From Alphaproteobacteria bacterium (GTDB lineage: Bacteria; Pseudomonadota; Alphaproteobacteria; JANQMY01), in NCBI GenBank assembly GCA_028289425.1, contig JANQPL010000004.1, forward strand, positions 248,001-312,000: DNA of 64,000 bases. Reading direction: 5' to 3'. The position numbers and the translations under genes are program-made. This document shows positions 1 to 64,000 of the stretch, one piece after another; position 1 is the first letter of the stretch; every line of letters begins with the position of its first letter. Under the pieces are notes generated by a model. It was not told the DNA's origin and did no database searches. It saw nothing but the letters and a program-made list of their open reading frames with translations.

Positions 1-586
1 CATAACCACGAACCTCTCGTAGGCTATCCTCGCCAACCGAGATTTGTACCATCGCATCCGGCTCAAACTCGGGCTGACGCGTAATAATGCTGACTGCCCC
101 GCCAAGTGAGTTACGCCCAAAAAGAGTGCCCTGAGGCCCTCTCAGAACTTCGACCCTTTCGACGTCAAAAATCTCAGGATCAAAATCGATCATGCTGGCA
201 TTGTAGATTTCATCGACAAAGATCGCGGTTGTCTGGTCTATGCCAGCGGAGTCATCTGTCTTGAAAGCGCCTCGGATAGAAACAAAGGTGTTAGCGCCTG
301 CCGCCTGAACAAAAGTGAGGCCCAATACATTTTGCGCGATATCCGAGATTCCGAATAGGCGCCGCTTCTCAATGCTGTCACCGGTTAAAGCCGAGATAGA
401 GATCGATGTTTTTTGAAGCAGGGTCTCGCGCTTCTGCGCGGTGACGACGATTTCATCAATTTGGGCTTGAGCCGGCACCGCCAGGCAAAGCCCCGACAAG
501 GCAACCCCCACTTTCAGAACATCCCTAAGGCTCGCTCCGCGCCCAGGCAATTTGTCAGGTGTGGCAAATGATTGTCTTCCACGCAT
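1..586 (-). CDS. TonB-dependent receptor, N-terminal part (runs off window start)
   Basis: Outer-membrane, TonB-energised uptake receptor; only about 195 N-terminal residues are in the window. The ATG at 584-586 follows GGGGAG on the minus strand. A signal peptide ends near AVPAQAQ, followed at once by a TonB-box-like stretch DEIVVTAQKR, and then the plug domain with SIRGAF, VEVLRGPQGTLFGRNSLGGA and SIITR, all hallmarks of the family. A palindromic operator lies at 638-651 and a TATAAT-like -10 (612-617, minus strand) sits between it and the gene. It is divergent from the enoyl-CoA hydratase gene. The substrate cannot be read from the plug. Shared operators with the catabolic genes up to 10.3 kb suggest it imports the compound they degrade (inference). 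Confidence 0.9.
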   Translation of the reverse strand, partial: MRGRQSFATPDKLPGRGASLRDVLKVGVALSGLCLAVPAQAQIDEIVVTAQKRETLLQKTSISISALTGDSIEKRRLFGISDIAQNVLGLTFVQAAGANTFVSIRGAFKTDDSAGIDQTTAIFVDEIYNASMIDFDPEIFDVERVEVLRGPQGTLFGRNSLGGAVSIITRQPEFEPDAMVQISVGEDSLREVRGY

Positions 587-637
587 TTTCCCTACTCCCC
601 AAGGAATTTTGATTATAACGTCGCCTGTCATTATTCT

Positions 638-651
638 ACCGACCGGACGGT
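638..651. promoter_or_regulatory. Palindromic operator, copy 1 (TonB receptor promoter)
   Basis: ACCGACCGGACGGT: outer arms ACCG/CGGT around CCGG, 52 nt upstream of the receptor ATG and overlapping where its -35 would be. It matches the palindromes at 7148-7161 and 10282-10295 and the weaker one at 877-890. The shape suits a TetR/AcrR-type repressor; no such regulator gene lies nearby, so the protein is unknown. Confidence 0.65.
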
Positions 652-876
652 TTTATTTATCTTACTGGTTTTCCCGAATGTCAATAGAGCGATGAGTATG
701 CGCCGCGAAATCTCCGAAAATCGCTGTCATTCAAAGGTATTGGAAAGGAAAAGGTGACCTTCGGTGCTATTTTTGCAACAGTGCCGAACTCACCCTCGGT
801 GAGATTCAACACAACGATGCGAAAATTATCGGCAGTCCTCTCAACTGTCATATTGCCAGCCGATTTCTTAATTACT

Positions 877-890
877 ACCATCCAGTCGGA
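877..890. promoter_or_regulatory. Palindromic operator, degenerate copy 2 (enoyl-CoA hydratase promoter)
   Basis: ACCATCCAGTCGGA agrees with the consensus ACCGWCCGGWCGGT at 11 of 14 positions and lies 26 nt upstream of the hydratase ATG at 916. It is weaker than the other three copies, but its place in a promoter of the same locus supports it. Confidence 0.4.
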
Positions 891-915
891 TTAATTGTAC
901 TTTTTGGAGCTGGCC

Positions 916-1761
916 ATGCAAGAATTTCAGACGCTCAAGTTGGAACGGAGCGGCCCGATAGACATCCTGAGCCTCAATCGGCCCAAAAACCTTAACGCGA
1001 TTACCGGCACAATGGTCCGGGAGCTGTACAAATACTTTGTTGATCTCGAATCCACCCCAAGCTGCAGGGTCGTGTTGCTCAAAGGCGAAGGGAGTGCCTT
1101 CTGTGCCGGTCTCGATATAAAGCAACGTAGAAGCGGCGGTGACACGGTCGGCGGCGTCGCGCCCCTCGGCCGCGAAGCTTCGCTTTCTATGGTCGTTCGC
1201 CTAATGCGGAGATGCCCCCAGCCAATAATATCGCTAATTCACGGGCCGGCATGTGGAGGCGGTTTCGCGTTTGCCCTGGCAAGCGATGTTCGGATAGCTG
1301 GAACTTCCGCAAGAATGAACGACGCCTTCATACGTATCGGCGTTTCCGGTGGCGAACTTGGGCTTTCACATTTTCTACCGCGCTTGGTAGGTCTGAGCGT
1401 AGCATCCGAGTTGATGTTGACAGGCAACTTCATCGGAGCGGAACGGGCACTTAGTGTAGGGCTAGTCTCCGATGTCGTTGCAGACGATGAACTCAAAGCA
1501 GCTGGGCTACGAATGGCGCAAGATATGCTCCGCGCGTCTCCGATCGGGCTGAGGAAAACAAAAGAAGTAATCAATGCTTCGCAACGTCTAAATGATCTGG
1601 ACCTGACGATAGATCTTGAAGAACGAAATCAGATGCTCTGTATAGAGACAGGTGTTTATGCTGAAGCTATGGATGCCTTCCTCGAGAAACGCGATCCGGA
1701 CTACGCAGGATATCCACTTGAGCGGGAATTTGGCGGCACATCAAACGCGAACAATATTTAG
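916..1761 (+). CDS. Enoyl-CoA hydratase/isomerase (crotonase) family protein
   Basis: Crotonase-fold enzyme of 281 residues, acting on acyl-CoA thioesters. An upstream TTG at 895 is possible, but the ATG at 916 has GGAG six bases before it and is preferred. The oxyanion-hole segments are clear: SAFCAGLDIK, and GPACGGGFAFALASDVRIA (written in two parts, GPACGGGFAF and ALASDVRIA). Further on are NDAFIRIGVSGGELGLS and FLPRLVG, with an acidic residue at the position used by isomerase-type members, so hydration and double-bond isomerisation are both possible. The SMP-30 gene follows 99 nt downstream on the same strand. Weak operator 877-890 lies upstream. Probable role: beta-oxidation step of the locus. 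Confidence 0.88.
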   Translation: MQEFQTLKLERSGPIDILSLNRPKNLNAITGTMVRELYKYFVDLESTPSCRVVLLKGEGSAFCAGLDIKQRRSGGDTVGGVAPLGREASLSMVVRLMRRCPQPIISLIHGPACGGGFAFALASDVRIAGTSARMNDAFIRIGVSGGELGLSHFLPRLVGLSVASELMLTGNFIGAERALSVGLVSDVVADDELKAAGLRMAQDMLRASPIGLRKTKEVINASQRLNDLDLTIDLEERNQMLCIETGVYAEAMDAFLEKRDPDYAGYPLEREFGGTSNANNI

Positions 1762-1860
1762 TGCCGACGATGGGCAATTTGAGTCTCTTTCCGGGCACTT
1801 GTAGGTTTGAGACAGAATCCGGCGCAGCAACGACCCGCTATTGCCAACAAAGGCAAAGAA

Positions 1861-2769
1861 ATGAAGATTGAAGTCGTAGTTGAATGTGAAAACTATCTCG
1901 GCGAGGGACCGGTCTGGGATGTTGAGGAGGCATGCCTTTACTGGGTTGACGGAACCGGGCGGCGCAAAAACCGCCCGTCCTTGTGGAAATTTGATCCGCA
2001 GACCGAGCAAGTACGAAATTGGTCCATACCGCATGATATCGGGGCCATGTCTCTTCGTAAGGGTGGCGGTGCAGTGCTCGCCCTGGCGGACGGGTTTTAT
2101 ACGTTCGATTTTGCGACCGAAAGACTGGAGTTGATCACCAAGATCGAGTCCGATGTGACACGAACAAGGCTGAATGACGGCAAGGTGGATCGCAAAGGCC
2201 GCTTTTTCGCCGGAGGCATGGACGATAAGGAAGAGGCAAAAATCTGCAGTCTCTGGCGCCTGGATCCCGATTTTTCCGTACATGCCGTTGATAATGGAAT
2301 CATATGTGCCAACGGGCCTTGTTGGAGCCCGGATGACAAATCCTTTTATCTGGCGGACACATTCCAACAAGAGATTTGGCGATATGACTACGATATCGCC
2401 ACAGGATTGGCGAGCAATAAGCGCGTATTTGCCTCAACGGAAAATGACGCCGGCGTTGCGGATGGCTCCACCGTCGATGAGGAAGGTTTCCTTTGGAATG
2501 CTCAATTGATTTCGGGCGAACTGGTAAGATACGCACCAGATGGGACGGTCGAGCGGCGTATCGGCATGCCCGTAAGAAATGTCACCAGCGTAATGTTTGG
2601 TGGCGACCAGCTAAACGAACTCTACATCACATCGATGAGCCGCGTTGACCACCCCGCCGTGCACGATCTCTTCACGGCAGAGATCAAACCTCAATTCAGT
2701 GCCGGACACCTTTTCAAGGTTTCGGGTCTCGGCATTCGCGGCTTGCCCGAACCCAGGTTTGCAGGATAG
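1861..2769 (+). CDS. SMP-30/gluconolactonase/LRE family protein
   Basis: Six-bladed beta-propeller hydrolase of 302 residues, a family of metal-dependent lactonases and esterases. Visible motifs: YLGEGPVWD near the start (Glu metal ligand), RLNDGKVDRKGRFFAGGMD, ANGPCWSPDDKSFYLADTF (Asn ligand region) and VADGSTVDEEGFLWNAQ (Asp ligand). An in-frame TTG at 1807 exists, but the ATG at 1861 is preceded by AAAGG and begins at the usual family N-terminus. It has no signal peptide and is probably cytoplasmic. It probably shares a transcript with the crotonase gene, opening a lactone or ester intermediate (inference). It stops 22 nt before the convergent beta-propeller gene. Confidence 0.85.
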   Translation: MKIEVVVECENYLGEGPVWDVEEACLYWVDGTGRRKNRPSLWKFDPQTEQVRNWSIPHDIGAMSLRKGGGAVLALADGFYTFDFATERLELITKIESDVTRTRLNDGKVDRKGRFFAGGMDDKEEAKICSLWRLDPDFSVHAVDNGIICANGPCWSPDDKSFYLADTFQQEIWRYDYDIATGLASNKRVFASTENDAGVADGSTVDEEGFLWNAQLISGELVRYAPDGTVERRIGMPVRNVTSVMFGGDQLNELYITSMSRVDHPAVHDLFTAEIKPQFSAGHLFKVSGLGIRGLPEPRFAG

Positions 2770-2791
2770 CCGACGTTTCAGCTAAAGCGTT

Positions 2792-3802
2792 TCAATCCGG
2801 TAGTGACACCGCATACATTCTTTGCGGATAGAGCCCAACCTTGAGGCGTTTCACTTCTTTCATGTCGGTCAAAGAAATAATAGACAAAGTATGGTCGCCG
2901 CGGTTGCTGGTATAGCCAAATCGGCCGTCCGGACTCACTGCCGCCCAGGCCGGCTCCTCACCCACAGGAACGCGACCTAGGAGTTCAAACGTGCTCGCAT
3001 CGTACAATACTGCATAGTCATCAGTGGAATGCCCAATAAAGAGACGTGTGCCGTCGGACGTTAGAGCTAGGGCGTGCACAACTGTATACGGATACGTGGT
3101 CATCTCCGGGTTTTGGAGCGGCGCATGGTGGACAGTGGTTAGCACGTGGCCGGACTGAAGGTCGAGCGTCCGAAACCCATTCAGCCCGGACAACTGCATA
3201 TGTGCCTTGGTCCCGTCGTTTGAAATGGCCAAAGGCCGAACACCTGCTCCCATGGGATAGGATCGCGCGATCTCTAGTTTTTCTAGGTCAACGGCTATAA
3301 GAGCTTCTTCTTGTATGAGTCCGATATAGGCAGTCTTCTCATCCGGACTAAAATGAGCGGAATGCGCCCCAAAACCTACACGCAATGACTGTCGAATTTC
3401 ACCTGTTGCCGTGTCGATTACATGGAGCCAGCCTTCACTGGAAGTCGGCACAATCAGTGTTTTTCCGTCAGCTGATAAATCAAAGTGATTGGGTAGCCCT
3501 CGTGTTTCCGTTGCCCAGATCTCCTCACCGCTGTGCAGATCGAACGCCTTTACGAGGTGAGGTGTCGTCGTATCTCGGGCGCCGTCAAGAAATCCCACAT
3601 ACATCACCTTGCCGTCCGGTGACACCCTCACATCGTCAATGAGACCGCCAACATCGAGTGTCCTGCTCAACACGTGATCAGGAATCGTAATCACGGAGAT
3701 TGTTTTGTCGTATGTGTTACCGACGAAAAGATAGTCCTTAGCCAATGCCGGAACCTCCACGTGCAGCATCACAAAGAAGACAACGATCGATATCCATTTC
3801 AC
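2792..3802 (-). CDS. Secreted YncE-like (YVTN-type) beta-propeller protein
   Basis: The product has 336 residues, starting with GTG at 3800-3802 (GGGAG eight bases upstream). A signal peptide is followed by cleavage near PALAKD. Repeated blade motifs are evident: VSPDGKVMYVG, LSADGKTLIVP, FSPDEKTAYIG, LTSDGTRLFIG and VSPDGRFGYTSNRGD. Such proteins are periplasmic seven-bladed propellers that occur with redox enzymes or act as binding scaffolds; no catalytic residues are recognised. It is the last gene of a minus-strand operon, 61 nt after the Rieske gene, so an electron-transfer or periplasmic partner role is possible. Confidence 0.82.
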   Translation of the reverse strand: MKWISIVVFFVMLHVEVPALAKDYLFVGNTYDKTISVITIPDHVLSRTLDVGGLIDDVRVSPDGKVMYVGFLDGARDTTTPHLVKAFDLHSGEEIWATETRGLPNHFDLSADGKTLIVPTSSEGWLHVIDTATGEIRQSLRVGFGAHSAHFSPDEKTAYIGLIQEEALIAVDLEKLEIARSYPMGAGVRPLAISNDGTKAHMQLSGLNGFRTLDLQSGHVLTTVHHAPLQNPEMTTYPYTVVHALALTSDGTRLFIGHSTDDYAVLYDASTFELLGRVPVGEEPAWAAVSPDGRFGYTSNRGDHTLSIISLTDMKEVKRLKVGLYPQRMYAVSLPD

Positions 3803-3852
3803 TTTCCAACTCCCAATGCTACATCCGCACTTTCTGTTCTCAGCTTAATGAC

Positions 3853-3873
3853 AATCGGTACGCCTAACCGATT
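3853..3873. repeat. Short inverted repeat at the end of the Rieske gene
   Basis: AATCGGT (3853-3859) and ACCGATT (3867-3873) form a 7-bp stem spanning the Rieske stop codon. There is no T-run on either strand, so a terminator is doubtful; it may reduce read-through or stabilise the upstream mRNA. Confidence 0.3.
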
Positions 3874-4400
3874 ATGAGTCTCGTTTTCGAGACGAAACGC
3901 GTTGGGGGAATCCACAGGTTTGTTGAAGCTGGTCCTCTTAGCACTCGTCCCAGTCGGTCAAACCGCGAGCCATGACAGGCACACATCCAACCGCCTAACG
4001 GCGGCTCCTGACGCGCCGGAACGCACGAGCTGTGCGTGCATAACACCGTTAGCACCAACCACTCCCCATTTTGTATTCGGCAGGAGACCCCCGCCGGGTG
4101 GGGCATGTTGCTGATTACCTGCTCTTCTGCATTGCGGATCATTTTCTCCGACCACCGTTCAATGAAGACGGGCCAATCACCCCACCAAACGACCGCGTTC
4201 TGACCAAAAGCCAATTGGCTCAAGTCGACGTTCACAGGTTCACGCCCCGCTGTCCCTGCCATCGCCGGCTTTAACAACCTCGGAAATAGAACAGCCGCGC
4301 CCAGCGCTAGAAGTGCCCGACGCGACCAGCCAGGGGCAAAGGCTTCAGCCGCGTCACGGAAAGAGGGGCATCGAATGCCGTCGTTCCTTTTTTCAAACAT
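3864..4400 (-). CDS. Tat-exported Rieske [2Fe-2S] protein
   Basis: The product has 178 residues. A twin-arginine signal (WSRRALLALGAAVLF, residues about 25-39) precedes a soluble Rieske domain. Both cluster boxes are complete: CTHSSC and CACHGSRF, separated by a short GGW-containing loop, followed by GPAS and Pro-rich turns as in ubiquinol-cytochrome c reductase iron-sulfur subunits (PetA type) rather than ring-hydroxylating oxygenases. No cytochrome b or c1 gene is present, so it is an orphan Rieske. It lies 11 nt after the serine hydrolase gene, within the operon that begins at 7105. It probably transfers electrons in the periplasm for this locus (inference). Confidence 0.85.
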   Translation of the reverse strand: MFEKRNDGIRCPSFRDAAEAFAPGWSRRALLALGAAVLFPRLLKPAMAGTAGREPVNVDLSQLAFGQNAVVWWGDWPVFIERWSEKMIRNAEEQVISNMPHPAGVSCRIQNGEWLVLTVLCTHSSCVPARQEPPLGGWMCACHGSRFDRLGRVLRGPASTNLWIPPTRFVSKTRLIIG

Positions 4401-4411
4401 GACGATGCGTC

Positions 4412-5899
4412 CTACAGCCTTTCGCTCTTTGGAAGTGACACAACGATTTCAGACAGCGCTTTGTTAAGCGACGGCTCCATCACCCCACGGCCGGCCGGCA
4501 AGCCCATACGCACGATTACCAAATCGAGCGACGGGACAATAAACGCCACGTTCACACCACTGCCGCTCATATAATAAGTGTCTTCCGGAAGCGACCACCG
4601 CCCGTTGGTATTGAGCCAGAAGAAGCCGCCATAGATCCCCTTCTTGCCGTCACTGCTCCAGGCGGGCGCCGGTGTACGGACGACGGATGACCAATCCGAA
4701 GGTAAGATCTGTTCGCCTTTCCATCGACCATCCCACAAATAGAGCAAGGCCAGACGGGCCCAATCTCGCGCGCTACCATAGACGGATCCGGACAGAATGA
4801 AATTCCCATACGGATCTGTTTCCAGCACATGATTCTGGATCCCCAGCGGATCAAAGAGCGCCCGTTGTGGAAAGGTCAGATAATCTTGCTCATGATCCGT
4901 TACTGTATCTCTCATTATCCGCCCAATGATTAACGGATCTGAATTTCGATAACGACCGATTGAATCAGGGGGAAACTCGGATGGCTTTCCAACGGCAAAC
5001 TCAAACACGTCCACAGCACCGGAATAAACGTAAAGATGGTCGGCATGATCCTGACCCCAAGATGAAGGCGCATCTGTAACTTGCGAAAATCTCAGGCCAC
5101 TGCTCATTCTCAATAAGTCTATGATCCGAATTCCAGATCTCGGGTCGCCAACCCCCTGCCATTCCTCGATCGGCGCCGCGTCCAAAACGTCGAGCCAACC
5201 TCTTTGAACAAGCACACCCAGTAAGCTTGCCGCGACGCTCTTTCCCATCGACCAACTATCCAGTGCCGTTTCCCGCGAGACCATCGGCACGTACCTTTCA
5301 GCGATAAGCATCCCATCATGGACGACCAAAAAGGACAGCGGCCAAGCCGTTTGATCCAGGAAGTGCATTTCAATCGCGCGCTCTATGCGCTCAATATCAA
5401 CGCCATCAGCGGCCTGTTCCAACTCATTGCTTTCTCCATACGGCCAAAACTCGTCTTTCTCCAAACTTGGAGCCGGAACGACTTGGACAGGCATAAAGTC
5501 GATGCCACGCACGCCAGGGCGATCGATGATGCACCCTTGACTGCCATAGTATTTTGCAGACCGCTCGATCCGATTTTCGAAAGAGAGGGTAATGCGTTTG
5601 CGAGCGGGATCGAGGGAGATATCTGTGAAGGACTGCGGATAATAACCGGCAACCATCCGAGTTGCCGTGTTGTGCAGTGTTTCTTCGATATTGCGCCTGG
5701 AAATGAAGACGCCAGAGCACAGAATCTTTGCGACGAAAGCTGTTCCCAATTCGGCGGCGCTTTGCCGAGGCGCCGCCGCGACAGGTTTCAGCAACACGGC
5801 GGTCACAAGGAGCGCCGGTATCAGCAAGGCAAATCCACGGACGCGGGCAGACCTTGCCGTTTCTTTTGCGGAACCTGTGAGCCGGGCAAGCAAAAGCAT
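4412..5899 (-). CDS. Class C beta-lactamase-fold serine hydrolase, exported
   Basis: The product has 495 residues. A hydrophobic N-terminal segment (LLIPALLVTAVLLKPVAAA) suggests a signal peptide. The central beta-lactamase-like domain shows SxxK as SMGK (in DSWSMGKSVAASLLG) and YxN as YRN (RYRNSDPLI), with a GSG-containing strand (YYMSGSGVNVAF) at the place of the KTG box. The family includes esterases, amidases and DD-peptidases, so beta-lactam hydrolysis should not be assumed. About 150 residues between signal and domain are not recognised. It starts 6 nt after the amidohydrolase stop and has no clear ribosome site of its own, which suggests translational coupling. Confidence 0.82.
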   Translation of the reverse strand: MLLLARLTGSAKETARSARVRGFALLIPALLVTAVLLKPVAAAPRQSAAELGTAFVAKILCSGVFISRRNIEETLHNTATRMVAGYYPQSFTDISLDPARKRITLSFENRIERSAKYYGSQGCIIDRPGVRGIDFMPVQVVPAPSLEKDEFWPYGESNELEQAADGVDIERIERAIEMHFLDQTAWPLSFLVVHDGMLIAERYVPMVSRETALDSWSMGKSVAASLLGVLVQRGWLDVLDAAPIEEWQGVGDPRSGIRIIDLLRMSSGLRFSQVTDAPSSWGQDHADHLYVYSGAVDVFEFAVGKPSEFPPDSIGRYRNSDPLIIGRIMRDTVTDHEQDYLTFPQRALFDPLGIQNHVLETDPYGNFILSGSVYGSARDWARLALLYLWDGRWKGEQILPSDWSSVVRTPAPAWSSDGKKGIYGGFFWLNTNGRWSLPEDTYYMSGSGVNVAFIVPSLDLVIVRMGLPAGRGVMEPSLNKALSEIVVSLPKSERL

Positions 5900-5905
5900 G
5901 CGGGT

Positions 5906-7105
5906 TCAGGCCGACACGTCCAGACCCAATAAACGTGCATTGTTTTCCCGCATGAAGAGGCGCTTCTCTTCTTCTGAGAGTCCGTCAACGTAATCGAGAA
6001 AGTCTTCGGGCTTTGGCGTGCCCTCGCCATGAGGGAAATCCGAGCCGAGGACAATCTGACCGGACCCCAAACAATTCATTGCCTGTTGCACATCGTCCTC
6101 TACGAAGGGAGTGACAAACAGATGGCGACGCAGCACGTCCCGCGGGTCTTCGTTCAATAGGCCACAACGGTCCTTTATTCTGGAGAAGTAGTGCGCATGC
6201 TCGATTTCCTGCAGCAGAAAAGGAATCCACCTTGACCCATTCTCGATACTTAACAGTTTAATCTTCGGGAAGCGGCCGAAGAAATTGTCGAACACGAGGC
6301 TTGCGATCATATCCATGGTGGGACGCTCCATGAAACACGCGTAACGCTGAAACGGCACCATCTTGAAAAGCTGCTGTCCCGGACGATATCCCCATGCAGC
6401 GCCAAATTCCTCATACGCTATACCGGAATCCCCGGCATGCAGGGCGACCAGAAGCTGCGCTTCGTTAACACGAGACCAGAAATCATCATAGTACGGATCG
6501 GCTGGTGCATATCCGGTACCGGTTGGCATGGCATGAATATGGATGATACGCGCGCCCTCTTTGATCACTCGGTCAAGCTCTTTCACCGCTTCGTCACGAT
6601 TAAACAAAGAAAGCATCGCCACGCTGAAGATTCGTTGCTTGTATCCATAGCCCCAATCGTCCTCCAAAAAGCGATTGAATGCGCGTAAATGCGGGTAGAG
6701 CATTTCTGGGGCCTGGCGACGGAGCTGTTTCTCGACGCAGATACCGAGCGCCGGCAACATAACGGTCGCCTGGGTGTTTTGGCGGTCCATCAGGTCGAGG
6801 CGGGCGTCTTTGTCTCTGTACTCCGGGAAGTCTTGGAGTCGATGTGTCGTTTCGTCGACGTCCGCGGGCCGGCGCATGAAATAGGGAATCTTTGCACCAG
6901 GCCCCAAAAAACTATCGGAAGGAAAACTCGCCAGAAAGCTGATCGGCTCGTCTTCCAAATATGCGCGCCCTACGCTGCTCTCATTTGGCCGCGCGACATG
7001 GACTGCCCGGTTGCGGTACTTGGCTTCTATATGCCGGGTGAAGCAGTCCTCGGGCTCGTAGTAGTGCTGGTCGAGATCTACAATCTGATAATTCAGCCTG
7101 GACAT
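5906..7105 (-). CDS. Amidohydrolase family 2 (ACMSD-like TIM-barrel) protein
   Basis: The product has 399 residues with no signal peptide. The start is the ATG at 7103-7105 with GGAGGG six bases upstream; a GTG directly before it would add one residue. Motifs of the metal-dependent amidohydrolase-2 family are visible: VDLDQHYYEP at the N-terminus (first metal site, DxDxH rather than the usual HxH), a barrel histidine in VALHAGDSG, and the C-terminal LGSDFPHGEG with the conserved Asp. Members are hydrolases or decarboxylases of catabolic intermediates. First gene of the operon down to 2792, with an operator 43 nt upstream. Confidence 0.85.
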   Translation of the reverse strand: MSRLNYQIVDLDQHYYEPEDCFTRHIEAKYRNRAVHVARPNESSVGRAYLEDEPISFLASFPSDSFLGPGAKIPYFMRRPADVDETTHRLQDFPEYRDKDARLDLMDRQNTQATVMLPALGICVEKQLRRQAPEMLYPHLRAFNRFLEDDWGYGYKQRIFSVAMLSLFNRDEAVKELDRVIKEGARIIHIHAMPTGTGYAPADPYYDDFWSRVNEAQLLVALHAGDSGIAYEEFGAAWGYRPGQQLFKMVPFQRYACFMERPTMDMIASLVFDNFFGRFPKIKLLSIENGSRWIPFLLQEIEHAHYFSRIKDRCGLLNEDPRDVLRRHLFVTPFVEDDVQQAMNCLGSGQIVLGSDFPHGEGTPKPEDFLDYVDGLSEEEKRLFMRENNARLLGLDVSA

Positions 7106-7412
7106 CACAAACCCTCCTGGATCGTTTCCCTTTTCACTCTAATATTTACCGACCGGTCGATCAATAAAAAAGCTCGCAGCAGCGACTGGGTGTAAAGCTT
7201 CGAGGAACCGGCTGTCCTCAATGATCCCGATGTCTGGGATTGGGCATAGATCGATGCCCCCATAGCCAGCAGGAACTGGATGAGCACCGGGCTGGCACGG
7301 CCGAACGACGTCGCTTTTCACGCCCCGCATTGCCGCCAAAACGGCTAGGCAGCTATTCGTTCACTGTCGCAGCTTGGGCTCTTTGACCAAGCGAATTTCA
7401 CCGTACGTCACG
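7106..7412. other. Intergenic region with operator and possible decayed coding
   Basis: It contains the operator at 7148-7161. On the minus strand, a reading frame at 7139-7339 and a short tail ending near 7352 (YGEIRLVKEPKLRQ then stop) read like protein but match nothing recognisable and are not in one frame. They could be remnants of a deleted gene between the ligase and amidohydrolase genes. No RNA gene or clear terminator is seen. Confidence 0.3.
7148..7161. promoter_or_regulatory. Palindromic operator, copy 3 (amidohydrolase operon)
   Basis: ACCGACCGGTCGAT is a palindrome with a single mismatch, flanked by AT-rich sequence and lying 43 nt upstream of the amidohydrolase ATG. It follows the same consensus as 638-651 and 10282-10295. 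Confidence 0.65.
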
Positions 7413-9071
7413 CTAACGTGGCAGCTTAATTCCGGCGGCTTCCCGATCCCATGTTTTGTCGTTCAGGAGATTCTTACGCAATTCTGCCTTTTGCACTTTT
7501 TCCGTCGGTGTTTTTGGCAACCCCTCGCTGATTTCAACGTATCTGGGAATTGCAAATCGGGGCATGCGCGGAATCAGATATTTGATAAGCTCCTCGGGTT
7601 GGAGCGCTTGGCCCGGATGGAGCACAACAACTGCCTTGATCTCATCCTCGCTCCATTCTGATGGAACGGCGACGGCAGCCGATTCAAGAACGGCGGGATG
7701 AGCGTTTATCTCCGCTTCCACTTCAAACGACGACACGTTCTCTCCGCGCCTACGGATCGCGTCTTTGATCCGGTCGACAAAGTAGAAATTGCCGTCCTTG
7801 TCGCGTTTAAGCCCATCGCCGGTATGGACCCACCCATTGCGCCAATGATCGACCGACTTTTCCGGCATGCCAAAATAGCGTGGATTTAAGACCCATGGAT
7901 TGTCAGCGCGGACGATTGCTTCGCCGAGTTCGCCCGGAGCAACTTCATAGTCATGCTCATCGACAATACGCACTTCATAGCCCGCCCTAACGCGTCCGCA
8001 CGTATCCCAGTTCGACTCATCAAGCCATTCCGATTTGATCGGGCTGCTAATATCCGTGCCGCCAAAGCCCGTCCAAATCTGTAGACCGAACCGGCGCTTG
8101 AAATCTTCAATCTGCTCCAGAACGGGCACCATGAATGCAGCCCGCAAGGGATTGTCGGCGTCATCGGGTTTCGGCGGCTGTTGATGGAGAAAGTTTGGTA
8201 CAGCGCCCAACATCATGGTGATTGTGCACCCATGTTCCCGAATGTCTTTCCAAAAATCCCAAGTCGAGAAAACCTCGCGAATTACACAGCTTGCACCACC
8301 CAGCAGCGCAGCAGCGGCCAGCCCACGGCCGCTGGCGTGAAACGTTGGGTACGGAACATAGTAGCAATCCTCCGACGATACACCGTCCGGCGGCCAGTAG
8401 GTCAGGGCCCCGACGGGTATGCCGCCTGCTGCCTGTAGAACGCCTTTCGAAACGCCGGTTGTGCCCGAGGTGTAAGCAACCGACGTATCGTCCCAAGGTT
8501 CCGGTCCTTTGAGAGCGTCGTCGGGCGCAGCGCCTTCCAGGAATTCCTCACGTGTTAGCATCTGGAACGGGAGATCCGGAAGTGCCTGCGCCGCGTCAGG
8601 TACGACAACAGCTCTTAGATTCCCCGTATCGCCCAAAACGCCTTTGAGTTGTTCCAGATATTGTTCCCCGATCACCAAAACCTCGGCACCCGAGTTTATC
8701 ATGATGTGCTGAAGCCATCGCCCCTTAAAGGCCGTGTTGACGTTTACATCCAGCGCCTTCAACCACCCCGGCGCGAATCCGGAAACAAGGGAGTCGAAAC
8801 TGGTCGGCATCATCACCATAACGCGATCGCCTTCTTTCACCCCGAGTCGGCGATAGGCGTCAGCCCAGGTGAGCGTTGCCTCATAAAATGCTTGAAAGGT
8901 ATGGGCCCCGCCTGCGACGTTCGTAATGTAAGTCCTGTCCGGGGTCTCCCTAGCTCTGCGGGCGAGAACGTTCAGTACAAGATGTTCACGGCGGGCCATG
9001 ATCCTGTCGCCCAAAAACGATTCAATGGTCGTGCGTTCCGGCTCAATCCCTGTCTGAAGCTTTATGTTCAC
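7413..9071 (-). CDS. Acyl-CoA synthetase (AMP-forming ligase)
   Basis: ANL-superfamily ligase of 552 residues that activates a carboxylic acid to its CoA thioester with ATP. Adenylation motifs are present: P-loop AYTSGTTGVSKGVL (about residue 200), the A5-like FGGTDIS, the A7/A8 motifs WVHTGDGLKRDKDG and DRIKDAIRRRGENVSS, and the catalytic Lys in PKTPTEKVQK near the C-terminus. The start is a GTG whose GTGA overlaps the TGA stop of the CoA-transferase/racemase gene, with GGAG seven bases upstream, so the two are translationally coupled. The nearest described types are long-chain or bile-acid/carnitine-type ligases; substrate unknown. Confidence 0.9.
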   Translation of the reverse strand: MNIKLQTGIEPERTTIESFLGDRIMARREHLVLNVLARRARETPDRTYITNVAGGAHTFQAFYEATLTWADAYRRLGVKEGDRVMVMMPTSFDSLVSGFAPGWLKALDVNVNTAFKGRWLQHIMINSGAEVLVIGEQYLEQLKGVLGDTGNLRAVVVPDAAQALPDLPFQMLTREEFLEGAAPDDALKGPEPWDDTSVAYTSGTTGVSKGVLQAAGGIPVGALTYWPPDGVSSEDCYYVPYPTFHASGRGLAAAALLGGASCVIREVFSTWDFWKDIREHGCTITMMLGAVPNFLHQQPPKPDDADNPLRAAFMVPVLEQIEDFKRRFGLQIWTGFGGTDISSPIKSEWLDESNWDTCGRVRAGYEVRIVDEHDYEVAPGELGEAIVRADNPWVLNPRYFGMPEKSVDHWRNGWVHTGDGLKRDKDGNFYFVDRIKDAIRRRGENVSSFEVEAEINAHPAVLESAAVAVPSEWSEDEIKAVVVLHPGQALQPEELIKYLIPRMPRFAIPRYVEISEGLPKTPTEKVQKAELRKNLLNDKTWDREAAGIKLPR

Positions 9072-10240
9072 GATATTGCTCCTACGCTGATCAACTCGTC
9101 GATTTGTGTTTCAGAAAACCCCCAATCCAGAAAGGATTGGCGACGACTTTCCGGGGTTGATGGATGGGACTTCGGTCGAGCTTCAATTTCCGAGCGACTA
9201 AAGCGGGGACCAGTCGCCGGGCGGGTCAAGCCACCGACATTGACGAAATTTCCACGCGCCTTGTTGTGCGGATGATTAGGGGCTTCTTCAAGGGACAGAA
9301 CTGGCGATACACACGCATCTGTGTTTTCCAGCAATGACGCCCACTCGTCACGGGTTTTAGCGCGGAACGCATCGGCGATCTTGCCGCGAATGAGAGGCCA
9401 AGCCTTTCGGTCCATCTGGGGCGGCAAACTCTGTTCGTCCAATCCAAGATTCGAAAGTAACACTGAATAAAACTGAGGTTCGAACGCGCTCACCGCGACG
9501 TATTTATCATCTGCCGTCTGATAGACATTGTAGAAGGGCGCGCCCGTGTCCATGAGATTTGTGCCGCGTTCGAGGGACCACGCGCCCATGGCATGCATCA
9601 GATACACAACGTCCATGAACTGAGCAGCGGAATCGAGCATCGCTGCATCTACAACCTGCCCCTTGCCTGAATGCGACGCTTCGAATGCGGCAGCGAGCGC
9701 GCCAAATGCGGCGTGGAGTCCGCCTGCGACATCACCCAGAAGATTCAAGGGTGGCATTGGTGGTTCCCCTTGCCTCCCAATTGGATCAAGAGCACCAGCA
9801 ATTGCAATGTAGTTGATATCGTGACCAGCGATTTTGGATAAGGGTCCTATCTGCCCCCAGCCTGTCGAGCGCAAGTACACCAATTTCGGATTGCGGGCGA
9901 GACAGACCTCAGGTCCAATCCCGATACGCTCTGCCGTGCCGGGTCGAAACCCCTCGACAAGGATATCCGCCCGTTCTGCCAATTGAATGACGGCTTCCAA
10001 TCCCGCCGGATGCTTCAGGTCGGCTGCAACAGTCCATCGCGCGCTGCCGAGAATTCCCTGCCCTGGATCAACCCAATCCCCCTTGGCATAAGCCGCAAAA
10101 CTCTCGTGATGCGGATTGTCGCCTCGGCTCCTCAAGACACGCAGAACCTGCGCCCCTAGGCTGCCAAGAAAGCTGCATGCCGCGCTGGATGCACCTTGCG
10201 CATCCAGCGCCACCACTTTCAAACTGCTGAGCGGCCCCAT
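9068..10240 (-). CDS. CoA-transferase family III / alpha-methylacyl-CoA racemase-like protein
   Basis: CaiB/BaiF-fold protein of 390 residues. The start chosen is the ATG at 10238-10240 with GGAAAGG upstream; an in-frame extension to 10342 would run through the operator. Motifs: DLKHPAG, ILVEGFRPGTAERIG, then GHDINYIAIAGAL and LLGDVAGGL. The GHDINY motif carries the family Asp and in this exact form is typical of alpha-methylacyl-CoA racemases rather than formyl-CoA transferases. Racemases of this kind set the 2-methyl stereochemistry before beta-oxidation of branched or steroid side chains. It is coupled to the ligase gene, so racemising the freshly made CoA ester is the simplest reading. 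Confidence 0.86.
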   Translation of the reverse strand: MGPLSSLKVVALDAQGASSAACSFLGSLGAQVLRVLRSRGDNPHHESFAAYAKGDWVDPGQGILGSARWTVAADLKHPAGLEAVIQLAERADILVEGFRPGTAERIGIGPEVCLARNPKLVYLRSTGWGQIGPLSKIAGHDINYIAIAGALDPIGRQGEPPMPPLNLLGDVAGGLHAAFGALAAAFEASHSGKGQVVDAAMLDSAAQFMDVVYLMHAMGAWSLERGTNLMDTGAPFYNVYQTADDKYVAVSAFEPQFYSVLLSNLGLDEQSLPPQMDRKAWPLIRGKIADAFRAKTRDEWASLLENTDACVSPVLSLEEAPNHPHNKARGNFVNVGGLTRPATGPRFSRSEIEARPKSHPSTPESRRQSFLDWGFSETQIDELISVGAIS

Positions 10241-10281
10241 AGACCTTTCCACATTTGTCAGAGTCGCGCGTAAATTTATCT

Positions 10282-10295
10282 TCCGTCCGGACGGT
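10282..10295. promoter_or_regulatory. Palindromic operator, copy 4 (racemase/ligase vs SDR intergenic region)
   Basis: TCCGTCCGGACGGT is palindromic except for its first base and lies 42 nt upstream of the racemase ATG, in the divergent region shared with the SDR gene at 10497. It could control both directions. Confidence 0.65.
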
Positions 10296-10496
10296 ATAAT
10301 ATGACATACCATAATTGAAACCGAAAGCAATGATGGAACCACAAAATTGCTGTGATGCCATCAGGGCCCAGTATTCTGCTGAGCTCGCCGTTTCGGCTTG
10401 CCCATTGTCGTTGGAAGTCGTTGTAAAACTGAAGGCAATAATCAGCGGTCTGAAACCACCGGACACTCAAGCGGTAGAAGGAGCGATGTAGCGCAT

Positions 10497-11324
10497 ATGA
10501 TGAATATTGTAGGACGGACGGCATTCATAACCGGAGGCGCAAACGGGATCGGCCTGGGCATTGCACGAACATTGGCTCATAAAGGTGTCAAAATCGCGCT
10601 GACAGATGTCGACCAAGCAGCGCTTGAATCTGCACAGGAGTCCATCGGCGGGATCACTGAGGTGGCGGCCTATGAGCTAGATGTTCGTGACCGGAGACGC
10701 TTCGCAAGCATTGCCGACAAGGTAGAGACCGAGCTTGGACCGGTATCCCTGCTCTTCAACAATGCCGGCGTCGCTATGGCCAGCCCCGTTGAAACCCTCA
10801 CCTACGAACTGTGGGACTGGGTTCTCGACATCAATCTCGGCGGCGTAATTAATGGATTACAGACATTCCTTCCACGAATGATCGACCGTCAGCAAGGTGG
10901 CCATATTGTAAATACATCCTCTGGAGCAGGACTTGTCGGTGGCGGAAAGACCGGCGTTCTCTACGCCACATCAAAGTTCGCGCTGGTGGGCATGTCGGAA
11001 ACGCTCCGTGTACACCTGAAGCCGTTTAATATTGGCGTAAGCGTCCTTTGTCCGGGACCGGTCGCTACTGATATCTCGAAACGCTCGTCCCTTTTTGCCA
11101 AAGATGAGCAACTGGGCGTCGGTGTCGACGATCTAGAAATGGAGGACGCAAGTATTGCCGAGCGCACGGCCTTTCTCGCGTCAGGCAAATCACCCGACCA
11201 GGTTGGCCACATAGTTGTCGAGGCAATCAACAGCAACCGCCTCTACATCCACACCGACCGGTATATGGAGGAGGCCATTGTCAAACGGACCAAAAGGCTA
11301 CTAGATGCGATGCCGGAAGCGTGA
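10497..11324 (+). CDS. Short-chain dehydrogenase/reductase
   Basis: Classical SDR of 275 residues. Dinucleotide motif TGGANGIGLG near the N-terminus, structural NNAG, active-site Ser in NTSSGAG, and catalytic Tyr-Lys in YATSK followed by FALVGMSETLR. The N-terminal pattern with acidic TDVD after beta-2 favours NAD(H). The start is the ATG at 10497; AAGGAG lies about 13 nt upstream, slightly far, and a second ATG follows directly. It probably oxidises or reduces a hydroxyl/keto group of the substrate skeleton. It is divergent from the racemase-ligase operon with the operator between. Confidence 0.88.
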   Translation: MMNIVGRTAFITGGANGIGLGIARTLAHKGVKIALTDVDQAALESAQESIGGITEVAAYELDVRDRRRFASIADKVETELGPVSLLFNNAGVAMASPVETLTYELWDWVLDINLGGVINGLQTFLPRMIDRQQGGHIVNTSSGAGLVGGGKTGVLYATSKFALVGMSETLRVHLKPFNIGVSVLCPGPVATDISKRSSLFAKDEQLGVGVDDLEMEDASIAERTAFLASGKSPDQVGHIVVEAINSNRLYIHTDRYMEEAIVKRTKRLLDAMPEA

Positions 11325-11504
11325 TGAAGCCAGGGGGCACAATGGAGCTCTGAATGGCAACTAAGCCAATCATGCCTGTCACTGGGGGGCGTTCTAAAAC
11401 TCGCACAGACGTCGTTAAGGCATCAGCCGTGATCATGGGCAATAACCCTCAGTTATCGATACTTGAGTTGTAGTTTGGAAAGCGACTCAGCACCGGATAA
11501 ATTA
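11325..11504. other. Intergenic stretch after the SDR gene
   Basis: No gene, RNA or strong terminator is recognised here. It leads directly into the serine dehydratase fragment. Confidence 0.4.
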
Positions 11505-11714
11505 GCTGGTTTGTTTCAATTCCCATGTATCGAGCGCAATGCTCTCGGTGCGGTTGCCTTAAACGCCGCAAGGCTTGCGTTGCATTCAAAGGCGCAACAT
11601 AAGGTGAGCCTGGATCAAGTCATTGAGACCATGCGCCAAACAGGACACGACATGAACGCCAAATACAAGGAAACCTCTCAAGGTAGAGATGCCGTCTACG
11701 TACCTGAGTGTTGA
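11505..11714 (+). pseudogene. L-serine dehydratase C-terminal fragment
   Basis: About 70 residues match the very end of the alpha domain of L-serine ammonia-lyase (SdaA type): [43 protein letters not shown] and AKYKETSQG, ending in PEC. The normal glycine-rich GGLAV after the last motif is altered to GRDAV. The rest of the enzyme, including the substrate-binding domain and the other iron-sulfur cysteines, is missing upstream, so it cannot be active. It is a deletion scar within the island edge; the reading frame is open only by chance from 11463. Confidence 0.7.
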
Positions 11715-11850
11715 GGACGGTATGGCAACAATCCAGTGTAGGCGGCACGATCCGTTGCCTCGTAAGTGCAGGGCAAGTGCGCCACACTGAAACTCAATTG
11801 GCGGCAGCACCAAACACAACGTCGAGCGAAATGCCGATGACACGATCAGA

Positions 11851-11902
11851 ATCCCGCGTAAGCCGAAGCCGGTCGATACGAAGCTTCGGGCTTTCGCGGG
11901 AT
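11851..11902. repeat. Long imperfect hairpin
   Basis: Left arm 11851-11869 (ATCCCGCGTAAG-CCGAAGC) pairs with the complement of 11883-11902 (ATCCCGCGAAAGCCCGAAGC), with one mismatch and one bulge. It may be a REP-type repeat or the end of a lost mobile element; no T-run supports a terminator. Confidence 0.45.
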
Positions 11903-12071
11903 CGCCGTTATTGACCTTTTACTGGCCTCAATTTGGAGATCGGTCGAGATTAGCTCTGATGCGCCTTACGCTGAGTTTCTTCTCGCAGAAGATCCCACAT
12001 CCAAATCCAGTCGGACGCGGGGCAGCTGGAGTTAAACCGAAATGCCGGCGTGTTCGGCGAACGCCTGGAAA

Positions 12072-12375
12072 CGGCACGGAACTCACATCCAACGCTATAC
12101 TCAAATGGCAACAAGACCGTGGTGTCGCATGGCACTACATCGCGCCCGGCAAACCTATGCAGAATGGTTTTGTCGAAAGCTTCAATGGCCGGCTACGGGA
12201 TGAATGCCTCAATGAACACCTGTTCTACAGCTATCGGCACGCCAGAAATATCATCGAAGATTGGAGGAACGACTACAACAACGACAGACCACATTCGAGC
12301 ATTGAAGGGCTCACACCAATCGCATTTGCAACCCGGTCCCAACAGGACCATAACCAGAACAGAACTAACTTATAA
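12072..12375 (+). pseudogene. IS3-family transposase (OrfB) C-terminal remnant
   Basis: About 100 residues correspond to the end of an IS3/IS407-group integrase-type transposase: [59 protein letters not shown] and LTPIAF. The last part holds the Glu of the DDE triad. The Asp that normally precedes NGTE is replaced (GNGTE) and everything before 12072 is unrelated, so the N-terminal half and OrfA are gone. A probable right terminal repeat follows at 12390-12401. Confidence 0.82.
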
Positions 12376-12389
12376 ACGAGGACAAACAA

Positions 12390-12401
12390 GGGAGCACGTC
12401 A
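12390..12401. mobile_element. Probable right end of the IS3 remnant
   Basis: GGGAGCACGTCA, whose complement begins TGAC and reads TGACGTGCTCCC, sits 15 nt after the transposase stop, the usual place for an IS3-family inverted repeat. No matching left end was found. Confidence 0.45.
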
Positions 12402-12466
12402 GTCCCCGTGGTGATACAACCACTCTCCTAACTCTTTGAATTGCCGCGATCTTCTGGGGAAGAAAT

Positions 12467-12486
12467 CGTCTCTCCAATGAGAGACG
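12467..12486. repeat. Perfect 8-bp hairpin next to the tRNA-like remnant
   Basis: CGTCTCTC-CAAT-GAGAGACG. It directly abuts and partly overlaps the degenerate tRNA-Ser 3'-end copy at 12480-12527. It may be a terminator remnant or part of a recombination site. Confidence 0.4.
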
Positions 12487-12527
12487 TGTGGCTGGCGGGC
12501 AGCCACAGATTCGAACTCTCGGTACCC
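12480..12527 (-). repeat. Degenerate duplicate of the tRNA-Ser 3' end (att-like)
   Basis: Aligned without gaps to 13904-13951 (tRNA T-arm, acceptor 3' strand, CCA and 13 nt of downstream flank), it matches at 39 of 48 positions: 17 of 19 in the CCA/flank part and 18 of 19 in the T-arm part, with divergence in the acceptor strand. Same orientation as the tRNA. A direct repeat of a tRNA 3' end is the usual mark of tyrosine-integrase insertion, but no integrase remains. Confidence 0.5.
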
Positions 12528-12721
12528 GTCCCGAATCTAAGCCTTTGAAAAGTCGACGCTATTTCGAGCCATAAAGTCGAAAAATGCCCTCAGAGACAAC
12601 TACTTAGCTCGCTCTCCGGTTATGTCCCCCTTAGTCACTTCCGCCATGTCAAATTGAAGGATGCACTTCTAAGGCGCGTTCTGACATAATACGACTTTAA
12701 AGTCTATCATTGAGCGGGCTG

Positions 12722-13726
12722 ATGGAAAACAAGATCGACACGAATCCGATTGTCAATCAGTTCATCTATGTCACGCCAATTCTCATTGTCTTTCTATTGG
12801 GCATTTGGATGCTCCAGTTGGGAGTCAGTCCGGTTGAAGAATTTGCCCAAGCTGAGCTCGAAGACCACCCGAACGCATCGCTAACGCGCATCACTTCGGG
12901 CCAACGCACATTCCTTTCCGCATACATGCTGCACGTAATCGTCATATTGGGAATATTGGCCGGATGCTATTTCGAGTTTCGGAAATTCGGATTTTGTTTG
13001 GCCACTAGAGCAACTTATTTCGCCGTAATCCTCGCGGCAGCCACTGTAACGGTGGGGCATTTTTCTGGTTTAGTACAGAGGGAGGCATATCCTCTCATTT
13101 CTCAGAAGCACTTCTTCGGCCTCTTCAGAATAGGCGAAGAAGTGAGCGACAAAGTGATAAGCCAGAAACACTTCCAACTAATGCTGGTCTTAAGCGATGT
13201 CATCACAATCATTGTTGCCCTAGTTCTGATAGCGGCATTTCTTACGACAACTGCCTCGCCAAAGCAGAAATTTGACAGGGATTTCCAGATCTCCATCTTT
13301 AGGCTGCAGGCCCTTCGACTGGGTAGATATCTCTATTTTGCTTCCGCCCTCCTTGTGAGCGGCACCATTTTAACTGCCTCATGGATACAATGGCCAGCAC
13401 CGTTGATTCATGAAAACGACGAATATCATCGGTTAGCAAACAGCCTCTCACTCTTCTACGGGCTTTTCTATAGCCTGATGCTAGCCGCTCTCTACATTCC
13501 TGCCTGGGCTTTCATAAGGCATAAATGGACTAACTTTATCGAGACTGTCCCTGAATCTTATGCAACTGGCGGTCAACCGGTGCCCGGTACCACGTTGCCT
13601 GGACTCGAGTTTGGCCTATTCTCAAAACAGCAGTTCACCACAATTCTGGCGGTTCTGGCGCCTTTCCTAGCCGGCGCAGTCGGAAGTCTGTTGGAAGCGC
13701 TGGGCAAAACGCTAGCCGGCACTTGA
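12722..13726 (+). CDS. Orphan polytopic membrane protein, family not recognised
   Basis: About 334 residues. The ATG at 12722 is preferred over an in-frame TTG at 12710; no strong ribosome site is seen for either. Hydrophobic segments lie roughly at residues 14-35, 66-84, 96-113, 153-175, 201-221, 239-258 and 307-326, giving six or seven transmembrane helices; the loop around 125-150 is rich in charged and aromatic residues with SQKHF twice (SQKHFFG, SQKHFQL). No enzyme motif is visible. It is more AT-rich in appearance than core genes and sits alone between the att-like repeat and the tRNA. It is probably cargo of a small integrated element; function unknown. Confidence 0.7.
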   Translation: MENKIDTNPIVNQFIYVTPILIVFLLGIWMLQLGVSPVEEFAQAELEDHPNASLTRITSGQRTFLSAYMLHVIVILGILAGCYFEFRKFGFCLATRATYFAVILAAATVTVGHFSGLVQREAYPLISQKHFFGLFRIGEEVSDKVISQKHFQLMLVLSDVITIIVALVLIAAFLTTTASPKQKFDRDFQISIFRLQALRLGRYLYFASALLVSGTILTASWIQWPAPLIHENDEYHRLANSLSLFYGLFYSLMLAALYIPAWAFIRHKWTNFIETVPESYATGGQPVPGTTLPGLEFGLFSKQQFTTILAVLAPFLAGAVGSLLEALGKTLAGT

Positions 13727-13916
13727 AAGCCATGACTTAAAGCCACCCATGTCTGTATCTATGGGAACCGGAACAAATGTGAACGGAGATATATACTCCG
13801 CATGCAGAGGATTGGCCCGTTTTTGGTCGCCACAACGGTCGCCCTATGTGGACAACCCTTTGAAATTATTATACTATTCTGAAAAATACAAATTGCTCCG
13901 TACAGAGACGAATGGC

Positions 13917-14005
13917 TGGCGGAGAGAGAGGGATTCGAACCCTCGGTACCCAAAGGGCACAACGGTTTTCGAGACCGCCCCGTTCGACCACTCCGGCATC
14001 TCTCC
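13917..14005 (-). tRNA. tRNA-Ser (anticodon CGA)
   Basis: On the minus strand the gene begins GGAGAGATGCCGGAG, with a D-arm, an anticodon stem around CTCGAAA (anticodon CGA at 13969-13971), the long class II variable arm typical of serine tRNA (GTGCCCTTTGGGTAC region), T-arm GAGGGTTCGAATCCCTC, acceptor 3' strand TCTCTCC, discriminator G and an encoded CCA (13917-13919). The acceptor stem pairs 7 of 7. It reads UCG codons. Its 3' end faces the left-hand island, where a degenerate copy lies 1.4 kb away. Confidence 0.95.
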
Positions 14006-14148
14006 TGATCCAGTGATTGTGTGGTTGGCGCCCGGCCATAAGGCCACCCTACTTACTGTGAGTGGCCCAACATTTCAAATGATTAGCGGGCTGACCCCGC
14101 AGAACGACACCATGGCGTCGCACAGGCAGGCGCGAAACACAAAAATTT

Positions 14149-14185
14149 GGGCACAATCGTGTTTCCGTAGATCACGATTGTGCCC
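14149..14185 (-). terminator. Intrinsic terminator, 13-bp perfect stem
   Basis: GGGCACAATCGTG (14149-14161) pairs perfectly with CACGATTGTGCCC (14173-14185). Read on the minus strand, the stem is followed by AAATTTTTG. It lies 41 nt after the stop of the small minus-strand gene at 14226, which supports that gene being transcribed. Confidence 0.65.
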
Positions 14186-14225
14186 GAGTTACTGGGGTAC
14201 AGGAATGGTTCGTCAGAAGATGGTG

Positions 14226-14405
14226 TTAGTTCGTAAGTCCCGGCACCATCACCAGGAAAGCGCCCACATAGCCCATCCATGTCATGGCTTTGACGGAGCG
14301 CCGGGAGGTTCGTTTCTCAAGGGAGGCATCGGCGAAACGACCGAGATAGGCCATGCGCCCTTTGGGCATGGTCGCGCCTCTGAACAGTATCATCTCGCGT
14401 TGCAT
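14226..14405 (-). CDS. Small hypothetical protein
   Basis: 59 residues from the ATG at 14405, which has GGAGAG five bases upstream; an upstream in-frame ATG at 14444 would give 72 residues. It is basic in the middle (SLEKRTSRRSVKAM) with a C-terminal hydrophobic stretch (WMGYVGAFLVMVPG) that could anchor it in the membrane. Not recognised. A good terminator downstream at 14149-14185 is the main extra support. Confidence 0.45.
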   Translation of the reverse strand: MQREMILFRGATMPKGRMAYLGRFADASLEKRTSRRSVKAMTWMGYVGAFLVMVPGLTN

Positions 14406-14577
14406 TGCATCTCTCCATTTACGCGTACTTTCCGGGAGCGGCATTGCCCCCGGCTCGATGGGATAGATGTCATGCGGACGTGAGAACGATCGTGGGTACA
14501 ACCGTGTGATTAACCGTGGAAATTGCGAATGTGACAGAAATACTTGTCTTCGGCGATTTTGGCGGCAACACTTCGCC

Positions 14578-15096
14578 TTATAGGAGAGCGTCCAACTCGC
14601 CCAGCCAGCCGTCGATCCGCGCTTTGTTCACCCCCCGGTCCGAATAGCCGTAGACCGAGCGGCTGTAAATCGCCAGCGTCGACCGGCGTCCGCCCAAATC
14701 GATAAAGCGCACGGTGATCCAATCGGGATACTGCATTAGCTCCGTACGCTGAACGTAATCCACCTGATTGACATTCCCATTGTCGACGGACATCTGCGTG
14801 GTGCGCGGCTTGGTCTCCAATATTTCGAACCACAGCCCCGCCAACTCTTCAGCGGGCATTTGAAAGACAGGGCTCGCCCGGTGCTGACGTCCGTTACAAA
14901 GATCTTCCGGGCACACCAAATATTGGTTGGGGGAGTCCTTGAGCTCAAGCATCGCAAAATCGATCGGCTCACCCGGCCCTTCCGGAAAGAAACCGATCAT
15001 CATTTCATCGGTGCGGATAAAGGCGAAAAAAATGCCGATCGCAACAGCCAACAAGACCACCAGGATTCCGATCCCTCTCAGTATACGCATGATCAT
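14578..15096 (-). CDS. DUF1499 family protein with N-terminal membrane anchor
   Basis: 172 residues. A single N-terminal transmembrane segment (GIGILVVLLAVAIGIFFAF) is followed by a domain whose end matches DUF1499: VDYVQRTELMQYPDWITVRF, STLAIYSRSVYGYSD and GVNKARIDGWL. The function of DUF1499 is not established. Its ATG overlaps the TGA of the phosphotransferase gene by one base (TGATG) with GGAGCA upstream, so the two genes form an operon. The domain faces the periplasm if the helix is an uncleaved anchor. Confidence 0.78.
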   Translation of the reverse strand: MIMRILRGIGILVVLLAVAIGIFFAFIRTDEMMIGFFPEGPGEPIDFAMLELKDSPNQYLVCPEDLCNGRQHRASPVFQMPAEELAGLWFEILETKPRTTQMSVDNGNVNQVDYVQRTELMQYPDWITVRFIDLGGRRSTLAIYSRSVYGYSDRGVNKARIDGWLGELDALL

Positions 15097-16166
15097 CAGA
15101 CTGCTCCTGCTAACTGGGCTTGACGCCAGGCTTCCACCGCCAGCGGACGTATCCGTTCCTTCACTTCCATTGCTTTCGGATTGTTGGCGGTGCCGTCGCG
15201 CACGCGGCCCACAATTCCCTGCGCAATCGCGGCCGACCTAAACATGTTGTAGGCCTTATAAAACGCCACGTTGTCCAGCGGGGGCCGCCCTACCCGCTCA
15301 CAATAACGCGCCACATAATCTTCGAAGCTTGGAATGCCCAGCGCTTTCAAATCCAACGACGAGTAGTTGGGCCGGGTTTCGTTTTGGACCGGCGGCAAAT
15401 ACCACCCCATGGTGTTGTAGGTAAGATCGCCCAAAGGATGGCCGGTCGTGCTCAATTCCCAATCCAACACCGCCACCACACGCGGCTCGGTGGGGTGAAA
15501 CATAATGTTATGCAGCGCGAAATCCCCGTGAATGAGACACGTCGTGTCGTCTGCCGGCACATTGTCGGGCAGCCAGTCGATCAGCCGATCCATTTCCTCG
15601 ATCTTGTCGGTCTCAGACGCTTTGTACTGCTTCGACCAGCGCGAAATCTGCCGAATGAAATAGTTGCCGGGCCGGCCGAAATCTTCTAACCCCAGCCCCA
15701 CGTAATCAATGCCGTGTAGTTTCGCGAGAGTCTCGTTCAGTGAATCGAAGGCTTGCCCGCGCTCCGCCACCGAAAGCTCTTCCATAAAACCGTCCCAAAA
15801 CACGCGGCCTTCGATGTGGTCCATAACAAAAAAGATGGTGCCCGTGATGCTTTCGTCTTCGCAGAGCAGGTGCGCCCGCGGCACGGGAAAATCGGTTTTG
15901 TTGAGGGCGCTGATCACCCGATATTCTCGATCCACCGCATGGGCCGACGGCAGCAGCTTACCGGGCGGTTTCCGGCGCAGCACATAGTTCTGGTTTGGTG
16001 TCACCAGCATGTATGTGGGATTGGATTGACCGCCTTCGAATTGGCGGACCGCCATGGGTCCCTCAAACCCGTCAATCCGATCAACGAGGTATTCAAACAG
16101 GCGCCCTTCATCGAATTTGTGCGCCGGCAGCACCGGCACCGTGCCTTCGGGCATTTCCTGAGACAT
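15096..16166 (-). CDS. APH-type phosphotransferase, ACAD10-N-terminal-like
   Basis: 356 residues from the ATG at 16164-16166 (GGGGTGAG upstream); an in-frame extension to 16271 lacks support. Protein-kinase-like APH fold: QFEGGQSNPTYML (glycine-rich loop), YVLRRKPPG (lysine), catalytic HGDFALHNIMFH and metal-binding LDWELSTTGHPLGDL. Very close in pattern to the phosphotransferase domain joined to acyl-CoA dehydrogenases (ACAD10/11), which phosphorylates 4-hydroxy acyl-CoAs. The bacterial stand-alone members often sit in fatty-acid or steroid gene sets, but no dehydrogenase is adjacent here. Divergent from a second APH gene at 16308. Confidence 0.85.
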   Translation of the reverse strand: MSQEMPEGTVPVLPAHKFDEGRLFEYLVDRIDGFEGPMAVRQFEGGQSNPTYMLVTPNQNYVLRRKPPGKLLPSAHAVDREYRVISALNKTDFPVPRAHLLCEDESITGTIFFVMDHIEGRVFWDGFMEELSVAERGQAFDSLNETLAKLHGIDYVGLGLEDFGRPGNYFIRQISRWSKQYKASETDKIEEMDRLIDWLPDNVPADDTTCLIHGDFALHNIMFHPTEPRVVAVLDWELSTTGHPLGDLTYNTMGWYLPPVQNETRPNYSSLDLKALGIPSFEDYVARYCERVGRPPLDNVAFYKAYNMFRSAAIAQGIVGRVRDGTANNPKAMEVKERIRPLAVEAWRQAQLAGAV

Positions 16167-16307
16167 CGGCTCACCCCACATTCTTGTTGGCCCCATCTGA
16201 GCCAACGGAGCCATCTGCGTCAAGGCAGCTATGGTCGCTCCTAAAGATTTGTCTACCGCCCAAAACCGCACGATGATGCCTTATGACAAGCAAGAATCGG
16301 CAGCGCC

Positions 16308-17195
16308 ATGGCTGACCGCTATCCCAACCCGGAAACCGCCTGGCATGCGGAACACGGGCTGCCAGCCATTGACCTCAAAGAAGTGACCGAACGCATCGGC
16401 CCCGTGAACGTCGCAGTCCAGCCCTTATCCGGCGGCCTGGCCAACAAAACAATTCGGTTGGGCAATGATCGTGTCATGCGGTTGTACACCAGAGATCAGA
16501 CAGCCCTGCCTAAGGAAGCTGCCCTTCTGTCGCGCCAATGGGCAACGTTTCGCACGCCTAGAATTCTGGACAGGGGCGAGGATTATCTGGTCCTGAGATA
16601 CGTGCCGCACCGGCCGTTGCTGAACAGCCAACGCCATGGCACCGCCGTGGGCGAGGCGCTCGCCGAAATCCACCAAGAGCGGACAGACATGTGCGGCTTG
16701 TTTGATGACCGCTTTCGGGTCGCCGAACCGTTTCCCGATTTCATGGCCTCGATGATGGGCTACATCGCGACCTTATCGTTCACCGCGACGGACATCGCTA
16801 TTCGCGATCGGTTGCTTGAGGCGATGACGCGGTGCGCGCCTGCGCTTGCGCCGTTTTGCACAAAGCCGGTCCGCCTGCATGGCGACTTCAAGCCATCTAA
16901 CCTGCACTGGACCGACGACGACCGGTTGCTGGTTTTGGATTGGGAATTCACTTATGCGGGCCCTGCGTTGATGGACGTTGCTCAATTGGCCCGTTGGAGC
17001 ATGCCGGAGCCGTTTCGAACGGCTTTTGAAGCGGCGTATCGCGAAAATGGGGGCAAGTTAGAAACGGATTGGCGGAACGCTGCCGCGCGGCTGGATCTGG
17101 TCAATTTGGCCGGCTTGCTCGCGAAATCGGTGCCGGGCTTGACGCACCACGCGGACCTGGTGGGGCGCATCAAGGCGACGCTTGCCCAGATTTAG
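16308..17195 (+). CDS. APH/choline-kinase-type phosphotransferase
   Basis: 295 residues from ATG. Kinase-like fold with LSGGLANKTIRLG (loop), VRLHGDFKPSNLHW (catalytic loop HGDxxxxN) and LLVLDWEFTYAGPALMDVA (metal-binding Asp). It resembles aminoglycoside phosphotransferase/thiamine- or choline-kinase-like proteins; the small-molecule substrate cannot be told. It has low similarity to its divergent neighbour outside these motifs, so it is not a recent duplicate. Its last 4 nt overlap the convergent gene at 17192. Confidence 0.82.
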   Translation: MADRYPNPETAWHAEHGLPAIDLKEVTERIGPVNVAVQPLSGGLANKTIRLGNDRVMRLYTRDQTALPKEAALLSRQWATFRTPRILDRGEDYLVLRYVPHRPLLNSQRHGTAVGEALAEIHQERTDMCGLFDDRFRVAEPFPDFMASMMGYIATLSFTATDIAIRDRLLEAMTRCAPALAPFCTKPVRLHGDFKPSNLHWTDDDRLLVLDWEFTYAGPALMDVAQLARWSMPEPFRTAFEAAYRENGGKLETDWRNAAARLDLVNLAGLLAKSVPGLTHHADLVGRIKATLAQI

Positions 17196-17542
17196 TCCGG
17201 GTGAAACGTGCCCCGGGCAATGGCTTCGTCGTCTACCATCAGTTCCACCACATCGCCCTCCGCCACATGGGGCAATTCGGCGCCGGTTTCACTGGTAAGC
17301 CATTCCTTGACGCGGCCATTGGTCACCGTGGCATAGGCAACGCTTTCGCCGCTGATCTGCACATCCATGGTTTCGCCATCAGCGATGGTCGCGCCCTTAT
17401 ACTCAATCTCCATTTTGATGGAGCCGTCACTGTATTCGGACAACTCGATCTCGCCCCAGCCGGGGTGACCGTTGACGGGCTGCAGCTTTGCCTCAAGTTC
17501 GCTTTTGCGCACTTTGAACACTTTCGACAGCAGTTTGAGCAT
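17192..17542 (-). CDS. Hypothetical protein, 116 residues
   Basis: No family recognised. A basic N-terminal segment (MLKLLSKVFKVRKSELEAKL) precedes an all-beta-looking region rich in Gly, Glu and Asp (PGWGEIELSEYSDGSIKM, VAEGDVVELMVDDEAIARG). The second half reads like a repeat of one beta-sandwich unit, each with IxxGE/VxxGD turns. No signal peptide or membrane segment, so probably cytoplasmic. Convergent with the APH gene, overlapping it by 4 nt. Confidence 0.6.
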   Translation of the reverse strand: MLKLLSKVFKVRKSELEAKLQPVNGHPGWGEIELSEYSDGSIKMEIEYKGATIADGETMDVQISGESVAYATVTNGRVKEWLTSETGAELPHVAEGDVVELMVDDEAIARGTFHPD

Positions 17543-17723
17543 GCGGTGACCTCACGGTGTAAGGGCCCAGAATAGCTGTCAAAAACTTGTCATCATCTTA
17601 AAACCACAAGGGCGTGCGGCCACTGGCAATCCAAATCGGCTTATGGCACATAAACAGCGCCGCTCGCCTGCAGGTCGGCATGCAGGCGCCTGTGTTTGAG
17701 TTAACCATGCGGGGAACCCCAAG

Positions 17724-18260
17724 ATGACGTTGTCTCGCCTCTTTTGCGCCGCGCTGTTTGTCGTCGGCATATCTCTGTCTTCCCTTAACGGCCATGCCGA
17801 AGAAACGTCGGTCCCGGAACCCCAGAGCAGCCTGATTACGCATATCTCATATCCGCAAGTAATGGATTTGCTGGACGGTACGGGGATCACGGCAGAGCTC
17901 ATCACGTCGGATGACGGCGTCAGCTATTTGGTCGGAACCTACAACAACACCAGCTTCATCATGAGGCTGATTGAATGCGAATCCGAGAAACTTGCAAAGT
18001 GCACAACCCTCGCCATTTTCGCCAATTTCTTGGAAGACGAAGGGGCGCAAATCAGCGGCGGCGACAAAAACAAAATCAACGGATACAACGAGAACGAAAT
18101 TTTCGGCCGCGCCTATTACTCAGCGGACGGAACAGCTCTTGGAATCGATATGGTGATCAGCATTGAGGGCGGCGTCACCGAAGCGTTTTTCAAGGCACAG
18201 CTCGACAATTGGACGAGCGCGCTTGGACTGTTTTTGTCTCAGCTCGCAAAACCTCAATGA
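17724..18260 (+). CDS. YbjN-domain periplasmic protein
   Basis: 178 residues with a clear signal peptide (hydrophobic core LFCAALFVVGISLSSL, cleavage near GHAEE). The mature part follows the YbjN/sensory-transduction-regulator pattern: SYPQVMDLLDGTG, a strand SYLVGTYNNTSFIMRL, a helix, then ENEIFGRAYYSADGTALG and a final SIEGGVTEAFFKAQLDNW helix. YbjN domains are usually regulatory or chaperone-like; exact function unknown. Two cysteines (ECESEKLAKC) could form a disulfide after export. Followed at 18.27-18.30 kb by a GC-rich stem and TTTTT that may terminate it. Confidence 0.7.
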   Translation: MTLSRLFCAALFVVGISLSSLNGHAEETSVPEPQSSLITHISYPQVMDLLDGTGITAELITSDDGVSYLVGTYNNTSFIMRLIECESEKLAKCTTLAIFANFLEDEGAQISGGDKNKINGYNENEIFGRAYYSADGTALGIDMVISIEGGVTEAFFKAQLDNWTSALGLFLSQLAKPQ

Positions 18261-18269
18261 TCCGTAAAC

Positions 18270-18300
18270 GGCCGGCTTGTGCCGGTTACTTCGGTTTTTA
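18270..18300 (+). terminator. Possible weak terminator after the YbjN gene
   Basis: CCGGC-TTGT-GCCGG forms a short stem, followed after eight bases by GGTTTTT. The stem is short, so confidence is low. Confidence 0.35.
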
Positions 18301-18363
18301 ATCAAATGATTAAGCGGCCTTCAACAGAGATCCGCTACGCTATCTGGCAAATGGAGGAGCCAG

Positions 18364-18765
18364 ATGCGCAAGTTTATCTCGATTGCCGCCCTTACCCTTG
18401 TTGCCGCCTGCGGGTCGTTTGATCAGGACGCCGCGTCGTCAAACGTTGCATCCAACGAATGCAACGGCGCTGTTTGGAACAGTTTTGGATTTGAGGACGG
18501 CGTGCGCGGACTCGAAAACGCAGAATTCGTGAAACGGAACGAGATCTGCGGTCAAGAAGACATCAATCTCAGGCGCGACCGCTACATGGCAGGGTATGCG
18601 GAAGGTGTCGCGCGGTTTTGCACGGCGGAGAATGGCTACAACCAAGGCGTCACTGGATATGTCTATACCGGCATATGCCCAATCGGGATGGAGGACGGCT
18701 TCGTCAAAGCGCTGAAGGCAGGACATCGCGCCTCCACAATCCAGAACGTGGCCGGCCGCACCTGA
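18364..18765 (+). CDS. DUF2799 lipoprotein (paralogue 1)
   Basis: 133 residues. Signal peptide with lipobox LVAAC, so lipid-anchored. The mature domain matches DUF2799: WNSFGFEDGVRGLENAEF, a conserved Cys in RNEICG, YMAGYAEGVARFC and NGYNQGVTGYVYTGICP. Those motifs recur nearly identically in the lipoprotein at 19415, so the two are paralogues. Paired Cys residues likely form disulfides in the periplasm. Function of the family is unknown; envelope location is the only firm statement. A strong terminator follows at 18810. Confidence 0.82.
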   Translation: MRKFISIAALTLVAACGSFDQDAASSNVASNECNGAVWNSFGFEDGVRGLENAEFVKRNEICGQEDINLRRDRYMAGYAEGVARFCTAENGYNQGVTGYVYTGICPIGMEDGFVKALKAGHRASTIQNVAGRT

Positions 18766-18809
18766 TCCAGCGCGTCGCCCGGATCGGGCAGCCAACCATC
18801 CACCAATAC

Positions 18810-18839
18810 GGCCCCGCATTGGGAAATGTGGGGCCTTTT
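18810..18839 (+). terminator. Intrinsic terminator after DUF2799 gene 1
   Basis: GGCCCCGCATT pairs with AATGTGGGGCC (one mismatch) around a GGGA loop, followed by TTTT. It lies between convergent genes and may also serve the minus-strand YaiI gene. Confidence 0.8.
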
Positions 18840-19293
18840 ATGTGCGCGGGCTTTGCCGCTTCAACTTCTGGATAAGGTTCTCCAGCTTTTGCAGGAATAG
18901 CGACCGGTCGCGGGCGGAAAATGACGCGTGATGGGTTTGCGCACCCGTTTCGCGCAAATGGGCGCTTAGGTCACGCATCGCCATCGCCATTCCGATGGAC
19001 GCAGATGAGAACTCTTCGCCGGTCGGCTTCAAAACACTGGCCCCTGCTTTGAGGCACCGGTCCGCAAGCGGAATATCGGTTGTCACGGCGATATCGCCGG
19101 ACTTGATTTCATCCACGATCCAGTCATCGGCTGCATCGGGCCCCGCGTCGACCACAATACGCCTCACGGCAACGCCATCGGGCAAGCGCATGGCCATGTT
19201 CGATACGAACACGACCTCCAGCCCATGGCGGTCGGCCACCCGAACCGTTTCTTGCTTTACCGGACAGGCATCGGCATCCACATAGACCTTCAT
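18838..19293 (-). CDS. YaiI/YqxD (DUF188) family protein
   Basis: 151 residues, the normal family size. It begins MKVYVDADACPVK, the signature of the family, followed by VVFVSNMAM, VVDAGPDAADDWI and VTTDIPLADRCL, and ends in a basic tail. The DADACPV and DAGPDAADD acidic clusters resemble a PIN/NYN-type nuclease active site, and a nucleolytic role is plausible but unproven. It lies on the opposite strand between the two DUF2799 lipoprotein genes. Confidence 0.88.
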   Translation of the reverse strand: MKVYVDADACPVKQETVRVADRHGLEVVFVSNMAMRLPDGVAVRRIVVDAGPDAADDWIVDEIKSGDIAVTTDIPLADRCLKAGASVLKPTGEEFSSASIGMAMAMRDLSAHLRETGAQTHHASFSARDRSLFLQKLENLIQKLKRQSPRT

Positions 19294-19414
19294 GAATCAC
19301 ACATCGCACACATTGTTTGGTTAACAGCTATCAACCCTAATTACGGTTTGTCCCATAATTTAAGACCGGATAAACAGCAACCGCCTAATGTTGCCGCCAA
19401 ACGGGAGGCACACC

Positions 19415-20044
19415 ATGAAGCGCGTTGCAATTTCCACTCTTATCTTTCTTGGTTTGTCGGGCTGCGCGGCCATGAATGAGAAGGAATGCACCGCGGCCAA
19501 TTGGCACGCGATCGGATTTGAAGATGGAGTTCGCGGGGCAACACCCGCCGCCTTCAGCACCCATCGTAAGGCCTGCGCGGCCCACGGCATCACGGCGGAC
19601 TTCGAAGGCTATAAGAAGGGGCACGATCAAGGCATCGTCCAATTCTGCCGACCCCAAAACGGGTACAACCAAGGGACCCGGGGATACGTCTATCAGGGTG
19701 TTTGCCCCGACCATCTGGAAAGCGCCTTTGTCACCGCCCATCTGGAAGGCTACACGCTTTTTCAGAAGCACGCCGAAATGCATCGCATCGGCAAAGAACT
19801 GCACGCCGCCCGCGAACGGGCAAAGACCATTGAGCACGAGATTCTGGAAACGACGGCCCACCTTGCCGCACCCGGTATCCCAGCCGTCGAGCGGGCAAAT
19901 CTGGCGCTTGAGATCAAGCACCTGACCGAAGAGAAAATCGACGTGGAAAGGTCAATTCCAGAACTCGAATACGCTTACGAGCAAGCGGAACTGGACTATG
20001 AGAATTTCAAGAACCGGGGCGCAGAGCAATACAGCTCTCTGTAG
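19415..20044 (+). CDS. DUF2799 lipoprotein with C-terminal coiled coil (paralogue 2)
   Basis: 209 residues from the ATG at 19415 (GGGAGG upstream). Lipobox LSGC. The DUF2799 domain (WHAIGFEDGVRGATPAAF, YKKGHDQGIVQFC, NGYNQGTRGYVYQGVCP) is followed by about 85 residues of heptad-like helix (ELHAARERAKTIEHEI, LALEIKHLTEEKIDVE, LEYAYEQAELDYE) that paralogue 1 lacks. The coiled coil suggests oligomerisation or bridging across the periplasm. It probably arose by duplication of the 18364 gene with a tail gained or lost. Confidence 0.82.
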   Translation: MKRVAISTLIFLGLSGCAAMNEKECTAANWHAIGFEDGVRGATPAAFSTHRKACAAHGITADFEGYKKGHDQGIVQFCRPQNGYNQGTRGYVYQGVCPDHLESAFVTAHLEGYTLFQKHAEMHRIGKELHAARERAKTIEHEILETTAHLAAPGIPAVERANLALEIKHLTEEKIDVERSIPELEYAYEQAELDYENFKNRGAEQYSSL

Positions 20045-20106
20045 AGCCTTTCCTGCTCGTTCTGAACCGGTCTGACGGAACCCCGAGTCTCAGTCACTAT
20101 TCCCTG

Positions 20107-20556
20107 CTAAGGCGCCGTCGCAACTTCGTGCCGAATATCGGCAACCACGTCTTTTGACGTTCCCCGAACCAGCAAAATGAGCCACGGCGTAATGGTCTCG
20201 CCCGAAGACGATCGGCGCCGGTGCGTCAGTTTCACCTCCATGCGGCCGTCATCGTCTTGCACCTTTCTGACGCGAAGCCGATCGCCGTCAGGGCGCGGTC
20301 CCAAGAAGATGCCAACCCCCGTGGTCACGCCCGGCACAAAGGTACCCTTTGCGGGCTTACCCACTTTCGACCATAAGCGGTACCATTGTTCCGGATCGGT
20401 CGCGACATAGAACCCCTCTTCACTGGGTCCCGAGGCGCCCGAGAATTTTGAGAAGCTAAATTCTTCGGCCCCTGCACCGGAAGGCGCGGCGAGGGCGAAC
20501 AGCGCAACCATGCACAATGCAAATATGGGTCTAAAGATGATATGGCGATGTGTCAT
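20107..20556 (-). CDS. Secreted hypothetical protein
   Basis: 149 residues from the ATG at 20554-20556 (GGGAG eight bases upstream; a GTG nine bases earlier is less likely). Signal peptide with core ALCMVALFALAAP and cleavage near AGAEE. The mature part has a FYVATDPEQWYRLWSKVG segment followed by beta strands and a basic RRRSSSG loop. The DxxxWxxLW pattern resembles PrcB-type or protease-inhibitor-like domains, but the match is too short to claim. Divergent from the monooxygenase at 20679. Confidence 0.62.
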   Translation of the reverse strand: MTHRHIIFRPIFALCMVALFALAAPSGAGAEEFSFSKFSGASGPSEEGFYVATDPEQWYRLWSKVGKPAKGTFVPGVTTGVGIFLGPRPDGDRLRVRKVQDDDGRMEVKLTHRRRSSSGETITPWLILLVRGTSKDVVADIRHEVATAP

Positions 20557-20678
20557 TTCCAGCACTCCCTTGGCGGCGATTCTGCACCAAAATCTTTATG
20601 CGGAGCAATATCAAAAAAGTGACATATGCGTCATGATCTCCTAATCTGGTAAACACAGAACAAACAGGATGATGCTTA

Positions 20679-22190
20679 ATGCCTGAAGCTGCGATATCCG
20701 GCAGCGAATTTGACGAAACAAATTCCGCCGATGGGCAAAGTTTCCGGGTGGTCGTGTTGGGGGCGGGCATGTCCGGCATCTGCGCCGGCGTTAACCTTTT
20801 GCGGGAGGGGACCCGCGACTTTGTGATCCTCGAAAAGGCCAATTCTGTCGGCGGCACATGGCGCGAGAACCGATACCCCGGCGTGGCCTGTGATGTGCCG
20901 TCACACCTCTATTCGTTTTCGTTCGAACTCAACCCCCATTGGAGCCATTCCTATTCAAGCGGTGGCGAAATCTGGGATTATTGCGAGCGTACAGTGGACA
21001 AATACGGTCTACGCGGCTTTATCCGATTCGGCACGGAGGTCACGGACGTTAGATTTCGCGGTGGCAAATGGCATGTCATAACGAAAGACGGCCAAAAGAT
21101 AACTTCAGATGTGGTGATTAGCGGACTGGGGGGTCTGCATCTGCCGAAATACATCCCTTTCGAAGGCCGAGATCATTTTGCCGGGCCCATCTTCCATACA
21201 GCCGAGTGGCGCGACGACGTGGACCTTAACGGAAAGCGCGTCGCAATTATCGGAACCGGTGCAAGTGCCGCACAAACGCTGCCGGGCATCGTGGATAAGG
21301 TGGCTGATGTGACCGTGTTTCAGCGGTCGGCAGCGTGGGTGTTTCCTCGACTTGCCCAAGACATTTCGGAAGCCACCCGCAGACGGTTCAATCGTTTTCC
21401 CCTTCTCATGCGCGCTTACCGAACCTTTCTCTGGCTCATGATGGATGCTGTCGGCACCAGATCCCTCAAGCGGGGCACTTGGCTGTCAAAGCGCCTGAAA
21501 AAGGCCGGACTCCAGCACCTGGAGACTTCCGTCACCGATCCGGTCATTCGAGAACGGCTAACGCCGGACTATGAACCTGGGTGCAAGCGGCGCGTGATCG
21601 CTGACGATTACCTCACTTGTTTCAATCGTGACCATGTGCATTTGGTTACCGATCCCATCCGCGAGATCGAAACGGCGGGCATCCGCGATGCGACCGGCAA
21701 GCTTCATGAGGTGGATGTGATCGTCGAGGCGACGGGGTTTCGGCCGTTCGACATCAGCGACTATGTGAATGTGGAAGGTCTGAATGGGCTTAAATTGAAG
21801 GACGCGTGGGGCGAACGTGTCGATTCCCTCCGCACAATGATGGTATCGGGATTTCCAAATTTCTTTATGCTTTTGGGTCCCAACAGCGCCACCGGGCACA
21901 CGTCAGCACTGATCATGATCGAATCGGAAACAAAGTATGTCATGAAGTGTCTCCGTTGGATGGAGCGCGAGGGCATCTCTCATATCGATCCTGACCCCCA
22001 AGCTGTTCGTGCGTACAACGCAAGGCTCCAAAAAGATATCAAGCCCATGGTGTTCAGCGGCGGGTGCAATGCCTGGTACACCGACGGTAACGATTTTAAC
22101 TTCACGCTCTGGCCTTATTCGGCGTTGCGCTTTGTAATCGAGCAATGGCGCATCCATCCGGAGGAGTTTCAGACTTCTCGGGAGGCATAA
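20679..22190 (+). CDS. Flavin-dependent monooxygenase, Baeyer-Villiger type
   Basis: 503 residues. FAD-binding VVVLGAGMSGICAGVNL at the N-terminus, GGTWRENRYPGVACDVPS after it, then the BVMO fingerprint FxGxxxHxxxW as FAGPIFHTAEW (about residue 168), followed directly by the NADPH-binding GKRVAIIGTGASAAQ and a C-terminal VEATGFRPFD. BVMOs insert oxygen next to a ketone, giving esters or lactones. The fingerprint is followed by Arg instead of the usual Pro/Asp. Start ATG with AGGATGATG upstream. The GFA-type gene begins 2 nt after its stop. Confidence 0.88.
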   Translation: MPEAAISGSEFDETNSADGQSFRVVVLGAGMSGICAGVNLLREGTRDFVILEKANSVGGTWRENRYPGVACDVPSHLYSFSFELNPHWSHSYSSGGEIWDYCERTVDKYGLRGFIRFGTEVTDVRFRGGKWHVITKDGQKITSDVVISGLGGLHLPKYIPFEGRDHFAGPIFHTAEWRDDVDLNGKRVAIIGTGASAAQTLPGIVDKVADVTVFQRSAAWVFPRLAQDISEATRRRFNRFPLLMRAYRTFLWLMMDAVGTRSLKRGTWLSKRLKKAGLQHLETSVTDPVIRERLTPDYEPGCKRRVIADDYLTCFNRDHVHLVTDPIREIETAGIRDATGKLHEVDVIVEATGFRPFDISDYVNVEGLNGLKLKDAWGERVDSLRTMMVSGFPNFFMLLGPNSATGHTSALIMIESETKYVMKCLRWMEREGISHIDPDPQAVRAYNARLQKDIKPMVFSGGCNAWYTDGNDFNFTLWPYSALRFVIEQWRIHPEEFQTSREA

Positions 22191-22192
22191 GA

Positions 22193-22660
22193 ATGGCATT
22201 TCCGTTCACAGGTGATGCGCAATGCCCGTGCGGCACATCAAAGTTCCGGCTTTCCAAAATACCAACGCGGCGTTTTCTGTGCCACTGCACGATTTGTCAG
22301 CAGGTTTACGGAAAACCGTATTCGGACGTGACCGTATTGTCCGCAGCCCGCGTGGCTGTTGATACGCCACACACGATAGAGTTCGCCAAATACAAAGAGG
22401 GACCGGCGCTTGACCGCGGTATCTGCAAGGAATGCCGCAGCCCTGTGGTCGGTTTTTTACCCATCATGCCCTTTGTGCGCCTTGCCTTCGTTCCGTATAC
22501 GAACATCCTGGACAAAGACGCCCTGCCGGACCCGGCTATGCACATCTACTACGGCACCCGCGTTGCGGATGTGGAGGACGGCGTACCGAAATTCGAGGAT
22601 GAAAAACAAAGCCAGCGCAAGGCAGCCGGCTTGGTGCTCGCCGGGTTTCTGGGGTTTTGA
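22193..22660 (+). CDS. GFA-like (CENP-V/GFA domain) zinc protein
   Basis: 155 residues from the ATG at 22193 with GGAGG upstream. Zinc-ligand pattern of the glutathione-dependent formaldehyde-activating family: CPCGTSKF, CHCTICQ and CKEC, with structural GFLPIMPFVRLAF strands. Few members have proven activity on S-hydroxymethyl-glutathione, so enzymatic role is open. Two bases after the BVMO stop, so cotranscribed; it might handle an aldehyde made by that pathway (inference). A degenerate palindromic repeat follows at 22671. Confidence 0.82.
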   Translation: MAFPFTGDAQCPCGTSKFRLSKIPTRRFLCHCTICQQVYGKPYSDVTVLSAARVAVDTPHTIEFAKYKEGPALDRGICKECRSPVVGFLPIMPFVRLAFVPYTNILDKDALPDPAMHIYYGTRVADVEDGVPKFEDEKQSQRKAAGLVLAGFLGF

Positions 22661-22670
22661 TGATGCTTTA

Positions 22671-22731
22671 CCCGGCCACCCCTAGGGCCCCGATACCGGG
22701 TGGTTGGGAAGGGGGAGTGGGTGGCCCGGCT
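22671..22731. repeat. GGTACC-type palindromic repeat, degenerate copy A
   Basis: Right arm 22698-22729 (GGGTGGTTGGGAAGGGGGAG..) is intact, but the left arm is mostly lost and the core reads GATACC instead of GGTACC. It lies between convergent genes. Full copies are at 27066, 27776, 44970, 48505 and 55277. Confidence 0.7.
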
Positions 22732-22744
22732 CATCAAGAAGGCG

Positions 22745-23914
22745 TTACTCCTCCACCTCAAATGTCAGGCCTGCATTGGCCACCAGGCGCTTGATCAGCG
22801 CACCGCCCATGGCGGGAGCAGGCGTGTAAACGCCACCGGCCACATCTTCGCAATCCTTCACCAAACAGATCGCGCTTTCCGCCAGCATCTTGGAGGTGGA
22901 GCCGTAGCCTGGGTCCTTATCGCCGGTGACCGCCACCTTGACGGTCCCTCCGTCGGCGGCTGCACCCGCGAACAATATGTCGTAAAAGCCCGCGTCTCGC
23001 TCTTCCTTAGACGGGCCCTCGCCGGGTTTTGGGTCGTTCTCTCCCCCCAATCCCGGATTGCTTGCGACGAATTTGGCTGCTTCCTCGCCTTCCTTGCCGG
23101 GTCCCGTCAGCATCATTTCATCGTATTGAAAGTCTTTGCCATACGCATGGCCAAGCAAGAAGTTTGACCGGTGAATATTCCGCGTATTGATCGCCGCCAT
23201 GATAAAAGGCGCGGCCCAACTGCCCAGGCTTTCGTCATATTCGGGTGTGTCGCCGGCCGGTTGCTCCGCACCTTTGAATCCAGGGGTGAGCGAGAACGGG
23301 TCCATCAATAACTGCAACACATCCGGATCGGCCGCCGCCTCCATTGTCGCCCGCATGCTGGCGGCCGTGCCCCCGGAGAACGTTCCTTGCATCTTCCGTA
23401 CACGGCCTTTCACGCGTGGGACGGCCGCGCCAAGCTTTTCGATGGCCCGATCCTGCAGGTAGTAGACGCCCAAATCGAACGGGATCGAGTCGAAGCCGCA
23501 AGAGAAGGTGATGCGCGCGCCGCTTTCTTTCGCGGCGTCTTCATGGGCGTCGATCATCTTGCGCATAAAAGGCGTTTCGCCGCACAAATCCACGTAATCC
23601 GTGCCTTCGGCCGCACAGGCCGCCACCAATTCCGCCCCATAAAGCTGATAAGGCCCCACGGTGGTGGCAACAGATTTCGTGTTCTGCACCATCGCCGCCA
23701 ACGAAGCGGTGTCGGACGCATCGGCGGTCACCAAAGGCGTGTCGGCAGGGGCGCCAATTTCGTCGCGGACAGCGGCCAGTTTATCTGCGCTACGTCCCGC
23801 CATAGCCCAACGGATATCGCCGTCGGCCCCATATTGCTGCGACAGATATTCCGCCACCAGCCGGCCCGTATAGCCCGTTGCTCCATAAACCACCACGTCA
23901 AAATCTTTGGCCAT
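22745..23914 (-). CDS. Saccharopine dehydrogenase-like NAD(P)-dependent oxidoreductase
   Basis: 389 residues. N-terminal Rossmann fold VVVYGATGYTGRLVAEYL, then SVATTVGPYQLYGAELV, YVDLCGETPFMRKMI and SCGFDSIPFDLGVYYL, all typical of the saccharopine-dehydrogenase-like group that contains the mycobacterial trans-acting enoyl reductases. That group acts on lipids, not on lysine. No signal peptide. Downstream C-terminal GYGSTSKMLAESA and GGVYTPAPAMG are also conserved in the group. Single gene, convergent with the GFA-like gene across repeat A. Confidence 0.85.
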   Translation of the reverse strand: MAKDFDVVVYGATGYTGRLVAEYLSQQYGADGDIRWAMAGRSADKLAAVRDEIGAPADTPLVTADASDTASLAAMVQNTKSVATTVGPYQLYGAELVAACAAEGTDYVDLCGETPFMRKMIDAHEDAAKESGARITFSCGFDSIPFDLGVYYLQDRAIEKLGAAVPRVKGRVRKMQGTFSGGTAASMRATMEAAADPDVLQLLMDPFSLTPGFKGAEQPAGDTPEYDESLGSWAAPFIMAAINTRNIHRSNFLLGHAYGKDFQYDEMMLTGPGKEGEEAAKFVASNPGLGGENDPKPGEGPSKEERDAGFYDILFAGAAADGGTVKVAVTGDKDPGYGSTSKMLAESAICLVKDCEDVAGGVYTPAPAMGGALIKRLVANAGLTFEVEE

Positions 23915-24111
23915 CTAAACGCTCCCTGTGTCACAAGTGGCGGCACTCTAACGGGGAACGCCTGTCATCGCTACCATCGCCTAAGCCAATTGAAAAAGTC
24001 CAACGCGGTGGGTTTCAACCATCCGTTTAATACACTTATGATCGCATCAACCGCGTTGCCGCCGCATTTAGCCGAGCGGTGCAAAGACACACGCTGGATG
24101 AGGGGGAACCG

Positions 24112-24696
24112 ATGGCCATCTACCGGACTCTGATTGTTTTGACACTAGCCTTTGGGCTCGCGGCGTGCGGCGGCGTGATCGCACGTGGCTATGGCATCAA
24201 TTTTGTGGACGATCCGGCTGACGCCGCCGAGGTTCGCGAAAGAACAGAGATGGAAACCGACATTCATCAGGCGCGCGTCAAATTCAAAGGACCGATTGTT
24301 TACGCCCGCGACAACATCTTGAAGGATTATTATTTCCTACGCGCCTGGCTCAGCACCGAAGTGCCGGGCACTTATTCCGTGCTACAGATCTATGTGGTGA
24401 CCGTTTCCGATGACTGGCTGTTTTTGGATACCGCCCGGTCCTATGGAAATCCCTATCGGGTGTCGCAGATTGATCGCGAAGTAAGCAATTGCGACTCGTA
24501 TGGCAAGTGCACCTTTACGGAACAGATCGGGGTCAACCTCACGCCGCAAGAGGTGACACGGTTCGGCGAAACGGGATTCGACTTTCAGGTCAGCGGGCGG
24601 GGCGGCAGCCGCGAATTTTCAATTCCCGCCGGTTATTTCAAGGGATTTGCCGCTGCCGTTGGGGAGCACGCGGCGTCAACCGCACCGGTAAACTGA
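24112..24696 (+). CDS. Hypothetical lipoprotein
   Basis: 194 residues from the ATG at 24112 (GGGGGA upstream). Lipobox GLAAC. The mature part is a single beta-rich domain: FVDDPADAAEVRERTEM, FKGPIVYARDN, YFLRAWLSTEVPGTYS, then DDWLFLDTARSYG and a Cys pair (SNCDSYGKCTF) likely to form a disulfide. Not recognised as a named family. Convergent with a small membrane protein gene 10 nt away. Confidence 0.65.
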   Translation: MAIYRTLIVLTLAFGLAACGGVIARGYGINFVDDPADAAEVRERTEMETDIHQARVKFKGPIVYARDNILKDYYFLRAWLSTEVPGTYSVLQIYVVTVSDDWLFLDTARSYGNPYRVSQIDREVSNCDSYGKCTFTEQIGVNLTPQEVTRFGETGFDFQVSGRGGSREFSIPAGYFKGFAAAVGEHAASTAPVN

Positions 24697-24706
24697 TCGC
24701 CCCTGA

Positions 24707-25081
24707 TCATTGTGGCTTTTTTGGCAGCAAGATGCTGGCGGCCATGCCGACACAAGCGACAAGGAATGTCCAGCCGATGAGGAAGGTCAATACATCTAAA
24801 TCAAAGTTGCCGGCGTTTGCCTTTTGCGGTTCATACACTTTGGCAAAAAAACTGCCGTAAAGCATGCCGGCGGAAAAACCCCAGGCCGCGGTAAAATAGG
24901 CCCGCCTGTGAAACGTGTCCTTGGCCATCAAGATGGCCGAGCTGACCAGCAGCGCACCCAAGATCTGGTCGTCCACCCAAAACATGAGCGGGCGGTCCAC
25001 ACCCCAAGACCGATACAATTCGCCGATCGCGAGACCCAGCCCCTGCAAAACGGCGACGATGCGCAACACAGTCATGGCCAT
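24707..25081 (-). CDS. Small integral membrane protein, unknown
   Basis: 124 residues with four hydrophobic segments (about 4-20, 37-53, 62-82, 98-117), so four transmembrane helices are likely. The charged loop KDTFHRRAY and the C-terminal KKP tail suggest both termini are cytoplasmic. No motif recognised. Stands alone between a lipoprotein and a GST gene. Confidence 0.6.
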   Translation of the reverse strand: MAMTVLRIVAVLQGLGLAIGELYRSWGVDRPLMFWVDDQILGALLVSSAILMAKDTFHRRAYFTAAWGFSAGMLYGSFFAKVYEPQKANAGNFDLDVLTFLIGWTFLVACVGMAASILLPKKPQ

Positions 25082-25157
25082 GGATTTCCCCCTTTTCTTA
25101 TCTCATGATCGCCGTATGTGCGGGGCTCCCCAGCCAATGCCGCATAAGACAAAACAC

Positions 25158-25724
25158 TCATTGTGCAAAAACCTGCGCCAGCGCGGGGCGCGAGGTGCAG
25201 CGCTCAAACCAGTCCTGAAGGCGCGGATCGGCTTTCACCACGTCGACGGTCTTTGGCCGCAACAAGACCGACGCTACGTTTAGATCGGCAACGGCGAAAT
25301 CGGGACCGAGAATGTAGGCGCCTCTGTCGAGCGTCTGGCGCAAAGCGTTGAGTGACCGGTCGAGGGCCTTTGCATCCAGATCTGTGCCGGCCTTATTGGC
25401 CGCATCATGCGGACCCTCGATTTCGCCCATCACCCACGCCGTCCACATTTGAAGAAGCGACTGCTGATCCTCCGTAGACGGCCAAAACTGCGGCGCATAG
25501 CGCTTCGCGATATGGAGATTGATAGCGAGCGATTCCCAGATCACCAGATCCCCATCCACCAGCAGCGGAACCCGGCCGTTGGGATTTAGCTTCAAATACT
25601 CTGCCGCCTTGGTCTCGCCCTTGGCGAAGTCGACAGGCTTCAGCTCATACGCCACCCCCGCCTCCTCCAGCATCCAGAGGCAGCGAAACGCCCGCGACAT
25701 CCGTGTTCCGTAGATTTTTGGCAA
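25158..25724 (-). CDS. Glutathione S-transferase family protein
   Basis: 188 residues if translation starts at the TTG at 25722-25724, which has GGGAGG five bases upstream and places LPKIYGTRMSRAFRCLW at the N-terminus, as expected for the thioredoxin fold; an in-frame extension to 25805 has no support. The GSH-binding NPNGRVPLLVDGDLVIWES follows, then the all-helical C-terminal domain ending in FAVADLNVASVL. Cytosolic, conjugation or reduction; substrate unknown. Divergent from the rplU promoter. Confidence 0.85.
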   Translation of the reverse strand: MPKIYGTRMSRAFRCLWMLEEAGVAYELKPVDFAKGETKAAEYLKLNPNGRVPLLVDGDLVIWESLAINLHIAKRYAPQFWPSTEDQQSLLQMWTAWVMGEIEGPHDAANKAGTDLDAKALDRSLNALRQTLDRGAYILGPDFAVADLNVASVLLRPKTVDVVKADPRLQDWFERCTSRPALAQVFAQ

Positions 25725-25828
25725 GCTGGCCTCCCAGTGGACAAGGTAATGTCTTAACACTTTTGGACCCCGTGGCGGACAAGTCCGCCGCGACCCAAAA
25801 CACATTCAAACTTGAGGTCACGTGCGCC

Positions 25829-25856
25829 TTGACACCCCCCAATCCCTGGCTATAGT
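25829..25856 (+). promoter_or_regulatory. Sigma70-type promoter of the rplU operon
   Basis: TTGACA at 25829-25834, a 16-nt spacer and TATAGT at 25851-25856. This predicts a start near 25863 and a leader of about 90 nt before rplU. Confidence 0.7.
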
Positions 25857-25896
25857 GCGCGCCTTCGCCGGGGGCTTTTGGGCCGCCGGCGCCTTT

Positions 25897-25910
25897 ACGT
25901 ATGCATACGT
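25897..25910. promoter_or_regulatory. Perfect palindrome in the rplU leader
   Basis: ACGTATGCATACGT, 42 nt before the rplU ATG and inside the predicted leader. It can fold as a hairpin or bind a dimeric protein. Flanking GGGCC/GGCCC may extend the structure, so an L21-type autoregulatory leader is possible. Confidence 0.45.
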
Positions 25911-25952
25911 CTGGCCCGCGTCTAAGGGGCTGAAAACTCAAGGATTTCGACC

Positions 25953-26663
25953 ATGTTTGCAGTCGTTAAAACCGGCGGAAAACAATACCGCGTCGCCAAG
26001 GACGATATCATCGTCGTTGAAAAGCTGAACGCGGAGGCGGGCGACATGGTTGCGCTGGACGAGGTGCTGATGATCGGCGGCGATGGGGCCACCAAGGTCG
26101 GCACGCCCATGATCGAAGGCGCAAGCGTCCATGCAGAGGTGCTGGACGAAGCCAAAGGCGACAAAATCATCGTCTTTAAGAAGAAGCGCCGGCAAACCTA
26201 TCGGCGGACCAAAGGTCATCGCCAGTGGGAAACCACACTGAAGATCACCGACATTTACGCGGAAGGCGGCAAGAAACCCGCCAAGAAAGCTAAAAAAGCC
26301 GAGCCTGCGCCGAAAGCAGAGAAGGCCGCCGCGGAGGCCCCCGCTGAAGCAGCCGCCCCCGCCAAGACCGAAGCGCCCAAGGAGGCGCCGGCCGACGCCC
26401 CTGCGGCTGAGCTTCAAGGGGTAGCACCGGAGGTTTTGAGTGGCCCGCGGGACGGCAAAGCCGACGATTTGAAAAAAATCGGCGGGGTTGGCCCCAAATT
26501 GGAAGAAAAACTCAACGGTTTGGGTATTTATCATTACGACCAAATCGCATCGTTCACGCCCGAGAATGTGGCCTATGTGGACGAAACACTGAACTTTAAG
26601 GGCCGCATCGACCGGGATGACTGGATCGGCCAGGCGAAAGCGCTGGCGGAAGGCAAGGAGTAA
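25953..26663 (+). CDS. rplU: 50S ribosomal protein L21, C-terminally extended
   Basis: 236 residues, more than twice the usual length of about 103. Residues 1-100 are a normal L21 ([33 protein letters not shown]). Then comes an Ala/Lys/Glu/Pro-rich linker of about 60 residues and a C-terminal helix-hairpin-like domain ([39 protein letters not shown]). Such an extension occurs in many alphaproteobacterial L21 proteins; the tail motif resembles nucleic-acid-binding helix-hairpin-helix units. First gene of the rplU-rpmA operon; rpmA follows 6 nt later. Confidence 0.96.
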
Positions 26664-26669
26664 AGGCTC

Positions 26670-26963
26670 ATGGCACATAAGAAAGCAGGCGGCTCGTCGC
26701 GTAACGGCCGCGATTCAGCGGGCCGGCGCCTGGGCATTAAGAAGTTCGGCGGGGAATCTGTCATTCCCGGCAACATCATTGTGCGCCAGCGGGGCACCAA
26801 ATGGCACCCGGGCAGCAATGTAGGCATCGGTAAAGACCACACGATTTTTGCCCTTATTGACGGCACCGTTTCGTTTGCGACGAAACGGAACGGCCGCGTG
26901 TACGTGTCGGTAGATCCGACTGCGACACCGGTGGCCAATGTGGTGCCGAGTGCAGCGGAATAG
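26670..26963 (+). CDS. rpmA: 50S ribosomal protein L27
   Basis: 97 residues, near normal length. [18 protein letters not shown] at the N-terminus followed by [11 protein letters not shown] and [15 protein letters not shown] are family signatures; the N-terminus begins directly without the processed leader seen in Firmicutes. It contacts the peptidyl-transferase centre. Cotranscribed with rplU and followed by a strong terminator. Confidence 0.98.
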
Positions 26964-26981
26964 GGCGTAAGCGGAATAAAC

Positions 26982-27005
26982 GCATCGCCCGATAGGTGGC
27001 GATGC
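26982..27005. repeat. 8-bp hairpin after rpmA
   Basis: GCATCGCC and GGCGATGC form a perfect stem just upstream of the rpmA terminator. Confidence 0.45.
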
Positions 27006-27013
27006 CAGAGATG

Positions 27014-27042
27014 AGGGAGATGGGTCGCCATCTCCCTTTTTT
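27014..27042 (+). terminator. Intrinsic terminator of the rplU-rpmA operon
   Basis: AGGGAGATGG and CCATCTCCCT form a 10-bp perfect stem around a GTCG-containing loop, followed by TTTTTT. Confidence 0.92.
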
Positions 27043-27065
27043 GTTCTCCCTCGCAACATTGGATG

Positions 27066-27150
27066 GCTAAGCCATCCCACTCCCCCGGCCCAACCACCCC
27101 AAGGGTACCCTAATTCGGGTGGTTGGGCCGGGGGAGTGGGATGGTCAAGC
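27066..27150. repeat. GGTACC-type palindromic repeat, copy B
   Basis: About 85 bp. Arms CCCACTCCCCCGGCCCAACCACCC and its near-perfect complement (27118-27142) flank a core AAGGGTACCCT (GGTACC at 27104-27109). The variable arm pair is GG/CC here. It lies between the rpmA terminator and the acetyltransferase gene, ending 26 nt before the latter's GTG. Confidence 0.85.
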
Positions 27151-27176
27151 GATCCTCAACACAGAGGAGAAGTAAA

Positions 27177-27692
27177 GTGGACCGAATACTGAACACCCCA
27201 CGATTAACCTTGCGACCGTTCGACCGAACCGACGCAAAATCCGTACAGAAACTAGCGGGCACGTGGTCTGTTGCCAGCATGTTGGCACGAGTGCCCTATC
27301 CTTACGAGAACGGCATGGCCGAAGAATGGATCGGATCCCATGATGCCCTGCGCGATGCGGGCACATCGTTCACCTACGCCGTGACCAAATGCGGCCATCT
27401 CATCGGCTGCGTCGGCATCGATCGTAGTGAAGAGGGTGACTACGAAATCGGCTATTGGCTCGGCCAACCTTTTTGGGGCAAGGGCTATGCGACCGAGGCT
27501 GCCCGGGCCGTGAAGGACGCCGCCGTCAACGCCCTCAGCCTGACGCGTATGGTTTCGGGCCACTTTGTTGAAAACCCCATTTCCGGCCGGGTGCTGACGA
27601 AACTGGGCTTTCGCTACACACATGAGGCTCCCAATCCGTGTCTGGCACGAGGTCAAACGGTGATGGCGAAACGCATGGAATGGACAGCATGA
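27177..27692 (+). CDS. GNAT-family N-acetyltransferase, RimJ/RimL-like
   Basis: 171 residues from the GTG at 27177 (GAGGAG upstream); the frame is open back through repeat B, but that part is not protein. LNTPRLTLRPFDRTDAKSVQ at the N-terminus, YEIGYWLGQPFWGKGYATEAAR (acetyl-CoA loop Q/RxxGxG/A as GKGYAT) and LGFRYTHE near the end are typical of the RimJ/L group, which acetylates protein N-termini or small amines. A conserved neighbour of rpmA and obgE in many alphaproteobacteria. Confidence 0.88.
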   Translation: MDRILNTPRLTLRPFDRTDAKSVQKLAGTWSVASMLARVPYPYENGMAEEWIGSHDALRDAGTSFTYAVTKCGHLIGCVGIDRSEEGDYEIGYWLGQPFWGKGYATEAARAVKDAAVNALSLTRMVSGHFVENPISGRVLTKLGFRYTHEAPNPCLARGQTVMAKRMEWTA

Positions 27693-27775
27693 TTAGACGA
27701 GTGAATATCCCTGTCCGGCGGCCTTGCCGTGAGCAGACGTGCCGGCGGGCAGGGATATGGTATAGGTTGTTGATT

Positions 27776-30086
<2,311 letters not shown>

Positions 30087-30090
<4 letters not shown>

Positions 30091-31385
30091 GCACCGCGCA
30101 CATTTTGGAGAATGACGAGCAGGGCGATATCGCCACGCTGATGACCGATATTGGCCATCGGGCGAAATCCGCGGGCCAGGTGCTCGCCACAACCAATGCC
30201 GCCGCGAAGAACACGGCTCTGACCGCTATGGCAGCGGCCATTCGCGCAAGTGCTAATGATCTCATCACTGAGAATGAAAAGGACATGGCCGGCGGCCGCG
30301 AAAAGGGGTTGAGCAAGGCCATGCTCGACCGCCTGTTGTTGACGCCGGATCGTATCGAGTCCATGGCCGCCGGTGTTGAAGCCGTCGCTGCACTTCAGGA
30401 TCCGGTGGGGACCAAAATCACCGAATGGGATCAACCCACCAACGGGCTTCACATCGAACGCGTGCGTGTGCCCATCGGCGTCATCGGTATTATTTATGAA
30501 AGCCGGCCCAATGTGACGGCCGATGCGGGCGCTCTGTGCCTCAAATCCGGCAATGCCGTCATTCTGCGTGGCGGGTCGGAGAGCTTCCACTCATCGCGCG
30601 CCATTCATGCCTGCCTAGTAAAAGGTTTGAAATCTGCAGGGCTGCCCGCAGACGCGATCCAAGTTATTCCGACAACGGACCGGGCGGCGGTAGGCTACTT
30701 GCTTTCTGAAATGACCGACACGGTGGACATCGTTGTTCCCCGCGGCGGCAAAAACCTCATCGCGCGCGTTCAAGCAGAGGCACGCGTGCCGGTCATCGGT
30801 CATCTGGAAGGCCTGTGCCACATCTACATTGACAAAGATGCAGACGCCCAGAAGGCTATCGACATTACAGTGAACGCCAAAATGCGCCGGACGGGCATCT
30901 GCGGCGCTGCCGAAACGGTCCTCATCGACAAATCATGTTCGCGCGAAACCGCCGCCAAAGTAATCGATGCACTGCTGGATGCCGGATGTGCGGTGCGGGG
31001 CGATGCCGCCATGCAGGCGTTGGATGGCCGCGTCACGGCGGCCACTCAAGATGATTGGACGACGGAATATCTCGACACAATCATCGCGGCTGCGGAAGTG
31101 GACGGCGTGCAAGGTGCAGTGAACCACATCACTCAATTCGGATCGGCGCACACGGAATCAATCATCACCGAAAATCAAGCAACGGCGGACCAATTCCTCG
31201 CCAACGTGGACAGCGCCATTGTCATGCATAACGCGTCGACCCAATTCGCGGATGGCGGTGAATTCGGTATGGGGGCGGAAATTGGCATCGGCACCGGAAA
31301 GCTTCACGCGCGCGGGCCCGTGGGCGTGGAACAGTTGACCAGCTTCAAATACGTCGTCCGCGGCACCGGCCAAACCCGGCCCTAA
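30087..31385 (+). CDS. proA: Gamma-glutamyl phosphate reductase
   Basis: 432 residues, aldehyde-dehydrogenase fold. [34 protein letters not shown] and catalytic Cys in [13 protein letters not shown] are all present. It reduces glutamyl-5-phosphate to the semialdehyde with NADPH, the step after ProB. Its ATG overlaps the proB stop as ATGA, indicating tight coupling. Confidence 0.97.
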
Positions 31386-31405
31386 ACGCCGTAATCCGTT
31401 TCCTC

Positions 31406-32008
31406 ATGAAACTGCCGCTGCAACGTCCCTGGCTTGCCAAAGGCATGCGCATCGGCCTGCTTGGCGGTTCGTTCAATCCCGCCCATGAAGGTCATCGCGA
31501 CATCAGCCTAACAGCCTTGGCGCGTCTGAAGCTCGACCGGGTGTGGTGGATGGTGTCGCCGCAAAATCCATTGAAGTCGTCGGACGGCATGGCGACTCTT
31601 GAGGAGCGCCTCACCACCGCGCGCACAATTGCAAATCATCCGCGCATTCATGTAACGGATATTGAACGCGCATTGGGCACTCAATACACACGCGACACGC
31701 TGGCGCATCTATGCACCGTGTACCCTCATGTTTATTTTGTCTGGCTGATGGGTGCCGACAACATGATTCAATTGCCGAAATGGCAGGGGTGGCAGCAGAT
31801 TATGCGTAGCGTTCCCGTGGCTGTCATCGACAGACCTGGTTTTGGGTTGAAAGCGCAGTTGGGAAAAGCAGCACAAACATTTGATCAATTTCGAATTAAT
31901 GAAGACGAAGCCGCCATGCTTCCGACTATGAAACCGCCTGCATGGGTCATGCTGCATGCACGCCTCAATCCAATTTCGGCCACGGGGTTGCGAAATCTGA
32001 TGAGATAA
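31406..32008 (+). CDS. nadD: Nicotinate-nucleotide adenylyltransferase
   Basis: 200 residues. Nucleotidyltransferase motif LLGGSFNPAHEGHRDIS (HxGH equivalent) and the C-terminal PISATGLRNLM (the ISxTxIR-type motif). LKSSDGMATLEER and WLMGADNMIQLPKW are family traits. Makes deamido-NAD from nicotinate mononucleotide and ATP. It lies 20 nt after proA, so probably in the same operon; in related genomes rsfS usually follows directly, but egtB and egtD intervene here. Confidence 0.95.
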   Translation: MKLPLQRPWLAKGMRIGLLGGSFNPAHEGHRDISLTALARLKLDRVWWMVSPQNPLKSSDGMATLEERLTTARTIANHPRIHVTDIERALGTQYTRDTLAHLCTVYPHVYFVWLMGADNMIQLPKWQGWQQIMRSVPVAVIDRPGFGLKAQLGKAAQTFDQFRINEDEAAMLPTMKPPAWVMLHARLNPISATGLRNLMR

Positions 32009-32074
32009 GCGACAACTAGAAGGCGCCTTTCGACGAACGCAGAATGAGGACGCCCAGATCCGGGCACAAAAACC

Positions 32075-33394
32075 ATGGGCACACAGAAACCCCGGGATCT
32101 GGCCGAGAAAGGTTCGGCAGATGCTGCTGCATCGCACCCATCAAGCCGTGATCGCCTTCTTCAAGAATTCCGCTTTACGCGCGCTCTTACCTTAGAATTG
32201 GCAGACCCTCTGTCTACGGAGGATATGGTCGTTCAGACCATGCCCGATGTGAGCCCCACTAAGTGGCATATGGCCCATACGACTTGGTTTTTCGACACAT
32301 TCCTGCTCAAACCGAATGTGAAACCCTATCAACCGTTTCACGAAGCGTTCGAATACCTGTTCAACTCTTACTACAACGCAGTCGGCGAACAGTTTCCGCG
32401 GCCGGAACGGGGTTTGCTATCACGCCCCACCGTTTCTGAAGTTGTCGACTATCGCACCCATGTGGATGACGGTATGGAATCGCTCATCGCGGAGTGTGCG
32501 ACCGATACATGGAACGAGATCGCGCCGCTCATCGAGCTCGGCATTCATCACGAACAACAGCATCAAGAGTTGATGGTCACGGACATCAAACATGTCCTCT
32601 CTTGGAATCCGCTCAAACCGGCCGCCTATGGCGTTAAACCAAAAGTCCTGCGGAAAGCGGCGTCGCTCAGTTTTATCGACTTTGAGGGCGGCATCTTTGA
32701 GTTCGGTCATCAAAGCCCAGCATTTGCCTTCGATTGCGAAGGGCCGCGCCACGAAGAATTGGTCAGACCGTTCCAAATGGCAAATCGCCCGGTGACCAAT
32801 GGCGAATTCCTGGAATTCATTGAAGATGGCGGCTACCGGACGCCTCATTTGTGGCTGTCCGATGGCTGGGCGGATCTTCAAGAAGGCAATTGGCAATGCC
32901 CGCTTTATTGGTCGCAAGAAGACGGTGTGTGGACCGAATTCACGCTTCACGGGCCCCAAAAGCTCAATCCTGTGCTTCCGCTTACGCACGTGAATTACTA
33001 TGAGGCCGCGGCGTTCGCCGCATGGAAAGGGGCGCGCCTGCCCTATGAAACGGAACTTGAGCTTGCCGCCGACACACAAGACGTTTGCGGCAACTTTCTG
33101 ACGACGGAGCATATGCACCCGAGCCCAGTAGAAAGCTTAGAAAGCGGCAAATTGCTTCAAATCTACGGCGATGTTTGGGAATGGACCCAAAGCGCCTACA
33201 GCCCGTATCCCGGCTTTTCGCCCGCCGCTGGCGCCGTCGGTGAATACAATGGCAAATTCATGAGCGGCCAGCTCGTCCTCAAGGGGGGCAGTTGCGCCAC
33301 GCCGCCTGGGCATATGCGCCCCACTTACAGGAACTTCTTTCCGCCGGCGGCCCGTTGGCAATTCTCGGGCATTCGCTTGGCCAAAGACATTTAA
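32075..33394 (+). CDS. egtB: Ergothioneine biosynthesis sulfoxide synthase
   Basis: 439 residues. N-terminal DinB-type helical domain with iron ligands in WHMAHTTWFFDTF and HHEQQHQELMVTDIKHVL (HxxxH plus upstream His), then a formylglycine-generating-enzyme-like domain (VTNGEFLEFIEDGGY, VNYYEAAAFAAWKGARLPYETE, GDVWEWTQSAYSPYPGF, LKGGSCATPPGHMRPTYRNFF). It joins N-trimethylhistidine with a thiol donor and O2. egtD follows 23 nt later. egtA and egtC are absent here, so the cysteine-dependent or shortened route may apply. Confidence 0.95.
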   Translation: MGTQKPRDLAEKGSADAAASHPSSRDRLLQEFRFTRALTLELADPLSTEDMVVQTMPDVSPTKWHMAHTTWFFDTFLLKPNVKPYQPFHEAFEYLFNSYYNAVGEQFPRPERGLLSRPTVSEVVDYRTHVDDGMESLIAECATDTWNEIAPLIELGIHHEQQHQELMVTDIKHVLSWNPLKPAAYGVKPKVLRKAASLSFIDFEGGIFEFGHQSPAFAFDCEGPRHEELVRPFQMANRPVTNGEFLEFIEDGGYRTPHLWLSDGWADLQEGNWQCPLYWSQEDGVWTEFTLHGPQKLNPVLPLTHVNYYEAAAFAAWKGARLPYETELELAADTQDVCGNFLTTEHMHPSPVESLESGKLLQIYGDVWEWTQSAYSPYPGFSPAAGAVGEYNGKFMSGQLVLKGGSCATPPGHMRPTYRNFFPPAARWQFSGIRLAKDI

Positions 33395-33417
33395 ACGGCA
33401 TTCATCGGACAAAACCC

Positions 33418-34449
33418 ATGCCTTCCCCCTTACGTCGCACGTCCCACGCGCCACCGGCTTATCGTTCCGAAACAGCCGACGGTCTTTCGTTTTTCCACGA
33501 CTATGCTCCGCCAACTGAAGATTTCCTGCAGGATGTCATTGATGGGTTGTCCAGCGACCCCAAATCGATTTCGCCCAAGTACTTTTATGACGAAACCGGG
33601 TCGCGGTTGTTCGATGCGATTTGCGAAACCGAAGAATACTACCCTACCCGCACAGAGATTGGCCTTCTTGGAAAAGTCAGCGCTGAAATTGCCGAGCTGA
33701 CCGGTAAAGAAAGTACCGTGGTCGAATTCGGTTCGGGATCAAGTGTTAAAATCCGCCAGCTACTTGACGCCTTGGAGCAGCCGACGCACTACATTGCGTT
33801 GGATATTTCTAAAGACCATCTCAAGAAATCCGCACAGAAGATCGCCCGAACCTACCCCGAGGTTTTAGTTGGCGGCATCTGCGCCGATTTCACTGCCAAA
33901 ATGCCCATTCCGTCTACGGATCAATTGAGCAAGACCGCCGGCCGGCGGCTCGGCTTCCTGCCTGGATCGACAATCGGCAACTTTCACCCGCGCGATGCCG
34001 AACTGTTTCTACAAAGCACACTGGATCTGCTGGGACCAAGCGGTGCATTCGTGATCGGCGTCGATCTGAAGAAGGATCACACGATTTTGAACGCAGCGTA
34101 TAACGATGCATCGGGCGTCACCGCCCAGTTCAATCTGAATCTGTTACGGCGCATGAACCGCGAACTTGACGCCGTGATCGATGAAGACGCTTTTGAACAT
34201 CAAGCGTTCTACAATGCAGACGCCGGCCGCATCGAAATGCATTTGAAGTCGCAAAGGCAACAAGTGATCACCATCGGCGACCGCCGGTTCTCCTTTGAGG
34301 CCGACGAGACCATTCACACCGAAAACTCATACAAATACCGGGTTGAAGAATTCAGCGCACTCGCCCGGAAAGCCGGATTTCAAACACGGCGTGTCTGGAC
34401 GGACGAAAACAATCTCTTCAGTGTGCACTTCCTGGAGGCGCATGGTTAA
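33418..34449 (+). CDS. egtD: L-histidine N-alpha-methyltransferase
   Basis: 343 residues from the ATG at 33418. An in-frame extension back into egtB is disregarded. Signatures: KYFYDETGSRLFDAICETEE, YYPTRTEIGLL, VEFGSGSSVKIRQLLDAL (SAM loop), GSTIGNFHPRDAELFL and VIGVDLKKDHTILNAAYND. Adds three methyl groups to histidine, giving hercynine, the substrate of EgtB. Cotranscribed with egtB. Confidence 0.96.
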   Translation: MPSPLRRTSHAPPAYRSETADGLSFFHDYAPPTEDFLQDVIDGLSSDPKSISPKYFYDETGSRLFDAICETEEYYPTRTEIGLLGKVSAEIAELTGKESTVVEFGSGSSVKIRQLLDALEQPTHYIALDISKDHLKKSAQKIARTYPEVLVGGICADFTAKMPIPSTDQLSKTAGRRLGFLPGSTIGNFHPRDAELFLQSTLDLLGPSGAFVIGVDLKKDHTILNAAYNDASGVTAQFNLNLLRRMNRELDAVIDEDAFEHQAFYNADAGRIEMHLKSQRQQVITIGDRRFSFEADETIHTENSYKYRVEEFSALARKAGFQTRRVWTDENNLFSVHFLEAHG

Positions 34450-34705
34450 TGCGCCGGGCTTGATTTGCCGCTGACCAACTAACATGTTGATATTGATGGC
34501 AGAACAAAAGTGCCGTGACAAAATGGGCCATTTTCGGCATAATTCCAGTGCGTGCTGACGCTTTGTTGAAACGCTCACAGGTCAGCACCGGTCGGGAATC
34601 AGAGAGGGACGCAATCAAACGTCATATGATTCAATACGGTAGTGATGAGCCGTGTGTGGCGCCCCCCAAGCCCCGGCACCTTGTGGGCATGAGGAGGAGC
34701 AACAA

Positions 34706-35080
34706 CTGAGTACGGAAACGAGCCGGACGGCAGATACGGACTTACTGTCAACTATCCTTAGATCTCTCGATGACGACAAGGCCGAGAACATCGTATCCAT
34801 CGGCCTAACCGGAAAAACCTCAATTGCAGATCATATGGTCGTGGCAAGCGGCCGGTCGCAGCGTCATGTGGGCGCAACGGCGGACCATTTGCTGAGGACC
34901 CTGAAAGAAAACGGCTTCGGCACAGCGAAGGTCGAGGGCATGCCAAGTTGCGACTGGGTGCTGATCGATGCGGGCGACGTCATCGTTCATATCTTCCGCC
35001 CCGAAGTCCGCGAATTCTACAACATCGAAAAGATGTGGTCCGCGGATATACCGGTGGAACCTGTCGCCGCGCACGCTTAA
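34706..35080 (+). CDS. rsfS: Ribosomal silencing factor RsfS
   Basis: 124 residues if translation starts at the CTG at 34706, which has AGGAGG (34692-34697) eight bases upstream. The frame is open to a GTG at 34652 (142 residues), but that start lacks a ribosome site. Family motifs: LLSTILRSLDDDKAENIVSI, DHMVVASGRSQRHVGATADHL, CDWVLIDAGDVIVHIFRPEVREFY and NIEKMW. Binds L14 and blocks subunit joining under starvation. rlmH follows at once. Confidence 0.93.
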   Translation: MSTETSRTADTDLLSTILRSLDDDKAENIVSIGLTGKTSIADHMVVASGRSQRHVGATADHLLRTLKENGFGTAKVEGMPSCDWVLIDAGDVIVHIFRPEVREFYNIEKMWSADIPVEPVAAHA

Positions 35081-35086
35081 GCGTGC
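35071..35086. repeat. Perfect 16-bp palindrome at the rsfS/rlmH junction
   Basis: GCACGCTTAAGCGTGC spans the rsfS stop codon (TAA, 35078-35080) and the start of rlmH (GTG at 35083). It may form a hairpin that couples or limits rlmH translation. Confidence 0.5.
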
Positions 35087-35553
35087 GGCTGCACATTGTA
35101 AGCATCGGCCGCTGGTCCGGGGGGCCTGACAAAGTGCTGTACGAGCACTATGCCGATCGAATTGACCGACTGGCACGAAACCTGGCGCTCGGGCCGCTGG
35201 CGCTGAGGGAGGTGGTGCCGAAGAAAACTTCGGACCGGGATGAAGAAGCAACGGCCCTACTAAAGGCGACCCCCCAAAACTCCTTCGTGATCGCCCTCGA
35301 CGAAACCGGTAAAACCCAAAAAAGCAGCGAATTTGCCGATTTTCTCGCTAGCAAACGCGATGACGGCACCAGCGATATGGCTTTCGTTGTCGGCGGTGCA
35401 GAGGGTTTGGGCGCCACGGTCACACAAGGCTGTCAACTCAAGCTCAGTCTTGGTGCCATGACGTGGCCTCACATGTTGGTGCGCGTGATGCTTGCCGAGC
35501 AGGTTTATCGTGCCCTCACCATTCTTGCCGGTCACCCCTACCACAAGGCCTAG
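35083..35553 (+). CDS. rlmH: 23S rRNA (pseudouridine1915-N3)-methyltransferase
   Basis: 156 residues, the family size. Starts at the GTG at 35083, 2 nt after the rsfS stop, giving MRLHIVSIGRW at the N-terminus; no ribosome site is visible, so reinitiation is likely. SPOUT-type knot motifs: FVIALDETGKTQKSSEFA, FVVGGAEGLG and LSLGAMTWPHMLVRVMLAEQ, ending in HPYHKA as usual. Methylates pseudouridine in helix 69 of 23S rRNA. Confidence 0.95.
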   Translation: MRLHIVSIGRWSGGPDKVLYEHYADRIDRLARNLALGPLALREVVPKKTSDRDEEATALLKATPQNSFVIALDETGKTQKSSEFADFLASKRDDGTSDMAFVVGGAEGLGATVTQGCQLKLSLGAMTWPHMLVRVMLAEQVYRALTILAGHPYHKA

Positions 35554-35613
35554 ATCATCATGCGATCAACTGGCCTCCTCTTCGACGATCCAGTTGATCG
35601 CGTAAAGATGATC
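35553..35613. repeat. Long hairpin after rlmH
   Basis: Left arm 35553-35573 (GATCATCATGCGATCAACTGG) pairs with the complement of 35590-35613 over about 20 bp with a small bulge. It could terminate rlmH or be a dispersed repeat. Confidence 0.6.
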
Positions 35614-35628
35614 TACATCTATGAAAAA

Positions 35629-35685
35629 GAGCAACTTTGTGCGCTCAAACCAACCCCCGTGGGTCGGTTTGAGCGTAGGTTGCTC
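35629..35685. repeat. Nested hairpin in the gpmI leader
   Basis: Inner stem CGCTCAAACC/GGTTTGAGCG (35642-35675), extended inward by ACCC/GGGT, and an outer stem GAGCAAC/GTTGCTC. It lies about 120 nt upstream of gpmI, between two structured elements and without a convincing gene; a small open frame at 35560-35817 reads through both hairpins and is not believed. Confidence 0.55.
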
Positions 35686-35806
35686 CGGCGCGGTATGGTG
35701 GACGTTGCCTTAACCTTGAAAAAGCCCTTATTAGGATACATAGATCCCTATAACCGGCCCAAAAAGCCAACCCGCAAAGACAACCACTGTTCGGAAATCA
35801 ACTTGA

Positions 35807-37384
35807 ATGGCTGCTAACCCAAAACCTGTCGTGTTGTGCATCCTTGATGGGTGGGGATGGCGCGAGGATAGCGAAGACAACGCCATCGCACTGGCGCGGA
35901 CCCCCAATTACGACCGGCTGGTGTCCACCTCGCCCTTATCGCAACTCGCCACATCGGGGCTTGCCGTAGGTCTGCCCGACGGCCAAATGGGTAATTCCGA
36001 AGTCGGGCATATGAATATAGGGTCCGGCCGGGTCGTGTTGCAGGACTTGCCGCGTATCGACGACGCCATCAGTCAGGGATCGTTGAAGGACAATCCGGAG
36101 CTGGCCTCGTTGGTAGACGATGTGAAGGGCAAGGATGGCGCCGTCCATATGATCGGCCTGCTGTCGCCCGGCGGTGTCCACTCCCACCAGGATCACATGG
36201 TCGCCCTGGCAGGGCTTATCGGCAGGTCGGGTATCGCGGTCCATATCCATGCTTTATTGGACGGACGCGATACGCCGCCGAAAAGCGCCGTTGAATTTGT
36301 TGAGAAGTTCGAAGCAGACATTGCCTCGATTCCCAATGCAGCAATTGCGACCCTGGGCGGCCGCTTCTATGGCATGGACCGGGATAAAAGATGGGAACGC
36401 ATCGAAAAGGCCTATGACGCCGTCGTCGCCGGTAAAGGCAAGATGTTTACGTCGGCTGCCTCGGCCATCGCGCAGGCTTATGAAGACGGCGAGAGTGATG
36501 AATTCGTCACACCTCATGTGGCCGAACACTATGGGGGCATGAAGGATGGCGACGGCCTGCTGATGGCGAACTTCCGGGCCGACCGGGCGCGCCAAATTCT
36601 GAAGGCCCTGCTGGATCCACATTTTGACGGGTTCAAGCGAACAAGACTTGTCGACTTTTCCGCGGCCAAAGGCATGGTCAGCTATTCAGATGAGCTGAGC
36701 GAGTTCATGCAGCCTTTGTTTCCGCCTATCGACTTGGTGGACACTTTGGGCGAAGTAATTGCGAAAGCAGGGCTTCGACAGCTTCGCATATCGGAAACCG
36801 AAAAATATGCGCACGTCACATTCTTCTTGAACGGCGGCCGCGAGACGGTGTTCGAAAACGAGGATCGAATCCTCATCCCCAGCCCAAAGGTGGAGACCTA
36901 CGACCTCCAGCCGCAAATGTCCGCCTACGAAGTAACTGGTGAACTCGAAAAAGCGATCGGGTCCGGAAAGTTCGAGCTGATTGTCGTCAATTATGCCAAC
37001 CCGGACATGGTCGGCCATACCGGCAACTTCAACGCGGCCATCGAAGCGGTAGAGACCGTTGATGCATGCCTTGGCCGCTTGTCGGCAGCGGTCACCACCG
37101 CAGGCGGCGTCCTTCTCATCTGCGCCGATCATGGCAATGTTGAGCTCATGCGCGATCCCAAAAGCGGCGAACCACATACGGCGCACACAAATGGTCCAGT
37201 CCCGTTTATCTGCGTCGGCGAGCCCGCTGCCGCAAATTGGACACTCAACAATGGTAGGCTGTGCGATATAGCGCCGACCATTCTGGCGCTGCTTCAGATC
37301 GAGCAGCCTTCGGAAATGACCGGCACTTCATTGCTTAGCGCGGCAGGTGGAAAAAGCAAACCACATGAACGCATCTCGGCCTAG
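35807..37384 (+). CDS. gpmI: 2,3-bisphosphoglycerate-independent phosphoglycerate mutase
   Basis: 525 residues. LCILDGWGWREDSEDNAIAL, the catalytic-serine motif GNSEVGHMNIGSGRVV, HVHSHQDHM-type metal residues (GGVHSHQDHMVAL), LLDGRDTPP, and C-terminal ADHGNVELM with THTNGP-like AHTNGPVPFI define the manganese-dependent alkaline-phosphatase-fold enzyme. Glycolytic 3-PG/2-PG interconversion. Head of a run gpmI-envC-ctpA-yibQ-rppH; a repeat sequence begins 2 nt after its stop. Confidence 0.96.
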   Translation: MAANPKPVVLCILDGWGWREDSEDNAIALARTPNYDRLVSTSPLSQLATSGLAVGLPDGQMGNSEVGHMNIGSGRVVLQDLPRIDDAISQGSLKDNPELASLVDDVKGKDGAVHMIGLLSPGGVHSHQDHMVALAGLIGRSGIAVHIHALLDGRDTPPKSAVEFVEKFEADIASIPNAAIATLGGRFYGMDRDKRWERIEKAYDAVVAGKGKMFTSAASAIAQAYEDGESDEFVTPHVAEHYGGMKDGDGLLMANFRADRARQILKALLDPHFDGFKRTRLVDFSAAKGMVSYSDELSEFMQPLFPPIDLVDTLGEVIAKAGLRQLRISETEKYAHVTFFLNGGRETVFENEDRILIPSPKVETYDLQPQMSAYEVTGELEKAIGSGKFELIVVNYANPDMVGHTGNFNAAIEAVETVDACLGRLSAAVTTAGGVLLICADHGNVELMRDPKSGEPHTAHTNGPVPFICVGEPAAANWTLNNGRLCDIAPTILALLQIEQPSEMTGTSLLSAAGGKSKPHERISA

Positions 37385-37385
37385 A

Positions 37386-37429
37386 GCGTTTCCAGGTGAA
37401 GTGATAACAGGTTCACCTTCCGGAAACGC
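37386..37429. repeat. Inverted repeat of alphaproteobacterial dispersed type
   Basis: GCGTTTCCAGGTGAA pairs with TTCACCTTCCGGAAACGC apart from a short bulge. Very similar GCGTTTTCCGG..-type palindromes are scattered in intergenic regions of related genomes. First of a tandem pair. Confidence 0.7.
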
Positions 37430-37440
37430 GCCAAAACAAT

Positions 37441-37489
37441 GGCCTAGAGCACTTCTGCGTTTCAATCTGATGCAGAAGTGCTCTAGGCC
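37441..37489. repeat. 18-bp perfect hairpin containing the envC start codon
   Basis: Left arm 37441-37458 (GGCCTAGAGCACTTCTGC) is the exact complement of 37472-37489; the 13-nt loop is 37459-37471. The ATG at 37470-37472 straddles the loop and stem, and the right arm codes for the first residues of the EnvC-like protein. Confidence 0.9.
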
Positions 37490-38771
37490 GAGCCATCGCT
37501 CTCCGCTTCGTGCTGCGGCCGCGGCACTCATTGCGCTTGCCCTGGTGCCGTCGATAGCGCATGGCGAAAGCCGACCCGATGAGACCGATCTGAAATCGCT
37601 CGAAGGCGAGCTACAGGAGCTGCGCTTAAGAAAACAGAAATTGGAACAAGAGGCGCTGGAGCTCCAGCGGGAAGAAGAAGAACTCCAGAAGAAGCTGGTC
37701 GGCGCGGCGGCATCGGTGCAAGACGCCGAGACCGATTTGTCCGCCATCGAAAGCCAGATCATCGGACTGCTTGTCCAACAAAACGCCATCGTACGCCGGC
37801 TGTTCGATCAAGAAGAAGCCTTGGGCGACCTGTTGGCCGCGTTAGAGGCGCTGGAAATAAACCGGCCGCCGGCGCTTGCCATCGAACCGGACGATGCCGT
37901 CAAAGCGGCGCGCACTGCGATGCTGTTGTCGTCCCTCATCCCGGAGTTGCAGGCGGAAGCCCAGAAGCTGAGTGACGACCTGGAAAACCTGGCGTCAATC
38001 AGAACGGACATAGAGCGCCAAAAAGAAGCGCAACAAAACGCAACCGAACAGCTGGATGCGGAACGTGTCTCGCTGGAAGCGTTGCTTGCCGAATTGGGGG
38101 ACAAACGGAAGTCCAAGGCCGAAGAGGCCAAAGCAGAACAAAAGCAAATTGCTGCGCTGGCAGCGGAAGCACGAGATTTGCGCCAATTACTCCAAGAACT
38201 AAGCCGGCGAAACGCGGGATCCGTTCCCCGAATCAAGCCGGAACGCGTGCCTGAGGACCCCCCCGGCACCGATTCAAAGACCGTTTCCGCTGCCAAAGTG
38301 GCCTTGCCACCGCTGCAAGGCGCCTTTGCAAACGCCACTGTCCGACGATTCGCAAGCGCCAAGGGCTCCCTAAAACAGCCTGTATCCGGTTTTTTGCAGG
38401 AATCGTTCGGGGAATCTGCCGACAGCGGTGCGCCCTCGAAGGGTATCCGCTACGCCACCCGCGCTAAAGCACAGGTTGTTGCACCCTTTGACGGTACAAT
38501 CGTATTTGCGGGGCCCTTCTTAGGGTATGGGCAGCTTTTAATCATAGAAGCAGGCGACGGATATCATATACTATTGGCTGGAATGGATAGGATTGATGGG
38601 GTTGTCGGTCAGCATCTCTTAGCGGGGGAACCGGTCGGTGTGATGGGTTCTGATGGGGTGGACGGCGCTGACGACGACGCATTAAGTTTGTATGTCGAGT
38701 TCCGGAAAGACGGGGAGCCCTTTAACCCCGTTCCCTGGATGGCGGCGCGTGAAGGGAAGGCAAAAGGTTAA
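37470..38771 (+). CDS. EnvC-like murein hydrolase activator
   Basis: 433 residues from the ATG at 37470, the last in-frame start before the signal peptide (RAAAAALIALALVPSIAHG). Residues about 40-260 are coiled coil (DLKSLEGELQELRLRKQKLE and similar). The C-terminal LytM/M23-fold domain (VVAPFDGTIVFAGPFLGYGQ, LLIIEAGDGYHILLAGMDRI, LLAGEPVGVMG) lacks the full zinc-binding set (HxxxD/HxH), so it is an activator of amidases rather than a peptidase. Septal wall splitting. No ribosome site seen; see the hairpin. ctpA starts at the next base after its stop. Confidence 0.86.
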   Translation: MQKCSRPSHRSPLRAAAAALIALALVPSIAHGESRPDETDLKSLEGELQELRLRKQKLEQEALELQREEEELQKKLVGAAASVQDAETDLSAIESQIIGLLVQQNAIVRRLFDQEEALGDLLAALEALEINRPPALAIEPDDAVKAARTAMLLSSLIPELQAEAQKLSDDLENLASIRTDIERQKEAQQNATEQLDAERVSLEALLAELGDKRKSKAEEAKAEQKQIAALAAEARDLRQLLQELSRRNAGSVPRIKPERVPEDPPGTDSKTVSAAKVALPPLQGAFANATVRRFASAKGSLKQPVSGFLQESFGESADSGAPSKGIRYATRAKAQVVAPFDGTIVFAGPFLGYGQLLIIEAGDGYHILLAGMDRIDGVVGQHLLAGEPVGVMGSDGVDGADDDALSLYVEFRKDGEPFNPVPWMAAREGKAKG

Positions 38772-40064
38772 ATGAATAAAATGTTCGTCGCCGGCGCAAC
38801 AGCCGGCGCCTTGTCAGCGTTTATTGCCGGCGCAGCCCTCCTTGCGCTTCCAATGGCAGCGGAAAGCGCGAGTTCGGAAACTTACCGGCAGCTCAACCTG
38901 TTCGGCGATGTGTTCGAACGCGTGCGTGCCGACTATGTGGAGCCTGTCGAAGACAGCGAACTGATCGATTCGGCCATAAACGGCATGTTGTCGTCGCTGG
39001 ACCCTCATTCGAGCTATTTGAACGCCAAAAATTATCGCGACATGCAGGTGCAAACGCGGGGCGAGTTTGGCGGCCTGGGCATTGAAGTCACCATGGAAGA
39101 AGGGCTCGTCAAAGTCGTTGCGCCCATCGACGATACGCCCGCATCCCAGGCGGGTGTCCAATCTGGCGACCTGATCACCCATTTGGACAATGAGCCCATT
39201 TTGGGCCTCACGCTCAACGAAGCGGTCGACCGCATGCGCGGACCCGTGGGCACGACCATTATTCTCACCGTTCAACGGAAGAATGTGGAGAAGCCGTTCA
39301 AGATCTCCATCACGCGAGACATCATTCGTATTCGCTCCGTACGCTTCCGCAATGAAGGCAATGTGGGGTATGTGCGCGTTACTACGTTTAACGAGCAGAC
39401 AGACAGTGGCCTCGGCAAAGCCGTCTCCTCGCTAAAACGCCAACTTGGTGATGATCTCTCCGGCTGGGTCGTGGATCTGCGGAACAATCCGGGCGGTCTT
39501 CTCGATCAGGCAATCGCCGTGTCGGACGCCTTCTTGGAAAAAGGTGAGATTGTTTCAACGCGCGGTCGCCACAAGCAGGATACCCAGCGTTACAACGCCC
39601 GGTCCGGCGACATCACCGACGGTAAGCCCATAATCGTTCTGTTGAACGGCGGCTCGGCTTCCGCGTCCGAGATTGTTGCAGGGGCGCTTCAGGATCATCG
39701 TCGCGCTGTTGTCTTGGGCACCCGTTCTTTCGGTAAGGGCAGTGTTCAGACGATCATCCCCATCGGCGGCGGCGTGCAGGGGGCAATCCGGTTGACCACC
39801 GCACGGTATTACACGCCCTCGGGACGGTCGATCCAGGCGAAAGGCATCGACCCGGATATTGAAGTGCGTCAGCCGGCGGATCCGGATCAGGATTTCACGA
39901 TCCAAAGTGAGGCGGACCTTCCAGGCCATCTGGTCGGAGAGGAAGAGGAAAAGACGGAGCTGCAAGCGGGACCGATCGGCGAGGGGGCCGAGGATGTGCA
40001 GCTTTCTTATGCGCTTGAACTATTACGCGGAATTGCGACTGCCAGCGATAAATTGCCGAATTAA
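38772..40064 (+). CDS. ctpA: S41 family carboxyl-terminal processing protease
   Basis: 430 residues. N-terminal signal/anchor, a PDZ domain (GLGIEVTMEEGLVKVVAP, DTPASQAGVQSGDLITHL, AVDRMRGPVGT) and the S41 domain with catalytic Ser in GGSASASEIVAGALQ and Lys in RSFGKGSVQTI. Periplasmic; trims envelope proteins. ATG directly follows the envC TAA, so the two are translated from one transcript. Confidence 0.95.
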   Translation: MNKMFVAGATAGALSAFIAGAALLALPMAAESASSETYRQLNLFGDVFERVRADYVEPVEDSELIDSAINGMLSSLDPHSSYLNAKNYRDMQVQTRGEFGGLGIEVTMEEGLVKVVAPIDDTPASQAGVQSGDLITHLDNEPILGLTLNEAVDRMRGPVGTTIILTVQRKNVEKPFKISITRDIIRIRSVRFRNEGNVGYVRVTTFNEQTDSGLGKAVSSLKRQLGDDLSGWVVDLRNNPGGLLDQAIAVSDAFLEKGEIVSTRGRHKQDTQRYNARSGDITDGKPIIVLLNGGSASASEIVAGALQDHRRAVVLGTRSFGKGSVQTIIPIGGGVQGAIRLTTARYYTPSGRSIQAKGIDPDIEVRQPADPDQDFTIQSEADLPGHLVGEEEEKTELQAGPIGEGAEDVQLSYALELLRGIATASDKLPN

Positions 40065-40210
40065 CCAAAAAGAGTGAGTTTCGTGTCATTTTCTCAGCAT
40101 TGGATTAACCTCGTTTTGGTGTGATCTGCCGCTGAGCAGTGCGAGAGTCTGGTGGTGTGTCACGCTGGTCGCTCGGGCGAGGGGTATTCGGCAAACGAAG
40201 AACCGGTGAC

Positions 40211-41365
40211 ATGGCTGACCGCGGCGCAAACACGGACTTTGACGACGGCTCGGGTGTAGCAGCACCCCGTTGGCGCGCGCCGCTGGTGATCGCCTGGTCG
40301 GCGTTCTTGACCATTGTCATTCTCATAACTGTATTGCTGTGGTTCTTTGGGAACCCCAACGGCGCCCGCCAAATCGTGCTGGTCGCGTTGGACGGGGCCG
40401 GAAATCTGGCTGGCGCGGAAGATCCGTCCGCCGCATCGGAAGACCCCGCGCCCTTAAATGCTGAAGACGCAGCCCAAGCCGTGCCGGCGGCGGGTGATGG
40501 GATTACGGCCGAAGAGGCAGAAGGCGCCCTGGCACCTGACCGGGTGATGATCGACGAAACCACCGGTGCATTGCCGAAAGTGCCGGACCCCGAACTTATT
40601 CGTCAGGGCAAGTACGGGCCGCTGCCGCAAGTGGGGTCCGACGGCAGGCGCCCGTCCGTCGCCTATGCACGGCCCTTTGAAAACGCCAAAGGAAGACCCA
40701 AGATCGCGCTGATGATCGGCGGCATGGGATTGAGTAGAACCGCGACGGAATTGGCGATCCGCGAATTGCCACCGGAAATCACCCTTTCCTTCGCGCCGTA
40801 TCCGGACGATTTGCAGCTCCACGTCAACCAGGCCCGCGCGGCCGGGCATGAAATCATGCTGCAGCTGCCCATGGAGCCGTTCGATTATCCGCAGAACGAT
40901 CCGGGCCACCACACGCTACTGACGTCTCAGCCCATGCGCAAGAATCTGGACGATTTGGATTGGCTGCTGAGCCGCGTGACGGGCTATGCGGGCGTCTCCA
41001 ACTATCTGGGGGCCAAGTTCACCTCTTCGAAGGAATCGCTCAAGCCGGTCGTCGAGACAATCGAAAAGTACGGACTTTTTTATGTGGATGACGGGTCGTC
41101 CCAACGCAGCGTCACGGCAGATGTGATCCGCGAGCTGGATCTGGGGTTTGCATTGGCGGACCGCGCCATCGATGCGCGGCCCTCGCGCACCGGCATCGAG
41201 CTCAAACTTCTGGAGCTGGAGGAAGTGGCGCGAGCCAATGGGTCGGCGCTGGGTGTGGGCGCGCTGCCTTATCCGGTGACCATAAACACGGTGCGGGATT
41301 GGGCCAAGACCTTGGAAGAAAAGGGCTTGGTGCTCGCGCCCGTCTCCGCCATTATCGACGACTAA
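40211..41365 (+). CDS. Divergent polysaccharide deacetylase family protein (YibQ-like)
   Basis: 384 residues from the ATG at 40211; an in-frame start at 40139 is possible. A membrane anchor (VIAWSAFLTIVILITVLLWFF) is followed by a Pro/Ala/Asp/Glu-rich linker (about 70-120) and a NodB-like beta/alpha barrel: IALMIGGMGLSRTAT, EITLSFAPYPDD, AGHEIMLQLPMEPFDYPQND, FYVDDGSS and GVGALPYPVT. Family members accompany EnvC and CtpA in many proteobacteria and probably act on the cell wall; some catalytic residues are altered from true deacetylases. Confidence 0.85.
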   Translation: MADRGANTDFDDGSGVAAPRWRAPLVIAWSAFLTIVILITVLLWFFGNPNGARQIVLVALDGAGNLAGAEDPSAASEDPAPLNAEDAAQAVPAAGDGITAEEAEGALAPDRVMIDETTGALPKVPDPELIRQGKYGPLPQVGSDGRRPSVAYARPFENAKGRPKIALMIGGMGLSRTATELAIRELPPEITLSFAPYPDDLQLHVNQARAAGHEIMLQLPMEPFDYPQNDPGHHTLLTSQPMRKNLDDLDWLLSRVTGYAGVSNYLGAKFTSSKESLKPVVETIEKYGLFYVDDGSSQRSVTADVIRELDLGFALADRAIDARPSRTGIELKLLELEEVARANGSALGVGALPYPVTINTVRDWAKTLEEKGLVLAPVSAIIDD

Positions 41366-41388
41366 TCGACATTTGAGTGGAGTTTCCG

Positions 41389-41862
41389 GTGGTCGATCTG
41401 CCATACCGGCCATGCGTTGGGATCATGCTTCTCAACGCGGACAACAAGATCTTCATTGCACGGAGAAGAGACCAATCTGTGGAAGCGTGGCAGATGCCGC
41501 AAGGCGGCATCGACAGAGGCGAAGCGGCGCGGGAGGCGGCGTTTCGTGAGCTGCGCGAGGAAACCAGCGTCAAATCCGTCGACCTGATCGAAGAGGCCGA
41601 TCGCTGGTTCACCTATGATCTGCCGGAGCATCTCATCGGCGTCGCGCTGAAGGGCAAATTTCGTGGCCAAAAGCAACGCTGGTTCGCCATGCGGCTTACG
41701 GGCGGCGAAAGCGAAATTAATCTTGATACGGAACATCCTGAGTTCGGTGCCTGGCAATGGGCAACACGCGCCCAGGTCATCGACCTGATCGTCCCCTTCA
41801 AAAAGCCCCTTTATGAAGAGGTGACCGCCGCCTTCTCACACCTTTTGGGCGACGGCGGTTAG
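41389..41862 (+). CDS. rppH: RNA pyrophosphohydrolase
   Basis: 157 residues from the GTG at 41389 (GGAG six bases upstream), giving MVDLPYRPCVGIML, the usual family N-terminus; an earlier GTG at 41377 is less likely. Complete Nudix box: GGIDRGEAAREAAFRELREE. WFTYDLPEHL and YKGQKQRWF-like FRGQKQRWFAMRL are RppH traits. Removes pyrophosphate from mRNA 5' ends. Last gene of the run from gpmI; overlaps the convergent ferritin-like gene by 4 nt. Confidence 0.93.
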   Translation: MVDLPYRPCVGIMLLNADNKIFIARRRDQSVEAWQMPQGGIDRGEAAREAAFRELREETSVKSVDLIEEADRWFTYDLPEHLIGVALKGKFRGQKQRWFAMRLTGGESEINLDTEHPEFGAWQWATRAQVIDLIVPFKKPLYEEVTAAFSHLLGDGG

Positions 41863-42686
41863 TCCGCCACCCAGGCGAGACTGCGCACCCGTTTCCGGAA
41901 CAGAAAATAGGTGATCCTGGAAACCATCCGTATCAGGAAGGATTGGGGGTTCATGCCCACCGCCTTGGCGGTCATGGAAACGAGCCGGTTGATGTGCGGC
42001 GGCCGGTAAAGCCCCTTGGCGTAGTATTCGTATGAGCCGCCATAGAATTTCTGATCGAATTCAGCGGCCCCGGGCGCCGTATTCGCGCAGTAATAGGCAA
42101 AGCCCATCTCGTCATCGTCATCGGCTTCGCGGATGCGGCCAAGGGCCACCGTCAGGCGCTCCCGGAACGAGGCCTGTTGCGGCCCCTCGATGCGATTGAA
42201 GTGGTCCCAGAACAGCTTGTAGTGGCGCATCTCGTCGCCGGCGATAAAGCCCGCCACCTGCTTTAAGACCGGTTCGTCGGTCGCATCTTTCACGGCGCTA
42301 TAAAACGATGTGGTGCCGCTTTCCACGATGCACCGCGCCACCAGCTCCGCGGCGCGGGAGCCGCGAACGGACTGATCCGTATCCAGCGGCAAGGAATACC
42401 CCTCCGTGAACCGGCGGAAGGCTTCGTCGAAATCGAAATCGGGATCGGCCAAAGCGACCCAGCGGCCAAGAGCACGGCCATGCTGCTGTTCTTCAAGCCC
42501 CCATTTATCGGCGGCTTGTTGCATCAACGCGTCGTCGTGAAACACATTCTTGAGGTAGGTGACATAGTCGGGCGCGTTGAGTTCGATCATGGCCGACGCC
42601 TTGATCACGCGCAGCAGGTGGGGGTCCACCTTGGAGGGATCAAACGCCCCCCAATCGACATCATCCAATGTCCAACCGGGCTTCAT
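41859..42686 (-). CDS. Ferritin-like di-iron protein, unknown function
   Basis: 275 residues. Carboxylate ligands of a ferritin-like four-helix bundle can be traced: MIELNAPDY (Glu), LEEQQHGRAL (ExxH), IVESGTTSFY (Glu) and GDEMRHYKLFWDHF (DExxH). After the bundle is a further region with NRLVSMTAKAVGMNPQSFLI and a basic end. No signal peptide. The protein could be a di-iron oxidase or a hydroxylase; the reaction is unknown. Upstream of its ATG is a 110-nt gap to atpC. Confidence 0.75.
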   Translation of the reverse strand: MKPGWTLDDVDWGAFDPSKVDPHLLRVIKASAMIELNAPDYVTYLKNVFHDDALMQQAADKWGLEEQQHGRALGRWVALADPDFDFDEAFRRFTEGYSLPLDTDQSVRGSRAAELVARCIVESGTTSFYSAVKDATDEPVLKQVAGFIAGDEMRHYKLFWDHFNRIEGPQQASFRERLTVALGRIREADDDDEMGFAYYCANTAPGAAEFDQKFYGGSYEYYAKGLYRPPHINRLVSMTAKAVGMNPQSFLIRMVSRITYFLFRKRVRSLAWVAD

Positions 42687-42768
42687 GCGGTGCCTTTCAG
42701 CCGAGCCAACTCCCCACCCCTCTCGGGAGCCTGGTTATAGTGAAAAACTGCCCCACTTGCCAAGTGAT

Positions 42769-42782
42769 CGGCCACGTGGCCG
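42769..42782. repeat. Palindrome downstream of atpC
   Basis: CGGCCACGTGGCCG, perfect 14-bp palindrome, 16 nt after the atpC stop on the minus strand. No T-run follows, so terminator function is uncertain. Confidence 0.35.
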
Positions 42783-42797
42783 GTTGATCGAAAAAGC

Positions 42798-43196
42798 CTA
42801 TAAGCTTTCGCGTATTTGGCGCAGGTGATCCAGCGTCAGCTGCGCCGCATCCCGCGTTTGGTCGTCCTTGGCATCGGCAACGTCTTCTTCCGCGTCTTGG
42901 ATGCTTTGGTCGAGCTTGGCCACGTCCAATTCGGCCAGCGGGATGGCCTCTTCGGCCAATACGGTGAGCCCCTGGGGGGTCACTTCGGCAAAACCGCCCC
43001 GGACGAATATTCTAGAACTGCCTTCTGCGCCGCCGGTCACTTCCAAAACCCCCGGCTTCAAGGTGGACATGACCGGCGCATGAGCCGGCAGCACGCCGAA
43101 ATCCCCTTCGGAGCCCGGCACCAGCACCATGTCCACTTCTTCGGACATGAGCAGCCGGTCGGGAGACACCAGATCGAAGTTGAGCTTTTCCGCCAT
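42798..43196 (-). CDS. atpC: ATP synthase epsilon subunit
   Basis: 132 residues. N-terminal beta-sandwich FDLVSPDRLLMSEEVDMVLVPG with GDFGVLPAHAPVMSTLKPG and GGFAEVTPQGLTVLAEEA, then the C-terminal helical hairpin. Rotor-stalk regulatory subunit of F1. Last gene of the atpHAGDC operon on the minus strand, 20 nt after atpD. Confidence 0.96.
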   Translation of the reverse strand: MAEKLNFDLVSPDRLLMSEEVDMVLVPGSEGDFGVLPAHAPVMSTLKPGVLEVTGGAEGSSRIFVRGGFAEVTPQGLTVLAEEAIPLAELDVAKLDQSIQDAEEDVADAKDDQTRDAAQLTLDHLRQIRESL

Positions 43197-43216
43197 GAGG
43201 GCTTCCTATCCGCCGA

Positions 43217-45162
<1,946 letters not shown>

Positions 45163-46044
45163 TTACAGAGCCTCGGCACCGGAGATAATCTCAATCAATT
45201 CTTTGGTGATGATCGCCTGACGCGTCCGGTTATAAACCAGCGTTAGATCATCGATCATCTCGCCCGCGTTGCGGGTCGCATTGTCCATGGCGCTCATGCG
45301 TGCCCCTTGCTCGCCGGCGGCGTTTTCGAGTAGCCCGCGGAAGATCTGCACGGTCATGTTTCGCGGCAGCAACTCCGCCAGAATCTCGTCTTCCTCGGGT
45401 TCGTATTCGTAGATCGCACCATTGAGGTTTGCCGTTTCCACCCCTTCCGGCACGGTCGCCGGGATCAGTTGTTGCTGGGTGGGGATTTGGGTGACCACAT
45501 TCTTGAAGCGCGAATAAAACAGGCTGCAGACGTCGAATTCGCCCGCATCGAACCAATCGAGCACTTTCTTGGAAATGGGCTGCACATCGGCAAAACTCAC
45601 CGACTTCAAATGTCCCAGCGTGATCGTTTCGACGATCTGCGGTTCGTAGAGCCGCTTCAGCACGTCGTAGCCTTTGCGCCCAATGCACAAGATCTTCACG
45701 GTCTTGCCCGACGCGATCAATTGATCCGCATGCTGACGGGCCAGTTTGGCGATCGACGTATTGAAACCCCCACACAGGCCACGCTCGGCGGTCGCCACGA
45801 TCAGCAAATGGGTTTGGTCGGAGCCCGTTCCTTGAAACAGTTTCGGCGCGCCCGGATTGCCCACCATGCCTTGAGACAGATTGGCCAGCACCGCATCCAT
45901 GCGTTCCGCGTAAGGCCGGGCGGCTTCCGCATGTTCCTGAGCCCGGCGCAGCTTCGCTGCCGCCACGAGCTGCATCGCCTTGGTGATTTTCTGCGTGGAG
46001 GTCACGCTGGCGATGCGGTTCTTCAGCTCTTTAAGGTTGGGCAT
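45163..46044 (-). CDS. atpG: ATP synthase gamma subunit
   Basis: 293 residues. N-terminal [21 protein letters not shown], central [15 protein letters not shown] and C-terminal [41 protein letters not shown] are family signatures. Rotor shaft. Downstream of atpA by 33 nt. Confidence 0.97.
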
Positions 46045-46077
46045 GGTGGTGCGTCCTTAATCGACCCGGCGGTCCTC

Positions 46078-47607
46078 TTAGCTGAAGGTCTTGGCGAAAC
46101 CGTCGAGCGCCGCTTTGAGCTTTGCTTCCGTATCGTCACTGATGGTTTTCTCAGTGCGGATCGCTTCCAGAATGTCCGCATGCTTGTCACGCACATAGCG
46201 CAGCAAATCGCCTTCGAAGCGGCCCACATCCGACGTAGGCAGTTCATCCAGATACCCGTTCACGCCGGCGAAGATGCTGACCACCTGGTCTTCCACCGGC
46301 ATGGGGGAATATTGCGGCTGCTTCAGCAATTCCGTCAGCTTTTCACCCCGGTTGAGCAAGCGCTGTGTGGAGGCATCCAAGTCCGAGCCGAACTGGGCGA
46401 ACGCCGCCATTTCCCGGTACTGGGCCAGTTCCAGCTTGATGGAACCGGCCACCTGTTTCATGGCCTTCACTTGCGCGGAAGAGCCCACCCGGCTCACCGA
46501 AATGCCTACATTGAGGGCCGGCCGGATGCCTTGGAAGAACAGATCCGTTTCCAGGAAGATCTGTCCGTCGGTGATCGAAATCACATTTGTCGGGATATAG
46601 GCCGACACGTCGTTCGCCTGAGTCTCAATGACCGGCAGTGCCGTCAATGAGCCTGCCCCGTGATCGTCGCTCATCTTCGCGGCCCGTTCGAGCAGGCGGC
46701 TGTGCAGATAGAACACGTCACCCGGGAAGGCTTCGCGTCCGGGAGGACGCCGCAGCAACAGGGACATTTGACGGTAGGACACGGCCTGCTTCGACAAATC
46801 ATCATAGATGATCAGGGAGTGCATGCCGTTGTCGCGGAAATATTCGCCCATGGCGCAGCCGCCGAACGGTGCCAGGAACTGCAGAGGTGCCGGGTCCGAC
46901 GCAGTGGCCGCGACCACGATGGAATATTCCATGGCGCCGTAGTCTTCCAGCGTCTTCACCAGCTGGGCGACGCTCGAGCGGCGCTGCCCGCAGGCCACGT
47001 AGATGCAATAAAGCTTCTCGCTTTCATCGCCGCTCTTATTGACGGTGGCCTGATTGATGATGGTGTCGATGGCAACGGCGGTCTTGCCGGTCTGGCGGTC
47101 GCCAATGATCAGTTCGCGCTGGCCACGGCCGATGGGGATCAAGCTGTCGATGGCTTTAAGACCCGACTGCATCGGTTCGTGTACGGATTTTCGCGGAATG
47201 ATGCCCGGCGCCTTCACGTCGACCCGGCGGCGTTCCGTTGCCTCGATGGGCCCCTTGCCGTCCAGCGGATTGCCCAGCGGGTCGACCACGCGGCCCAGCA
47301 GGCCTTTGCCCACCGGCACTTCCACAATGGCGCCTGTCCGCTTGACCGTGGCGCCTTCCTTGATCTGTTTGTCGGAACCGAAGATCACGACACCCACATT
47401 GTCGGTCTCCAAGTTCAAAGCCATGCCCCGAATGCCTTCGGGAAACTCCACCATCTCACCGGCCTGCACATTATCGAGGCCGTAGACACGGGCGATACCG
47501 TCACCGACCGACAAGACCTGGCCGATCTCGGCGACTTCCGCTTCCGTGCCGAAATCCTTGATTTGTTCTTTGAGAATGGCGGAAATTTCCGCAGCCTGAA
47601 TATCCAT
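46078..47607 (-). CDS. atpA: ATP synthase alpha subunit
   Basis: 509 residues. Walker [40 protein letters not shown] at the N-terminus, [40 protein letters not shown] and [17 protein letters not shown]. Regulatory nucleotide-binding subunit. Begins 4 nt after the atpH stop. Confidence 0.98.
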
Positions 47608-47611
47608 CGGC

Positions 47612-48169
47612 TTAAGCCTCTTTCATGGCGAGTTGGAGATTGTCCAATTTGGTTTTGAGGGACGTGTCGATCATGCGGCTGCCGACCTTGACCACCAGGC
47701 CGCCCAGCAGCGCCGGGTCAACGTCCGTGGTGAGGTTGACGTCCAGTTTGAAACTTTGTTTGAGGGTCGCCTTCAGCGATGTCACCTGGGCATCCGACAA
47801 GGGGTGGGCCGAGGTGACCGTGGCCGTCATCTCGCCCCGGTGCTTGGCCAGAAGCGCCGCATAGGCACGCGCCATATCGCGCAGCGCGAACAAACGCCGG
47901 TTCTTGGCCACCAGACCGACAAATTTGCGGGTCAGCGCGTGAACGGACAGGCGGTCCAAGATGGCATTGATGGCGCCGGTTTGCTCGTCGGCGGTGAAGA
48001 CCGGGCTGCGCACCAAGCGCTTCATGTCGTCGCTGCCGTCTATGAGACCGCGCAGGGAATTGAGGTCTTTGGCGACCGCGTCCAGCGCGTTTGCCTCTTG
48101 CGCCAGGTCAAACAGGGCCGTTGCGTAGCGCCCTGCCATTCCGGCGACAATGGGTTCTTCACCTGCCAC
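47612..48169 (-). CDS. atpH: ATP synthase delta subunit
   Basis: 185 residues, family size, from the GTG at 48167-48169. The frame is open upstream to 48784 through a repeat, but the alphaproteobacterial family usually starts with a short EEPIV-G segment and [34 protein letters not shown] and [40 protein letters not shown] near the C-terminus are standard. Links F1 to Fo. First gene of the operon. Confidence 0.95.
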
Positions 48170-48504
48170 GAATGTGCTGCCTTTGATTGGCTGGTGGCTG
48201 CGAAAACCGGTGACCACCAAGTGATTGAATTTATTGAGCTTTTTGCGGGCAAGACCTAGGGTTTGCGCCCCCTGTCCGCAAGCTGCGCGGTTACGTAACA
48301 CACTGCCTTCGCGGGCGCAATAAAACCAGGGGCAGGTGCGACAAACCGTGCCCCCACGGCGCGTTTCCGAGGATCTTGGGCAACACCTGGAAGTCATGGC
48401 GGAGATTACCTCGCGGGTGCTTTCGCGGTGCCAAAAAGTAGAACGAGACGGGCAGGATGTTGCACAAAGAGATGGGTGCATGGGGTTCGTCCGGATTGTT
48501 GAAG

Positions 48505-48588
48505 ACCTGGCCACCCGCTCCCCCTCCCAAACCACCCGATAAGGGTACCCTGTGGGTGGTTTGGGACGGGGAGCGGGATGGCTTAGCC
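48505..48588. repeat. GGTACC-type palindromic repeat, copy E
   Basis: Core AAGGGTACCCT between CCCAAACCACCC and GGGTGGTTTGGG: both arms gained one extra A/T compared with other copies, a coordinated change. One C-C mismatch occurs in the outer arm. Confidence 0.85.
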
Positions 48589-48626
48589 CAATCAACACTG
48601 GGCGCATGGGGTTCATCCCAATACTC

Positions 48627-48742
48627 GTTGTCATCCCCCGGCTTGACCGGGGGATCCAGTATTGAGTCACCCAAGTGCTTGGAATTCCATCCTGGATCAC
48701 CGGATCGGCGCCGCCGGTTCGGCGGCTTGTCCGGTGATGACG
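48627..48742. repeat. Palindromic intergenic repeat, alphaproteobacterial type
   Basis: Starts TTGTCATCCCCCGGCTTGACCG and ends CGGCTTGTCCGGTGATGACGA; both halves contain internal hairpins (CCCCCGG/CCGGGGG, GCCGCCGG/CCGGCGGC-like). Matches the widespread 'gtcatcccc' family. Confidence 0.75.
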
Positions 48743-48963
48743 AATGGGGGGAGATGGCCTCGGCGGGCTGGGCGCACATTCCATCGCGAACGCATCCTTC
48801 CACCCCCGTCAGGTTTCAGGTCGTCCCACGCGGCCGCGCCGCCCTCGCCCTGAGAATAACACAAAGCGGACGTTCGGCTCAATTTTTGAGTGCTTCAATC
48901 AACCTCGACAACCCAATACTATGGCGCCAAGTATCGAGGCGACCGGGCAAATTGGTAAGTCGG

Positions 48964-49755
48964 ATGAGACGTGTTCTTTTCACAATCGTCACCCTGGGAT
49001 TGGCGAGCTGCACCTCTTCGTTTGAGCCGATTGATGCCGACCGCGTTTTCGGCGGCGAAGCACCGTCGTTCTGGCAGGTACAGTCGCTCAACGCGAAACC
49101 AGTCATGCGTGACACCATTCTTCATGTTGAATCGGGATCTGTTAAGCTTGACGTGCCCGATTTTGCGACCAGTTGGGCCGGCACATTCGAAAACGAAACG
49201 CTCTCGCTTTTGACCAATCATAGCGAGAGGTGGACGTTTGAGATTGACAATCCGGAGGTTGATACGCCACCTGAGATAGAAACTTTCAACGACTTCGCCA
49301 AACGCATAGCCAGCGCTTCAGTCTCTGACGAGCAATTGCAGCTTTACGGGAAGAACGGCGACCTGCTCCTGGAAGCGACACGAATCCGTTCTAAGGGAAT
49401 AGAAAACGAAGCATGGCGCATCGACGCCTTCGTTGTCGGAGACACGCTTACTCCGACGACGGATTTATTTTCCAATCGCTTCCTGCCGGAACTAGTTCTA
49501 ATGCATGGATCCTTGTCAGGGTCAATTGTATGCAGTGCGGTTACGGGTAGTTATGAACGTGATTTGGACCAAGTAAAGATATTTGCGGTTCCGGTCCTGT
49601 TTCGAAACTGCCCAGAACACATAAAGGAAAACGGCTTGGCTCTATTGTCTGCCATTCAAGGCGTGTCTGTATTTCAGCGTAAGCGCAGGGTTGGATACCT
49701 TAAGGATGAGGACGGAGAGACCGCAGCCGTGTTGACAGCCATATCGCTCAGATGA
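48964..49755 (+). CDS. META-domain lipoprotein
   Basis: 263 residues from the ATG at 48964; an upstream open frame through the repeats is not coding. Lipobox GLASC. The first half (APSFWQVQSLNAKPV) and particularly the second half (HGSLSGSIVCSAVTGSYER, VLFRNCPEHIKENGLALLSA, VGYLKDEDGETAAVL) follow the META/HslJ pattern, with the conserved Cys-containing segment. META proteins are envelope proteins linked to stress or motility in a few bacteria; function here is unknown. Confidence 0.65.
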   Translation: MRRVLFTIVTLGLASCTSSFEPIDADRVFGGEAPSFWQVQSLNAKPVMRDTILHVESGSVKLDVPDFATSWAGTFENETLSLLTNHSERWTFEIDNPEVDTPPEIETFNDFAKRIASASVSDEQLQLYGKNGDLLLEATRIRSKGIENEAWRIDAFVVGDTLTPTTDLFSNRFLPELVLMHGSLSGSIVCSAVTGSYERDLDQVKIFAVPVLFRNCPEHIKENGLALLSAIQGVSVFQRKRRVGYLKDEDGETAAVLTAISLR

Positions 49756-49904
49756 GTCTTCTGTCCCGGATTGCGGGAAGGTGGGCGCACCTTACGCGTT
49801 ATGCAATGCCAAAAAACCTTCGAGCCCCTACATGGCCACTTCTTCAGCATTTGCCACCTATCACGCTTCGACAGATTGACGTTGGATGCTACAACGTCTG
49901 CAGT

Positions 49905-50507
49905 TCAACAAAGAGCATCGAGGCCCTTATCCGATCCCACAATCGCATCTCGCTCTTCTGGAGAAAGAGTGGGCCACACCTGACACGGAATGAATTTCAT
50001 GGGATAGGAGCTGGCCGATACCCACCCCAGGAAGGTAAACGATCTGCCGTCTGGAAGATCGTCCACCGAAAACTCCGGGATCCACGCGCGGTGCTTAATG
50101 ACTTTCTGTTCATCCAGCCTCACACCGGTGAGAAACAGGCGTTGCAATAGAATAATCTCTGTATCCGACGGCTCGTTGGGAACGAATACACCGATGCGGA
50201 CACGGCCGCCCGTATTGGTTTCGATCTGAACTTCGCCCAGCAGGTCACCCTCGCGCGGTTCCCCACCATAAATCCGAACGAATTGATCGTATTCCGCCAA
50301 GTAAGGATGGATATGCTTTGCCACGATGGAGATCGAATAGCCGTTTCCAACGGCGATGGCTTCCATTTCCCACGGCGTGCCGAAATATCCCTGCGACATG
50401 GAGAAGAGGGTATCCGCAAAAATGATAGCGACAAAAGCTAGGAGCGCGGTGACGGCACCAACGACCATTGATGTCAGCAACGAAACTTTCTTTGAAAAGA
50501 ACGCCAC
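49905..50507 (-). CDS. Membrane-anchored hypothetical protein
   Basis: 200 residues from the GTG at 50505-50507 (GGAG eleven bases upstream). One N-terminal transmembrane segment (TSMVVGAVTALLAFVAIIFA), then a periplasmic beta-rich domain (YSISIVAKHIHPYL, RVRIGVFVPNEPSDTEIILL). Not recognised. A single Cys near the end and one at the C-terminus. It stands immediately downstream of the alpha/beta hydrolase (24 nt) on the same strand, so probably cotranscribed. Confidence 0.55.
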   Translation of the reverse strand: MAFFSKKVSLLTSMVVGAVTALLAFVAIIFADTLFSMSQGYFGTPWEMEAIAVGNGYSISIVAKHIHPYLAEYDQFVRIYGGEPREGDLLGEVQIETNTGGRVRIGVFVPNEPSDTEIILLQRLFLTGVRLDEQKVIKHRAWIPEFSVDDLPDGRSFTFLGWVSASSYPMKFIPCQVWPTLSPEERDAIVGSDKGLDALC

Positions 50508-50531
50508 CGGATTGCCGCTCCTGCCGTCCGC

Positions 50532-51254
50532 TTACGGACTATTCGCTGCCAGAAACGCCTCGAACGCTTTCATGGCGGCGTCTTTGGCGTCGCCTTCTTT
50601 CCATTCCTCGATCAGCGTGGCGTTGGGGGCCAGGTCGGCCACCAAGCGCGAGCTTGATTGGGGGTGATAGAGATCATTGCCGAGCAGGACGAGCAAGGGC
50701 GTCTGGCAATCGCGCAGGAAGCTTTCATCCACATTGAACAAGACTTTGTCGCCGCCATACATGTTTTCGCGGAAGTTGATCCAATCATCCTCGTTGGCCT
50801 CGCTGTGGGTTTCCTTGAGCGGTTCCGCCCAGCCGTCGAACATCTCGAAGAAGGCATCGCGGTTGTCTTCGCGCCCGATGGTTTGGAACAATGTGGCGGA
50901 CAGTACCCGATCGGGCGCTGCCTCTATCAGCCCACAGCAATAAGGCCCGCCGATGCACATGCCCGCCGCATGAAACTTGTCGAGCCCCAAATGGTCCATC
51001 AGGCCCAACTGGTCCGCCGTGTAGGTGTGCCAGCCATCGCCCGCGGAAACCGGCGCGGTGGACTGCCCAGCATTGCGCTGATCCATGGCGATGACCTGAT
51101 AACGGTCCGACAGTTGTTCGATGGGGTTCCAGGGCGTGTTCTCCCAAAACGCGATGGCAGAGCGCATGCCGCCCGGCGCAATCAACAACAGCGGCGGCCC
51201 TTCGCCAGTGACCTCGTAGTAGATTTTCGCGCTGTCGCGTTCGTAAATGGGCAT
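50532..51254 (-). CDS. Alpha/beta hydrolase with Cys at the nucleophile position
   Basis: 240 residues from the ATG at 51252-51254 (GGGAG upstream). Fold motifs: GPPLLLIAPGGM (oxyanion HG-like), VIAMDQRNAGQST and nucleophile elbow GMCIGGPYC, where Cys replaces the usual Ser of GxSxG. Dienelactone hydrolases use Cys in that way; otherwise the residue would reduce activity. A late LLVLLGNDLYHP strand carries the acid; the final His is unclear. Unknown substrate. Confidence 0.8.
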   Translation of the reverse strand: MPIYERDSAKIYYEVTGEGPPLLLIAPGGMRSAIAFWENTPWNPIEQLSDRYQVIAMDQRNAGQSTAPVSAGDGWHTYTADQLGLMDHLGLDKFHAAGMCIGGPYCCGLIEAAPDRVLSATLFQTIGREDNRDAFFEMFDGWAEPLKETHSEANEDDWINFRENMYGGDKVLFNVDESFLRDCQTPLLVLLGNDLYHPQSSSRLVADLAPNATLIEEWKEGDAKDAAMKAFEAFLAANSP

Positions 51255-51337
51255 GGTGTGCTCCCGTCGGTTTGTGAGCCGCCAGTATAGCTAGGTTTTG
51301 GTTTGAACGAAGGCGCGAATCTGCCAATCCTAGCCAC

Positions 51338-52036
51338 ATGTGTGCCAAGCCGCTTCGCGAAACAGATCTCTATGCGCCGATCAAGGCGCTCTTGGAGGCC
51401 CAAGGCTATGAGGTGAAGGGCGAGGTGGGCGATGCGGATGTGGTGGGCGTGCGCGGGCAAGAAGACCCGGTGATCGTGGAGCTGAAAACAGGGTTTTCGC
51501 TGGCCCTTTTTCATCAGGCGGTGGAGCGCCAAGCGATCACCGATAATGTCTATGTGGCGGTGCCCCGCCAGACCGGGCCGGCGTCTTACAAAGCGCTCAC
51601 GAACAACACTAAGCTATGCCGCCGATTGGGGTTGGGGTTGATCACGGTACGGATGAAGGACGGCTTCACGGAAATTCACCTGGACCCGGGGCCCTACCGG
51701 CCGCGCAAATCGAAGCCGAAAAAAGGACGTTTGCTGAAGGAATTTGCCCGCCGGGTGGGCGACCCCAACGATGGGGGCACGGGAAAGAACGGTGCCGGGC
51801 GCGGCCTCATCACCGCCTACCGGCAAGACGCGCTGCGCTGCCTGAAACTGCTGGCGGAACAGGGCCCCACCAAAGCGTCTGACGTGGCCAAGGCCACTGA
51901 CGTTGAAAACGCCCGGCGCATTATGGCGGACGACCATTACGGTTGGTTCGAGCGGGAAGCGGTGGGCATTTACACCATCACGCCGGTGGGCCAGCAGGCG
52001 CTGGCGGAGTATGCGGGTGAGTTGAAGCGGCTTTGA
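51338..52036 (+). CDS. DUF2161 family, PD-(D/E)xK-like protein
   Basis: 232 residues. N-terminal ETDLYAPIKALLEAQGYEVK, then DADVVGVRGQEDPVIVELKTG, the PD-(D/E)xK nuclease-like motif (Asp...ELK), and HQAVERQAITDNVYVAVP. The second half carries a winged-helix-like segment (ALRCLKLLAEQGPTKASDVA). DUF2161 has no proven reaction. The gene ends at the base before the BVMO stop, i.e. the two are convergent without a gap. Confidence 0.8.
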   Translation: MCAKPLRETDLYAPIKALLEAQGYEVKGEVGDADVVGVRGQEDPVIVELKTGFSLALFHQAVERQAITDNVYVAVPRQTGPASYKALTNNTKLCRRLGLGLITVRMKDGFTEIHLDPGPYRPRKSKPKKGRLLKEFARRVGDPNDGGTGKNGAGRGLITAYRQDALRCLKLLAEQGPTKASDVAKATDVENARRIMADDHYGWFEREAVGIYTITPVGQQALAEYAGELKRL

Positions 52037-53908
52037 TCATTCACCCTCCTGTCGCTTCGCGAAGATGTATGGCTCGAGCGAGCCTTGGGCGGCGATGCGG
52101 CGCTTGTGCCACTGGCCGCCGCCGTAATAGGCGAGGCTGCCGGGGGCCGCTTCGCCGTGGCCGTTATAGTAGGTGATGCAGTCGCGTAAGGGACGCGTAA
52201 TGGTGTCGGCCTTTGCGCAGTGGATTGCGTATTCCTCTTCCGGCTCTTCCTTCACATCGACGATGGTGTCGCCGCGTTCGCGCAAGGTCTCGAGCATCCA
52301 CACCGCATAGTCAATATGCTGAACAATGGCATCGGTGAAGTTGAAACTGCCGCCGCCGCCCTGGGGCCCCGTGATCATAAACAGGTTGGGGAAGCCACGG
52401 CTGTGCACGCCGAGGAACGTCTTGGTGCCTTCGGTCTGCCACTTCTCGCTCAAGGTGCGGCCGTTGCGCCCCTTTACCATGTTGAAGGAGGCCGTGGCCA
52501 TCCAATCGAACCCGGTGGCGTAGATTAGAACATCCAGCGGATACTCCGTGCCCTCATGCACCACGCCGCGTTCATTGATCTTTTGAACGCCGCGCGGCGC
52601 CGTGTCCACTAAATGCACATTGGGCTGGTTGAAGGTGGGCAGATATTCGTCGTGGAACGTCGGCCGCTTGCAGCCATAAGGGTAATAGGGTTTCAGCGCC
52701 GCGGCGGTTTTGGGATCTTCCACAATGGCGTCCACCCGCGCGCGGATCTGTTCCATGATGCGGAAATTGGTGTTGAGCTGCTTTTGCACCAGCTCTTCCG
52801 GCGAGAGCTTCCGGTCAAATTGCTTGCGCACTTTATAGTCCGGCACTTTGCCGGCGAGATAATCCTCATTGGCTTTGATGGCCGTGCGCCCTTCGGAAAT
52901 CTTGGCGAAGCGCGCGCGGCGGGCCCGGGCCCAGCCTTCTTCATGTGCCCAGGTCTCGCGCTCCTCTTGCGTGGTTTCGCGCTGGTCGCGCACGTCTACG
53001 GAGGATGGAGTGCGTTGAAAGACATAGAGTTCCTTCACCACCTTGGCGATTTCCGGGATGACCTGCACGGCCGTGGCGCCCGTGCCGATGATGCCCACGG
53101 TCTTACCGGTAAGGTCGATGTCATAGCGCCAGCGGGAGGTATGGAACGTTTCCCCCTCATAGGTTTCCATGCCGTCGATGCGGGCAAGCTTGGGCGTGGT
53201 GAGAATGCCGTTGGCCAGGATCACATAGCGCGCCTTCATGGCGTCACCCCGGTCGGTGCGCACGGTCCAGCGGCCGGTGGCTTCGTCCCATTCGGTTTGT
53301 TCCACCGTGGTGTGGAACAGGCACTTGTCATAGAAGCCGAACTTCTCGGCCATGGTCTGGCAATATTCCATGATCTCGAAGCCGGAGGCGAAACGCATGG
53401 AAGGGATGTAGCCCATCTCTTCCAACAGCGGCAGATAGGAGTAGCTTTCCACATCGCAGGCGATGCCCGGATAGCGGTTCCAATACCAGGTGCCGCCCAC
53501 ATCGCCGCCCTTTTCGCAGAAGCGCACATCGTTAAAGCCCGCTTCCTTGAGCTTGTGGCACAGAAGCAGGCCGGCGAACCCGGCGCCGACGCAGAGAATG
53601 TCGCATTCGTCCGTCAGCGGCTCGCGCGGGATGGGCGGTTCCGAATAGACGTCTTCCAGATACTTGCGGAACCGTCCTTCCATGGGGATGTAATCGGCGG
53701 CGCCCGCGCGCTCCTCTTTGAAGGCGCGGTATTTGGCTTGTTCTTCCGCATTGAAGACAGCGCCCGGCGGCTCCGGCGGTAGGGTTTTCAAGCTCTCGTC
53801 GGTTTGCACCGAATAGCCCTTGCCGCGAATGTTGTCGTTGGCCTTGGCGGCGCGGGTGTTGAACTTCTTCAAGCCTGTACTGGGATCGATTTCAATTGCG
53901 ACGGACAT
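52037..53908 (-). CDS. Flavin-dependent monooxygenase, Baeyer-Villiger type (second)
   Basis: 623 residues from the ATG at 53906-53908; another ATG lies at 53956. An N-terminal extension of about 110 residues precedes ILCVGAGFAGLLLCHKL (FAD), GGTWYWNRYPGIACDVES, the BVMO fingerprint in the form YEGETFHTSRW (Tyr at the first place) and TVGIIGTGATAVQ (NADPH), with YATGFDWMATAS near the end. The long N-terminus is typical of cyclopentadecanone/steroid-monooxygenase-like BVMOs. Converts ketones to esters or lactones; substrate unknown. Confidence 0.88.
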   Translation of the reverse strand: MSVAIEIDPSTGLKKFNTRAAKANDNIRGKGYSVQTDESLKTLPPEPPGAVFNAEEQAKYRAFKEERAGAADYIPMEGRFRKYLEDVYSEPPIPREPLTDECDILCVGAGFAGLLLCHKLKEAGFNDVRFCEKGGDVGGTWYWNRYPGIACDVESYSYLPLLEEMGYIPSMRFASGFEIMEYCQTMAEKFGFYDKCLFHTTVEQTEWDEATGRWTVRTDRGDAMKARYVILANGILTTPKLARIDGMETYEGETFHTSRWRYDIDLTGKTVGIIGTGATAVQVIPEIAKVVKELYVFQRTPSSVDVRDQRETTQEERETWAHEEGWARARRARFAKISEGRTAIKANEDYLAGKVPDYKVRKQFDRKLSPEELVQKQLNTNFRIMEQIRARVDAIVEDPKTAAALKPYYPYGCKRPTFHDEYLPTFNQPNVHLVDTAPRGVQKINERGVVHEGTEYPLDVLIYATGFDWMATASFNMVKGRNGRTLSEKWQTEGTKTFLGVHSRGFPNLFMITGPQGGGGSFNFTDAIVQHIDYAVWMLETLRERGDTIVDVKEEPEEEYAIHCAKADTITRPLRDCITYYNGHGEAAPGSLAYYGGGQWHKRRIAAQGSLEPYIFAKRQEGE

Positions 53909-54071
53909 GCCCACTGACTCTCGTTTCTTTGCTGTCTTGCCAAACTGTATACTCATGGGCTCTTGGGCAGCAAGGAAGCCCCCGCGTCCACACCTCCTCA
54001 ATCGGCGCCCCTCAAGCTCGTGCCATAATTGGTCTGTATAAACGCCGAATCATCACAGAAGGAATTTTTGC

Positions 54072-55265
54072 ATGCGCTTCGCCTCAGTTGCATTTTTGTT
54101 GGCCTTGGCCTGGTCGGCCGCCGCTTCCGCCGAACAGCGCAGCGATGAATTCTTGTCGTGTCTTGCAGGCATCAAACAGGCCGCCCACAGCGCCGGCATC
54201 AGCCCCGCCATCACGGAAGCCGCCCTGAAAGACGTGAAAGAGCCCGCGGAGCGCGTGCTGAAACTGTCCGAGGTTCAGCCCGAAACCAAGTTTCACATTT
54301 GGGACTATTTGGGCTTCCTGGTGGACGATCAGCGGATCGACGACGGCAAGGCCAAAATGGCCGAACACGATGCCCTTCTGCGCGCGGTGGAAGAACGCTA
54401 TGGGGTCAACCGCTATGTGGTGGCCGCCGTCTGGGGTGTGGAAACCGATTACGGCCGCGCGGTTGGGCGCAATTTTCTGCCCCATGCGCTCACCACCATG
54501 GTGTGCAAAAACGATCACCGTACGGAGTTTTGGCAAAAGCAGTTGATCGCCGCCCTGCAATTGGTGGAACGGGGCGATTTGCAGCTTGAAAAACTCTACG
54601 GCTCCTGGGCGGGCGCGTTCGGCCAAACCCAATTCATTCCGACCACGTACGAACATTTCGCGGTGGATTTCGACGGCGACGGCAAGCGCGACCTGGTGGA
54701 CAATGTGGCGGATGCGCTGGGCTCCACCGCCAATTATTTGCGGGGCAATGGCTGGCAGCCGGGGGCAAGCTGGCTCATCGAAGTAAAACTGCCCGCGGGC
54801 TATAACGGCCCCACGGGACGCAAGAACAAAGCCTCACTGTCAACCTGGACACAGCGCGGCATCACCCGCTGGGACGGATCGCCGCTTCGGGGCCAGGGGT
54901 CCGCGGGGTTGCTGCTGCCTGCCGGCAAAGAGGGACCGGCCTTTCTGACATTCAAGAACTTCGATGCCATCTGGACCTACAACCGGGCGGAATCCTACGC
55001 CCTGGCGATCTCCCATCTAGCGGATCGCATGGCGGGCTACCCCGCCTTTCGCACGCCGTGGCCGACGGACGATTTGGGGCTCAGCCGGGCCCAGCGCTAC
55101 CGGCTGCAGGAGCTGCTAATCGCCGAGGGCTACGACATTGGTGAGGCCGACGGCAAGATCGGCTCCCGCTCCCAAGCCGCAATTCGTAAGCACGAGGAAA
55201 AGCTTGGCTGGGAACCCACCGGCCGCGCCGGCACCAAGATCTTCAAAGCCCTTGGGGGTGAGTGA
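54072..55265 (+). CDS. Lytic murein transglycosylase, MltB type
   Basis: 397 residues. Signal peptide (core VAFLLALAWSAAASA) without lipobox, so periplasmic. SLT_2 domain with catalytic Glu in AAVWGVETDYGRAVGRN, then GAFGQTQFIPTTYEHFAVDFDGDGKRD and SYALAISHLADRMAG. A peptidoglycan-binding domain ends the protein (QELLIAEGYDIGEADGKIGS, SQAAIRKHEEKLG). Cleaves glycan strands to anhydro ends. Divergent from the BVMO gene. Confidence 0.93.
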   Translation: MRFASVAFLLALAWSAAASAEQRSDEFLSCLAGIKQAAHSAGISPAITEAALKDVKEPAERVLKLSEVQPETKFHIWDYLGFLVDDQRIDDGKAKMAEHDALLRAVEERYGVNRYVVAAVWGVETDYGRAVGRNFLPHALTTMVCKNDHRTEFWQKQLIAALQLVERGDLQLEKLYGSWAGAFGQTQFIPTTYEHFAVDFDGDGKRDLVDNVADALGSTANYLRGNGWQPGASWLIEVKLPAGYNGPTGRKNKASLSTWTQRGITRWDGSPLRGQGSAGLLLPAGKEGPAFLTFKNFDAIWTYNRAESYALAISHLADRMAGYPAFRTPWPTDDLGLSRAQRYRLQELLIAEGYDIGEADGKIGSRSQAAIRKHEEKLGWEPTGRAGTKIFKALGGE

Positions 55266-55276
55266 GTCTTTGTTGA

Positions 55277-55366
55277 TTAGCCTGGCCGGCCCACTCCCCC
55301 GTCCCAACCACCCCAAGGGTACCCTGGTTCGGGTGGTTGGGACGGGGGAGCGGGCTGGCTAGGCCA
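55277..55366. repeat. GGTACC-type palindromic repeat, copy F
   Basis: About 90 bp, the best-preserved copy. Arm pair GT/AC (CCCCCGTCCCAACC vs GGTTGGGACGGGGG), core AAGGGTACCCT with GGTACC at 55318-55323. Lies between convergent genes and could terminate both. Confidence 0.88.
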
Positions 55367-55370
55367 ACAA

Positions 55371-56651
55371 TCAAGCCGATGCTTCGAACACGGGCCAGCG
55401 GTCGACGATGGCACCGTCGTCATAAACGGCAATGTCACCGAACTGCAGGAACACCGCCTCGCTTTGTTGGGGGCGGAAGAAGACAAACTCATCGGGCGAA
55501 ATGTCCAGCTCATGCCCGCCATTGAGCATCTCCTGATTTGACGACCGCCCAAAGGTGGCGTTGAAGGCAAGACCCGGCGGGTCCACCGGGTCCGCCAGCC
55601 AATGGCCGCCGTAAATGAACACTGTGCGCGCGGTGTTGGGATTCCAAAGCCGCTGGAGGCCGGTTGTGAATTCAAGCCCCGGGATGCGCGTTTGATCGAA
55701 CGATTTAATCACCGGGGTTGCGATAAAGCTTGCCGGCAGATGCGGTTCCAGCAAGTCGGTATCGAAATGAGTGGGTTTCACCAGGCATGAGCCTGCGGAG
55801 ATTTCATTGGCAATCTCCGTATCCTGATAATAGCGATAGGTGGGGCTGCCGGCGGCGTTGCGGGTGAGGCCGCCCATTTTATCGGCGCCGAACACAGTTG
55901 CTGCACTGCTGAGGCATTCGCGGTAGAGCGACCAGGCAGCGTTCTTCGCCCGCTCCCGCCAGCCAAAAGCTGTGGGAAGTCCAGGAAGATGCGGCTCGTA
56001 CCCCATAAATCCGGTAAAGGTTAAAACCTTGCTTTCTTTGATGAATTCGAGCGTGCTTTGCAAGTCCGGGCCGGGCGCGAACCCGCCCCGATGCAACCCC
56101 ACATCGATCTCCACATTGACTCGGAAGGTTCGCCCCACGGCGCCTGCGAGCTCCGCATATTGACGGGCACGCGCGGGGGTGTCGATCAGCCATTGGACAT
56201 TGTCGGCAGCCTGTGCCTGCGCCGGCGCAAGTTCTTGAAAATACCGTTTTGCCGCCGCCACCGGCAGGGGCTTCCCCATCAGCTGATCCGCCGCCGGCAT
56301 CATGGCGCTCAGCGTATTGAGCATGGGCTGATTGAACGTCATCAGCCTGTCGGTTCCTGACCGCGCACCGATATGCGCGATCAGGTCGAGGCTAGGCAGC
56401 GACTTCGCCACAATGCGATAGCCCATACCGTCCGGCAAATGACTCATCAGCGTGTCGATATTGGCGTTGAGGCGTGCGCGGTCGATCACCAGCGTTGGCG
56501 TGGCGATGCCCGCCGCCGTCAAAGCATTCTGTAGGCTGAGGAAATAGGGATCCCGCGCACCGCTCCGGTCGCTTGGCCGGCTTGCGACCACCCCAAGCCC
56601 GACGAGGCCCGCCGCCCCCAGCACCATATGTCGCCGCGACAGCTCAGGCAT
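55371..56651 (-). CDS. Tat-exported alanine racemase/D-threonine aldolase-fold PLP enzyme
   Basis: 426 residues from the ATG at 56649-56651. Twin-arginine signal (LSRRHMVLGAAGLVGLG) at the N-terminus. Then a PLP type III barrel: ATPTLVIDRARLNANID, YRIVAKSLPSLDLI (PLP-lysine in the AKS position) and VEIDVGLHRGGF, GGLTRNAAGSPTYRYY, ending with LQFGDIAVYDDGAIVDRWPV. Resembles the D-threonine aldolase/DSD1 group. Its ATG overlaps the lactone oxidase stop by 8 nt, so the two form an operon under the TetR site upstream. Confidence 0.82.
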   Translation of the reverse strand: MPELSRRHMVLGAAGLVGLGVVASRPSDRSGARDPYFLSLQNALTAAGIATPTLVIDRARLNANIDTLMSHLPDGMGYRIVAKSLPSLDLIAHIGARSGTDRLMTFNQPMLNTLSAMMPAADQLMGKPLPVAAAKRYFQELAPAQAQAADNVQWLIDTPARARQYAELAGAVGRTFRVNVEIDVGLHRGGFAPGPDLQSTLEFIKESKVLTFTGFMGYEPHLPGLPTAFGWRERAKNAAWSLYRECLSSAATVFGADKMGGLTRNAAGSPTYRYYQDTEIANEISAGSCLVKPTHFDTDLLEPHLPASFIATPVIKSFDQTRIPGLEFTTGLQRLWNPNTARTVFIYGGHWLADPVDPPGLAFNATFGRSSNQEMLNGGHELDISPDEFVFFRPQQSEAVFLQFGDIAVYDDGAIVDRWPVFEASA

Positions 56652-58071
56652 TGGCTGCCTCGCCAAACACTTGGGCGAGATGCGGATTAAGGAACTTGCC
56701 CTCCGGATCCATGTCCCGGCGCAGTTCAACGAAGCGCTCAAAATCCGGATACAGAGCTTTTAGCCGATCCGCGCCGAGCCCGTGCAGCTTGCCCCAATGG
56801 GGCCGGCCGCCTTTTTCCAAGTACATGGGCTCGAACTCTGTAAAGAAAAAGTCATACCGCTCTTCGGGAGACGAATGAATGGCGATCGACGCCCGCGGCC
56901 CGCCGTTAAACGGGCTGAGCCAGGCGTCATCGGCGGCCACATGGCGGTATTCCATGGGAAAGTAAACTTCCTTGCGCCGATCGAGCATATCGATCACCCG
57001 GGCCACCATGGCCGGTCCTTCTTCCAAGGGCAGGTGGTATTCCATCTCGACGAATTGGGTGGGCCGGGCGGTCGCCAACAAGGCATGGGAGCTATCCACC
57101 CGATCCTCGATGACACCTTGAGGAAATTCGGACTGGGCCATCCAGCGGCGCAAGAACGGCGCCCAGCCCAATGCGTCGCGCAATTGTCTGAGCCCTTGCA
57201 GCACTTCGTCATCGTCTGCCTCGCCGGCGTCCGATATGGGGGCGTCGGTCACGTCATGCACCAGGCTCGCCACAAGCTCCGTACCCGGAAAATAGAAGAA
57301 CTCGAAATGGCGATGGGTGGCGCCAAGCTCGCCGATCCTTCCAAGGAAGTCGCGCACGGGTTCCACCGTGACCGTTCGCTTCAGGTTGAACGCCGGCACC
57401 GTGCGCAATCTGTATTCCGTGATGACCCCCAGCGCCCCCAGCGACACCTTGCCGGCGGCGAATAGGTCGGGATTTGAGTCCGCCGACACATCGAGCGTTT
57501 CGCCGGAAGGCGTCATAATGCGGAACCCCGTAATGTAATCATGAAGCGCGGTAAGTTTCTCACCCGTGCCGTGGGTTGCGGTGGAAAACGCCCCGGCCAG
57601 CGTCTGCACGTCAATGTCCGACAAGTTTTCGAACGCGCGGCCCTTCGCATCCAATTCCTGCGCCGCGTTGAACAACATGGTGCCCGCGCCGAAGCTTGCC
57701 TCGCCCGTGGCGGGGTCGATCCCACGCAAGCCCTCAATACCGCCCAGATGGATCATGGTGCCGTCTGAAGGCGCCACGCCGGAGAATGAATGGCCGCTGC
57801 CCACAGGACGGATAGGTCCGGCGGCGCTGCGCACAATCTCTGCAAGCTCGGCTTCGTTCTCGGGCCACAGCACACCGTGAGGCGTCGCGCGCTGATTGCC
57901 CGCCCAATTCATCCAGGCTTCTTTGCCCTCCGGCGCCGCGTGGAGGTTCGGATCATAGCCCTCGCGCACAAAGTCGCGCCCGTCCCAGCGCAGCTTTTGA
58001 ACCACCGGGACAGTTGCCAAAGCACCCGCACCGCCGGCGCCGATCAACATGGTCCGCCTAGAGATTTGCAT
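56644..58071 (-). CDS. Tat-exported FAD-linked lactone oxidase (ALO/GULO type)
   Basis: 475 residues from the ATG at 58069-58071 (GGAGGG upstream). Tat signal ISRRTMLIGAGGAGAL. FAD domain with PVGSGHSFSGVA, the segment used for covalent FAD attachment in aldonolactone oxidases, ATHGTGEKL, and a C-terminal ALO domain with GGRPHWGKLHGL, MDPEGKFLNPHLAQVFG. Oxidises a sugar lactone or related alcohol in the periplasm with O2 or another acceptor. First gene of the pair with the PLP enzyme. Confidence 0.87.
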   Translation of the reverse strand: MQISRRTMLIGAGGAGALATVPVVQKLRWDGRDFVREGYDPNLHAAPEGKEAWMNWAGNQRATPHGVLWPENEAELAEIVRSAAGPIRPVGSGHSFSGVAPSDGTMIHLGGIEGLRGIDPATGEASFGAGTMLFNAAQELDAKGRAFENLSDIDVQTLAGAFSTATHGTGEKLTALHDYITGFRIMTPSGETLDVSADSNPDLFAAGKVSLGALGVITEYRLRTVPAFNLKRTVTVEPVRDFLGRIGELGATHRHFEFFYFPGTELVASLVHDVTDAPISDAGEADDDEVLQGLRQLRDALGWAPFLRRWMAQSEFPQGVIEDRVDSSHALLATARPTQFVEMEYHLPLEEGPAMVARVIDMLDRRKEVYFPMEYRHVAADDAWLSPFNGGPRASIAIHSSPEERYDFFFTEFEPMYLEKGGRPHWGKLHGLGADRLKALYPDFERFVELRRDMDPEGKFLNPHLAQVFGEAANA

Positions 58072-58086
58072 GCCGCCCTCCAAAAA

Positions 58087-58116
58087 ATAGTAGTTTTTAC
58101 TATCTTATTTGATAGT
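58087..58116. promoter_or_regulatory. Twin palindromes between the lactone-oxidase operon and tetR
   Basis: ATAGTA-N5-TACTAT (58087-58103) overlaps ACTATC-TTATTT-GATAGT (58099-58116). This AT-rich block lies between two divergent genes, one a TetR regulator, and is the natural operator for both. Confidence 0.65.
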
Positions 58117-58192
58117 ATTTGCTATATTTCGGAGAACGAGTCAACCGCATTCTTCGGAAAGCCCCCCTCCGGGCCTTTGGAGCAAATCAACC

Positions 58193-58798
58193 GTGACCAC
58201 ACCTAAGCAAAGGCCTCGCCAGGCCCGCTCTCAAGCGACATTCGAAAGGCTGCTGGAAACGGCCCAAGCCCTCTTGGAGGCCTCCGGCATCGAAGGGTTT
58301 AATTCGAACGCGGTGGTCGAGCGAGCGGGCATGACGCCCCCGGCCTTTTACCGCTACTTCCCCAACAAGCACGCTTTGCTTCAGGAACTGGGCCAGCGGT
58401 TCATGACCATCCAAAACCAGATCATTCTGGACACCCCGATTGACCGGCGCCTTGCAAAGAATGAGTTCATCGCGGTCTCCAAAAAGATGCTCGAACGCAC
58501 CGTCCAGGTGACGAAAGACTTCCGGGGCGGATACGCCCTGCTGGTTTCTCTTCGCGCCATTCCCGAATTGCGGCCCGTGCGTCTGCAGTCCCATGAGCAG
58601 ATGGCGGCGGTTCTAACGGAGCGCGCGCCGGTCATGGGGATCGAAGGCGTTGGGGATCACCTTATGGCAAAAAGCCGGCTTGTGATCGAGACGGGATATG
58701 CGGCGGTCGAAATGCTGTTCGAGACGGGCTTCCGCAATCAGGGTGTCATTCTCGATGCCACCGCCCGCGCCAATGCGGCAATCTTTGAGATTGAGTGA
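58193..58798 (+). CDS. TetR/AcrR-family transcriptional regulator
   Basis: 201 residues from the GTG at 58193 (TTTGGAG ten bases upstream); earlier in-frame codons lack support. Helix-turn-helix at residues about 15-60: RQARSQATFERLLETAQALL, SNAVVERAGMTPPAFYRYFP, NKHALLQELGQRF. The ligand domain is ordinary in length. It most likely represses the divergent lactone-oxidase/PLP operon and itself through the twin palindromes. The operators of the 1-11 kb locus differ in sequence, so another regulator must serve them. Confidence 0.9.
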   Translation: MTTPKQRPRQARSQATFERLLETAQALLEASGIEGFNSNAVVERAGMTPPAFYRYFPNKHALLQELGQRFMTIQNQIILDTPIDRRLAKNEFIAVSKKMLERTVQVTKDFRGGYALLVSLRAIPELRPVRLQSHEQMAAVLTERAPVMGIEGVGDHLMAKSRLVIETGYAAVEMLFETGFRNQGVILDATARANAAIFEIE

Positions 58799-58833
58799 GG
58801 AGCCCTTGTTGGCGGCCACGCGTTAATCGCCGA

Positions 58834-58926
58834 TTGTCGCCCCTGCGAATGCAGGGGCCTATAACCACTGAAGCAAGAAAATTAGCACAGGGGGTATGGA
58901 TCCCAGCTTTCGCTGGGACGACAGTG
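58834..58926. repeat. Palindromic repeat 1 of 3
   Basis: GTCGCCCCTGCGAATGCAGGGG at one end and TCCCAGCTTTCGCTGGGACGAC at the other; each half is a hairpin and the outer ends complement each other. Alphaproteobacterial dispersed family. Confidence 0.75.
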
Positions 58927-58970
58927 ATGGCCTGGCTTTCAGCGCCGAAACCGCTGCCACATCCTCAATT

Positions 58971-59083
58971 TGTCATGCCCGCCGGATGGCGGGTATCTAA
59001 TGGCCGTCCCCGAGCCAAATGCGCAAGCAAGTTGATTTGCGGCACTGCCATTGGATTGCCGGTTTCACCGGCAATGACATCCT
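58971..59083. repeat. Palindromic repeat 2 of 3
   Basis: TGTCATGCCCGCCGGATGGCGGG at the left and CCATTGGATTGCCGGTTTCACCGGCAATGACA at the right (in parts: CCATTGGATTGC, CGGTTTCACCGG, CAATGACA). Same family, diverged. Confidence 0.65.
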
Positions 59084-59163
59084 ATTGTTTGGCAATCTGT
59101 TCCAGCGCCAACAAAATTCCTCGGTAACGGATAAAGCATCACACGTGGCGTTACCCACCTATC

Positions 59164-59304
59164 GTCGCCCCTGCGCAGGCAGGGGCCCATAACCCCGATG
59201 CCAACTGCGAGATTTCGGTGGGTATGGTTCCCAGACAACGCCGGAGCCTGTCCTCCGGCCGCGCACGGCGCGGTCCGGTGGGGCGTTTCTGGGACGACAT
59301 CGGA
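59164..59304. repeat. Palindromic repeat 3 of 3, with an insertion
   Basis: TCGTCGCCCCTGCGCAGGCAGGGG at the left; at the right TCCCAGAC is separated from CTGGGACGACA by about 50 extra bases that are GC-rich. A copy of repeat 1 disrupted by a short insert. Confidence 0.65.
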
Positions 59305-59312
59305 GATTGTGG

Positions 59313-59888
59313 CTACGACCTAGCCCTCTCCAGCGCCAATAGGTGCTCTTCGATTTCAAAGACGTGCGGGTCGTCCGCGCCGAGGGCGCGCAGGGCCGCC
59401 GCCAGATCCTTCAGATAATCCGCATTGCGGCCGCTGGGACCTTCCTTGTGCTGAATATAATGCGCAATGTCCCGCTCCGGCGCCGGGCCCAAAAAGGCCG
59501 TGTTCTGTTCCGTCGCGATATAGACAAGTCCGTCGGCGGAAACATCATCCCGAAAGGTGAGTTCCGTGGTGAACCGCAAATAGCCGTTCTTTTCCCGGTA
59601 ATCCAGATGGTCGAACACATCGGGCGTGATGTGATAGGCGAGCCCGTGGCACAAGGCACCGTCTTCCGGGATGAGGGTTGCCACCCGGCCGGGGGCTGCA
59701 TGGGTGCCCCGGTGGTCGTGAGACCCCTGCCAAAACCGGCGCGTCCAGCCCGCAATGGTTGCCGGTTTGCTTTCCAGAAAGGGAAAGTCCGCCTTGAAGA
59801 TCAGCGAGCCATAGCCGAACAGCCACAGGCTGTCCGCCCCGTCAAAGACGGCCCGTTGTTTGTTTTCGGCAATTGTGTTAGCGGACAT
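59313..59888 (-). CDS. ChaC-type gamma-glutamylcyclotransferase
   Basis: 191 residues from the ATG at 59886-59888. SLWLFGYGSLIFKADFPF (GYGSL substrate-binding loop), RRFWQGSHDHRGTHAAPGRV and catalytic Glu in LDYREKNGYLR define the ChaC/GCG fold. Probably splits gamma-glutamyl peptides such as glutathione to 5-oxoproline. Divergent from pyrE. Confidence 0.9.
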   Translation of the reverse strand: MSANTIAENKQRAVFDGADSLWLFGYGSLIFKADFPFLESKPATIAGWTRRFWQGSHDHRGTHAAPGRVATLIPEDGALCHGLAYHITPDVFDHLDYREKNGYLRFTTELTFRDDVSADGLVYIATEQNTAFLGPAPERDIAHYIQHKEGPSGRNADYLKDLAAALRALGADDPHVFEIEEHLLALERARS

Positions 59889-60006
59889 GCCGGTCTGATC
59901 CAAATTTGGCGCTACGACACGCGTTTCCTAACCAATTGCGCGGCTCCCGCCAAGAGGCCGGACTTGGCGTGAAGCTCAATAGAGAATCGAAATCGGGAGA
60001 ATCCAT

Positions 60007-60609
60007 ATGGCGGCGACCGCGAATGCGTCAGCAAACCAACACGCCGGCGGTGACGGCCCCCGCGATCAACTAAGAGAGCTTATCCGACGGCGATCCTTTA
60101 GCGAGGGCGAGGCGAAACGCCTGGCATCCGGCCGCACCAGTAACTTTTACTTCAACATGAAGCGCACCATGTCGTTGCCCGAGGGGCTGGCGCTGATTGC
60201 CGATCTGATGCTCGACGAAATCTATAAAGAGCCTTGCGACTATGTGAGCGGGCTGGAAATGGGGGCGATCCCCATTGTCAATGCGATCGCTCTGCGCAGC
60301 CACAGCCGTCCCGAAGGCAAACCGATCCCTCTGTTCTGGGTGCGCAAGAAAGCCAAGGAACACGGCACCATGCAGCGCTTGGAAGGGGAGGACCTGGACG
60401 TGCTGCGCGGCAAGACCGCCATTATGGTGGAGGACGTGACCACCACCGGCGGCTCCGTGCTGCAAGCGATTGAAGAAGCCCGGGAAAATGGCATCAACGT
60501 GTCCACCGTGATCACCATTGTGGATCGGCTGGAAGGGGCCGCCGAAACCCTGGCAGCCAACGGCATCACCCTTAAATGCCTGTTCAATGCGGACGACTTC
60601 CGCAGCTAA
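60007..60609 (+). CDS. pyrE: Orotate phosphoribosyltransferase
   Basis: 200 residues. PRPP-binding motif AIMVEDVTTTGGSVLQA and the ELIRRRSFSEGEAKRLASGR, SNFYFNMKRTMSLPEG and GLEMGAIPIVNAI segments mark the type. Pyrimidine synthesis, orotate to OMP. A dispersed repeat follows its stop. Confidence 0.95.
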   Translation: MAATANASANQHAGGDGPRDQLRELIRRRSFSEGEAKRLASGRTSNFYFNMKRTMSLPEGLALIADLMLDEIYKEPCDYVSGLEMGAIPIVNAIALRSHSRPEGKPIPLFWVRKKAKEHGTMQRLEGEDLDVLRGKTAIMVEDVTTTGGSVLQAIEEARENGINVSTVITIVDRLEGAAETLAANGITLKCLFNADDFRS

Positions 60610-60614
60610 AAAAG

Positions 60615-60720
60615 CGTCATCACGAGGAGCCCATTTAGGCGACGAAGTGATCCAGGGCAACTTGTTCGTTGACTGTTTTCCTGGATCGCCACGCGGGCTC
60701 TCGCCCGCTCGCGATGACGT
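60615..60720. repeat. Palindromic intergenic repeat after pyrE
   Basis: CGTCATCACGAGGAGCCC at the left and GCTCGCGATGACG at the right, with GTGATCCAGG/CCTGGATC inside. Known 'cgtcattgcgagg' dispersed type, 106 bp. Confidence 0.75.
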
Positions 60721-60786
60721 CTCCTATCTACAAACCTCCTTCGTTGATTTGAGGTACGCGAGATCAAAAGGGTCAGACCCTGCCCG

Positions 60787-61071
60787 TCACCCATCGCCCT
60801 CAATGTAATGGAAGTCGATCAAATAGACGTTTTCGCCGGACCCATGTTTTGCCGTTTTCAACAGATCGACCACCCCCTCAAACCCTGACTTGACCGCGAG
60901 CGCCGGGGTCACATCGCTCAAAGAGATTTGAGCAATGCGGTCGACCACGACGAACCCGTTGTCCATCTTGTATCGGCCACCCACTTTGACGCGCGGCCGC
61001 TGCCAGATACGGATGGTACAGGTAACGTCGCCGCGCGTTATGGGCTCTCTTAATCGTTTGGTGAATTGCAC
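60787..61071 (-). CDS. Small ASCH-domain protein
   Basis: 94 residues from the GTG at 61069-61071 (GGAAAGGGCGG upstream), in a frame that stays open through the opposite-frame shadow of priA. VQFTKRLREPITRGDVTCTI, RIWQRPRVKVGGRYKM and IDFHYIEGDG fit the ASCH/PUA-like beta-barrel, a fold that binds RNA. ASCH proteins include nucleoside deaminases and translation factors. 29 nt after the priA stop, same strand. Confidence 0.75.
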   Translation of the reverse strand: MQFTKRLREPITRGDVTCTIRIWQRPRVKVGGRYKMDNGFVVVDRIAQISLSDVTPALAVKSGFEGVVDLLKTAKHGSGENVYLIDFHYIEGDG

Positions 61072-61100
61072 GGCCGGCCGCCCTTTCCACGCCCCTGCTC

Positions 61101-63317
61101 TCAAAAAAAGCTGTAAGGATCCACATCGATGGTGAGGCGGGTCTGCCCCTTTGGTTTCACGCCGTCGAGCCATTGGGCCATGAAGGCCTGCACATTCACA
61201 TTCCGCCCGGCCTTTACCAGCAGACGCATACGGTGCCGCCCGCGCAATAGCGCAATGGGCGCCTCCGCGGGCCCCAGAACAGATACGTCCTTGCCGCGCG
61301 GCGCGATGCGGGCCAAGTGTTGTGACAGCTCGTCCACCACTTGCCGGTCGGGCCCGCTGACGATCAGCGCCACCAAGCGGCCATGGGGCGGCAGACCCGC
61401 ATATTCCCGCATGATGAGCTCTTGCCTGACGAACCCTTCCCGATCGCCGCGGGCGAGCGCCTGAAGAACCGGATGGTCCGGCTGGCGGGTCTGGATATAG
61501 ACCGTGCCCGGTTTCTCCGCGCGGCCTGCCCGCCCCGTCACTTGGGCCAGCAATTGAAACGTCCGTTCGGAGGCGCGGGGATCGCCGCCTTCCAGCCCCA
61601 GATCCGCATCGATGACGCCGACCACGGTCAGGCCCGGGAAATGATGCCCTTTGGCAACGATCTGTGTACCGATCAAAAGGTCGATGTCGCCCGACTGCAT
61701 CTGCCCCAAGATCTCTTGAAGCGCCGCCGGACCCCAAATGCGGTCGCTGGACAGGATTTCCGTTGCTTGGTCGGGAAACTTTTCCGCCACTTCTTCGGCG
61801 ATCCGTTCCACGCCGGGACCACAGGGGGCGAGCGAATCTTCCGTGCCGCATTCCGGGCACGCATTGGGCTGCGGCCGCTCATAGCCGCAATGGTGGCACA
61901 TGAGCTTGCGGCGGAACCGATGCTGTACCAGCCAGGCGGAGCAATGAGGGCAATGAAGCCGATGCCCGCAGGTGCGGCACAGGGTGAGCGGCGCATAGCC
62001 CCGCCGGTTCAGAAACAGCAAGGCCTGCTCGCCGGCGTCAAAGGCGTCGGTCAAGGCGCTCGTCAGGGTCGGCGACAGCCAGGATTGCCGGTCCGGCGGG
62101 TCTTTCCGCAAATCGATCAGTTTGACGTCCGGCAGCTCTGCGCTGCCGTGCCGTGTTGGGAGTTCGTAATGGGCATAACGGCCCGATTGGGCATTGGCGA
62201 CGGTTTCCAGCGACGGTGTCGCCGAGGCCAAAACGATCGGCACATCCGCCAACTGCGCGCGCACCACCGCCATGTCCCGCGCGCCATAGATCACGCCGTC
62301 TTCCTGCTTGAAAGAGCCGTCATGTTCCTCGTCAACGACAATGAGCCCCAGCCGCGGGAACGGCAGGAACAGCGCGGACCGCGCGCCCACCACCACGTCC
62401 ACCTCACCGGCGGCAACGGCCCGCCAGGTCCGCCTGCGTTCGTTGGATTTTATGTCCGAATGCCATTGGGCGGGCTTGCAGCCGAAACGCTGCTCAAACC
62501 TTTCCAGGAACTGGACGGTGAGCGCGATTTCCGGCAGCAGGATGAGCGCCTGGCGCCCTTCCCGGATCGCTTGGGCCACCGCCTCGAAATAGACTTCGGT
62601 TTTCCCCGACCCGGTGACCCCATCCAGCAGGCTGGGCGCAAACCGGTCATGCCGCACCGCGTCGCGAAAGGCCGCCGCAATTCCCGCTTGCTGGTCGGTT
62701 AGATCGGTCGGTTGGAAATCCGGATCCGGCTTTGGAAAGGGCAGATCCCCCGGCAGCTCGATTTCGCGCAACGCGCCTGTCTTTACCAAGCCGTGCACCA
62801 CACTTGTGGAAACGCCAGCGATGGTGGAAAGGTCCCGCATCATCAAGGGCGGCGTCTCGGAAAGGGTTGCCAAAACGCGCGTTCTGGCCGCCGTTGCGCG
62901 CGGCGGTGCTTCCCCCGTAGGCTCATAGGCGATCCGCGCTTTGGGCGGTGCATAGGTGTTGGGCCCGCGCATGGCCAAACGCAGAACCGCCCCCAACGGG
63001 TAGCAGGTGTAGTGCGATACCCACTCAATAAACTTACGTAATTCTTTCGGCATGCCCGTCACGGGCAAGCGCATCAAGACGTCTTTAACTTTGGCCTGCT
63101 CGATTTCGCGGCTTTCATCCTCGCCTGCGTCGTCCCACACCACCCCATTGACGGTTCGGTTACCAAGGGGCACGGAAACATAATCGCCGGGTTCCAGCGT
63201 TAACTCCGCTTGAACCGCATAGTCGTATGGTCCTACAAGAGGAAGCGGGATCAAAACCTTCACTCTTGGTTTTGGTTCTTCCTCCAACAGGGGGGGTATG
63301 GCGGCGTGGTCTGCCAT
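61101..63317 (-). CDS. priA: Primosomal protein N' (replication restart helicase)
   Basis: 738 residues. 3' DNA-binding N-terminal domain, then helicase motifs [15 protein letters not shown] (Walker A) and [14 protein letters not shown] (DEEH box), the two zinc modules [13 protein letters not shown] and [17 protein letters not shown], then [16 protein letters not shown] and [19 protein letters not shown]. Recognises stalled forks and loads DnaB. In most alphaproteobacteria atpH lies right downstream; here 13 kb intervene. Confidence 0.96.
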
Positions 63318-63359
63318 GGTCTCCTAATTATAAAACACACAAACGAGATAAGGCGTCAG

Positions 63360-64000
63360 ATGAAGTTCTTTGTCGACACGGCCGACATTGATGAGATTCG
63401 GGATCTCGCCGCAACCGGTATGGTGGACGGGGTGACGACCAACCCCTCTTTGGTCGCGAAATCAGGCCGCAATTTTTTTGAAGTTTTAGAGGAAATCTGC
63501 AGCGTTGTATCAGGTCCGGTGAGTGCCGAAGTGGCCGCCACCGAGCATGAAGCCATGATGGCCGAAGCGCAAAAGCTGACCAGCGTTGCCAAAAACATCA
63601 CTATCAAGGTGCCGCTCACCTGGGACGGGCTGAAGACCTGCCGCGCGCTGGCGGACCAAGGCACCATGGTGAACGTCACCTTATGCTTTTCGCCCAACCA
63701 GGCGCTTCTGGCGGCAAAAGCGGGGGCGGCGTTCATTTCCCCCTTTGTGGGACGGCTTGACGATATCACCCATGACGGGATGGCTCTGATCGAAGAAATC
63801 AAGACCATCTATGACCATTACGATGCGCTGACCACGCAAATTCTCGTGGCCTCGGTGCGTCATCCAATTCATGTGCGCGATGCGGCCCTGCTGGGAGCCG
63901 ATGTTGCCACCCTGCCCCCCAATGTGCTGAGGGCCTTGGCCAATCATCCGTTGACGGATAAAGGCCTGGCCGCGTTTTTGGCCGATTGGGAAAAGACGGG
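63360..64000 (+). CDS. Transaldolase/fructose-6-phosphate aldolase family, cut by window end
   Basis: About 213 of an expected 217 residues are in the window; no stop is reached. [18 protein letters not shown] at the N-terminus, [26 protein letters not shown] (Schiff-base Lys) and the C-terminal [21 protein letters not shown] are those of the short TalC/FSA subfamily (about 217 residues). Transfers or condenses dihydroxyacetone units. Divergent from priA, the standard alphaproteobacterial arrangement. Confidence 0.93.

Follow-up and report, generated by a model that had tools for sequence, protein, structure and literature searches.

Introduction

Islands at tRNA genes (tDNA islands) are defined in Islander by a regenerated tRNA gene at one end and a displaced, same-orientation 3' fragment of that gene at the other; Islander also demands an integrase gene, and no family of recombinases other than the tyrosine integrases is known to use tRNA genes as its targets (Hudson, Lau and Williams 2014, PMC4383910). 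The 5.4-Mb genome studied here, which we refer to as G000, has what looks like a canonical example on contig C18, where a tRNA-Arg(CCT) gene at 43.2 kb is accompanied by a 3' fragment in the same orientation at 29.5 kb, about 13.7 kb away, with an integrase gene between the two at 32.3 kb, an arrangement which indicates that canonical tDNA islands occur in this genome. The same contig has a further tRNA-Arg fragment at 69.7 kb, in the opposite orientation, and a second integrase gene at 83.2 kb.

The stretch of DNA analysed here, referred to as the window, is 64 kb long (positions 248001-312000 of contig C3 of G000) and contains a far smaller insert of this type. Like the Islander islands and the island on C18, it has an intact tRNA gene at one end and a same-orientation displaced fragment at the other; unlike them it lacks an integrase, and it spans 1.4 kb with a single gene, the C18 island being ten times larger. 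With integrase-less islands, whether decayed or mobilised in trans, it shares att-like repeats around cargo without a recombinase, but it differs from these in that our searches of G000 found no helper element bearing a matching att site. The insert is best classed as an integrase-less or decayed tDNA island and not as an autonomous one. It is ordinary in kind, with a scar of a well-known type, and unusual in its very small size and in having no integrase. Thus a 1.4-kb single-gene insert carries the scar of a large island, and belongs to a class that is discarded by scans requiring an integrase; its biological consequence is probably modest.

The original prediction, made from the sequence of the window, was that a duplicated tRNA-Ser 3' end, a signature of site-specific integration, brackets a small element and that the left 12-14 kb are probably an island. 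The scar and the small element stood up to the analysis below, as did the accessory character of the left side, which extends over about 45 kb; an island bounded at the tRNA did not.

A tRNA 3' end repeated on either side of one gene

The features of the locus, in window coordinates, are as follows.

11911-12375, plus strand: C-terminal fragment of an IS3-family transposase OrfB (Pfam rve_3), outside the insert
12402-12456, unstranded: outer flank of 55 bp just outside the left copy, single-copy in G000 and in the sister genome G001
12467-12486, minus strand: terminator-like hairpin, CGTCTCTC-ATTG-GAGAGACG with a T-rich tail
12480-12527, minus strand: left repeat copy, displaced 3' tRNA fragment with flank GCCAGCCACACGTC
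12480-13903, unstranded: inserted unit of 1,424 bp, GC about 0.48, present in G000 and absent from G001
12722-13726, plus strand: sole gene of the insert, predicted to encode a 334-aa helical membrane protein
13904-13951, minus strand: right repeat copy, tRNA 3' half from variable arm to CCA with 13 bp downstream, attL/attR-like
13917-14005, minus strand: tRNA-Ser (anticodon CGA; ARAGORN, Rfam RF00005), putative target gene with its 3' end as attachment site
Expected empty-site junction: tRNA joined to GCCACACGTC-TCTCATTGG

Positions 12480-12527 and 13904-13951 are identical at 39 of 48 bases, ungapped, in the same orientation and at a spacing of 1424, exactly as had been predicted. The runner-up match of the tRNA 48-mer inside the 64-kb window reaches 26/48 and the best match in 120 kb of upstream chromosome 29/48, which is also the maximum in 40 simulated 64-kb sequences drawn from a dinucleotide model. 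The sole tRNA gene in the window, tRNA-Ser(CGA), is intact (57.5 bits against Rfam RF00005). Homology between the two copies is confined to the 3' 48 bp, the left copy being a 3' half only with a sharp edge, and no traces of the 5' half of the tRNA were found there.

Mismatches between the copies cluster in the T-arm and acceptor strand of the left copy, within which a perfect 8-bp palindrome, TGTGGCTG-CCCGC-CAGCCACA, can be read. This palindrome may derive from the core site of the element, or it may have arisen by a template-switch mutation once the copy had been displaced and freed from selection. The pattern would fit a crossover in the T-arm with a later change in the left copy that resembles a template switch or, alternatively, a crossover at GCCAGCCA, at the end of the tRNA. 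The hairpin at 12467-12486 begins in the flank of the left copy and straddles its outer edge, and was probably the original terminator of tRNA-Ser(CGA); a weaker hairpin is present in G001.

An empty site in the sister genome

The sole same-genus genome compared, G001, is an alphaproteobacterial metagenome-assembled genome (MAG) with about 10% contamination. It shares with G000 the tRNA-Ser(CGA) gene and its right flank (73% identity over 2.3 kb), including a neighbouring gene whose 172-aa product is 78% identical in the two genomes; a scan with this conserved neighbour returned as its sole match MAG contig JANQMY010000028.1 (alphaproteobacterium PL25b_bin.64), at a position corresponding to that of the gene on contig C252 of G001. 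Neither the insert protein nor the insert DNA was found in G001.

The two genomes differ at the 3' end of the tRNA in a way that locates the insertion. In G001 the CCA of the tRNA is followed by GCCACACGTC, and the same sequence follows the CCA in the left copy of G000; at the intact tRNA of G000 the CCA is followed instead by GCCATTCGTC. The left copy and the tRNA of G001 have exactly the same flank, GCCAGCCACACGTC, from which that of the right copy differs. In G001, a homologue of the 55-bp outer flank (12402-12456; E about 1e-8) lies about 170 bp past the tRNA, and an insert of 130-140 bp, G001's own, separates the two. Because the left copy shares the G001 flank and adjoins the single-copy outer flank, it occupies the original place of the DNA downstream of the tRNA; and position 12480 is the end of the insertion, because the 55 bp outside the left copy are single-copy and homologous to DNA that G001 has downstream of its tRNA. 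The order seen in G001, of tRNA, left-copy flank and then the outer-flank homologue, thus indicates that 12480-13903 was inserted at the 3' end of the tRNA gene. This empty site comes from a single relative, whose flank also contains the small private insert. The displaced copy is identifiable on independent grounds, since its flank matches the sister genome, and the locus is in this respect a clean small example.

The duplicate is private to G000, with a second 3' end in none of 29 other tRNA-Ser loci (28 from other genera and that of G001, with flank covered up to about 1.5 kb). This argues against a conserved decayed tRNA gene, and hence against the possibility, raised with the original prediction, that the duplicate is an independent tRNA gene decaying at the same place in many species.

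The gene carried by the insert

The repeat does enclose one AT-richer gene, as had been proposed: the insert has a GC content of 0.480, against 0.537 leftward and 0.583 rightward. The open reading frame at 12722-13726 is intact and tightly framed, with roughly 190 and 180 bp between it and the repeat copies on either side. The 334-aa product matched no family in Pfam, PADLOC or PHROGs; the PADLOC result speaks to known defence families and would be compatible with an undescribed system. No phage-related gene was detected in the insert, either as a PHROG match or as a match to phage or viral contigs, and no close relative of the protein was found in plasmid, phage, viral or genome contigs at the sensitivity used. 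Structure prediction by AlphaFold without an alignment gave a pLDDT of 50, a model of too low quality for a fold search.

On sequence similarity, the protein appears to belong to a patchy, uncharacterised alphaproteobacterial family. Its distant homologues, 17-23% identical across the full protein, are scattered in other families of the class. A sequence search gave matches in 7 of 385 class genomes and a profile search in 10 of 385, with G000 counted and some matches being weak; an alignment of four distant homologues was too divergent for a contig scan. Most of the homologues stand alone, and some are richer in AT than the DNA around them or have IS3-type transposase genes next to them. One in genome G326 (L051:7978-9177) is solitary and AT-rich, with a GC content of 0.50 in a locus of 0.67, and another in G154 (L111:9803-10741) is solitary and adjoins IS3-type transposase genes. 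No adjacent tRNA genes and no comparable flanking repeats were found at the homologues elsewhere, where direct repeats were at chance level only. The family resembles cargo picked up horizontally from time to time, and not the core of an element.

Origin of the insert

At this locus we observe an integration-type scar, consisting of the repeat, an intact tRNA, a gene absent in the sister genome and an ancestral flank on the left copy, with no integrase. The 1,424-bp unit very probably integrated at the 3' end of tRNA-Ser(CGA) and is now a non-autonomous or decayed tDNA-targeted island. The likeliest agent is a tyrosine integrase, either supplied in trans or lost after the event, which would have recombined an attP carrying the 3' end of a tRNA with the chromosomal tRNA-Ser(CGA) gene. 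The tRNA would thereby have been regenerated whole, its 5' part chromosomal and its flank now the element-derived GCCATTCGTC, and the old 3' end, flank and terminator displaced to 12467-12527. Either the interior of a larger island was later deleted, or a small unit of cargo was integrated in trans; in our judgement the former is the more likely, being the commoner process and the one that would call for fewer assumptions. We infer that the direction of change was gain in G000 and not clean loss in G001.

Several observations count against integration followed by decay or loss of autonomy. The copies are not near-identical, unlike those expected of a fresh insertion. Inside the insert no integrase was detected, whole or fragmentary, its intergenic stretches gave no convincing match to the integrases of the genome, and no att-like partner was found near any of the five PF00589 genes in G000. 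The nearest PF00589 matches on contig C3 lie at 316 and 533 kb, both to the right of the tRNA. The comparison also rests on one sister genome, a MAG with the contamination and the private insert described above. The core of the left copy matched nothing in viral contigs.

The alternative that survives best, which we nevertheless regard as unlikely, is that the unit is a genuine 1.4-kb non-autonomous element composed of a gene and an att site and mobilised by the integrase of another element. The intact gene fits closely between the two copies, no remains of other genes were recognised around it, and some of the distant homologues, such as that in G326, are likewise solitary AT-rich genes. Against this, neither G000 nor G001 contains a second copy of the unit or of its ends, the protein is without relatives in the plasmid, phage, viral and genome contigs searched, and its homologues elsewhere have neither comparable flanking repeats nor adjacent tRNA genes. 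It is improbable that the insert is a minimal cargo unit, an analogue of a MITE among tDNA islands that depends entirely on the integrases of other elements for its movement.

A single tRNA with the flank of the left copy, as in G001, would also be expected if the insert were ancestral to the genus and had been precisely excised from G001. Such excision would have required an integrase that is now absent from the insert, and gain accords better with the AT-richness of the insert and the patchy occurrence of homologues, so that we consider this history highly improbable. Tandem duplication of the tRNA and decay of one copy, with no integration involved, is a process from which partial 3' copies beside tRNA genes can arise, and a 3'-end duplicate does occur 104 bp after tRNA-Ser(TGA); for the present locus, however, its probability is very small. 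The left copy is the 3' half only and ends sharply; it is this copy, and not the intact tRNA, that has the G001-type flank and borders on the ancestral downstream DNA; the copies are separated by a unique foreign gene; and no equivalent duplicate occurs at the tRNA-Ser loci compared from other genera.

The accessory region to the left

That the tRNA is instead the right end of a 12-14-kb island on its left, a view favoured by the lower GC of that side and its general lack of orthologous DNA in G001, is barely credible given the ancestral tRNA-downstream DNA between the left copy and that region, the size of the low-GC region (about 45 kb, not 12-14) and the failure of the searches that the original prediction had called for, which recovered no third repeat copy in 132 kb to the left and reported no PF00589 match on contig C3 left of 316 kb.

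Other expectations for this side were borne out. Lower GC, at 0.49-0.56, extends for about 45 kb, from about 216 to 260 kb of contig C3 (0.50-0.55 over roughly 45 kb in the composition check that had been proposed), and the comparison with a relative that had likewise been suggested found no orthologous DNA in G001 for the 12.5 kb preceding the left copy, apart from the 55-bp flank and short weak matches; of the 20 kb before the window, only about 2 kb is orthologous in G001, at 68%. Accessory catabolism had been predicted here, and Pfam confirms catabolic enzymes in the part of the region within the window; in the remainder of the region, before the window (L037 and L038), aldolase, dehydrogenase and TonB-receptor-like genes are read by eye, from translations only. 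The predicted IS scar is also present, as the transposase fragment at 11911-12375. Since the low-GC region ends at this fragment, its edge would more plausibly reflect IS activity or homologous recombination than an att site. The left region is accessory, and its edge merely adjoins tRNA-Ser(CGA).

Other observations at tRNA ends

The tRNA-Ser(TGA) gene at about 266.6 kb of contig C5 of G000 (L121:1436-1640) has its own 3' end repeated 104 bp on, with an inverted T-arm-like sequence between the copies. Several tRNAs have, from 9-10 nt past their CCA, sequences that open with GGTCCATTC or GGTCCATAC and that we take to resemble the termini of an IS481-type element; most of these sequences then carry repeated ACATGGTTTACA or ACATAGGTAACA motifs. 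They occur at tRNA-Ser genes with anticodons TGA (L121, after the duplicated 3' end), GGA (L129) and GCT (L130), at tRNA-Arg genes with anticodons CCG (L119) and CCT (L132), and at tRNA-Ser(CGA) in G001 (L003:1599-1740). We found no obvious precedent for such sequences at tRNA ends in the literature searched. In 1.38 Mb sampled, few of the motif sites were at tRNAs or tRNA fragments, and most of the sampled tRNAs were without the motif. The uninserted site corresponding to the tRNA-Ser(CGA) case in G001 is provided by the left copy of G000.
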